Shown in pieces: positions 1 to 32,872 of a DNA stretch of 32,872 bases (positions are counted from its first letter, which is position 1; each line of letters opens with the position of its first letter). The notes beneath the pieces were generated by a model that made no database searches, was not told the DNA's origin, and was given only the letters and a program-made list of their open reading frames with translations. Location of the stretch: contig CAISEB010000011.1 in assembly GCA_903884235.1 (NCBI GenBank), positions 1-32,872 of the forward strand, given 5' to 3'. This DNA is from an uncultured Pseudomonadota bacterium. GTDB lineage: Bacteria > Pseudomonadota > Gammaproteobacteria > Steroidobacterales > Steroidobacteraceae. The position numbers and the translations under genes were made by a program.

Positions 1-243
1 AGGACCGGAGTGGACAGATCTCTGGTGTACCGGTTATCACGCCAGTGGTATTGCCGGGTAGCTAAATCTGGAAGAGATTACCGCTGAAAGCATCTAAGCG
101 GGAAGCCCCCACCAAGATTAGTTCTCGCTGGGGACTTGATCCCCCTGAAGGGCCGTCGAAGACTACGACGTTGATAGGCTGGGTGTGTACGCGCAGTAAT
201 GCGTTTAGCTAACCAGTACTAATTGCCCGTGAGGCTTGACCAT
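1..243 (+). rRNA. rrl: 23S ribosomal RNA, 3' end (partial)
   Basis: This is the last ~240 nt of the large-subunit rRNA; the rest lies upstream of the window. Conserved 3'-terminal segments are readable: the 'ccgctgaaagcatctaagcg' stretch near 81-101, 'gaagactacgacgttgatag' near 158-177, and 'gctaaccagtactaatt' near 208-224 followed by 'gtgaggctt'. The exact 3' end is estimated by comparison with the E. coli terminus and may be off by a few bases. Confidence 0.97.
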
Positions 244-376
244 ATAGCCCCAAGCTGTCTGACAGCCTGGTGGCGGTTTCTAGAATTGCGACACCATTAG
301 ATAGTGTCTTCACGAATTTCCAGATTGCGGTGATCCGCGAGGGGCTTTGCCCCGGGCGAATCGCTGTTACAAGTTT
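244..376 (+). other. 23S-5S internal transcribed spacer
   Basis: About 130 nt separate the 23S end from 5S. No tRNA fold or open reading frame was found here. A small GC hairpin (ggggctttgcccc, 340-352) is the only obvious structure and may serve rRNA processing. The reading frame that starts in this spacer and runs on through 5S and hemH is a chance frame. Confidence 0.7.
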
Positions 377-493
377 TCCTGGCGGTCATAGCGAACGGGA
401 ACCACCCGATCCCATTCCGAACTCGGAAGTGAAAACGTTCTGCGCCGATGGTAGTGTGCCCTTCGGGCATGTGAGAGTAGGTCACTGCCAGGA
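377..493 (+). rRNA. rrf: 5S ribosomal RNA
   Basis: A 117-nt 5S rRNA. The termini pair (tcctggc at 377-383 with gccagga at 487-493). The body has the bacterial 5S signature: 'cccattccgaactcggaagt' around 411-430 and 'gcgccgatggtagtgtg' around 441-458, then a helix closed on 'cccttcgggc'. It sits in the usual position after 23S and is followed directly by a strong terminator, so it is probably the last gene of the rRNA operon. Confidence 0.96.
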
Positions 494-504
494 TCTAATT
501 GAAG

Positions 505-540
505 GCCCCGGAGACGAAAGTCTCCGGGGCTTTTCTCTTT
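505..540 (+). terminator. rRNA operon intrinsic terminator
   Basis: An 11-bp perfect stem, gccccggagac (505-515) with gtctccggggc (520-530), is closed by a GAAA tetraloop and followed by the T-rich run ttttctcttt (531-540). It lies 11 nt past 5S and ends the rRNA operon before hemH. Confidence 0.95.
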
Positions 541-561
541 GCGCGGCTATGATTCGGGGAC

Positions 562-1608
562 ATGCCCCGAGCGCTGCCGAGGAAGTCGATGGCCTGGTTC
601 CGTGGTGTCCCGCAGAGCACGCCCCCGTCGCCGGGGACGGGCGTGCTGCTCGTGAACCTCGGCACCCCGACGGCACCGAAGCCGGGCCCGATCCGCCGCT
701 ACCTCGGCCAGTTCCTCGGGGACCGACGCGTGGTCGAGGCGTGTCCCGCGTACTGGTACCCGCTGCTCTACGGCCCGATCCTGACCTTCCGGCCGCGCCG
801 AACCGCCAAGCTCTACGAGGCGATCTGGACCGAGGAAGGCTCGCCCCTGCTCGTGCACTCGCGCCGGCTTGCCGACGCCCTGCAGGCGAGGCTCGGCGAT
901 CCCGCGCACATCCGCGTCGAACTGGCGATGACCTACGGCGAACCGTCGGTCGGGGCCGCGATCGAGCGACTGCAGAACGCCGGGTTCTCGAAACTCGTGG
1001 TCCTGCCGCTCTATCCGCAGTATTCGGGCAGCACGACCGGCGCCGTGTGGGACATCGTCGCGAAGGAACTGAGCCACTGGCGCCGCGTGCCGGACCTCAA
1101 GTTCATCGCCGACTACCACGACTCACCGGCCTTCATCGCGGCGCTCGCGGACAGCGTGCGCGCGGCCTGGGCCGATGGCGGCCCCACCCACCTCGTCTTC
1201 TCGAACCACGGCGTCCCGGTCAAGTACGTCGAGCAGGGCGATCCTTACCAGGCGCAGGTCGAGCGCACGAATGCGCTGGTCGCCGCCGAGCTCGGGCTTG
1301 CCCCTGGCGAGTATTCCGGGTGCTTCCAGTCGCGGTTCGGTCCGACGATCTGGCTGCAGCCGTACACGGATGACCGCCTGCTCGAACTCGTCGCGGCGGG
1401 CACGAAGGCGGTCACGATCGTGACGCCCTCCTTCGCCGTCGACTGCCTCGAGACGATCGAGGAGATCGGCGTCGCCTCGCGCGAGAAGTTCCTGCACGCG
1501 GGCGGCGAGCGCTTCACGCTGGTCGCGCCGCTCAACGAGTCGGCCGCCCACGTCGAGGCGCTGAGCGCGGTCCTGGCCGCGGCCGGCGTGCCGGTGCCCG
1601 GCGCCTGA
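562..1608 (+). CDS. hemH: Ferrochelatase
   Basis: This enzyme inserts Fe2+ into protoporphyrin IX, the last step of protohaem synthesis. The 348-residue protein aligns along the family: 'GVLLVNLGTP' (27-36), 'MTYGEP' (123-128), 'LPLYPQYSGSTTG' (148-160), the motif with the metal-binding His 'FSNHGVP' (His216) and the C-terminal 'VDCLETIEEI' with the conserved acidic residues (293-302). E. coli HemH is about 320 residues, so the N-terminus may be over-long. An ATG at 589 (Met10), preceded by gaggaag at 579-585, is an alternative start giving 339 residues. The gene lies just behind the rRNA terminator and needs its own promoter. The supply of haem matters in a genome encoding the large cytochromes at the other end of this window. 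The family call is secure; only the start is in doubt. Confidence 0.96.
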   Translation: MPRALPRKSMAWFRGVPQSTPPSPGTGVLLVNLGTPTAPKPGPIRRYLGQFLGDRRVVEACPAYWYPLLYGPILTFRPRRTAKLYEAIWTEEGSPLLVHSRRLADALQARLGDPAHIRVELAMTYGEPSVGAAIERLQNAGFSKLVVLPLYPQYSGSTTGAVWDIVAKELSHWRRVPDLKFIADYHDSPAFIAALADSVRAAWADGGPTHLVFSNHGVPVKYVEQGDPYQAQVERTNALVAAELGLAPGEYSGCFQSRFGPTIWLQPYTDDRLLELVAAGTKAVTIVTPSFAVDCLETIEEIGVASREKFLHAGGERFTLVAPLNESAAHVEALSAVLAAAGVPVPGA

Positions 1609-1662
1609 TCCCGACGGGCGAGGCCCCGTCGATGCTAGACTTGCGCCCGCCGCGGGGGCCGC

Positions 1663-2316
1663 ATGCTCGAACTCGCCGTCAAGACCCTGGTCGCCTACCT
1701 GCTCGGCTCCCTGATGGGTGCGCTGATCCTCGGTGCATTCCGCGGGGTCGACATCCGCACGCAGGGCAGCGGCAATGCGGGCGGCACCAACGCGCTGCGC
1801 ACGCAGGGCAAGGCGTTCGCGCTCGGCGTGATCGTCATCGACGTCGCGAAGGGCTGGTTCGCGGCGGCGATCCTGCCGGCCCTCGCGCTGCCGGGCCTCG
1901 CCGCCGACCCCGCGCTCGCCCGCGACTGGCTCGCCGTCGCCTGTGCGATGGCCGCGACCGCGGGCCACGTCTGGCCGGTCTGGTTTGAGTTCCGCGGCGG
2001 CAAGGGCGCGGCGACCGTGATCGGCGTGATCCTCGGCATCGCCCCAACGCTCCTGCCCGCGCTGCTCGGCGTCTGGCTCCTCGTCGTGATGATCACCGGC
2101 TTCGTCGGACTCGGCACGATGCTCGGCGTCGCGGCGCTGCCGGTCGCGATCCTGCTGCGCTCGCCCGCCGACCCGGCGCTGCTGGCGTTCGCGGTGGTGA
2201 TCGCCGCCTTCGTCGTCTACACGCATCGCAGCAACATCCAGCGGATGCTCGCCGGCAACGAGAACCGCGCGCGCAAGCTCTGGCTCGTCGGCCGCCTGCG
2301 GGCGCGCGCGGGATGA
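1663..2316 (+). CDS. plsY: Acyl-phosphate:glycerol-3-phosphate acyltransferase PlsY
   Basis: PlsY is an integral inner-membrane enzyme that transfers an acyl group from acyl-phosphate to sn-glycerol 3-phosphate, giving lysophosphatidate, the first committed step of phospholipid synthesis. The 217-residue protein carries the three family motifs: 'GSGNAGGTN' (35-43), 'RGGKGAAT' (111-118) and 'HRSNIQRML' with 'GNENR' (188-202). Several hydrophobic segments alternate with these motifs. The length is close to that of other PlsY proteins. Its stop overlaps the birA start (ATGA at 2313-2316), so the two are probably translationally coupled, although their jobs are unrelated. A G-rich stretch just before the ATG may act as a weak ribosome-binding site. 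Confidence 0.96.
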   Translation: MLELAVKTLVAYLLGSLMGALILGAFRGVDIRTQGSGNAGGTNALRTQGKAFALGVIVIDVAKGWFAAAILPALALPGLAADPALARDWLAVACAMAATAGHVWPVWFEFRGGKGAATVIGVILGIAPTLLPALLGVWLLVVMITGFVGLGTMLGVAALPVAILLRSPADPALLAFAVVIAAFVVYTHRSNIQRMLAGNENRARKLWLVGRLRARAG

Positions 2317-3296
2317 CGCGCCGGGCCGCGCTCGTCGGGCTGCTCGCCGACGGCGGGCTGCACAGCGGCGAGGTGCTCGCCGCCGAGCTCGGCGTGACCC
2401 GCGCCGCGATCGCGAAGCAGGTGCAGTCGCTGGCCGCCTGGGGCCTCGCGGTCGACGCCATCCCGCGCCGTGGCTACCGGCTCGCGACGCCCCTCGAACT
2501 ACTCGACGCCGCCCGGATCGAGGCACGGCTCGCACCCGCGACCCGCGCGCGCGGCGGCGCGATCGCGCTCCATGAGCAGCTCGAGTCCACCAATTCGCAC
2601 CTGCTCGCAGAGCCGGCGCCGGCCGCCGGTGCGTTCCGCGCCTGCCTCGCGGAATACCAGAGCGCCGGGCGCGGCCGCCGCGGCCGGCGCTGGCTCGCGC
2701 CGTACGGCAGCGGGCTGTGCCTCAGCTTCGCCTGGCTCTACGAGACGCCGCCGGCCGACCTCGGCGCGCTCAGCCTCGCCGCCGGCGTCGCGGTGCTGCG
2801 CGCGCTCGCGACCCAGGGCATCGGCGGGCTGCAGCTGAAATGGCCCAATGACATCCACCGTGGTGGCGGCAAGCTCGGCGGCATCCTGTCGGAGCTGCGC
2901 TTCGAGGCGGCGGGACCCGCCCACGTCGTGATCGGCCTCGGCCTCAACGTGCACCTGCCGGCGGGACTCGCCGCCGCGGTCGCACGGGAGGGCGGCGTGC
3001 CGCCGGCGGACCTCGCCGATGCCGGGCCGCCGTCGCGCAATGCGCTCGCCGCGGCGATCCTCGATGCGCTGGCCGAAGTCGCCGCGGGGTTCGGGGCGGA
3101 GGGCCTGCGACCGTACGCGGCCGAATGGCGCGCCGCCGACGTGCTGCTCGATCGCGCGGTCCACGTGCACGGACCGGCCGGCGTGCGCGACGGCATCGCG
3201 CGCGGGATCGACCCGCACGGCGGGCTGCGGGTCCAGTTCGGGGACGCCATCGAGTCCCTGACTGCGGGCGACATCTCGCTGCGGGCGGTCGCCTGA
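2313..3296 (+). CDS. birA: Bifunctional biotin-[acetyl-CoA-carboxylase] ligase / biotin operon repressor
   Basis: BirA makes biotinyl-5'-AMP and attaches biotin to the carrier protein of acetyl-CoA carboxylase. The 327-residue protein starts with a winged-helix domain (about residues 5-58, including 'LGVTRAAIAKQVQSLAAWGL'), so it is the two-domain type that can also repress biotin genes. The catalytic part has the biotinyl-AMP loop 'GRGRRGRRW' (119-127), 'KWPND' (176-180) with 'GKLGGIL' (186-192), and 'GLGLNV' (208-213). A small C-terminal domain follows. It overlaps plsY by ATGA upstream, and its stop TGA shares the A at 3296 with the ATG of the next gene. No biotin operon operator was identified in the window, so the repressor role rests on domain content. 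Confidence 0.96.
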   Translation: MTRRAALVGLLADGGLHSGEVLAAELGVTRAAIAKQVQSLAAWGLAVDAIPRRGYRLATPLELLDAARIEARLAPATRARGGAIALHEQLESTNSHLLAEPAPAAGAFRACLAEYQSAGRGRRGRRWLAPYGSGLCLSFAWLYETPPADLGALSLAAGVAVLRALATQGIGGLQLKWPNDIHRGGGKLGGILSELRFEAAGPAHVVIGLGLNVHLPAGLAAAVAREGGVPPADLADAGPPSRNALAAAILDALAEVAAGFGAEGLRPYAAEWRAADVLLDRAVHVHGPAGVRDGIARGIDPHGGLRVQFGDAIESLTAGDISLRAVA

Positions 3297-4009
3297 TGCT
3301 GCTGGTCGACGCCAGCGGCGGGATGCTGCGCCACGCGCGGCTCGCCGGCGGTGCGCTGACGCAGCTCGGCTCGGCGCCGCATCGTGGCATCGAGCCCGAC
3401 GAATGGGATGCCGCGCTCGGCTCGCTCGCCCCGGCGCCGCGGCGGGTGCTGGTCGCCAACGGCTCGGGCGGCGGATTTGCGCTGCGCTTCGCGGAGTGGG
3501 TCGAGCGGCGCTGGGGTGTCGTCGCCGAATTTCCGGCCGCGGCCGCGGGGCTGTCCGTGGATCGCTGGCTCAGCCTCGTCGGCGCGCGCGCGCGCGCGGC
3601 CGGGCCGTTCGTCGTCGTCGTCGCGGGGCCCGCGTTCAGCGTCGACCTCGTCGATGCGGGCGGCCGCCATCGCGGCGGCTATCGGATCCCCGGTGAGCGC
3701 CTGATGCGCGAAGTGCTGCACGCGCAGACCAGCGGCGTCGCCGCCGCGGCGCTGCTCGACGGGCCGGAAGTGCAGGGCGCCTTCGGCGTGACGACCGCCG
3801 GCGCCGTGCAGCAGGGTGCGCGCCTCGCGCTCGCGGCGCTGGTCGAACGACTCGTCGTGCGCCTCGCGGGAGACGGCGCCGGGGCGCGCGTGCTCCTCAC
3901 CGGCGCCGGCGGGCGCGACGTCGCCTCGCTTGTCGATCATCCCGCGGAAGTCGTGCCCGATCTCGTGCTGGAAGGCCTCGCGCGGGTCGCGCAGGGCGGT
4001 GCGCCATGA
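3296..4009 (+). CDS. CoaX-like (type III pantothenate kinase family) protein, probably catalytically altered
   Basis: CoaX enzymes phosphorylate pantothenate in the first step of coenzyme A synthesis. The 237-residue protein matches them in length and in several places: 'LSVDRWLSLVGAR' (86-98) for the usual G-x-DRW segment, 'SVDLVDAGGRHRGGYRIPG' (115-133) for the D-x-V...GG-x-I-x-PG segment, 'VQQGA' (171-175) and 'LLTGAGG' (200-206). The position after birA and before a SPOR-type gene is also that of coaX in many gammaproteobacteria. Key residues differ. The N-terminal phosphate loop, usually D-x-GN-(T/S), reads 'DASGG' (5-9), and the segment usually containing the catalytic Asp (D-L-GTA) reads 'VAGPA' (109-113), so the Asp is Val. 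The ATG at 3296 overlaps the birA stop. Whether this protein still has kinase activity is uncertain, so no gene symbol is given. Confidence 0.8.
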   Translation: MLLVDASGGMLRHARLAGGALTQLGSAPHRGIEPDEWDAALGSLAPAPRRVLVANGSGGGFALRFAEWVERRWGVVAEFPAAAAGLSVDRWLSLVGARARAAGPFVVVVAGPAFSVDLVDAGGRHRGGYRIPGERLMREVLHAQTSGVAAAALLDGPEVQGAFGVTTAGAVQQGARLALAALVERLVVRLAGDGAGARVLLTGAGGRDVASLVDHPAEVVPDLVLEGLARVAQGGAP

Positions 4010-4728
4010 AGCGCTGGATCGCCGGCCTCGTCTTCGCCAACGTCGCGGTCTACGCCTACCTGCACCTCGTCGCGCCGCCGCCGCCGCCACCCGCGCCAGC
4101 GCCGGCGCCCCATCCGCTGCGACTCGCCGGCGAGCCGGTCGCCGCGGCCGCGACGCCGGCGTGCCGCAGCATCGGTCCGCTGCACGACGCCGACGTCGCC
4201 CAGCTCGTCGCCGACTGGCTGAAGGGGGCGAAGCGCACCGCGACCGAGCGCACGGTCGAGGCCGCGGCGCCGCCGTCCTACTGGGTCATCACCACGCGCA
4301 AGTCCGCCGCCCTCGCGCTCAGGCTCGTGCAGCAGCTGCGCGCGGCGGGCGTCTCCGACGTCGAGGCCGTGCCGCCGGACGTGCCGGACGGCGAGACGCG
4401 CGTCTCGCTCGGCGTGTACACCGAGCGCGCGCGTGCCGAGCGCCGCATCCTCGACCTGAAGGGCTATTCGCTGGCGCCGACCATCGTCGAGCAGCCGCGC
4501 CGCGCGATGCAGTGGTGGCTCGACGTGGAGCCGGCAGCCGATGGGGCGCAGGTCGACGTCGCGGCACTGCAGCGCGCGGTTCCCGCCGCCGCGGGTGTCG
4601 CGCTCGGGCCGTGCGTGCTGTCGCTGCCGCCGGCCGATGCGATGCCGGACACGCCGGACTCGAAGCCAGCGCCCGCACCGGGTGCGCCGGCGGCGCCACC
4701 GCCGAAGAAGCCCGCCGCCGCCGCCTGA
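4006..4728 (+). CDS. Membrane-anchored protein with SPOR-like domain
   Basis: A 240-residue protein. Residues 1-23 form a signal anchor ('MKRWIAGLVFANVAVYAYLHLV') followed by a Pro/Ala-rich linker (about 24-50). A central region (about 87-165, 'YWVITTRKSAALALRLVQQLRAAGV' to 'ILDLKGYSLAPTIVEQ') resembles SPOR domains, which bind denuded septal peptidoglycan. A Pro/Ala/Lys-rich low-complexity tail ends the protein. The domain call rests on the pattern of two short alpha/beta repeats with 'V-x-LGVYTERARAERR', and on the gene position after coaX, where SPOR proteins commonly occur. It overlaps the preceding gene by ATGA at 4006-4009. A role in the cell envelope or division is likely but not shown. 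Confidence 0.75.
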   Translation: MKRWIAGLVFANVAVYAYLHLVAPPPPPPAPAPAPHPLRLAGEPVAAAATPACRSIGPLHDADVAQLVADWLKGAKRTATERTVEAAAPPSYWVITTRKSAALALRLVQQLRAAGVSDVEAVPPDVPDGETRVSLGVYTERARAERRILDLKGYSLAPTIVEQPRRAMQWWLDVEPAADGAQVDVAALQRAVPAAAGVALGPCVLSLPPADAMPDTPDSKPAPAPGAPAAPPPKKPAAAA

Positions 4729-4770
4729 TCCGGCCCGTGCAGCGCATCCGCGCGGGCATGTCGATTCAAA

Positions 4771-4777
4771 AGGGAGA
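4771..4777 (+). promoter_or_regulatory. Ribosome-binding site fixing the S9 peptidase start
   Basis: The sequence agggaga lies 4 nt before the ATG at 4782. It singles out this start over the long open frame upstream, and the signal peptide begins exactly there. Confidence 0.7.
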
Positions 4778-4781
4778 GATC

Positions 4782-6815
4782 ATGCCGAGGAAGTTCCGCC
4801 GGATCCGGGTCATCGCGGGCGCCTGTGTGGTGCTGCTCGGCTTCGCGCTGGCCGTCGCGCCCGTGCATGCTCGCACCCTCGTGCCCGAGGACACGCTGCA
4901 ATTCGCGGAGGTCTCCGAGCCCCAGCTGTCGCCGGATGGCCGCACGGTCGCGTACCTCGTCACGACGGCGCATGCCGAGGAGGACACGCTGGCGCCGGCG
5001 CTGTGGATGGTCGACTGGGACGGCGGCACGCCGCTCGAGCTGACGCGAACGCTGAAGGACGTCGCGGCGCCCCGCTGGAGCCCGGACGGCCTCACGCTCG
5101 CGCTGCTCGCGACGCCGGGCGGTGCCAGACACGTGCAGCTGCTGCTGCTCGACCGCCGCGGCGGCGAGCCGCGCACGCTGACGCACGTCGCGGGCGACAT
5201 CGACGACTACGCCTGGTCGCCCGACGGCCGGCGCCTCGTCGTCGCGATGCACGGCGAGGAGGCCCCGGCGGCGGGCAAGGTGCCACGGCCGATCGTGCTC
5301 GGCGCGCTGCACTTCAAGGAAGACGTAGAGGGCTACCTGCCGGCCGACGCCCTCTCGCACCTCTATCTCGTCGATGCCCTGACTGGCGTCGTCGAGCCGC
5401 TCACCGTCGCCGACGCGGCGCACGATTCGGGACCCGCCTGGTCGGCCGACGGACAGCGCATCGCGTTCGTGCGTGGCCGCGAGCACGGCGCGGATGCCGA
5501 CAACATGCAGGACGTGATGGTCGTCGACGCTCGCGCCGGCGCCGTCGCGCGTCGCCTCGCGCGCGTGCCCGCGCCGAACGTCCAGAAGCTGCAGTGGTTG
5601 CGCGACGGCAGCGCGCTCGTGCTGTCGGTGGGCGAGACGGCGGCCCTGTCCGCGTACCGTTCCGACCGGCTCGGCGTCCTCGCCCTCGTCGGCGGCGAGG
5701 TCCGCGTGCCGGCGGGCATGCCGGATCGCGCGGTGACGCCGTACGCGCTCGCGGGCGATGGCCGCTACGCGCAGGTGCTCGTCGAGGACGACCTGCATGC
5801 GTACCCGGCACGGCTGCCGCTCGGCGGGGGTGCGCTCGAGCGGACCTGGCGCGGGCCCGAGGTCGTCACCGCGGCTGCGCAGGCCGCGGGCCACACCGTC
5901 GTGCTCGCGACTAGCGACGCCTCGCCGCCCGAACTGTACGCGCTCGACAAGGGAACGCTGCGCCCGCTCACGCACCATAACGACGCGCTGTTCGCGGACC
6001 TGACGCTCGGCGCCGTCGAGGAGCTGCGCTTCCGGAGTGCCGACGGCACCGACGTCCACGGGGTGCTCGTCAAGCCGCCGGGGTTCGTCGCCGGCCGGCG
6101 CTATCCGACGGTCGTGTGGATCCATGGCGGCCCGCAGGGCGAGGACGAGCACTCGCTGTCGCTCGGGGTGTATTCGCCGGAGATGAAGCGCCAGCTGCTG
6201 GCCGCGGCGGGCTACGTCGTGCTTGGCATCAACTACCGCGGCAGCAGTGGCCGCGGCGCGGCGTTCCAGTCGGCGATCGCGGGCCACTGGTGCGGCAAGG
6301 AAGTGGCGGACCTGAACGCCGGGGTCGATGCGGCGATCGCGGCAGGACTCGTGGATCCCGACCGGCTCGGGGTCGGCGGCTGGAGCTACGGTGGCATCCT
6401 CACCGACTGCCTGGTCGTCGACTCGACGCGCTGGAAAGCCGGGGTCAGCGGCGCGGGCAGCGGCAACCAGCTGTCGATGTACGGCACCGACGAGTACATC
6501 CACCAGTACAACGCCGAGCTGCCGCCGCCCTGGCGGGACCTGCAGGCGTGGGTCGAGGTGTCGGCGCCGTTCTTCCATGCCGACCGGATCCGCACGCCGG
6601 TGCTGTTCGTCGGCGGCCAGAAGGACTTCAACGTGCCGATCGCCGGCGGCGAGCAGATGTACGCGGCGCTGCGCACGCTCGGCGTGCCGAGCGCGCTCGT
6701 CGTCTACCCCGACCAGTTCCACATCTTCACCCGGCCGAGCTACGTGGTGGATTTCGAGCAGCGCATGCTCGCCTGGTACGCCCGGTACCTCGCGCCCGCG
6801 GTGCCCACACGCTAG
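4782..6815 (+). CDS. Secreted S9 family prolyl oligopeptidase / dipeptidyl-peptidase-like serine peptidase
   Basis: A 677-residue exported peptidase. Residues 1-30 are a signal peptide (basic start, hydrophobic 'VIAGACVVLLGFALAVA', then 'VHA' before the probable cut). The N-terminal part (about 35-400) is a beta-propeller with TolB/WD40-like blades ('SPDGRTVAYL', 'WSPDGLTLALL', 'WSPDGRRLVVAM', 'WSADGQRIAFV'). The C-terminal alpha/beta-hydrolase domain holds the catalytic triad: Ser535 in 'GGWSYGG', Asp615 in 'GQKDFNVP' and His647 in 'DQFHIF', with the oxyanion segment 'VWIHGGPQG' before it. The open frame extends upstream into the preceding gene, but the ribosome-binding site and signal peptide set the start at 4782. 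Family members cleave short peptides, often after Pro or Ala; the exact specificity cannot be read here. Confidence 0.92.
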   Translation: MPRKFRRIRVIAGACVVLLGFALAVAPVHARTLVPEDTLQFAEVSEPQLSPDGRTVAYLVTTAHAEEDTLAPALWMVDWDGGTPLELTRTLKDVAAPRWSPDGLTLALLATPGGARHVQLLLLDRRGGEPRTLTHVAGDIDDYAWSPDGRRLVVAMHGEEAPAAGKVPRPIVLGALHFKEDVEGYLPADALSHLYLVDALTGVVEPLTVADAAHDSGPAWSADGQRIAFVRGREHGADADNMQDVMVVDARAGAVARRLARVPAPNVQKLQWLRDGSALVLSVGETAALSAYRSDRLGVLALVGGEVRVPAGMPDRAVTPYALAGDGRYAQVLVEDDLHAYPARLPLGGGALERTWRGPEVVTAAAQAAGHTVVLATSDASPPELYALDKGTLRPLTHHNDALFADLTLGAVEELRFRSADGTDVHGVLVKPPGFVAGRRYPTVVWIHGGPQGEDEHSLSLGVYSPEMKRQLLAAAGYVVLGINYRGSSGRGAAFQSAIAGHWCGKEVADLNAGVDAAIAAGLVDPDRLGVGGWSYGGILTDCLVVDSTRWKAGVSGAGSGNQLSMYGTDEYIHQYNAELPPPWRDLQAWVEVSAPFFHADRIRTPVLFVGGQKDFNVPIAGGEQMYAALRTLGVPSALVVYPDQFHIFTRPSYVVDFEQRMLAWYARYLAPAVPTR

Positions 6816-6848
6816 GATCGGGGCTCCACCCCTCGCAACGGACCGCCG

Positions 6849-7814
6849 ATGGATGAAGTATTCGCACGCCGGGACGTCATCGACGCCCCGACCCTGAAGC
6901 GGCTGTGCGCGCCGTCGGACCTGAAGGGCGCCGTGCAGACGCTGTCGCACCTGGGCGCGCTCGGCGTCACGGGAACCGCGCTCTCGGCGACGTGGGGCAG
7001 CGCGTGGGCGATCCTGCCGTTCATGGTGCACGGCGCGCTGCTCAACTTCCTGTATGCGGGCCAGCACGAGCTCAGCCACTGGACGGTGTTCCAGACGCGT
7101 GCGCTCAACGAGTGGGTCGGCCGGCTGTTCGGCTTCGTGCTGTTCTACCCGCGCACCTTCGACCAGGTGCAGCACGTCGCGCACCACCGGTTCACGCAGG
7201 ACTGGGCCCGCGACGGCGAGCTCGCGCGCGAGCGCTACACGCTCGGCTCCTACCTGCTGTGGATGACCGGCGTCACGTACTGGTACACGCGCTGGCGCCG
7301 CATCGCGCGATTCGCCGCCGGCATCGTCACCGAGCCCTACCTGCCGGCGCAGCGACGCGGGGAGTTCGTGCTCGAGGCGCGCCTGCACGTCGCCGGCTAC
7401 GCGGCGATCGCGGCGCTCTCGGTCGCCGCCCACAGCGCGCTCGCCCTCGAGCTGTGGCTCGCGCCGATGCTGGCGATGAAGTTCATGCACCAGCTGCAGA
7501 ACACGATCGAGCACCTCGGGCTGCCGCACGAGCCGAACGTGCTCGCCAACACGCGCAGCACGCGCACCAACGCGCTGATGCGCTGGGCCTGCTGGCAGAT
7601 GCAGTACCACACGGCGCACCACGCATTCCCGGGCGTGCCGTTCCATCGACTGCGGGAACTCGACGACCTGATCTTCGCGAGGCGCGGCGCCCGGGCGCCA
7701 TCGATGACGTACCTCGGGTTCCAGCTCGCGGTGCTGCGCGCGTTCTCGGGCGGGCGCGGCGAGGCGGACTATCCGGACGACGCCACCTGGATCGCCGATC
7801 CCGTCCACGACTGA
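6849..7814 (+). CDS. Membrane fatty acid desaturase family protein
   Basis: A 321-residue integral membrane di-iron protein of the fatty acid desaturase/hydroxylase superfamily. The histidine boxes that bind the di-iron centre are present: 'HELSH' (73-77), 'HVAHH' (109-113) and 'HTAHH' (254-258), with additional histidines in 'HQLQNTIEHLGLPHE' (214-228). Hydrophobic stretches around 35-70, 92-100, 132-146 and 183-210 fit the usual membrane segments. The substrate (acyl lipid, sterol, carotenoid or other) cannot be decided from the sequence. It lies 33 nt after the S9 peptidase gene and could be read with it. A hairpin directly follows its stop codon. Confidence 0.88.
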   Translation: MDEVFARRDVIDAPTLKRLCAPSDLKGAVQTLSHLGALGVTGTALSATWGSAWAILPFMVHGALLNFLYAGQHELSHWTVFQTRALNEWVGRLFGFVLFYPRTFDQVQHVAHHRFTQDWARDGELARERYTLGSYLLWMTGVTYWYTRWRRIARFAAGIVTEPYLPAQRRGEFVLEARLHVAGYAAIAALSVAAHSALALELWLAPMLAMKFMHQLQNTIEHLGLPHEPNVLANTRSTRTNALMRWACWQMQYHTAHHAFPGVPFHRLRELDDLIFARRGARAPSMTYLGFQLAVLRAFSGGRGEADYPDDATWIADPVHD

Positions 7815-7837
7815 GCGCCTGAAGGTCCACCAGGCGC
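7815..7837 (+). terminator. Hairpin directly after the desaturase stop codon
   Basis: A 7-bp perfect stem, gcgcctg (7815-7821) with caggcgc (7831-7837), begins on the base after the TGA. No T-run follows, so it is a weak terminator or an mRNA 3'-end stabiliser. The rest of 7838-7998 shows no gene. Confidence 0.4.
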
Positions 7838-7998
7838 CCTCGGCGATGGGCCGTCCCTGCGTGCCGGGGCGGCGCCATGAGCGCCAGCTCGCCGATCGAG
7901 CGGTGCCGTGCCCGCCGACGCCCGCCAGGCCGGACGCGGCCCGCGTCCGATGGAGCGCTCGGCAGGAATCCCCTATGCTTGCGCGGCGGACGGGCCGA

Positions 7999-8073
7999 GC
8001 CGGGTTAGCACAGCGGTAGTGCAGCGGTTTTGTAAACCGAAGGTCGGGAGTTCGATCCTCTCACCCGGCACCA
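7999..8073 (+). tRNA. tRNA-Thr (anticodon TGT)
   Basis: A 75-nt tRNA with CCA encoded. The acceptor stem gccgggt (7999-8005) pairs with acccggc (8063-8069), then A and CCA. The D arm is gcac/gtgc and the T arm is gggag-ttcgatc-ctctc. The anticodon loop tttgtaa gives anticodon TGT, reading ACA (Thr). The outermost anticodon-stem pair is a G-A mismatch. Most of the sequence matches the standard bacterial tRNA-Thr(TGT) pattern. Confidence 0.95.
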
Positions 8074-8327
8074 CCGCCCTGTCCCGCATGCGCGCACCGG
8101 ATTGATTTGAAAGGCAATCCGGCCGGCATCCGCCACCGGCTCCAGGCGCGCATCGGCGCCGGGGCAGGTTCCCCCGCGCCGCACCGATGGGAACGACGAG
8201 CGCGAGCGCCATCGCGGCGTGCACGCCGGGCGCGCCGATGGCCCTGCCGTTGCGCCACGGCCGCGGACCCGGCGGCTGCGGCACGTCGGGGGCCCATGCT
8301 AGGCTCGGAATTCAGGCTCAAATGCCG

Positions 8328-8332
8328 AGGAG
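8328..8332 (+). promoter_or_regulatory. Ribosome-binding site fixing the beta-propeller lipoprotein start
   Basis: aggag lies 5 nt before the ATG at 8338. It selects this start, which begins the lipoprotein signal peptide, over an earlier in-frame opening at 8107. Confidence 0.7.
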
Positions 8333-8337
8333 TTGCG

Positions 8338-10122
8338 ATGCGCAGTGCAGGGAAGCCGTGGAACCTGTTCCCCATTCTCGCGGTGCTCGCCGCGTGCGGC
8401 GGCGGTGGTGGCGGCGGCGGCGGATCGCCCCCACCCCCGGCGACGTACACCATCGGCGGGACCGTCTCCGGCCTCGCCGGCAGTGGCCTCGTGCTGCAGA
8501 ACAATGGCGCGAACGATCTGTCGATCAGCGCGAACGGCAGCTTCACGTTCACGACCGCAGTCGCCCCCGGGGGCGGCTACTCGGTGACGGTCGCGGCCAA
8601 CCCGTCGACGCCGACCCAGACCTGCATCGTCACCGCGGGGTCGGGGTCGGTCGGGAGTGCCAACGTCTCGAGCGTCGCGGTCGCCTGCACCACGAGCAGC
8701 TTCGTGGTCGGCGGCTCGGTGACCGGGCTGACCGGGTCGGGACTGCAGATCCGCAGTGCCGATGGCACGACGCTCACGGTCGGCAACGGCCCGTTCTCGT
8801 TCCCGACGCCTGCGCTGAGCGGTTCCGCCTATCACGCCGCGATCGTCACCCAGCCGTCCTCGCCCACGCAGTACTGCACCGCGAGTGGTGCCCACGGCGT
8901 CGTCGGCGCGAGCGACGTGTCGATGTCGATCACCTGCAACTCGGGGACGGCGCGCTACCTCTACGTGACGGACCTGTTCCACAACACCGTGTACGGGCTC
9001 GCGGTGGACGCGACCACCGGCGCGCTGGCGCCGATCATGGGATCGCCATTCGACACCGGCCAGGGTGCGCAGCCGAGCGTCATCACGCCCTCCGGCAGCT
9101 TCGTCTACGTGCTGAATGAGGGCGACGGCACGATCACGGGGTTCGCCGCCCACGCGGCGACCGGTGCGCTGACGCAGATCGGCGGATCGCCGTTCAGCGT
9201 CACCGGCACCGGCTTCTCGACGTTGCCGACGATGGTCATGGATCCCTCGGGACGCTTCCTGTACGTGCTGGTCGAGGGCACCGGGTCGATCGCGGGCTTC
9301 GCGATCGACCCGACGACCGGCGCGCTGACGCGCTTCATGGGCGCCGATTTCGCGGCGCCCGGGGTCGGCTGGGCCGGGTTCGATCCGCTCGACCGGTTCC
9401 TCTACTACACCGGCACGACACCGAGCGGTACCTATGTCGCGACCGCCCGCATCGACGCGCAGACCGGGGCGCTCGTTCAGGCCGGGACGCAGACGTTCAT
9501 CAGTGGCACGCTGCCGGTGAATCCGCCGCAGGCCGCCGTCAAGCCGTCCGGGAACTTCGTCTACGTGATGATCGGCGACCTCGTCTACCCCGTCTCCCTC
9601 GACCCGGCCACCGGGCAGCCGTCCCAGAGCGACGCGTCGGTGTCCGTCACTGGCGCGAACCACCTGAAGTTCGATCCGTCGGGCCGGTTCCTCTATGTGG
9701 ACAGCATCAACTTCGCGCTCGCCGGGTTCTCGATCGATGCCACGACCGGCGGTCTCACGCCGCTGCCGGGCTCGCCGTACGCGTCCGGCGCGAAGGACAC
9801 GCATGACTTCGATCTCGATCCGCAGGGACACTTCCTCTACCTGCCCGTGCTGGATAACTGGCTGAACGCCTACGCCATCGACGGCACCGCCGGCGCACTC
9901 GCGCCGCTCGGCGCGTCCCCGTACACGGTGGACGCGGCTCCGGCGCAGGTGCGCGTCGACCTGTCGGGGCGCTTCCTGTATCTCGCGAGCTCCGGGACGA
10001 GCACGGTCTCGAGCTTCAGCCTGGATCCCGTCACGGGCGCGGTGACGCTGATCGGGTCGGTGCCGGTGGGCGCGCCGACGAGCATCGCCGCCAGCAATTT
10101 CACGCTCGCCGGGACGCAGTAG
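8338..10122 (+). CDS. Lactonase-like / YVTN-type beta-propeller lipoprotein
   Basis: A 594-residue exported lipoprotein. The signal peptide ends in a lipobox, 'LAAC' (Cys at about residue 20), followed by a run of nine Gly and a Pro-rich linker. Residues of about 35-200 hold two beta-rich repeats ('GGTVSGLAGSGLVLQNNG' and 'GGSVTGLTGSGLQIRSADG'). The remainder is a beta-propeller of repeated blades such as 'RYLYVTDLFHNTVYGLAVD-x-TTGAL' and 'DPSGRFLYVL', typical of the 6-phosphogluconolactonase-like / YVTN families. These surface propellers are common in gamma- and betaproteobacteria and mostly lack an assigned function. No enzymatic role should be assumed. The gene stands alone, and the next gene converges on it. 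Confidence 0.85.
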   Translation: MRSAGKPWNLFPILAVLAACGGGGGGGGGSPPPPATYTIGGTVSGLAGSGLVLQNNGANDLSISANGSFTFTTAVAPGGGYSVTVAANPSTPTQTCIVTAGSGSVGSANVSSVAVACTTSSFVVGGSVTGLTGSGLQIRSADGTTLTVGNGPFSFPTPALSGSAYHAAIVTQPSSPTQYCTASGAHGVVGASDVSMSITCNSGTARYLYVTDLFHNTVYGLAVDATTGALAPIMGSPFDTGQGAQPSVITPSGSFVYVLNEGDGTITGFAAHAATGALTQIGGSPFSVTGTGFSTLPTMVMDPSGRFLYVLVEGTGSIAGFAIDPTTGALTRFMGADFAAPGVGWAGFDPLDRFLYYTGTTPSGTYVATARIDAQTGALVQAGTQTFISGTLPVNPPQAAVKPSGNFVYVMIGDLVYPVSLDPATGQPSQSDASVSVTGANHLKFDPSGRFLYVDSINFALAGFSIDATTGGLTPLPGSPYASGAKDTHDFDLDPQGHFLYLPVLDNWLNAYAIDGTAGALAPLGASPYTVDAAPAQVRVDLSGRFLYLASSGTSTVSSFSLDPVTGAVTLIGSVPVGAPTSIAASNFTLAGTQ

Positions 10123-10143
10123 CGACGGCGAAGGCAGGGTCGA

Positions 10144-10163
10144 CGCCGGCATCCGGGCCGGCG
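10144..10163. terminator. Hairpin between convergent genes
   Basis: A 7-bp perfect GC stem, cgccggc (10144-10150) with gccggcg (10157-10163), lies between the stop codons of the propeller lipoprotein and the permease. No T-run follows on either strand, so terminator function is only possible. Confidence 0.35.
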
Positions 10164-10179
10164 CACCCGGCCCGGTCGC

Positions 10180-11163
10180 TCACCGGGCGAGGACGGCGCT
10201 GGCCACGGCCGCGTACAGCGGGATCCCGACGAGGATGTTCAGCGGGAACGTCACGCCGAGCGACAGCCCGAAGTAGAGCGGGGGTCGCGCCTCCGGGATC
10301 GCGTAGCGCAGTACCGCGGGCACCGCGATGTAGGATGCGCTCGCACCCAGCACCATCAGGAGCGTGGCGTCCCCGGCATCGGCACCGACCAGGATGGCGA
10401 GCGCGAGCGCGATCGCAGCGTGCACGACGGGCCCGGCGATGGCATAGGCGACGAGCCAGGGCGAGGTGCCCTTCAGCTGCGGCAGGTTGCGGGCCGTCAG
10501 CAGCCCCATGTCGAGCAGGAAGAACGCCAGCAGTCCCTTGAACAGGTCGACCGAGAACGGCTGCAGCGCCGCCTTGCCCGCCTCGCCACTCAACAGGCCC
10601 ACTGCCATCGAGCCGAGCAGCAGCAGCTGGGCGCCATCCGTCAGCGATTCGTGCAGGACCCCGCCGATCGACATGCCGGGCGGCGTCGCCGCGCCCGGGT
10701 GGGCCCGCGCGCTCGCGCGCTTGCGCAGGGCGCCCGCGGCCAGCACGGCAAGGATGATCGCGGGCGATTCCATCAGCGCCATCGCCGCGGCCATGTGCCC
10801 GCCGTACGGGATCGCGCGGCCGTCCAGGTACTGGGTCGTGGTCACGAACGTCACGGCGCTCACCGAGCCGTAGGTCGCGGCGATCGCGGCGGCGTCGAAG
10901 GCGGGAACGACCCGCTTGAGCGCCTGGTATCCGATCGCGGGCACGATCAGCGCGAGCGCGACCGCGGCGCCGAGCTCGGCACCGACCCGGGGGGTCAGCC
11001 CGGAGTGGGCGAGTGCGAAGCCGCCCTTCAGGCCGAGCGCCATCAGCAGGTACAGCGACAGGAATCGGGAGATCGGCTGCGGGATCTCGAGGTTCGAGCG
11101 CAGCGCGCCCGCGAGCAGGCCGAACAGGAAGAACAGGATCGCCGGATCGAGCAGGTTGCGCAT
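10180..11163 (-). CDS. SbtA-like sodium-dependent bicarbonate permease
   Basis: A 327-residue polytopic membrane protein of the SbtA / DUF897 family, whose cyanobacterial members import HCO3- with Na+. Recognisable segments are 'LLMALGLKGGFAL' (about 39-51), 'AATYGSVSAVTFVTTTQYL' (about 94-112), 'MESPAIILAVLAAG' (about 130-143), 'AFFLLDMGLLTARNL' and 'GASASYIAVPAVLRYAIPEA' (about 275-294). The two halves resemble each other, as expected for the inverted-repeat fold. A ggagg site lies 5 nt before the ATG. The gene diverges from a CbbR/CmpR-like LysR gene, which suggests control by carbon status. The direct SbtB partner is not next to it. The family is clear; bicarbonate as substrate is inferred from family and neighbour. 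Confidence 0.85.
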   Translation of the reverse strand: MRNLLDPAILFFLFGLLAGALRSNLEIPQPISRFLSLYLLMALGLKGGFALAHSGLTPRVGAELGAAVALALIVPAIGYQALKRVVPAFDAAAIAATYGSVSAVTFVTTTQYLDGRAIPYGGHMAAAMALMESPAIILAVLAAGALRKRASARAHPGAATPPGMSIGGVLHESLTDGAQLLLLGSMAVGLLSGEAGKAALQPFSVDLFKGLLAFFLLDMGLLTARNLPQLKGTSPWLVAYAIAGPVVHAAIALALAILVGADAGDATLLMVLGASASYIAVPAVLRYAIPEARPPLYFGLSLGVTFPLNILVGIPLYAAVASAVLAR

Positions 11164-11168
11164 GGGTG

Positions 11169-11173
11169 CCTCC
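11169..11173 (-). promoter_or_regulatory. Ribosome-binding site of the bicarbonate permease gene
   Basis: ggagg on the minus strand (cctcc on +), 5 nt before the ATG at 11163. It supports the chosen start. Confidence 0.7.
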
Positions 11174-11201
11174 GTTCGCGGCGGATGGTACGCACGGCCA
11201 T

Positions 11202-11251
11202 GAATCGTGGATAATCGATTCCAAAGCGGACTTATATAGAGTTTTATCTAT
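11202..11251. promoter_or_regulatory. Divergent regulatory region with candidate LysR operators
   Basis: This AT-rich stretch between the permease and the LysR gene stands out from its GC-rich surroundings. It has two dyads: gaatcg (11202-11207) with cgattc (11216-11221), spacer 8, and ataga (11236-11240) with tctat (11247-11251), spacer 6, which touches the LysR start codon. LysR regulators typically bind such dyads next to their own divergent gene. The assignment is by position and symmetry only. Confidence 0.55.
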
Positions 11252-12149
11252 GAATGTGACCTTCCGGCAGCTGCGCCTCTTCCTCGCGCTCGCCGAGACC
11301 GGCAGCGTGAGCGCGGCGGCAAGGCGCGTGCATGTCACGCAGCCGACCGCCTCGATGCAGCTGCGCGACGTGACCCGCGCCGTCGGTGTCCCGCTCTACG
11401 ACGTCGTCTCGCGGCGCGTCCAGCTGACCGCGACAGGCGTCGAACTCGCCCGGACGGCGCGCGCGATCACGGCGGAGTGGGGCGCGTTCGAGCAGCGCGT
11501 CGACGCGCTGCACGGGCTGACGCGCGGGCGGCTCAGCGTCGCGCTGGTCAGCACCGCGAAGTACTTCGTGCCGCGCCTGCTCGGCGCCTTCTGCGCGGCG
11601 CACCCGGACGTGGAGCTCTCGCTCGAGGTGCTCAACCGGGACGGTGTCGTGGCACGGCTGCGCGAGAATCGCGACGACCTCTACGTCATGTCGACGCCGC
11701 CGCGGGACATCCGTCTGGACAAGGCCTCGTTCCTGCCGAACCCGCTCGTCGTGATCGCGGCGGCCAGCCATCCACTCGCCGCACGGCGGCGACTCGGACT
11801 TCCCGACCTCGCGGGCAGCCGGTTCATCCTGCGCGAACGGGGATCCGGGACGCGCATGGCGGTCGACGCGCACTTCCGGCGCCACCGCTTCAAGCCGGAA
11901 CTGCGGCTCGAGCTCGGCAGCAACGAGGCGATCCGCGAGGCGGTGGCGGGCAACCTCGGCATCGCCGTGCTTTCGCGCCACGCGCTGCCTGCCCGGCCGC
12001 AGGAACAGGGCGTGGCGATCCTGCCGGTGCGCGGCTTCCCGATCGCGTCGGCCTGGTACGTCGTCCACCCGTCGGTGCGGCACCTGTCGCCGATCGCGCG
12101 GGTCTTCCGCCAGCACCTGCTGCGTGCGGCGGATCCCGGCGGCGCATGA
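11250..12149 (+). CDS. LysR-type regulator, CbbR/CmpR-like
   Basis: A 299-residue LysR-family transcription factor. The N-terminal winged helix (about residues 1-60) reads 'TFRQLRLFLALAETGSVSAAA' with the recognition helix 'VTQPTASMQLRDVTRAVG'. The effector domain (about 90-295) begins 'GRLSVALVSTAKYFVPRLLGAFCAAHP', and 'DDLYVMSTPP' matches the 'D-L-x-I-M-x-x-PP' pattern of CbbR and CmpR, which control Calvin-cycle and bicarbonate-uptake genes. Divergence from an SbtA-like permease supports that subgroup. It probably regulates the permease and itself through the dyads in the shared 86-bp gap. Assignment to the subfamily is inferred; LysR membership is certain. Confidence 0.88.
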   Translation: MNVTFRQLRLFLALAETGSVSAAARRVHVTQPTASMQLRDVTRAVGVPLYDVVSRRVQLTATGVELARTARAITAEWGAFEQRVDALHGLTRGRLSVALVSTAKYFVPRLLGAFCAAHPDVELSLEVLNRDGVVARLRENRDDLYVMSTPPRDIRLDKASFLPNPLVVIAAASHPLAARRRLGLPDLAGSRFILRERGSGTRMAVDAHFRRHRFKPELRLELGSNEAIREAVAGNLGIAVLSRHALPARPQEQGVAILPVRGFPIASAWYVVHPSVRHLSPIARVFRQHLLRAADPGGA

Positions 12150-12159
12150 CGCCGGCGGC

Positions 12160-12618
12160 TCAGAGCGTGCGCGTCAGGAACACGCGGTTCGGGTCGGCCC
12201 GGTAGTCGCCGAACGGCGGGCACTCGAGGAAGCCGTGCGCCCGGTACAGGGCGCGCGCCGGCGCGAAATACTCCCACGAGCCGGTCTCGAGGCCGACCCG
12301 CTCGAGCCCCATGGACCGCGCCAGGTCGACGAGGTGCAGCAGCATCGCGCGGCCAATGCCGCGACGCCGGTGCGTGGCGGCGGTGTGCATGGATTTCAGC
12401 TCCCCCGCTGCGGGCGACAGGATGCGCAACGCGCCGATCCCGGCGAGCTGCGCGCCGTCCCAGGCGGCACGGACGTGCAGGTCGGCCGCGCGCAGCGCCG
12501 CGACGTCGAGCGCATGGGCACTCCCGGCCGCGGTCTGTGCGCGCGCCGTCTCGGCGTGGAATTGCAGCAGCGCGACGACGCGGGAATCGTCGAGGTCCGC
12601 CGGCACGATCCGCAGCAT
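12160..12618 (-). CDS. GNAT family N-acetyltransferase
   Basis: A 152-residue single-domain acetyltransferase of the GNAT fold. The acetyl-CoA loop is 'HRRRGIGRAMLLHL' (R/Q-x-x-G-x-G/A). It is followed by 'LVDLARSMGLERVGLETGSWEYFAPARALYRAHGF' and the C-terminal 'GDYRADPNRVFLTRTL', a pattern of the YsnE-like subgroup. The ATG at 12618 begins 'MLRIVPADLDD', the normal N-terminal strand, so the longer upstream frame is not used. The substrate is unknown. It converges with the LysR gene (10-nt gap) and lies 169 nt downstream of sorB. That gap shows no gene. Confidence 0.85.
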   Translation of the reverse strand: MLRIVPADLDDSRVVALLQFHAETARAQTAAGSAHALDVAALRAADLHVRAAWDGAQLAGIGALRILSPAAGELKSMHTAATHRRRGIGRAMLLHLVDLARSMGLERVGLETGSWEYFAPARALYRAHGFLECPPFGDYRADPNRVFLTRTL

Positions 12619-12787
12619 GTCCAAGCTCACGACGCGAACACCCCCGCCCGCCAGCCACCCGCCCGGCTCGCCGCGGCACGGATTGACGGCACGATGGCAA
12701 GCCGCAGGACGCGTCGCCGCTTCACGCAGGGCCCTCCATGGATCGCGCGCCAACCCGGTCCGTCCCCGGACCGGAGGTGGGTGCCGC

Positions 12788-13081
12788 TCAGTCCGGGACG
12801 CCGTACTCGCGCGCGAGGTAGGCGACGAGCGCCGCGGCGTCCGCGTCGCTGATCGGTGCACCCATCACGGCGGTCATCTTCTTGACCTCGGCTTCCCAGC
12901 CCGCGCGCTTGAGGAACGGCGAGTTCATCTGGATGTAGTCGAGGCTGTGGCAGCCGCTGCAGTTCGCGACGAGCAGCCCGCGCTCCGCGCCGTCCTTCAT
13001 CCGGATCGACCGCTCGTCGGCGCTGCCGGCGAACGGAACGGCGAGCGCGGCGAGCAGGACCCACGTGCGGATCGTGTCCAT
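12788..13081 (-). CDS. sorB: Sulfite dehydrogenase cytochrome c subunit
   Basis: A 97-residue periplasmic monohaem cytochrome c. A signal peptide (about residues 1-21) ends 'AGSA'. The haem site is 'CSGCH' (41-45), and Met69 or Met73 in 'KKMTAVMGAPI' is the likely distal ligand. The C-terminal 'D-A-x-ALVAYLAREYG' helix is typical of small c-type cytochromes of this group. It starts 5 nt after the sorA stop codon. In SorAB enzymes this subunit takes electrons from the molybdenum subunit and passes them to cytochrome c or an oxidase. The assignment depends on the neighbour and size as well as the haem motif. Confidence 0.87.
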   Translation of the reverse strand: MDTIRTWVLLAALAVPFAGSADERSIRMKDGAERGLLVANCSGCHSLDYIQMNSPFLKRAGWEAEVKKMTAVMGAPISDADAAALVAYLAREYGVPD

Positions 13082-13086
13082 GCGCG

Positions 13087-14292
13087 TCACTCCGCCTCCA
13101 GCGCCAGGCGCTGGATCACGTTGTTGTGGTAGCCGGGGCCATTGAAGATCAGCTTGTCGACCTGCGTCGCGCCGACGCCGTTGCTCGCGCGCGCGGACAG
13201 CACGTGACCGCCGCGGGCCGGCGTGAACGAGTACGACCAGGGCCGGAAGGAGAACCGCCCGGCGTCGCTGCCGAGTTCCGCAGCCTGCCACGAGCGTCCG
13301 CCGTCGAGGGAGACATCGACCGAGCGGATGCCGAAGCCGCCATCCCAGGCGATGCCGGCGACCGTCGTCGGCGTGCCGGCGCGGATGTGCTGGCCCTCGA
13401 GGTGGGAGGTGATCAGCGAGTTCACGACCATTTCGGTGATCGGCGTCGTGTCCGCGTTCTCCTGGGTCGTGAAGCGGTCGACGACGGGGAACTTGCCCTT
13501 CGGGATGCGGTAGGCCTTCTGCATCCAGAAGCCCTCGAGCGGCTTGCGCAGCGCGCGGATCGAAACGACCTTCTTCATCCAGTAGGTCGCCGTCCAGCCC
13601 GGCACCACGATGCGGGCCGGCGCGCCGTTCAGGTGCGGCAGCGGTTCGCCGTTCATCTCGTAGGCGATGAGGGTGTTCTCGTCCAGCGCCTTCCACGCCG
13701 GGATGCTCTTGATGAAGTCCGGCGTCTTCTCGAGCGCGCCCTGGTCGGCACCGTCGAAGGCGACCTCGACCGCGTCGGCGGCGATGCCTGCCTTCGCGAG
13801 CACGTCCTTCAGGCGCACGCCCGCCCAGCGCGCATTGCCCATCGCGCCACTGCCCCACTGCACGCCCGCGACGTGCGGGTCCGACAGTCCCCGCCGGTTG
13901 CCGGCGCACTGGCAGACGGCCACGACCTCGACGCGCTCGAAGCCGTGCTTCAGATCCTCGAGCGACAGCTCGAGCGGGGTCGCCGCCGCGTCGCCGGCGA
14001 CCGAGAGCCGCCAGTCGCGCGGATCGATCTCCGGGATCGAGGCCAGGTGCCAGCGCACGAAGAAGCGGTCGTTGGGCGTCAGCAGCGAGGCGTACTCGCC
14101 AATCGGGGTTTCGTAATTGGGTGGCCGGAAGCTGCGCTTGATCAGCGGCCGCTTGCCCGGCAGCACGCCGAGCTCCTCGCCGGCGAGCGCGCCGGCGGGC
14201 AGGGCCGCGAAGGCGGCGCGCGGCAGCAGCAAGGGACCCGCCGCGAGCGCGGCGCCGCCGGCCATGCCACGTACGAACGAGCGTCGGTCCAT
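13087..14292 (-). CDS. sorA: Molybdopterin-dependent sulfite dehydrogenase, catalytic subunit
   Basis: A 401-residue periplasmic sulfite oxidase family enzyme that oxidises sulfite to sulfate at a molybdenum cofactor. The N-terminus has a Tat signal ('RRSFVRG' then a hydrophobic stretch, cut near 'AAFA', residue 29), as expected for export with the cofactor inserted. The Moco-binding Cys is Cys129 in 'CQCAGNRRG'. Further family features are 'FFVRWHLASIPEIDP', 'GVQWGSGAMGNARWAGV' and the C-terminal dimerisation-type Ig domain ('GIAWDGGFGIRSVDVSLDGGRSW'). With the cytochrome gene following it, this is a SorAB-type enzyme feeding electrons to the respiratory chain. It faces a divergent GNAT gene across 165 bp with no recognisable gene. 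Confidence 0.92.
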   Translation of the reverse strand: MDRRSFVRGMAGGAALAAGPLLLPRAAFAALPAGALAGEELGVLPGKRPLIKRSFRPPNYETPIGEYASLLTPNDRFFVRWHLASIPEIDPRDWRLSVAGDAAATPLELSLEDLKHGFERVEVVAVCQCAGNRRGLSDPHVAGVQWGSGAMGNARWAGVRLKDVLAKAGIAADAVEVAFDGADQGALEKTPDFIKSIPAWKALDENTLIAYEMNGEPLPHLNGAPARIVVPGWTATYWMKKVVSIRALRKPLEGFWMQKAYRIPKGKFPVVDRFTTQENADTTPITEMVVNSLITSHLEGQHIRAGTPTTVAGIAWDGGFGIRSVDVSLDGGRSWQAAELGSDAGRFSFRPWSYSFTPARGGHVLSARASNGVGATQVDKLIFNGPGYHNNVIQRLALEAE

Positions 14293-14457
14293 CGGCGGTC
14301 CCCTGTCGCGACTGCCGGCGCTCTGGCCGCCGGTGGACGGAAATTACCACGCCGGACGCGTCGGCGGCGACGGTGCCGCGGGCCCGTTCCGGTATGCTCG
14401 GGTCCGGGACGGCATCGCGCCCGCCGATGCGCCGCCCGGACCCCGGAGAGTGCCGCG

Positions 14458-14901
14458 ATGACCGCCATCACGCCCCTGTGCGCGACCGAATTCGACGACT
14501 GGCTGCCGCTCTGGCAGGGGTACCTGCAGTTCTACAAGGCCGAGGTCGCCGCCGCGACGACCGCCGTGACGTTCCAGCGCCTCACCGGTGGCGCGGAGCC
14601 GATGGGCGGCTTCATCGCACGCGACGGCGCGGGCGCCGCAGTCGGCATCGTGCACTGGATCCGCCATCGCTCGTGCTGGACGGTCGGCGACTACTGCTAC
14701 CTGCAGGACCTGTTCGTGGCGCCGACGTGCCGCGCTGGTGGCATCGGTCGCCTGCTGATCGATGCGGTGTACGGGCACGCGAGCACCCTCGGCTGCTCGC
14801 GCGTCTGGTGGCTGACGCACGAGACCAACACCGATGCCATGCACCTCTACGACAAGGTCGCGACACGGTCGGGGTTCGTGCAGTACCGCAAGATGCTCTG
14901 A
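14458..14901 (+). CDS. GNAT family N-acetyltransferase
   Basis: A 147-residue GNAT acetyltransferase. 'DYCYLQDLFVAPTCRAGGIGRLLIDAVYGHA' contains the acetyl-CoA-binding R-x-x-G-I-G loop. 'LTHETNTDAMHLYDKVATRSGFVQYRKML' is the C-terminal 'N-x-x-A-x-x-LY-x-x-x-G-F' segment. A cggagag stretch 7 nt before the ATG is a likely ribosome-binding site. The substrate is unknown. It lies 21 nt before glcD on the same strand and may be co-transcribed with the glycolate oxidase genes, but nothing in its sequence links it to that pathway. Confidence 0.87.
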   Translation: MTAITPLCATEFDDWLPLWQGYLQFYKAEVAAATTAVTFQRLTGGAEPMGGFIARDGAGAAVGIVHWIRHRSCWTVGDYCYLQDLFVAPTCRAGGIGRLLIDAVYGHASTLGCSRVWWLTHETNTDAMHLYDKVATRSGFVQYRKML

Positions 14902-14922
14902 CGTGCGGTTCCTGGCCGACGC

Positions 14923-16395
14923 ATGACCGCCATGATCCCCGCACCCCGTGATGACATCCTCGCGGCGCTGCGCGCCTGCCTGCCGGGCGATGCGCTGCTC
15001 ACGGAACAGGCCGAGCTCGCCCCGTACGAATGCGACGGGCTGTCGGCCCTCGCGCGGCGACCGCTCGCGGTGGCGTTGCCGAAGACGGAGGCCGAGGTCG
15101 TGGCCGTGCTCGCGTGCTGCCGCCGATTCGACGTGCCGGTCGTCGCGCGCGGCGCCGGGACGGGGCTGTCCGGCGGTGCGCTACCCCATCCCGAGGGCGT
15201 CGTGCTGTCGCTCGCGCGGCTGAACCGGATCCTCGCGATCGACGCGGCCGCCGGCACCGCCCGCGTCGAGCCCGGCGTGCGCAACCTCGCGCTGTCGGAG
15301 GCCGCGGCGCCGCATGGCCTCTACTACGCGCCGGATCCGTCCTCGCAGATCGCCTGCACGATCGGCGGCAACGTCGCCGAGAACTCGGGCGGCGTGCACT
15401 GCCTGAAGTACGGCCTCACGCTGCACAACGTGGTCGGTGTGCGGGGCTACACGAGCGACGGCGACGAGCTCGTGCTCGGCGCGGGCGCCCCGGACGGTCC
15501 CGGGCTCGACCTGCTGCCGATCGTCATCGGCTCCGAGGGCATGCTGCTCGTCCTCGTCGAGGTCACGGTCCGGCTGCTGCCGCGACCGCCGCTCGCGCGG
15601 GTTGCCATGGCGTCGTTCCCCGACGTCGGCCGCGCCTGCGATGCGGTCGCGCAGATCATCGCCGCCGGCATCGTGCCAGCCGGCCTCGAGATGATGGATC
15701 GCGGCGCGGCCGCGGCCGTCGAGCCGTTCTGCGGGGCGGGCTACGACCTCGATGCGGCGGCGATCCTGCTGGTCGAATCCGACGGCACGCCCGCCGAGGT
15801 CGAGGACGAGATCGCGCGCGTCGGCGCGATCGTGCGCGCGGCCGGCGCATCCGCGGTCCGGGTATCGCGCGACGAGGCCGAGCGCATTCGGCTCTGGTCG
15901 GGCCGCAAGAACGCGTTCCCGGCGGCCGGGCGCATCTCGCCCGACTACTACTGCATGGACGGCACGATCCCGCGCAAGCACCTGGCGCGGATGCTCGATG
16001 CCATCGCGGCGATGGCAGGGCGATACGGTCTGCGCTGCATCAACGTGTTCCACGCCGGCGACGGCAACCTGCACCCGCTGATCCTGTTCGATGCCAACGC
16101 GCCGGGCGAGTGGCCCCGTGCCGAGGCGTTCGGGGCCGAGATCCTCGAGCTCTGCGTCGAGCTCGGCGGCACGATCACCGGCGAGCACGGCGTCGGCGAG
16201 GAAAAGCTCGGCTCGATGTGCGTGCAGTTCTCGCCCGCCGAGCGCGGTGTGTTCCTCGCGGTCAAGGCGGCGTTCGACCCGGCCGGCATCCTGAACCCCG
16301 GCAAGGTGATCCCGACGCTGCATCGCTGCGCGGAGTACGGGCGGATGCGCGTGCACCGCGGCGCCACGCCGTTCGCCCACCTCGAGCGGTTCTGA
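14923..16395 (+). CDS. glcD: Glycolate oxidase, FAD-linked subunit GlcD
   Basis: GlcD is the catalytic flavoprotein of the membrane-associated glycolate dehydrogenase, which oxidises glycolate to glyoxylate and passes electrons to quinone. The 490-residue protein has the PCMH-type FAD domain: 'VARGAGTGLSGGALP' (about 74-88) and 'PDPSSQIACTIGGNVAENSGGVHCLKYG' (about 138-165). The FAD-linked oxidase C-terminal domain contains 'INVFHAGDGNLHPLILFD' and 'GEHGVGEEK'. The length matches the family (about 500). glcE follows after 1 nt, so the three genes form a tight unit. In autotrophs this enzyme recycles glycolate from 2-phosphoglycolate, a Rubisco by-product; it can also serve growth on glycolate. 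Confidence 0.95.
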   Translation: MTAMIPAPRDDILAALRACLPGDALLTEQAELAPYECDGLSALARRPLAVALPKTEAEVVAVLACCRRFDVPVVARGAGTGLSGGALPHPEGVVLSLARLNRILAIDAAAGTARVEPGVRNLALSEAAAPHGLYYAPDPSSQIACTIGGNVAENSGGVHCLKYGLTLHNVVGVRGYTSDGDELVLGAGAPDGPGLDLLPIVIGSEGMLLVLVEVTVRLLPRPPLARVAMASFPDVGRACDAVAQIIAAGIVPAGLEMMDRGAAAAVEPFCGAGYDLDAAAILLVESDGTPAEVEDEIARVGAIVRAAGASAVRVSRDEAERIRLWSGRKNAFPAAGRISPDYYCMDGTIPRKHLARMLDAIAAMAGRYGLRCINVFHAGDGNLHPLILFDANAPGEWPRAEAFGAEILELCVELGGTITGEHGVGEEKLGSMCVQFSPAERGVFLAVKAAFDPAGILNPGKVIPTLHRCAEYGRMRVHRGATPFAHLERF

Positions 16396-16396
16396 G

Positions 16397-17458
16397 GTGG
16401 GCGACGACCTCCAGCGGATCATCGACGCCGTCCGCGAGGCCGCCGCGACCGGCGTGCCGCTCGCGATCCGTGGCGGCGGCACCAAGGACTTCCTCGGCGA
16501 GCGGATCATCGGCACGCCGCTCGAGATCGGCGGCCACGCGGGCATCGTCGACTACGACCCGAGCGAGCTCGTCGTCACGGCGCGCGCCGGCACGCCGCTC
16601 GCGGAACTCGAGGCGCTGCTCGCCTCCCGTGGCCAGATGCTGGCGTTCGAACCGCCGCACTTCGCGCCGGGCGGCACGGTGGGCGGCGCGGTCGCCGCCG
16701 GGCTCGCCGGTCCGCGGCGCGCGAGCGCGGGGGGCGTGCGCGACTTCGTGCTCGGCGCGTCGATCGTCTCCGGCGGCGGCGAGCTGCTGCGCTTCGGTGG
16801 CCGCGTGATGAAGAACGTGGCCGGCTACGACGTCTCGCGGCTGCTGTGTGGCTCGCTCGGCGTGCTCGGCCCGATCGTCGAGGTGTCGCTCAAGGTGTTG
16901 CCGAAGCCCGCGCTCGAACGCACGCTCGAGTACGAGCTCGATGCGCCGGCGGCGGTCGCCGCCTTCAATCGGGCGGCGCGCCAGCCACTGCCCGTGTCGG
17001 CGACGAGCTGGTGCGCGGGGCGGGCGCGCATCCGCCTGTCCGGGGCCCCTGCCGCGGTCGAGTCCGCGCGGCACGTGCTCGGGGGGCGCGAGGTCGAGTC
17101 GGGCGACGCCGCGGCCTGGTGGGAGGCGCTGCGCCATCACCGCGCGCCTCTCCTCGCCGCGCGCACGCCGCTGTGGCGGGTCGTCGTGCCGGCCACCGCG
17201 CCGCTGCTCCCGCTCGAGACCCCGGAGCTGGTCGAGTGGGCCGGTGCATTGCGATGGTGCCGGGCCGGGGAGGATGGCGCCGCGGTGCGCGCCCGCGCCC
17301 GCGCGGCGGGCGGCGCGGCTGCGCTGTGGCACGGCCCGGCAGGCAGCCGCATGTTCGACGACCTGCCGGCGGCGGCGCTCGCGATCCACCGACGCCTCAA
17401 GGCGAGCTTCGATCCGGCGGCGATCTTCAACCGCGGCCGCCTGGATCCGGGGCTCTGA
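16397..17458 (+). CDS. glcE: Glycolate oxidase, FAD-binding subunit GlcE
   Basis: A 353-residue second flavin subunit of glycolate oxidase. The FAD domain shows 'IRGGGTKDFLG' (about 23-33), 'LAFEPPHFAPGGTVGGAVAAGLAGPRR' (about 81-107) and 'GRVMKNVAGYDVSRLLCGSLGVLG' (about 135-158). The C-terminal 'RLKASFDPAAIFNRGRL' motif is typical of the family. The start is a GTG at 16397, one base after the glcD stop. An ATG start is not available nearby, and the N-terminal family sequence begins right after it. It is required with GlcD and GlcF for activity in E. coli. Confidence 0.94.
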   Translation: MGDDLQRIIDAVREAAATGVPLAIRGGGTKDFLGERIIGTPLEIGGHAGIVDYDPSELVVTARAGTPLAELEALLASRGQMLAFEPPHFAPGGTVGGAVAAGLAGPRRASAGGVRDFVLGASIVSGGGELLRFGGRVMKNVAGYDVSRLLCGSLGVLGPIVEVSLKVLPKPALERTLEYELDAPAAVAAFNRAARQPLPVSATSWCAGRARIRLSGAPAAVESARHVLGGREVESGDAAAWWEALRHHRAPLLAARTPLWRVVVPATAPLLPLETPELVEWAGALRWCRAGEDGAAVRARARAAGGAAALWHGPAGSRMFDDLPAAALAIHRRLKASFDPAAIFNRGRLDPGL

Positions 17459-17460
17459 CG

Positions 17461-18696
17461 GTGGAGACCCGCCTCGCCGACTGGATCCGGGACACCGACG
17501 CGGGCCGCGAGGCGGACGCGATCCTGCGGTCCTGCGTGCACTGCGGGTTCTGCAACGCGACCTGCCCGACCTACCAGCTGCTCGGCGACGAACTCGACGG
17601 CCCACGGGGTCGCATCTACCAGATCAAGGGCGTGCTTGAGGGTGCGCCGGCGACGCGCACGACGCAGCGCCATCTCGACCGCTGCCTGACGTGCCGCGCC
17701 TGCGAGACGACGTGCCCGTCCGGCGTGCAGTACGGGCGCCTGCTCGAGATCGGCCGCGAGGTCGTCGATGCCCGGGTCGCGCGCCCGCTTGGCGAGCGGC
17801 TCGCCCGGGCGCTGCTGCGCGAGGGCGTCTCGAGGCGGCGGCTGTTCGCGTTCGGCGTCGGCCTCGCGCGCCGCCTCGGGCCCCTGCTGCCGGCCCGCCT
17901 GCGCGCGAAGCTGGGCGATCGCGGACGCACCGGGTCCGCGCCCACGACGCGCCACGCGCGTCGCGTCATCCTGCTGACGAGCTGCAGCCAGGACGCGCTG
18001 CTGCCGTCGATCGACCGTGCCGCGGTGCGCGTGCTCGACCGGCTCGGCGTCAGCGCGATCGTCGAGCCACGCGCAGGCTGCTGCGGTGCGCTCAGCGCGC
18101 ACCTGTCGGACCCCAATGGCGCGCGCGCGGCGGCCCGGCGCAACGTCGACGCGTGGTGGGGGCACGTCGCGGCCGGCGCCGAGGCCCTCGTGATGACCGC
18201 CTCCGGCTGTGGCGTGCAGGTGAAGGACTACGGCCACCTGCTGGCCGCAGAGCCCGCCTACGCCGAGCGCGCGGCGCGCATCGCCGCGCTCACCCGCGAC
18301 CTCTCCGAGTGGCTGCGCGAGCACGGTCGCATGCCGCGCCATGACCTGGCAGCGCCGGTGACCGTCGCGTTCCACGCGCCGTGCACGCTGCAGCACGGCC
18401 AGAAGCTCGTCGGCGTGGTCGAGCCCATCCTCGAGGGGCTCGGCGCCCGCCTCGTGCCGGTCGCCGGGGCGCACCTGTGCTGCGGATCGGCCGGCAGCTA
18501 CTCGCTGCTGCAGCCGGCGCTCGCGTCGGCGCTGCGGGATGCCAAGCTCGAATCACTCACGGCCCACGCACCGAGCGTGATCCTCTCGGCGAACGTCGGC
18601 TGCATCGCCCACCTTGGCGCGGCCGCCCGCATCCCGGTGCGGCACTGGATCGAATGGGTCGAGGAGCGCCTGCACGCGGACGGACGCAGCGGATGA
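17461..18696 (+). CDS. glcF: Glycolate oxidase, iron-sulfur subunit GlcF
   Basis: A 411-residue electron-transfer subunit. Two ferredoxin-type [4Fe-4S] motifs are present, 'CVHCGFCNATCP' (Cys25, 28, 31, 35) and 'CLTCRACETTCP' (Cys75, 78, 81, 85). Two CCG-type domains follow, with 'GCCGALSAHL' and 'LCCGSAGSYSLLQP' as their cysteine clusters. The GTG start at 17461 lies 2 nt after the glcE stop, and the longer open frame upstream overlaps glcE and is not used. Its stop TGA overlaps the next ATG (18693-18696). It carries electrons from the flavins to the quinone pool. Confidence 0.95.
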   Translation: METRLADWIRDTDAGREADAILRSCVHCGFCNATCPTYQLLGDELDGPRGRIYQIKGVLEGAPATRTTQRHLDRCLTCRACETTCPSGVQYGRLLEIGREVVDARVARPLGERLARALLREGVSRRRLFAFGVGLARRLGPLLPARLRAKLGDRGRTGSAPTTRHARRVILLTSCSQDALLPSIDRAAVRVLDRLGVSAIVEPRAGCCGALSAHLSDPNGARAAARRNVDAWWGHVAAGAEALVMTASGCGVQVKDYGHLLAAEPAYAERAARIAALTRDLSEWLREHGRMPRHDLAAPVTVAFHAPCTLQHGQKLVGVVEPILEGLGARLVPVAGAHLCCGSAGSYSLLQPALASALRDAKLESLTAHAPSVILSANVGCIAHLGAAARIPVRHWIEWVEERLHADGRSG

Positions 18697-19598
18697 TCGG
18701 TGCGGCGTTGGTGGTGCTGCTGGCGTTCGCGTTCGGCCTCGCCGCTGCACGCACGAGCCTGTGCTGCGTCGCCGCGGTGATCGGCGCGGTGCACGATCGG
18801 AATTCGGACGGCCTGCTGGTGCTGGCAACGACGGCGGTGACGTGCGCTGGGCTCGTGCTCGTCGCCTCGATGCTCGATCCGCTGGCGCCACACCTGCCGG
18901 CGGCTGCAGGGATCTCGATCCCGGTGGTCGCCGGGGCGGTCGTGCTCGCCGCCGGCTCGCTCGTGAATGGCGCGTGCTATCTCGGCACCGCGCTCTTCGT
19001 CGGTCGGGGCCGCCTGGATTTCCTGTGGACGCTGGCCGGCATCGCGCTGGCGAGCCACTTGCGCTGGATGCCGTGGGGCGCCACGTCCATCGGCCCGCTG
19101 CGGCGCCTGTCGCAGCTGCCGGGTGGCGCGGCGCCGTACCTGATCGGTGCGGCGGCGCTCGGCGTCGCGTTGGCCACGGGCGCGTTGCGCAGCACGTCCT
19201 CGGCGCGGGGCGCGGCGCTTCGCGGTGCGCTCGGGATCGGAGTCGCCGCCGGCCTGCTCGAGGGCATCTCGCCGGGCTGGACGTCGGCCGCCGTGTTTGG
19301 CACGGCGGACCTCGCGATGGTCGTCACCGCGCTGGCGTTCTTCGCCGGCGGCCTCGTGGGCGCCCGCATCGCGCACACCTTCGCGCTGCGTCGCTTCACG
19401 TGGCGCGGGATGGTCCGCCATCTCGCCGGCGGCTGGCTGATGGGAACCGGGGCGGCCTGGGTGCCGGGTGGAAACGACACGCTGCTGACCTGGGCCGCGC
19501 CCGGCGCCGCGGTCTACGGCGTGATGGCCCTGCTGCTCTACCTCGGGACGCTCGCGCTCGCGGTGACGATGGCGCCGAGGACGCCCGCGATGCGCTAA
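18693..19598 (+). CDS. YeeE/YedE family integral membrane protein (putative sulfur-compound transporter)
   Basis: A 301-residue hydrophobic protein with about eight to nine membrane segments. It has the conserved small-residue/cysteine motifs of the YeeE/YedE family: 'ARTSLCC' (Cys24, Cys25) near the first segment, 'NGACYLG' (Cys95) and 'GLLEGISPGWTSAAVFGTADL'. Characterised YeeE proteins import thiosulfate through a line of cysteines. Some relatives are linked to selenium or other sulfur species. The start overlaps the glcF stop (ATGA), an unexpected coupling to glycolate oxidation. The substrate is not readable; sulfur transport is an inference that fits the nearby sorAB genes. Confidence 0.75.
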   Translation: MIGAALVVLLAFAFGLAAARTSLCCVAAVIGAVHDRNSDGLLVLATTAVTCAGLVLVASMLDPLAPHLPAAAGISIPVVAGAVVLAAGSLVNGACYLGTALFVGRGRLDFLWTLAGIALASHLRWMPWGATSIGPLRRLSQLPGGAAPYLIGAAALGVALATGALRSTSSARGAALRGALGIGVAAGLLEGISPGWTSAAVFGTADLAMVVTALAFFAGGLVGARIAHTFALRRFTWRGMVRHLAGGWLMGTGAAWVPGGNDTLLTWAAPGAAVYGVMALLLYLGTLALAVTMAPRTPAMR

Positions 19599-19640
19599 CG
19601 TCGAGGATGCGGCACCTGCCGTCCGGGAGGAGGACTCGCC

Positions 19641-20045
19641 ATGACCGAGCGCTACACGGGACGCTGCCTGTGCGGGTCGATCCGCTACCAGTGCGGCCCG
19701 CTGCTCTATCCGCCGACCCTCTGCCACTGCGAGTCGTGCCGGCGGGCATCCGGCGCCCACGCGCTCGGCTGGTGCACGGTCGCGTGCCGGGACCTCGAGT
19801 TCACGCAGGGGCGTCCGGTCGAGTTTCCATCCTCGCCGGGGCGGCTGCGCGGCTTCTGCGGCACCTGCGGCAGCCCGCTGACCTATCGCAGCGAGGCGCG
19901 TGCGGACGAGGTGGACGTGACGCTCGGGACGCTGGATGCGCCGGGGCGCGTCGCGCCGGGCGACCACATCTGGATGGAGGACGCGGTGTCATGGGACCGG
20001 CCGCAGGACGGGCTGCCCTGCTACGCCCGGGGACGCGGGGCCTGA
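19641..20045 (+). CDS. GFA (glutathione-dependent formaldehyde-activating enzyme) family protein
   Basis: A 134-residue zinc-binding protein of the GFA/CENP-V fold. The metal ligands are visible: 'CLC' (Cys9, Cys11), 'CHCESC' (Cys28, 30, 33) and 'CGTCG' (Cys73, Cys76). The strand sequence 'YTGRCLCGSIRYQC' is typical of the family. An aggagga stretch lies about 5 nt before the ATG. Most members have no proven function, and the name does not prove formaldehyde metabolism. It converges tightly on the transporter gene that follows (3-nt gap). Confidence 0.87.
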   Translation: MTERYTGRCLCGSIRYQCGPLLYPPTLCHCESCRRASGAHALGWCTVACRDLEFTQGRPVEFPSSPGRLRGFCGTCGSPLTYRSEARADEVDVTLGTLDAPGRVAPGDHIWMEDAVSWDRPQDGLPCYARGRGA

Positions 20046-20048
20046 GCG

Positions 20049-20750
20049 TCAGTTCTTCAGCGAGAACGGCGTGAAGTTCGTGTCGCGATCGTAGTAGTCC
20101 TCGTGCTCGGAGCGCTTGAGGAAGCCGACGATCCAGTACGTCAGCGGCGTCGCGAGCACTTCCCAGAGCACCTTGAAGCCGTACTGCGCGGCGGTGACCG
20201 CGACGAGGTGGGCCGGCTCCCACGTGCCGTAGAAGGCGATCGTGTAGAAGAGCACCGAATCGACGAGTTCGCCGCACATGGTCGAGCCGATCGCGCGCAT
20301 CCACAGGAAGCGCCCGTTCGTCAGGATCTTCATCCTCGCGAGCGCGTAGCTGTTGACGAAGGAGCCGCACCAGAACGCGGTCATCGACCCGGCGACGATG
20401 CGTGGCGTCGAGCCGAAAATGGTTTCCACCGCGCCCTGGTTGTGCCACCAGGACGCGCCCGGGAGCGCGACGATGGTCGTCGTCATGATCGCCGCGAACA
20501 CGAGCGCACCGAAGCCCGCCCAGACGACGCGGCGGTCGCGGCCGTAGCCGTACACCTCGGTCAGCACGTCGCCGAAGAAGTACGAGATCGGGAAGAACAG
20601 CACGCCGGCGACGTAGTCGACCTGGCCGAGCAGCGGCAGGTTGATGGTCGCGACCTTGGCCGGTCCGATCAGGTTCGCGCACAGCAGGATGCAGACGTAG
20701 GCCGCCATGCAGAAGTCGTAGTACTTGTAGCTGCGTTCGGCGCTCTTCAT
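20049..20750 (-). CDS. Queuosine precursor transporter (YhhQ/QPTR family)
   Basis: A 233-residue inner-membrane protein with about six membrane segments, of the YhhQ (DUF165) family, which imports queuosine precursors such as preQ0/preQ1 for tRNA modification. Signature segments are 'CANLIGPAKVATI', 'GVLFFPISYFFGDVLTEVYGYGRDRRVVW', 'RIVAGSMTAFWCGSFVNSYALARMK' and 'STMCGELVDSVLFYTIAFYG'. The length is typical. No preQ1 riboswitch was recognised before it; the hairpin upstream is a terminator of the PilZ gene. It is probably transcribed on its own. Confidence 0.92.
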   Translation of the reverse strand: MKSAERSYKYYDFCMAAYVCILLCANLIGPAKVATINLPLLGQVDYVAGVLFFPISYFFGDVLTEVYGYGRDRRVVWAGFGALVFAAIMTTTIVALPGASWWHNQGAVETIFGSTPRIVAGSMTAFWCGSFVNSYALARMKILTNGRFLWMRAIGSTMCGELVDSVLFYTIAFYGTWEPAHLVAVTAAQYGFKVLWEVLATPLTYWIVGFLKRSEHEDYYDRDTNFTPFSLKN

Positions 20751-20783
20751 GGTGGCGCGTGCTCGGTGGTTTTCGGGGGCCGC

Positions 20784-20820
20784 AAATAAAAGAGGCGCCG
20801 AGCCTCGCGACTACGGCGCC
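20784..20820 (-). terminator. Intrinsic terminator after the PilZ gene
   Basis: On the minus strand, ggcgccg (20820-20814) pairs with cggcgcc (20800-20794) around a 13-nt loop, followed by tcttttattt (20793-20784). It lies 33 nt past the PilZ stop and separates it from the transporter gene. Confidence 0.8.
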
Positions 20821-20853
20821 ACTGACATGGAACTGGTTTCGATCCGTCAGGCC

Positions 20854-21129
20854 TCATCGGCCGACATACGTCTCCATCTTGAGCCCGGTGCCGCCACTCG
20901 AGACGTGCGCGACGACCGCCGTGCGGCGATGGATCTTCGTGACCGAGCCGAGGTTGATCGCGAACGCAAGCTCCACGACGGAGCCCTTCTGCAGACCCAG
21001 GTTCTCGGTCTCCACGAACACGCCGTTGGCGCTCAGGTTGCGTGCGCGGCAGAGTCTTCCGCGACGGCCGGGGATCTGGACGTACACAGTGGTGCGCGCC
21101 CGATGGCGCGTATGCAGCCGCCGTTCCAT
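20854..21129 (-). CDS. PilZ domain protein (putative c-di-GMP receptor)
   Basis: A 91-residue single PilZ domain. The c-di-GMP-binding elements are present: an Arg-rich N-terminal motif 'RRLHTRHRAR' (R-x-x-x-R) and '(D/N)-x-S-x-x-G' as 'NLSANG' (residues about 32-37), followed by the beta-barrel strands 'KGSVVELAFAINL', 'IHRRTAVVAHVS' and 'GTGLKME'. It has no other domain, so it would act by binding a partner. It has its own terminator downstream and a terminator-containing leader upstream. Confidence 0.9.
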   Translation of the reverse strand: MERRLHTRHRARTTVYVQIPGRRGRLCRARNLSANGVFVETENLGLQKGSVVELAFAINLGSVTKIHRRTAVVAHVSSGGTGLKMETYVGR

Positions 21130-21297
21130 GGAACCCCGTCTCCAGATCGTTAATCAGCGTGTCCGGCGATCAGTATGCCTCAGGGTCGGCGGAGGCAAAA
21201 CGACGCGGGGTCTCAAAAACAAAAAAACGCAGTGCAGCAGGGCCGGGCGGTGCTGCCGGATGGCTAATAAGTCGATTTATATCAGAGACTTAAAGTC
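21130..21297 (-). promoter_or_regulatory. PilZ upstream region with AT-rich promoter-like block
   Basis: This gap is unusually AT-rich for the window. On the minus strand it has ttgact (21299-21294) and tataaa (21281-21276), 12 bp apart, which is too short for a standard sigma-70 pair, so at least one element is wrong. The 11-bp palindrome gacttaaagtc (21287-21297) overlaps the first of these. A terminator-like hairpin with a long T-run follows (see separate entry), about 85-125 nt before the PilZ start. Confidence 0.4.
21215..21256 (-). terminator. Terminator-like hairpin with long T-run in the PilZ leader
   Basis: On the minus strand gcagca (21256-21251) pairs with tgctgc (21239-21234) around an 11-nt loop. 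A short actgcg follows, then tttttttgttttt (21227-21215). The stem is short and separated by 6 nt from the T-run, so it may be an attenuator, the end of a small RNA or a weak terminator. Confidence 0.5.
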
Positions 21298-21316
21298 AAA
21301 AAGAGGGCGTTCGCCC
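21298..21316 (-). terminator. Intrinsic terminator downstream of the small lipoprotein gene
   Basis: On the minus strand gggc (21316-21313), loop gaac, gccc (21308-21305) is followed by tcttttt (21304-21298). Together with the larger hairpin just before it (21328-21356) it ends transcription of the lipoprotein gene at 21381. Confidence 0.75.
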
Positions 21317-21327
21317 GGGCCAGCCAA

Positions 21328-21356
21328 GGGTCGCCCCGACCTTGACAGGGCGACCC
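21328..21356 (-). other. Nine-bp stem-loop after the lipoprotein gene
   Basis: gggtcgccc and gggcgaccc form a perfect 9-bp stem with an 11-nt loop. It sits 24 nt past the stop codon at 21381 and 11 nt before the T-tailed hairpin, and probably protects the mRNA 3' end or assists termination. Confidence 0.6.
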
Positions 21357-21380
21357 GATCGGCATATTCACGCCGCCGCC

Positions 21381-21995
21381 TCAGGGGCGGGCCGGGGTGC
21401 CCTTCAGTTCGGTCGGGATGTCCTCGACGAATGCGGCGAGCGCGGCGTCGGCGCGCTTCCACAGGGTATAGGTCTGGCGCACGCCACCGACCAGCACGTC
21501 GATGGACGCCGGCGGCGCAGCCGAGAGCGCGCGCAGGTCCGCGGCGCTGACGATGAACCAGCTGTCGCCGATGTAGCCGGAGGGCGGCTCGAGGATCGAG
21601 GTGCCGACGCCGATGCTGCGCGCCTCGTGCGTCTTGAGCGGGTATTCGCGTGCGAGCGTGCCGAGCGCGAGTTCGAGGCGATCCGGCAGCTCGGCGGGCG
21701 GGACGCCCGCGCGCTTGCGGTCGATCGTGCTCCAGGAGACGAGCGCGAGGTAGTGGTTGCGGTGCCCCATGTTGTTGGTCTCGACCGCGCCGAGGTACAC
21801 GTAGTCGCGGACGTTGGCCGCGAGCTCCGGGACGTCCCGGGCGTACACGAACGGCTCCGCGACGACGCGAACGGTCATCGCGGTCTGCGGGTCGAGGAAC
21901 TCGGCCGCGGCCGGACGTTCCGGTTCGCCGGCGCAGCCGGCGGCCAGGACGGTCGAGGCGAGGAGCAGGGCGGCGGTACGAAAGGCGGTCGGCAT
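21381..21995 (-). CDS. Small lipoprotein of unknown function
   Basis: A 204-residue protein with a lipoprotein signal: a hydrophobic stretch ending in 'LAAGC' at Cys21. The mature part ('TAMTVRVVAEPFVYARDVPELAANVRDYVYLGAVETNNMG' and 'GDSWFIVSAADLRAL') is a mixed alpha/beta domain that I do not recognise. The start at 21995 is chosen because aggaag (22002-22007) lies 6 nt before that ATG; a GTG at 22013 is a less likely alternative. It is read away from the giant cytochrome gene, sharing a 267-bp divergent region with it, so co-regulation is possible. No function is proposed. Confidence 0.75.
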   Translation of the reverse strand: MPTAFRTAALLLASTVLAAGCAGEPERPAAAEFLDPQTAMTVRVVAEPFVYARDVPELAANVRDYVYLGAVETNNMGHRNHYLALVSWSTIDRKRAGVPPAELPDRLELALGTLAREYPLKTHEARSIGVGTSILEPPSGYIGDSWFIVSAADLRALSAAPPASIDVLVGGVRQTYTLWKRADAALAAFVEDIPTELKGTPARP

Positions 21996-22001
21996 GGCGG
22001 G

Positions 22002-22007
22002 CTTCCT
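22002..22007 (-). promoter_or_regulatory. Ribosome-binding site of the small lipoprotein gene
   Basis: aggaag on the minus strand, 6 nt before the ATG at 21995. It decides between that ATG and the GTG at 22013. Confidence 0.6.
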
Positions 22008-22158
22008 GGACACAATGCCCGGACGCCGGGCTTCCGGACGGGTCGGGCAGGACGCCCGTCACGATGCCCGACTTCGGTTCCGGCGGCTAGATGATGTGAC
22101 CTGCGTCGGACTTTACAAAGCCTGTGGCGCTGTCGCGCTCGGGCGACGACTTTGTGGG

Positions 22159-22186
22159 TTGCGTTTTGGCAGGACCAAAATAAGAT
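22159..22186 (+). promoter_or_regulatory. Candidate promoter and operator of the giant cytochrome operon
   Basis: ttgcgt (22159-22164) and taagat (22181-22186) are 16 bp apart and each matches the sigma-70 consensus at four of six bases. Between them lies a perfect inverted repeat, ttttgg (22164-22169), spacer cagga, ccaaaa (22175-22180). A dyad inside the promoter spacer is where a repressor or activator could bind. The region lies 77 nt before the start codon and is more AT-rich than its surroundings. Confidence 0.45.
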
Positions 22187-22262
22187 CAAGGACGTACGCG
22201 TTATGTCGGGCGTCGGTTCGCGACCGTCTTGACCGAAGCCCGAAACCGCGACCCTGGTAAGC

Positions 22263-25200
22263 ATGGACCCCAGAGCACCATCCGTGAACACACTTCGACC
22301 GAAGGGACGCCTCCAGTCCGCCTGCCTCGCGATGGCGGCCCTGCTGCTCGCAGCGGTGGGCCTGCTGGCGGCACCGGCGAGCCTCGCCAAGGCGGGGGGC
22401 TTCGACCACTTCACGACCGGGTTCGACCTCGTCGGCCAGCACCAGGACGTGCCGTGCGAGAGCTGCCATGTCGGCGGCATCTTCAAGGGGACGCCCACCG
22501 ACTGCTTCTCCTGCCACGCGGCCGGTTCCAGGATCGGCGCGTCTGCCAAGCCGACCAACCACATCCTGTCCTCGAACGACTGCGGCTCGTGCCATACGAC
22601 CTACGGCTGGCGCCCGGTCGCGATGTTCAACCACATCAACGTCCTCGGCACCTGCAGCAGCTGCCACAACGGCGTGCAGACGGTCGGCAAGGGTCCGACC
22701 CACATCGCGACCACGGCCGAGTGCAGCACCTGCCACCTGGTCACGCTGCCCTGGAAGTCCGCGCATTTCGACCACACCGGCATCACCGACAACTGCGTCC
22801 GCTGCCACGACAACACCCACGCGCCGGGCAAGCCGCCGAAGCACATCCCGGCCTCGAATCTCTGCGAGGGCTGCCATCTCTGGCAGCAGCCGATTGCGCT
22901 GAACTACACGACGTTCGTGGTTCCGAACGACAAGATGAATCACAGCGGCATCACGAACAACTGCCAGGCCTGCCACGAGACCGGCATGGCGTGGGACTAC
23001 GTGAAGGTCATGGTCGACCGGCCGACGCCGGCGCAGGACCCGAACCACCCGCTCGCGACGGCGCCGGGCGGCGCGGACTGTTCGAGCTGCCATTCCGGCT
23101 TCGGCATCGGCGACTTCAACAAGGCCAACAAGCCCGCGAACCACATCCCGACGAAGCCCGGCGCGCTGTGCGTGGCCTGCCACGACCTCTCGAACATGGC
23201 GAAGCTGGGCACGTTAGGCGCGATCCACTCGAACGCGCCGAGCTCGACGACGAACTGCACGGACTGCCACCTGCCGGAGCCGACGACGAAGTTCGACCTG
23301 CCGGCGATCAACTTCCACGTCCTCGGCGTGCCCGTCGGCCACGTCCCGATCAAGGCCTCCTGCGAGGCCTGCCACCTGGGCTCGAGCTTCCCGGCAGTGC
23401 CGGTGCAGGACGGCGCCAAGTTCACGAACTCGAAGTTCGCGCACCTGGGCTACACCGCCGACAGCTGCGCCCAGTGCCACGGCCCGAATTCGACCGCGAT
23501 CAGCCCGTTCATCGGCGTGCCGAGCATCGTGACGATGCCGCCGAGCGGCTCGCAGCCGGGCGGCCCGACGCTGCACCTGCCTTCGACGACCACCTGCGGG
23601 AACTGCCATGCCGCGCCGACCGGCCTGATCGCCCCCTCGGCCTCGGGCACGGTGCCGGGTGGAACGCTGTTCGGGCCGTCGATGCTGCCGGGCAGCGCCG
23701 CCATCCACAGCGACCTCGCGAAGACGACCACCTGCAAGAGCTGCCACGAGCGGGATTCGAACTGGCTGGGCATGACCAGCTACCCGGCCACGCCGAACAA
23801 GTTCGTCATCACCACCCAGTATTCCGGCTTCGTGACCCGGCCGTACGGCTCGCCGTCGCCGTTCTCGATCGTCGACGCCGCGCATCCGACCGATGGCGAC
23901 TGCGGCCAGTGCCACACCGAGGCGCTCTCGTTCAAGTACTTCGACAGCGCGGTGAAGCCGACCAATCACATCCCGTACTCGAGCACGGCGACCTGTTCGA
24001 ACTGCCACATCATCGGCGACTTCTCGACCATCCCGTCGGTGACGAACATCCATTCGTACCTGCAGAATCCGACGACGAACTGCGCGCAGTGCCATGAGAA
24101 GGGCAACGCGGCCAGCTTTGCCATCCCGGCGGCGCATTTCTATATCACCTCGACGGCGACCGACAAGACCGGCGCGGGCCTGCCGGCGACCCACCTGCCG
24201 ACGACCCAGTCGTGCGAGATCTGCCATCTGGCGGCGGGCGCCGGCCTCGCGCTGCCGATCGGCGATACTTCGACGTTCGCCAAGTCCATGATGAACCACC
24301 AGGGTTCGACGACCTGCAACGGCTGCCACGAGCAGGTGGACAAGGGGATCACGACGTTCCTCGGCATCTCGCAGATCGTCCGCATGCCGACGACGTCCCC
24401 GGGCGCGAGCTCGCACATCCCGACCCCCGTTGCGGCCTCCTGCGAGGTCTGCCACCTGTCGAGCATGCCGGCCACCGTCATCGGGCCGAATTCAACCCAG
24501 GTGCAGCCGCCCGGGACCCAGTTCATGCCGACGCTGTCGCTGAAGACCGCGACGATCCACACGAACATCGCCAAGGGATGCCAGGCCTGCCACGAGAGCA
24601 CCGACCAGTGGCTGGACATGAGCCTGTACCCGATCAGCCCGACGGCCGCCTCGTCCGACCCCACCGTGAAGTACACGGGCTTCCAGCTGCGCCCGGGCGC
24701 GGCGGCCGGGACCTACACGATCCTCGACGCGCTGCACCCGAAGGCGGGCGATCCGGGTGGTGCCGACTGCGAGTCGTGCCACGGCACGAACTTCGACGCG
24801 TGGACCGGGCAGGTGAAGCCGGCGAACCACATCCCGTATGTGTCCGGCACGGCCTGCACGTCCTGCCACACGACGACCGACTTCTCGGCATCGCCGACGG
24901 TCACGAACATCCACAAGTACGCGCAGAGCACGACGACCAACTGCGCGCAGTGCCACGACAAGACCAACGCCGCGTACTACGCGATCCCGGCGGCGAAGTT
25001 CGCGATCACCTCGACGGCGAGCGTCGTCTCGACCGGTGCGACGGTCGTGCACATGCCGGTCACGCAGAGCTGCGAGGTCTGCCACGTCGGTGCGGGCTCG
25101 AGCGTCACCGTGACCCCGGTTGCGACCGGCGCGGCGTTCGCCAAGTCCCTGATGAACCACCAGGGCGTGACCACCTGCGCGGAGTGCCACGCGCCGCCGG

Positions 25201-27773
25201 TCACTGCGACGACGTTCTCCGGGATCACCAAGCTCGTCGTGATGCCGCCAACGTCGCCGGCGGCCAGCACCTCGCACATCCCGACCAGCACCAGCTGCGA
25301 GTCCTGCCACCTCTCCTCGATGCCGTCCGGCCTGATCGCGGCCAACGCGACGACGCTGACGCTCGGCGGCACGAAGTTCCTGACGCCCGCGCCGAAGACG
25401 GACGCGATTCACTCGGGGATCTCGGCGAATTGCCAGAACTGCCATGAAGGCGGCTACGTCTGGGCGGGCATGACGCAATACCAGATCGCGCCGACCCAGC
25501 TCAGCGCGGTCACGACCACGCAGTACACCGGCTTCCAGACGCGGCCGAGCACGACGACTTCCAGCACGTACATGCTGAAGGACGCGAATCACCCGACCGC
25601 GGCCCAGGGCGCGGACTGCGTGACCTGCCACACGACCAACTTCAATTACTTCGCGGGCTCCGTGAAGCCGGCCAATCACATCCCGTACGTATCGACCGCG
25701 CTGTGCACGGACTGCCACACGAACATCTCCGACTTCTCGGTGGCGCCGACGCTGACGAACATCCACAAGTTCGCGCCGAGCACGACCTCGAACTGCATCC
25801 AGTGCCACGGCGCGTCGCAGTCCCTGGCCCTGGACCTGACGGCAAATCCGACGTACCACATCACCTCGACCACGCGGGACAAGACCGGCATCGCGTTCAC
25901 GCCGACCCACATGCCAACTGCACAGTCCTGCGAGGTGTGCCATGTCGGCGCGGGCACGAGCGTCGCGACGACGCCGGTCGTGGACGGCGCGTCCTTCGCC
26001 AACTCGACGATGAACCACACCGGCACGGCGACCGGATGCGCGGGCTGCCACACCGTGAACGGCGCGGTCGCGACGAAGTTCCTCGGCGTGACGAACATGG
26101 TCGGCGAGCCGCCGACCACCGGCCCTGGCGCGGGCAACCACCTGCCCACGGTGGTGTCGACCTGCGAGACATGCCACCTGGCGAACGTGCCGTCGGGCGC
26201 CATCGCGCCGAACTCGACCACGCCGGCGCCCGGCTCGAAGTTCAAGCTGCCCTTCCCGCAGCCCGCCGCGATCCACACCGGCGTGACCGAGACGACCGGC
26301 TGCGGGCAGTGCCATGAAGCCAATCAGGCGTTCATGAGCATCGACGTGTATCCGATCCAGCCGTCCAGCACGACCGGCGGCACGTCCTCGACGCTGTACA
26401 CGGGCTTCCAGCAGCGGCCGGGGGCCACCGTCGGCACGTACGTCATCCTCGACGCGCTGCATCCGCTGAAGGCGGCCGGCGACTGCTGGGCCTGCCACGG
26501 CATGGACTTCACCACGGGGTTCATCGCCTCCGGCAAGCCGAGCAACCACTATCCGACGACCCCCACGGCGCCGTGCGCGGACTGCCACGTGGCGGGCAAC
26601 TACGCCGACTACTCGAAGATGAACACGGCGAATCCGACCGTGTTGACCGCAATGCACAACGATTGGCTGACGCCGACCGCCTGCAGCTCCTGCCACGCCG
26701 ACACGACGGCCACCTATGCCGCGGCGTCGGGCTTCGCGATCATGCGCATGGACGGGGCGACGCCGAACGCCTGGATTCACATCCCGATCACGAACGCAGG
26801 CACGCCGGTTGAATGCTCCGGCTGCCACAAGAGCACGACCGCGTTCTCCGGCACGGTCATGAGCCACACCGCGATCGGCGATTTCGGATCGATGACGAGC
26901 GGCTCGAAGAACTTCACGGCGGTCGCGACCGGCAATGCCTGCGACGCCTGCCACGAAGTCGGCATGAAGTCGCTGTTCAAGGGCGTCACGGTCAATTTCA
27001 CGCGCGACAAGAAGAGCGCAACCCACGAGCTGTGCGGTTCACCCGGCACGTACAAGGCCCCGAACGTGACGAACTGCGGGTCGAGCGGCGGCTCGGACTG
27101 CCTGATGGGCTGCCACCAGCACACCAGCATCTCGGCCACCTACAAGCGCGTGCCGCGCAAGGTCGTGCCCGTGGCCCGCCCGACCGCACCGCCGGCGCCG
27201 ATGCGCGGCGGACGGCCGGCGACGCTGCTGACCGCGACCGGCGCGTTCGACCACTCGGCGGCGGTGGGCGAGACCTGCCAGAGCTGCCATGTCGGTGGCT
27301 TCATCGCCGGCAAGGGACCGGGCCATCCGAAGACGACCGACGCCTGCGCGGACTGCCACTCGACGACCGCGTGGATCCCCGTGGCTCGGCTCGACCATGC
27401 TGACGTGCTCGATCGCTGCGTGACCTGCCACAACGGCAAGGCCGCGACGGGCAAGTCGCCGGGACACATCCTGTCCGACACCGGCTGCGAGCGTTGCCAC
27501 ACGACGAGCGCCTGGAAGCCGGCGACGGTCGACCACTCGGCGCTGCTCGCCGCCAACTGCATCAGCTGTCACAATGGCCTGAAGGCCGTCGGCAAGCCGA
27601 CGCGACACGTGTTGACCACCGAATCGTGCGAGACCTGCCACTACGTACTCAGCTGGACGCCGGTGAAGCCGGTGGCGCCGAAGCTGCACCGACTCATGCC
27701 GCCGGCGCGCAAACCCGCGGTGCCGCCGCGCGGTCGGCTGACCGGCGGATCGACGCCCCCGTCCGAGCAATAG
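22263..27773 (+). CDS. Giant secreted multihaem cytochrome c (47 CXXCH motifs)
   Basis: A 1836-residue protein with a signal peptide (about 1-43, hydrophobic core 'AMAALLLAAVGLLAAPASLA'). I count 47 CXXCH motifs, from Cys65 to Cys1789, plus one CX3CH at Cys1613. Residues of about 46-205 and 1655-1800 contain a repeat of the form 'C-x-x-CHNG-x-x-x-x-GK-x-P-x-H-I ... C-x-x-CH-x-x-x-x-W-x-P'. The middle (about 273-1407) is four tandem seven-haem units, then a shortened fifth with five CXXCH and the CX3CH. Histidines between motifs, as in 'NHIP', 'MNHQG' and 'IH', could give bis-His ligation. Such proteins carry electrons along closely packed haems outside the cytoplasm. Linkers are rich in Thr, Ser and Pro, as in exposed proteins. 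The next gene encodes an outer-membrane barrel. Its location (periplasm, barrel lumen or cell surface) is not known. Confidence 0.93.
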   Translation: MDPRAPSVNTLRPKGRLQSACLAMAALLLAAVGLLAAPASLAKAGGFDHFTTGFDLVGQHQDVPCESCHVGGIFKGTPTDCFSCHAAGSRIGASAKPTNHILSSNDCGSCHTTYGWRPVAMFNHINVLGTCSSCHNGVQTVGKGPTHIATTAECSTCHLVTLPWKSAHFDHTGITDNCVRCHDNTHAPGKPPKHIPASNLCEGCHLWQQPIALNYTTFVVPNDKMNHSGITNNCQACHETGMAWDYVKVMVDRPTPAQDPNHPLATAPGGADCSSCHSGFGIGDFNKANKPANHIPTKPGALCVACHDLSNMAKLGTLGAIHSNAPSSTTNCTDCHLPEPTTKFDLPAINFHVLGVPVGHVPIKASCEACHLGSSFPAVPVQDGAKFTNSKFAHLGYTADSCAQCHGPNSTAISPFIGVPSIVTMPPSGSQPGGPTLHLPSTTTCGNCHAAPTGLIAPSASGTVPGGTLFGPSMLPGSAAIHSDLAKTTTCKSCHERDSNWLGMTSYPATPNKFVITTQYSGFVTRPYGSPSPFSIVDAAHPTDGDCGQCHTEALSFKYFDSAVKPTNHIPYSSTATCSNCHIIGDFSTIPSVTNIHSYLQNPTTNCAQCHEKGNAASFAIPAAHFYITSTATDKTGAGLPATHLPTTQSCEICHLAAGAGLALPIGDTSTFAKSMMNHQGSTTCNGCHEQVDKGITTFLGISQIVRMPTTSPGASSHIPTPVAASCEVCHLSSMPATVIGPNSTQVQPPGTQFMPTLSLKTATIHTNIAKGCQACHESTDQWLDMSLYPISPTAASSDPTVKYTGFQLRPGAAAGTYTILDALHPKAGDPGGADCESCHGTNFDAWTGQVKPANHIPYVSGTACTSCHTTTDFSASPTVTNIHKYAQSTTTNCAQCHDKTNAAYYAIPAAKFAITSTASVVSTGATVVHMPVTQSCEVCHVGAGSSVTVTPVATGAAFAKSLMNHQGVTTCAECHAPPVTATTFSGITKLVVMPPTSPAASTSHIPTSTSCESCHLSSMPSGLIAANATTLTLGGTKFLTPAPKTDAIHSGISANCQNCHEGGYVWAGMTQYQIAPTQLSAVTTTQYTGFQTRPSTTTSSTYMLKDANHPTAAQGADCVTCHTTNFNYFAGSVKPANHIPYVSTALCTDCHTNISDFSVAPTLTNIHKFAPSTTSNCIQCHGASQSLALDLTANPTYHITSTTRDKTGIAFTPTHMPTAQSCEVCHVGAGTSVATTPVVDGASFANSTMNHTGTATGCAGCHTVNGAVATKFLGVTNMVGEPPTTGPGAGNHLPTVVSTCETCHLANVPSGAIAPNSTTPAPGSKFKLPFPQPAAIHTGVTETTGCGQCHEANQAFMSIDVYPIQPSSTTGGTSSTLYTGFQQRPGATVGTYVILDALHPLKAAGDCWACHGMDFTTGFIASGKPSNHYPTTPTAPCADCHVAGNYADYSKMNTANPTVLTAMHNDWLTPTACSSCHADTTATYAAASGFAIMRMDGATPNAWIHIPITNAGTPVECSGCHKSTTAFSGTVMSHTAIGDFGSMTSGSKNFTAVATGNACDACHEVGMKSLFKGVTVNFTRDKKSATHELCGSPGTYKAPNVTNCGSSGGSDCLMGCHQHTSISATYKRVPRKVVPVARPTAPPAPMRGGRPATLLTATGAFDHSAAVGETCQSCHVGGFIAGKGPGHPKTTDACADCHSTTAWIPVARLDHADVLDRCVTCHNGKAATGKSPGHILSDTGCERCHTTSAWKPATVDHSALLAANCISCHNGLKAVGKPTRHVLTTESCETCHYVLSWTPVKPVAPKLHRLMPPARKPAVPPRGRLTGGSTPPSEQ
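23079..26483 (+). repeat. Four tandem seven-haem coding units
   Basis: Measured from the first Cys of each unit, the units begin at 23079, 23901, 24768 and 25617, and a fifth, shortened one begins at 26484. Unit lengths are 274, 289, 283 and 289 residues. Each carries seven CXXCH in the same order, with shared landmarks: 'KP-x-NHIP' after the first, 'NCAQCH' or similar at the third, 'QSCE-x-CH' at the fourth, 'HIP-x-x-x-x-C' before the sixth, and 'Y-x-GF-x-x-RP' near the end. Units two to four are closest to each other, and short DNA stretches such as aactgcgcgcagtgcca (24077 and 24939) are identical. They arose by duplication inside the gene. Confidence 0.88.
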
Positions 27774-27787
27774 TGGGGGCGTTCGAC

Positions 27788-29959
27788 GTGGCGGCCATCA
27801 ACTCACGGCGGGCGCAGCTCCGCTCCTCGGCGCGGCTGCGGGTCGCCGTCGGCGCGGCGCTCCTCGGCGTCGCGATCGCGACGCCCGCCGAGGCTGACGA
27901 TCGGGCGCTGGAACAGGTCACGATCGAGTCCTCGACGATCGTGGTGCAGTTCAGCTGCCCGATGAGCTACGTCTCGAACTATCCGCTGCGCACCGGTGAC
28001 GAGCTGCGCATCGAACTGCAGCCGCTGCCGGGGTGCAGGCCGCAGTCGGGCATCGGCGAGACCCTGCCGGTGCCGGCCGACAACTCGGCCGGGCTCGTGG
28101 AGCTGCGGATCGACCAGTCGCTCGGGTCGCGCCGCTCGCTGACGCTGCACTTCTCGCGCACCGTCGACTTCCTGATCCGGCCGCGCTCGGGCCTGACCGG
28201 CATCGAGATCGCGCTGACCATGCGCGCCGGCCGCGTCAAGGTCGAATCCGCCGAGGCGCCGCCGCGACCCTCGCGCAATTCGACGCGCGAGCTGCCGCCG
28301 AAGGAAGAGCTCGACGAGATCCTGGCCAATGCCCGCACGGCGATGCAGGACCGGGACTACGACACCGCCATCCGCCTGTACACGAAGCTGCTCGAGTACC
28401 CCGAGCACGCAGCCCGCTCCCAGGCGCAGGAGTACGTCGGCCTCGCGCACGAGCGCAAGGGCGACATGGCGCTGGCCAAGGCCGAATACGAGGAATACCT
28501 CAGGCGCTACCCGGACGGCTCCGACATCGAATCGGTCCGCCAGCGCCTGGCCGCGATCGTGACCCTCGATGGCGCATCGCGGCCCTCGCGCGGCGCCGTC
28601 GACTCGAGCCCGTGGTCGATCACCGGCGGCATCGCCCAGGACATCCGCCACGACAACAACACGGTCACCGCCAACGGCATCACCTCGAACGGCGTCGGCC
28701 AGTCGGCGATCGACTCCGAGGCCGACGTGCAGGTCAAGCACCGCGGCGAGATCTACGACTTCAAGGCCAGGATGTTCGCCGGCTACATCCACGACATGCT
28801 GAGCGGCACCGGCGCCACCGCCAACCAGGTGCGCCTGCCCCAGGCGTTCGTGGAACTCGACAACAAGGCCTCGAACTGGCTCGGCCGCGTCGGTCGCCAG
28901 TCGCAGAGCACGGGCGGCTCCTACGGCAACTTCGACGGCGGGTACTTCAGCTGGCAGATGCGGCCGGGCCTGCGCCTCGGCGTGGCCGCCGGATCGCCGG
29001 TGCAGACCTACGACGCGAGCGTCAGCCACGACCGGACGTTCGGCAACGTCAGCCTCGAGGCCATGGGCGTGCTGCCCGGCCTCGACGTGACCGGCTATGT
29101 CTTCAACCAGCAGACCGCCGGCGTGCTCGATTCGAGGCAGCTCGGCCTCGAGACGCGCTACTACCGCAACGGTCGGTCCGTCTCGACCCAGCTGGACTAC
29201 GACCTGAGCTTCAAGGAGTTGAACTCGGTGACGCTGCTCGGCAGCTGGTCGCTCGAGAGCCGCTGGGTGCTCACCGCGCTCCTCGACCATCGCCATGCGC
29301 CGTTCTACTCGGTCTACAGCGCGCTGATCGGCCAGCCGACCACGGACATCAAGGAACTCATCTCGACCCTGGGCATCGACCAGGTGCGCCAGCTGGCCCG
29401 CGATCGCAGCGCGCTCAGCGACATGGTGACCTTCGGCGTGCAGCGCCCGATCGGCGAGCAGATCCAGTGGGGCGCGGACCTGTACATGAGTCGCGTGGGC
29501 GGCACCCCTGCGTCGGGCGGGGTGGCGGCGACCCCGGCGACGGGCACGGCGGTGGGGTTCTCGACCCAGCTGACCGGCGGAGGGTGGCTGGTCGATGGCG
29601 ACGTCGACACGGTCGGCGTCAGCTATACGACCCGGCAGGGGACGCGCTCGATCAGCACCTATTTCAGCTCCCGCTACCCGGTCGGGCCGTCCCTGCGGAT
29701 CGGCCCACGCCTGCAGGTCAGCCACAATTCCGGATCGGATCCGGCCACCGGGACGAGTTCGGGGTGGTCGTTGAGCCCGTCGCTGCTCGCGGACTGGCGC
29801 CTGAAGCACGGCTCCGTGCAGTTCCAGGCCGGCTACGAGCACGCGACCCTCGACTCGAGCTTCGCGCAGGGCGTCCCCATCGATCCGACGCTGCCGCCCA
29901 CCACCGACCAGCGCACCAGTCGCTACTGGGTCGGTCTCGGTTACAACCTGAGCTTCTGA
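27788..29959 (+). CDS. Outer-membrane beta-barrel protein with N-terminal beta domain and TPR-like segment
   Basis: A 723-residue exported protein. A signal peptide (about 1-36, ending 'ATPAEA') is followed by a beta-rich domain resembling AMIN ('QVTIESSTIVVQFSCP' to 'GLTGIEIALTMRAGRVKVE', about 40-155). Next come TPR-like helices ('LANARTAMQDRDYDTAIRLYTKLLEYPEHAARSQAQEYVGLAHERKGDMALAKAEYEEYLRRYP', about 180-243). From about 275 on there are alternating amphipathic strands, and the chain ends 'YWVGLGYNLSF', the C-terminal Phe signature of barrels inserted by BamA. It starts 14 nt after the cytochrome stop. A GTG at 27788 with ggggg 8 nt before is preferred; a GTG at 27773 overlapping the stop is the alternative. 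It may hold or export the giant cytochrome, as MtrB or PioB do for theirs, but similarity to those was not seen. Confidence 0.85.
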   Translation: MAAINSRRAQLRSSARLRVAVGAALLGVAIATPAEADDRALEQVTIESSTIVVQFSCPMSYVSNYPLRTGDELRIELQPLPGCRPQSGIGETLPVPADNSAGLVELRIDQSLGSRRSLTLHFSRTVDFLIRPRSGLTGIEIALTMRAGRVKVESAEAPPRPSRNSTRELPPKEELDEILANARTAMQDRDYDTAIRLYTKLLEYPEHAARSQAQEYVGLAHERKGDMALAKAEYEEYLRRYPDGSDIESVRQRLAAIVTLDGASRPSRGAVDSSPWSITGGIAQDIRHDNNTVTANGITSNGVGQSAIDSEADVQVKHRGEIYDFKARMFAGYIHDMLSGTGATANQVRLPQAFVELDNKASNWLGRVGRQSQSTGGSYGNFDGGYFSWQMRPGLRLGVAAGSPVQTYDASVSHDRTFGNVSLEAMGVLPGLDVTGYVFNQQTAGVLDSRQLGLETRYYRNGRSVSTQLDYDLSFKELNSVTLLGSWSLESRWVLTALLDHRHAPFYSVYSALIGQPTTDIKELISTLGIDQVRQLARDRSALSDMVTFGVQRPIGEQIQWGADLYMSRVGGTPASGGVAATPATGTAVGFSTQLTGGGWLVDGDVDTVGVSYTTRQGTRSISTYFSSRYPVGPSLRIGPRLQVSHNSGSDPATGTSSGWSLSPSLLADWRLKHGSVQFQAGYEHATLDSSFAQGVPIDPTLPPTTDQRTSRYWVGLGYNLSF

Positions 29960-29965
29960 GGCGCT

Positions 29966-29988
29966 GCGCGACCGGGGACCGGCCGCGC
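29966..29988. terminator. Hairpin between the convergent cytochrome operons
   Basis: gcgcg-a-ccgg (29966-29975), loop gga, ccgg-c-cgcgc (29979-29988) forms a strong stem with one mismatch. It begins 7 nt after the barrel stop and lies before the 21-haem gene stop on the other strand. There is no T-run, so a bidirectional transcription end here is plausible but unproven. Confidence 0.45.
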
Positions 29989-30016
29989 CCATCCGCCGCG
30001 CCGATCGGCCGCGCGC

Positions 30017-31576
30017 CTAGCGCCGGACTCCGGCGCCCTTCCAGGTGATCGCCGTGTGGCAGCGGGCGCAGTCGCGCCCGAACCGGCCGCGATGGGCGTC
30101 ATCGCGCGCGTGGCATTCGCCACATTCCTTCGAGATCTTGACCTCGTCCGGCGGCTTCACGTGGCAGGCCTCGCACGCGATCTTGGCGTGCGCGCCCTCG
30201 AGCGCGAATTTGGTCGCCTTGCCGTGGTCGAACTGCCAGAACTTCCAGCCGTTCGGGTTGTGGCAGGTGGCGCAGGCCTTGCCGAAGCGGCCCTTGTGGA
30301 CGTCGTCGGCCTTGTGGCAGGAGACGCACTCGCGCGAGGTATTGCGGTAGGCCCCGTTGGCGTGGCACTCCTCGCAGGCGACGGTGCCGTGCAGCCCGAC
30401 CAGCGGGAAGCGCGTCATGTCGTGGTCGAAGCGCACCTTGTCCTTCCAGCCGGACTCCGTGTGGCACGACGCGCACTGCGTGCCCATCGAGCCGCGGTGG
30501 ACGTCGTCGGCCTTGTGGCAGCCGCCGCAGTCCTTCGGCAGCTTGGTGGGGCCGCCGACCGCGATCGTGTGGCAGGCGTGGCAGTCGAGCTTGGCGTGCT
30601 TGCCCTTCAGCGCGAACTTGGCCTTGAGCTCGTGGTCGTACTTCGCTTCCTTCCACTTCTGCTCGTTGTGGCAGGAGGCGCAGTCGTCACCGAAGCGCCC
30701 GCCGTGGCGGTCGTCGGCGGCGTGGCAGCCGGCGCACTTGTCCGGGATCTTCTGCTTCATGTCACCGGAGCGGTGGCATGACTCGCAGGCGACCTTGGCG
30801 TGGGCGCCGTTCAGGGCGAACTTGCCGACCTTCTCGTGATCGAAGTTCGCCTGCTTCCACTTCTCGGTGTTGTGGCAGCTGCCGCACAGCGGGCCGCGGC
30901 CACCCTTGTGCGAGTCGTCGCGGGCGTGGCACGCGACGCACTCCATCGGGGTGTTCTTGTAGGACGGGTCGCGATGGCAGTCGGCGCAGGCCGCGCGGCT
31001 GTGCGCGCCCTTCAGCGCGAAGTGCGTCTTCGAGTGATCGAACTGGGTCGACTTGGTCCAGCTCGTGGTGTTGTGGCAGTTGCCGCACTCCTTGCCGAGC
31101 TTGCCCTTGTGCGAGTCATTCTTCTCGTGGCAGCCGAAGCAGGTCAGCGGCGCGACGCGGAACTTCTTGCCCTTGGCGTGGCAGGACTCGCAGGCGGCCG
31201 TCGTGTGGTGGCCATCCAGCTTGAAGCCGGTGATGGAGTGGTCGAAGGACTCCCTGTCGAAGCGCACGATGTCCGCGCCACGGCCCTTGTGCTCGTTGTG
31301 GCAGGTCGTGCAGGCGGCGCCGGGCTTCAGCGCATGGCCGTGGAAGCCGCGCTTGTCACGCAGGTCGGTGCCGATGTCCTTGTGGCAATCGACGCACAGG
31401 CTCGTCTGCCTGTTCTGGTCGCTGCGGTCGTGGCACTTGGTGCACTCGACCTCGTACTTGGCGTGGGCCTGGGTGACCTCGCCGGGCATCAGCAGCTTCT
31501 CGAGCTGGCCCGCAGACGCGCCCGCGCTCCAGCTGCCGACCAGGGCGACCAGGATTGCCGAGATCCAGTAGCGCAT
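30017..31576 (-). CDS. Periplasmic 21-haem cytochrome c
   Basis: A 519-residue secreted protein with a signal peptide (1-22, ending 'AGASA'). I count 21 CXXCH motifs (Cys45 to Cys503), arranged as seven groups of three. From the second group on the unit is 'FDH-x-x-x-x-F-x-L-x-G-x-H-x-x-x-x-C-x-x-CH ... C-x-x-CH-x-x-DD-x-HKG-x-x-G-x-x-C-x-x-CHN-x-x-x-W', with a period of about 68 residues. The many conserved His outside CXXCH (FDH, GAH, HKG) are likely sixth ligands. It is Lys- and His-rich, unlike the Thr/Ser-rich giant cytochrome, and resembles c3/c7-type multihaem electron carriers. Its ATG overlaps the stop of the cytochrome b gene by one base (TGATG). It probably receives electrons from, or gives them to, that membrane subunit. 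Confidence 0.92.
   Translation of the reverse strand: MRYWISAILVALVGSWSAGASAGQLEKLLMPGEVTQAHAKYEVECTKCHDRSDQNRQTSLCVDCHKDIGTDLRDKRGFHGHALKPGAACTTCHNEHKGRGADIVRFDRESFDHSITGFKLDGHHTTAACESCHAKGKKFRVAPLTCFGCHEKNDSHKGKLGKECGNCHNTTSWTKSTQFDHSKTHFALKGAHSRAACADCHRDPSYKNTPMECVACHARDDSHKGGRGPLCGSCHNTEKWKQANFDHEKVGKFALNGAHAKVACESCHRSGDMKQKIPDKCAGCHAADDRHGGRFGDDCASCHNEQKWKEAKYDHELKAKFALKGKHAKLDCHACHTIAVGGPTKLPKDCGGCHKADDVHRGSMGTQCASCHTESGWKDKVRFDHDMTRFPLVGLHGTVACEECHANGAYRNTSRECVSCHKADDVHKGRFGKACATCHNPNGWKFWQFDHGKATKFALEGAHAKIACEACHVKPPDEVKISKECGECHARDDAHRGRFGRDCARCHTAITWKGAGVRR
30050..31249 (-). repeat. Six tandem three-haem coding units
   Basis: The first haem Cys of successive units are residues 129, 197, 264, 332, 401 and 468, spacings of 67-69 residues. 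Each unit carries three CXXCH and the landmarks FDH/YDH, G-x-H, D-D-x-H-x-G and CHN/CHT. A looser seventh group (Cys45, 61, 89) precedes them. The regular period suggests a linear stack of identical three-haem modules. Confidence 0.88.
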
Positions 31577-32451
31577 CAGTAGATATTGACCGCGATGACG
31601 TGGACGATGCCCGCGACGAACAGCATACCGAACATGGGCAGGTGGAGGATATGCCACAGCGAGAACAGGCGCTCGCAGCTGTGGAACTCCGCCACCCGGC
31701 GGGCGGCCCCGAGCCGGGCGTCCGAGTAGCGGACCGCGGCCGCCAGCAGCGTGGCGCGGTGCTCGGAAATCGCGAGCGAGTTCGCGGCGGCCTGCTTCAG
31801 CGTGCGCTTGATGAACAGGCGCATCTGCACGCGCCCGATCCACCACATCGTGTACGACGAGGACGCCTTCGGGATCAGCGGGATGTCCATCGAGATCCGG
31901 CCCTCGGCGGCATCGAGCTTCGGTGCGAAGCCGGGCAGCAGGCGCCCGGCGCCGCTGCCGTCGATCTTCAGGTTGTTGGCCTGGCGGCGCAGGTCGTCCG
32001 CGGTCGCCTTGCTGCCGTACAGGCCGTTGTGGATCCGGCTATAGAGGTAGCGCCCGACGATGCCGCTGCCGGCGACGATGATCATCGACCACAGCGCGAC
32101 GTTGCTGTTGGTCGCGCCGGTCCTGTAGGTGCAGTGATAGAGGATGAACAGGGGCCCCGCGACGCCGAGCACCATGTGGAAGCGGAACCACATCAGCGGC
32201 GAGCCGATGACGGCGAGCGACTGGATGCGCTTGCGCGCCGGGTAGATCAGCAGCGCCAGCATCAGCGAACCGCCGATGATGCCGAACCAGTAGCCCACGC
32301 CCGAGCGCGGCGTGATGTAGTCGCGCAGCGGCACGACCCAGCCGATCGCGAGGACCGCGGCGGCGATCAGGAGCCCGACCAGGGCACTGCTGACCTTGGG
32401 TTGGGCGGCGGCGCCCACGCCGGCCGGGGAAGCGTCCGTTGCTGCATTCAT
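31576..32451 (-). CDS. Inner-membrane cytochrome b-type subunit
   Basis: A 291-residue membrane protein with about five hydrophobic segments (about 22-40, 53-70, 86-108, 118-137 and 268-290). Histidines in or near them, His92 and His106 ('FRFHMVLGVAGPLFILYHC') and His267, His270 and His284 ('LWHILHLPMFGMLFVAGIVH'), are suited to bind two b haems. A hydrophilic stretch (about 140-255) lies between segments four and five. It overlaps the TPR gene upstream (ATGA, 32448-32451) and the 21-haem gene downstream (TGATG), so the three products are made together. By analogy with Cbc-type complexes of Geobacter it would link the quinone pool to the multihaem cytochrome. Family membership below 'cytochrome b' was not settled. 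Confidence 0.8.
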   Translation of the reverse strand: MNAATDASPAGVGAAAQPKVSSALVGLLIAAAVLAIGWVVPLRDYITPRSGVGYWFGIIGGSLMLALLIYPARKRIQSLAVIGSPLMWFRFHMVLGVAGPLFILYHCTYRTGATNSNVALWSMIIVAGSGIVGRYLYSRIHNGLYGSKATADDLRRQANNLKIDGSGAGRLLPGFAPKLDAAEGRISMDIPLIPKASSSYTMWWIGRVQMRLFIKRTLKQAAANSLAISEHRATLLAAAVRYSDARLGAARRVAEFHSCERLFSLWHILHLPMFGMLFVAGIVHVIAVNIY

Positions 32452-32872
32452 CGTCCTGCTCCTTGCTGAGCGGCCAGATTCCGGGATTCCTCAAGGTTCG
32501 CGCGCACGATCTGCGCGTCGTTCGAGGCCGGGTCGAGCTGGCCGAGCAAACGTTGCCATAAATCCGCTGCGCTGGAATAGCGCTGTTCCTGCAGTTCCAG
32601 GCTGGCCTTGAGCCAGAGGGACTTCGGATGCCTGGGGTCGATCTGCAGCGCCCGGTCGATCGCCTGGACGCCCGCCTTCAGGTCGCCGCCCGCGGCGGCC
32701 GCGCTGGAATCGCCGAGGTCGGCCCAGGCATCGGCGTCGAACGGCGCCATCCGCGTGATCTTCGCGTAGATTTCTTTCGCTTCCGCGAAGCGCTTGTTAC
32801 GGCGCAGTTCCTCGGCCTCGTGGCGCAGGCCGTCGACGACACCGCCGGCGGCCGGGGCGGGGGCGGCCGGCG
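32448..32872 (-). CDS. TPR-repeat protein, CcmI/NrfG-like (partial, N-terminus outside window)
   Basis: The C-terminal 140 residues of a protein that continues past the window edge. TPR motifs are visible: 'ELRRNKRFAEAKEIYAKITRMAPFDADAWADLGD', 'GVQAIDRALQIDPRHPKSLWLKASLELQEQRYSSAADLWQRLL', ending 'VRANLEESRNLAAQQGAGR'. This layout is like the TPR part of CcmI or NrfG, which present apocytochrome c to the haem ligation machinery. A dedicated chaperone beside a 21-haem cytochrome gene would make sense. A general TPR scaffold protein cannot be excluded without the missing N-terminus. The stop overlaps the cytochrome b start. Confidence 0.75.
   Translation of the reverse strand, partial: PAAPAPAAGGVVDGLRHEAEELRRNKRFAEAKEIYAKITRMAPFDADAWADLGDSSAAAAGGDLKAGVQAIDRALQIDPRHPKSLWLKASLELQEQRYSSAADLWQRLLGQLDPASNDAQIVRANLEESRNLAAQQGAGR

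Follow-up and report, generated by a model that had tools for sequence, protein, structure and literature searches.

Long chains of haem are found outside the cell in the OmcS, OmcE and OmcZ filaments of Geobacter, which are polymers of small subunits. Published cytochromes reach 112 motifs in Paludibaculum (PMC11495043) and 86 in both D. acetexigens (PMC12133095) and ANME-2c (PMC9012536), and Borg cytochromes carry up to 33 classical motifs (PMC11208441); a figure of 113 for Borgs or Methanoperedens found no confirmation in the literature searched. The conduit PCC3 is described as a porin, an outer MHC, a periplasmic MHC and an IMP of ~300 aa that has five transmembrane helices, SGXXG and two WX3HX13H motifs, and the IMP is proposed to hold two b haems (PMC5566968). 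The outer MHC of PCC3 carries a median of 34 motifs, reaching 85 in Agromonas, and the median for the periplasmic MHC is 21 (He et al. 2017, PMC5566968). One proteome table of S. lithotrophicus ES-1 gives 0 in 8/8 columns for Slit_1448, the outer cytochrome of its PCC3, although the adjoining porin, Slit_1449, was detected (PMC12016527). Here we describe a locus with a 47-motif cytochrome gene and compare it with these systems.

A 47-motif cytochrome gene and its neighbours

The window, that is, the whole stretch of DNA analysed, comprises 32,872 nucleotides of contig CAISEB010000011.1 (assembly GCA_903884235.1) from an uncultured member of the Steroidobacteraceae. On its forward strand (22263–27773), the gene MHC_e encodes, from an ATG start and free of internal stops, a protein of 1836 aa with 47 CXXCH motifs and one CX3CH; a motif scan of the 1836 aa found no CX4CH or CXXCK. 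By comparison, 1000 shuffled versions of the protein had 0.3 CXXCH on average and never more than 3, and the G+C content by codon position (0.53/0.57/0.93) is that of coding DNA. The precursor has a calculated mass of 190 kDa without haem and matches Pfam Cytochrome_C7 (3.2e-57) as well as MtrC/MtrF domain II/IV. By eye, residues 1–44 (22263–22394, +) form a Sec-type signal peptide, in which basic residues are followed by ACLAMAALLLAAVGLLAA and then by ...SLAKA; the cleavage site was placed in the same way. These data confirm what the earlier note had reported, namely 47 CXXCH motifs in a single 1836-codon frame with a signal peptide. A promoter scan limited to the sigma-70 type gave 0 sites (0.5 expected), and a terminator scan gave one, within the cytochrome gene (3.8 expected).

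The MHC_e stop overlaps by one base the GTG at 27773 that opens the next gene (27773–29959, +; alternative start GTG 27788). We predict a barrel-type fold for the product of this gene: its mature part, as modelled, combines a small beta domain and TPR helices with 22 long strands (residues 241–687; AF2, pLDDT 83.1, pTM 0.71). All 50 of the Foldseek matches listed for the model were outer-membrane barrels, at low TM-scores of 0.14–0.33 on the query. The opposite strand carries MHC_p (30017–31576, −), a periplasmic-type cytochrome (P0002) of 519 aa from ATG 31576 with 21 CXXCH; IMP (31576–32451, −), which overlaps the MHC_p start by one base and encodes 291 aa with WX3HX13H at 88 and 266 and SGXXG at 129; and a TPR protein fragment (32448–32870, −), which overlaps the IMP start by four bases and runs off the window. 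Two WX3HX13H motifs and SGXXG recur in 56 of 57 distinct IMP homologues.

A cluster of ~10 kb thus holds all four PCC3 part types: a predicted barrel, a presumed outer cytochrome (MHC_e, 47 CXXCH), a 21-motif cytochrome (MHC_p) and an IMP with the described motifs and size. Judged by gene content, motifs and published descriptions, the locus is most likely a PCC3. The suggestion of a single-gene system made from the cytochrome gene was not borne out, since MHC_e belongs to a cluster whose gene content matches that of a published conduit. Nor is a count of 47 exceptional against a usual 4 to 12 haems, as had been supposed: in published descriptions, PCC3 outer cytochromes have a median of 34 and reach 85 (PMC5566968), and 112 motifs occur elsewhere (PMC11495043), which also led us to reject a record motif count for MHC_e.

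Elsewhere, the window opens within a 23S rRNA gene, after which comes 5S rRNA (positions 1–493). The product of 8107–10122 has a lipoprotein-like signal, a glycine run (CGGGGGGGGGS) and, by eye, beta-propeller-like repeats; a SorA-like sulfite dehydrogenase (13087–14292, −) scores 434 bits, below the NCBIfam cut-off of 600; and two adjacent FAD-binding oxidase genes (14923–17458; Pfam) resemble glycolate oxidase subunits. The genome also contains CcmF and, about 9 kb from it, a RuBisCO large-subunit match (4.5e-132; G000:C24:21387-22304). A link between PCC3 and CO2 fixation was considered and rejected: RuBisCO occurs in 17 of the 57 family genomes that match IMP strongly (E below 1e-20) and in 32 of the 93 without such a match, by a hand count over 150 family genomes that places 12 weak-IMP genomes among those without and assumes that both listings cover identical genomes.

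Seven-haem cassettes in MHC_e

The spacing of the CXXCH motifs divides MHC_e into an N-cap, four seven-haem cassettes, a partial fifth, a CX3CH stretch, a Pro-rich linker and a C-cap, all on the + strand. The N-cap (22401–23012) holds haems 1–8 with the spacing 16 26 24 23 24 23 33. The four full cassettes, each of 274–289 aa (~280 aa), span residues 262–1396: m0 (residues 262–535; 23046–23867), m1 (536–824; 23868–24734), m2 (825–1107; 24735–25583) and m3 (1108–1396; 25584–26450). A partial last cassette (residues 1397–1580; 26451–27002) has five CXXCH, at 1408, 1438, 1474, 1518 and 1560. It is followed by a Cys-rich stretch (27015–27128) with the CX3CH (C1613) and two further Cys (C1591, C1605), by the Pro-rich linker (27129–27242), the length of which varies among relatives, and by the C-cap (27243–27662) of six haems at 23/24 spacing. 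Eleven other same-genus frames cover that region, and 10 of them keep the Cys-rich CX3CH stretch; the exception, L034, has CX4CH and lacks the extra Cys pair.

Non-motif histidines were surveyed in 71 cassettes from 16 loci. The cassettes were chosen by CXXCH spacing; this choice partly fixes the number of CXXCH at seven but leaves the His count free. In 71/71 cassettes six non-motif His are invariant, with seven such His in 53 cassettes and eight in 18. In a two-cassette alignment, 50/50 rows keep the seventh (H290) in their second cassette. Conserved non-motif His thus make two His ligands possible for all seven cassette haems, as expected of an electron-transfer chain: every cassette haem has a conserved candidate second His. 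The proposal of a secreted-type cytochrome with 47 motifs per chain is supported. By their CXXCH spacing strings, the arrays of nine complete same-genus genes contain no skipped motif.

The same nine genes show how the array varies. A search of 98 genomes, the window's own and 97 relatives, gave matches in 37, own included, and the complete same-genus MHC_e genes, the window's among them, carry 38, 43, 45, 47, 54, 54, 54, 96 and 106 motifs. These counts equal a cap sum plus a multiple of seven: 19+28=47, 19+35=54 (three genes) and 19+77=96; 15+28=43 and 15+91=106; 17+21=38 and 17+28=45. The cassette numbers are 3, 4, 5, 11 and 13. The cap sums (15, 17 and 19) were read off the data, so support comes only from the agreement inside each cap class (47/54/96; 43/106; 38/45). 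From the motif arithmetic, the MHC_e proteins of close relatives appear to differ in length by whole seven-haem blocks.

Assembly collapse or false duplication is unlikely, because the four full window cassettes are only 63–70% identical in DNA (differing at 30–37%). In the cassette tree, which is rough in detail, with unsettled bootstrap and long branches for the window cassettes, the window's m0 falls in one clade with the m0 cassettes of six relatives' genes, and those of the remaining genes (such as L020 and L025–L028) are placed elsewhere. Later cassettes of several genes, including the window's m1–m3, cluster by gene, and those of three related species are orthologous position by position. 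The window cassettes have branches of 0.53–0.9, against a median end branch of 0.11.

Throughout, pN is lower than pS (174/174 cassette pairs). Median dN/dS is 0.06 for the orthologous cassettes of the three species (15 pairs; dS computable in 13), 0.21–0.58 between cassettes within the genes of five relatives and 0.83 between the cassettes of the window gene (6 pairs), values that a strong third-position G+C bias should inflate by making dS too low. The value of 0.83 and the long branches point to constraint outside the haem ligands that is weak or diversifying in the window's species; these ligands apart, evolution seems indeed to be faster in the window gene than in the genes of its relatives.

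Built from ten same-genus N-caps, a profile matched MtrC at residues ~172–292 (4.9e-7), a match that the CXXCH motifs may partly drive. The cassette profile, run against the PDB at E <= 1, matched 3oue only (0.087), and no match to MtrC or to a filament cytochrome was obtained; the whole of MHC_e had no PDB match at E 0.001. Two cassettes modelled together with AF2 (572 aa; alignment of 50 rows) gave a mean pLDDT of 56.7 and a pTM of 0.36, and the model was discarded. Membership was rejected for three families with curated cut-offs: OmcA/MtrC (TIGR03507; 75.3 bits, cut-off 209.3), DmsE (TIGR03508; 51.8 bits, cut-off 192.2) and the HmcA hexadecahaem family (NF045713; 24.7 bits, cut-off 400).

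A near-constant motif number in MHC_p beside a variable MHC_e

For a wider survey, genome contigs were scanned with an N-cap profile, and the best 80 of 291 confirmed stretches were analysed. N-cap spacing is the best-conserved part of MHC_e in these 80: the first four CXXCH gaps are 16 26 24 23 at 73 loci, an agreement inflated by the search, which found the loci by N-cap patterns. Centres are of several types, namely a simple repeat at 23/24 spacing, the seven-haem unit found in the window's genus and, in other lineages, units of about four, five or seven haems, as assigned by an automatic period finder that is crude and leaves some rows ambiguous.

Among the same best 80 of 291 stretches, 49 MHC_e genes are complete, with 7–78 motifs. 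Exactly one CX3CH occurs in 35 of these 49, same-genus genes included; at L036–L038 it sits close to the C-terminus. Complete MHC_p genes have 21 motifs in 53 cases, 24 in three and 12 in one, a count that leaves out the 21-motif MHC_p of L075 for its odd first gap. At the 41 loci where both genes are complete, MHC_e ranges from 7 to 60 motifs, while MHC_p has 21 at 38 loci, 24 at two and 21 plus a second gene of 12 at one. Two periplasmic-type cytochromes, of 21 and 12 motifs, adjoin a 49-motif MHC_e at L116:6676-9845. Counted as motifs, the periplasmic partner nearly always has 21 putative haem sites while the outer protein varies.

The largest MHC_e genes

Distinct complete MHC_e genes number 52, or 53 with the window's. 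The four largest have 106 (L020:4503-16772, genome G010), 96 (L021:5017-15915), 78 (L052:5724-13301) and 74 CXXCH (L038:4414-11676), and homologues of the barrel, MHC_p and IMP are absent from their fetched flanks of 2.7–5.7 kb per side. A barrel gene adjoins 48 of the 53, window included, all with <=60 motifs; MHC_p lies in the same fetched stretch for 44 and IMP for 42, short flanks included. One further MHC_e (29 motifs) could not be judged for the barrel, its downstream flank being only 74 bases. Some of the 48 barrel-linked genes have no MHC_p or IMP in the fetched stretch, L025 among them despite flanks of 3.9 and 5.7 kb. As the barrel was sought with the window protein as query, a very different barrel could escape. 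Moreover, the four giants stem from two lineages and are not four independent cases, and the 85-motif protein of a published PCC3 (PMC5566968) indicates that large size need not imply separation from the conduit.

Ten frames adjoining the 96- and 106-motif genes, some of them probably not genes, were searched with Pfam. Near the 96-motif gene are a HAD hydrolase, AAA and metallopeptidase/VWA proteins and, upstream, an F420-hydrogenase/dehydrogenase-beta-like gene; the 106-motif gene has a GspL-like gene (type II secretion) at a distance of ~1.2 kb on its downstream side. Three genomes, SZAS-85 (L064), GL140_3_metabat_371 (L058) and GL140_1_metabinner_2 (L079), have a second, separate MHC_e locus; L058 and L079 are conduit-linked, and L064 is cut by a contig end.

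Discussion

We consider it probable, at about 75%, that MHC_e is the extracellular subunit of a PCC3 and that its cassette array serves as a surface antenna or wire of adjustable length, altered in whole seven-haem units while the inner arm stays fixed at 21. The CcmF of the genome is in keeping with this reading. Two observations tell against it: the 0 for the outer cytochrome Slit_1448 in the S. lithotrophicus ES-1 proteome table (PMC12016527), and the high dN/dS and long branches of the window's own cassettes. If the motifs are loaded with haem, electrons would travel between the quinone pool and the exterior through IMP with two b haems, the 21-haem MHC_p, the barrel and the 47-haem outer chain, the last presumably at the cell surface. 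As to a possible direction of flow, the RuBisCO in the genome would fit electron uptake, but by the hand count RuBisCO and PCC3 show no association in the family. The best-conserved spacing of the N-cap and its profile match to MtrC suggest that this cap is placed at the barrel. A partial unit would put the haems out of register, which may be why length changes by whole units, and whole units would equally be expected from unequal recombination between repeats; what keeps the periplasmic arm at 21 haems may be a need to match the width of the periplasm. Known haem filaments have about 0.7–0.85 nm per haem. Fully extended in single file, the 47-haem chain would measure 33–40 nm and a 106-haem chain 75–90 nm.

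The array might instead be compact and act as a capacitor, an electron store that holds charge when the outside partner is intermittent. Storage has been suggested for large cytochromes (PMC10734462, PMC11495043), and a freely varying copy number suits storage capacity as well as length. We regard this as unlikely, though the least so of the alternatives, as the fixed haem order of each cassette and the conserved caps suit a directed path; a wire would store charge too. Less likely still is a stand-alone covalent nanowire, the one-chain counterpart of OmcS and OmcZ filaments that the earlier note suggested and that the dense tandem array of haem sites brings to mind, working independently of the neighbouring genes. 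The four relatives with 74–106 motifs do lie apart from conduit genes, but the window copy is conduit-linked, with the barrel gene overlapping by one base and MHC_p and IMP convergent alongside, as are most distinct complete MHC_e genes (barrel 48/53, MHC_p 44, IMP 42), and the cassettes lack a PDB match to a filament cytochrome.

That the extra cassettes are functionless products of neutral repeat expansion seems very improbable. Clustering by gene of the cassettes of several genes and the high dN/dS of 0.83 within the window gene are what such expansion would leave behind. Against it, candidate second His ligands are kept in 71/71 cassettes while other positions drift, the arrays of nine complete same-genus genes skip no motif, pN stays below pS in 174/174 pairs, and the cassettes of three species are orthologous by position at a dN/dS of 0.06.

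A further, tentative proposal, which we hold to be doubtful as it stands, is that PCC3 outer cytochromes are wires which lineages lengthen by whole cassettes (of seven haems in the window's genus) between conserved caps, with the periplasmic arm locked at 21, and that some lineages may have released a copy that grew into a giant (74, 78, 96 or 106 motifs), a separate covalent nanowire possibly plugged onto the conduit through the shared N-cap. If this is true, the cell gains a separate covalent nanowire of defined length. The window gene itself adds one member to PCC3. The complete same-genus genes form a natural length series of 3, 4, 5, 11 and 13 cassettes; their caps are similar, and intact clusters add a constant 21-motif partner. 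Through its cassette numbers, such a series allows a direct test of what very long haem chains are good for (reach, storage or speed), and it could serve as a ready-made ruler when single-molecule conductance is measured.

Comparison with known systems

MHC_e reads as a well-preserved outer cytochrome of PCC3 whose cassette design is unusually regular. The PCC3 kind and motif counts above 47 were already known; what seems new, and most worth following, is the arithmetic of the cassettes, the near-constant inner arm and the giants without conduit genes. The literature searched, as far as it was available, described neither seven-haem cassettes nor giants free of a conduit, which does not prove that no such description exists. 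With PCC3 (PMC5566968; Gallionellaceae, PMC10734462) the locus shares the barrel, the outer MHC, the 21-motif MHC and the IMP motifs, and MHC_e shares a repeat-rich sequence high in T, S, A and G and a low ratio of amino acids per haem (22–39 published, 39.1 here). It differs in gene order, as the barrel and MHC_e genes are convergent with MHC_p and IMP, unlike in the available descriptions of PCC3. Where these describe repeats, it is only as having at least one haem site each (PMC5566968, PMC10734462); the centre of MHC_e consists of ~280-aa seven-haem cassettes, in contrast to the 23/24-spaced repeat of many other surveyed loci.

Shewanella MtrC, in MtrCAB, is likewise an outer cytochrome on a barrel conduit, and the N-cap profile and Pfam MtrC/MtrF domain II/IV matches point the same way, but MtrC has 10 haems against 47 motifs in MHC_e. 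The Paludibaculum, D. acetexigens, ANME-2c and Agromonas giants, compared by count only, resemble MHC_e in their very high motif number per chain. The Geobacter filaments of OmcS, OmcE and OmcZ are polymers, whereas in MHC_e the repeat is covalent, inside one chain.
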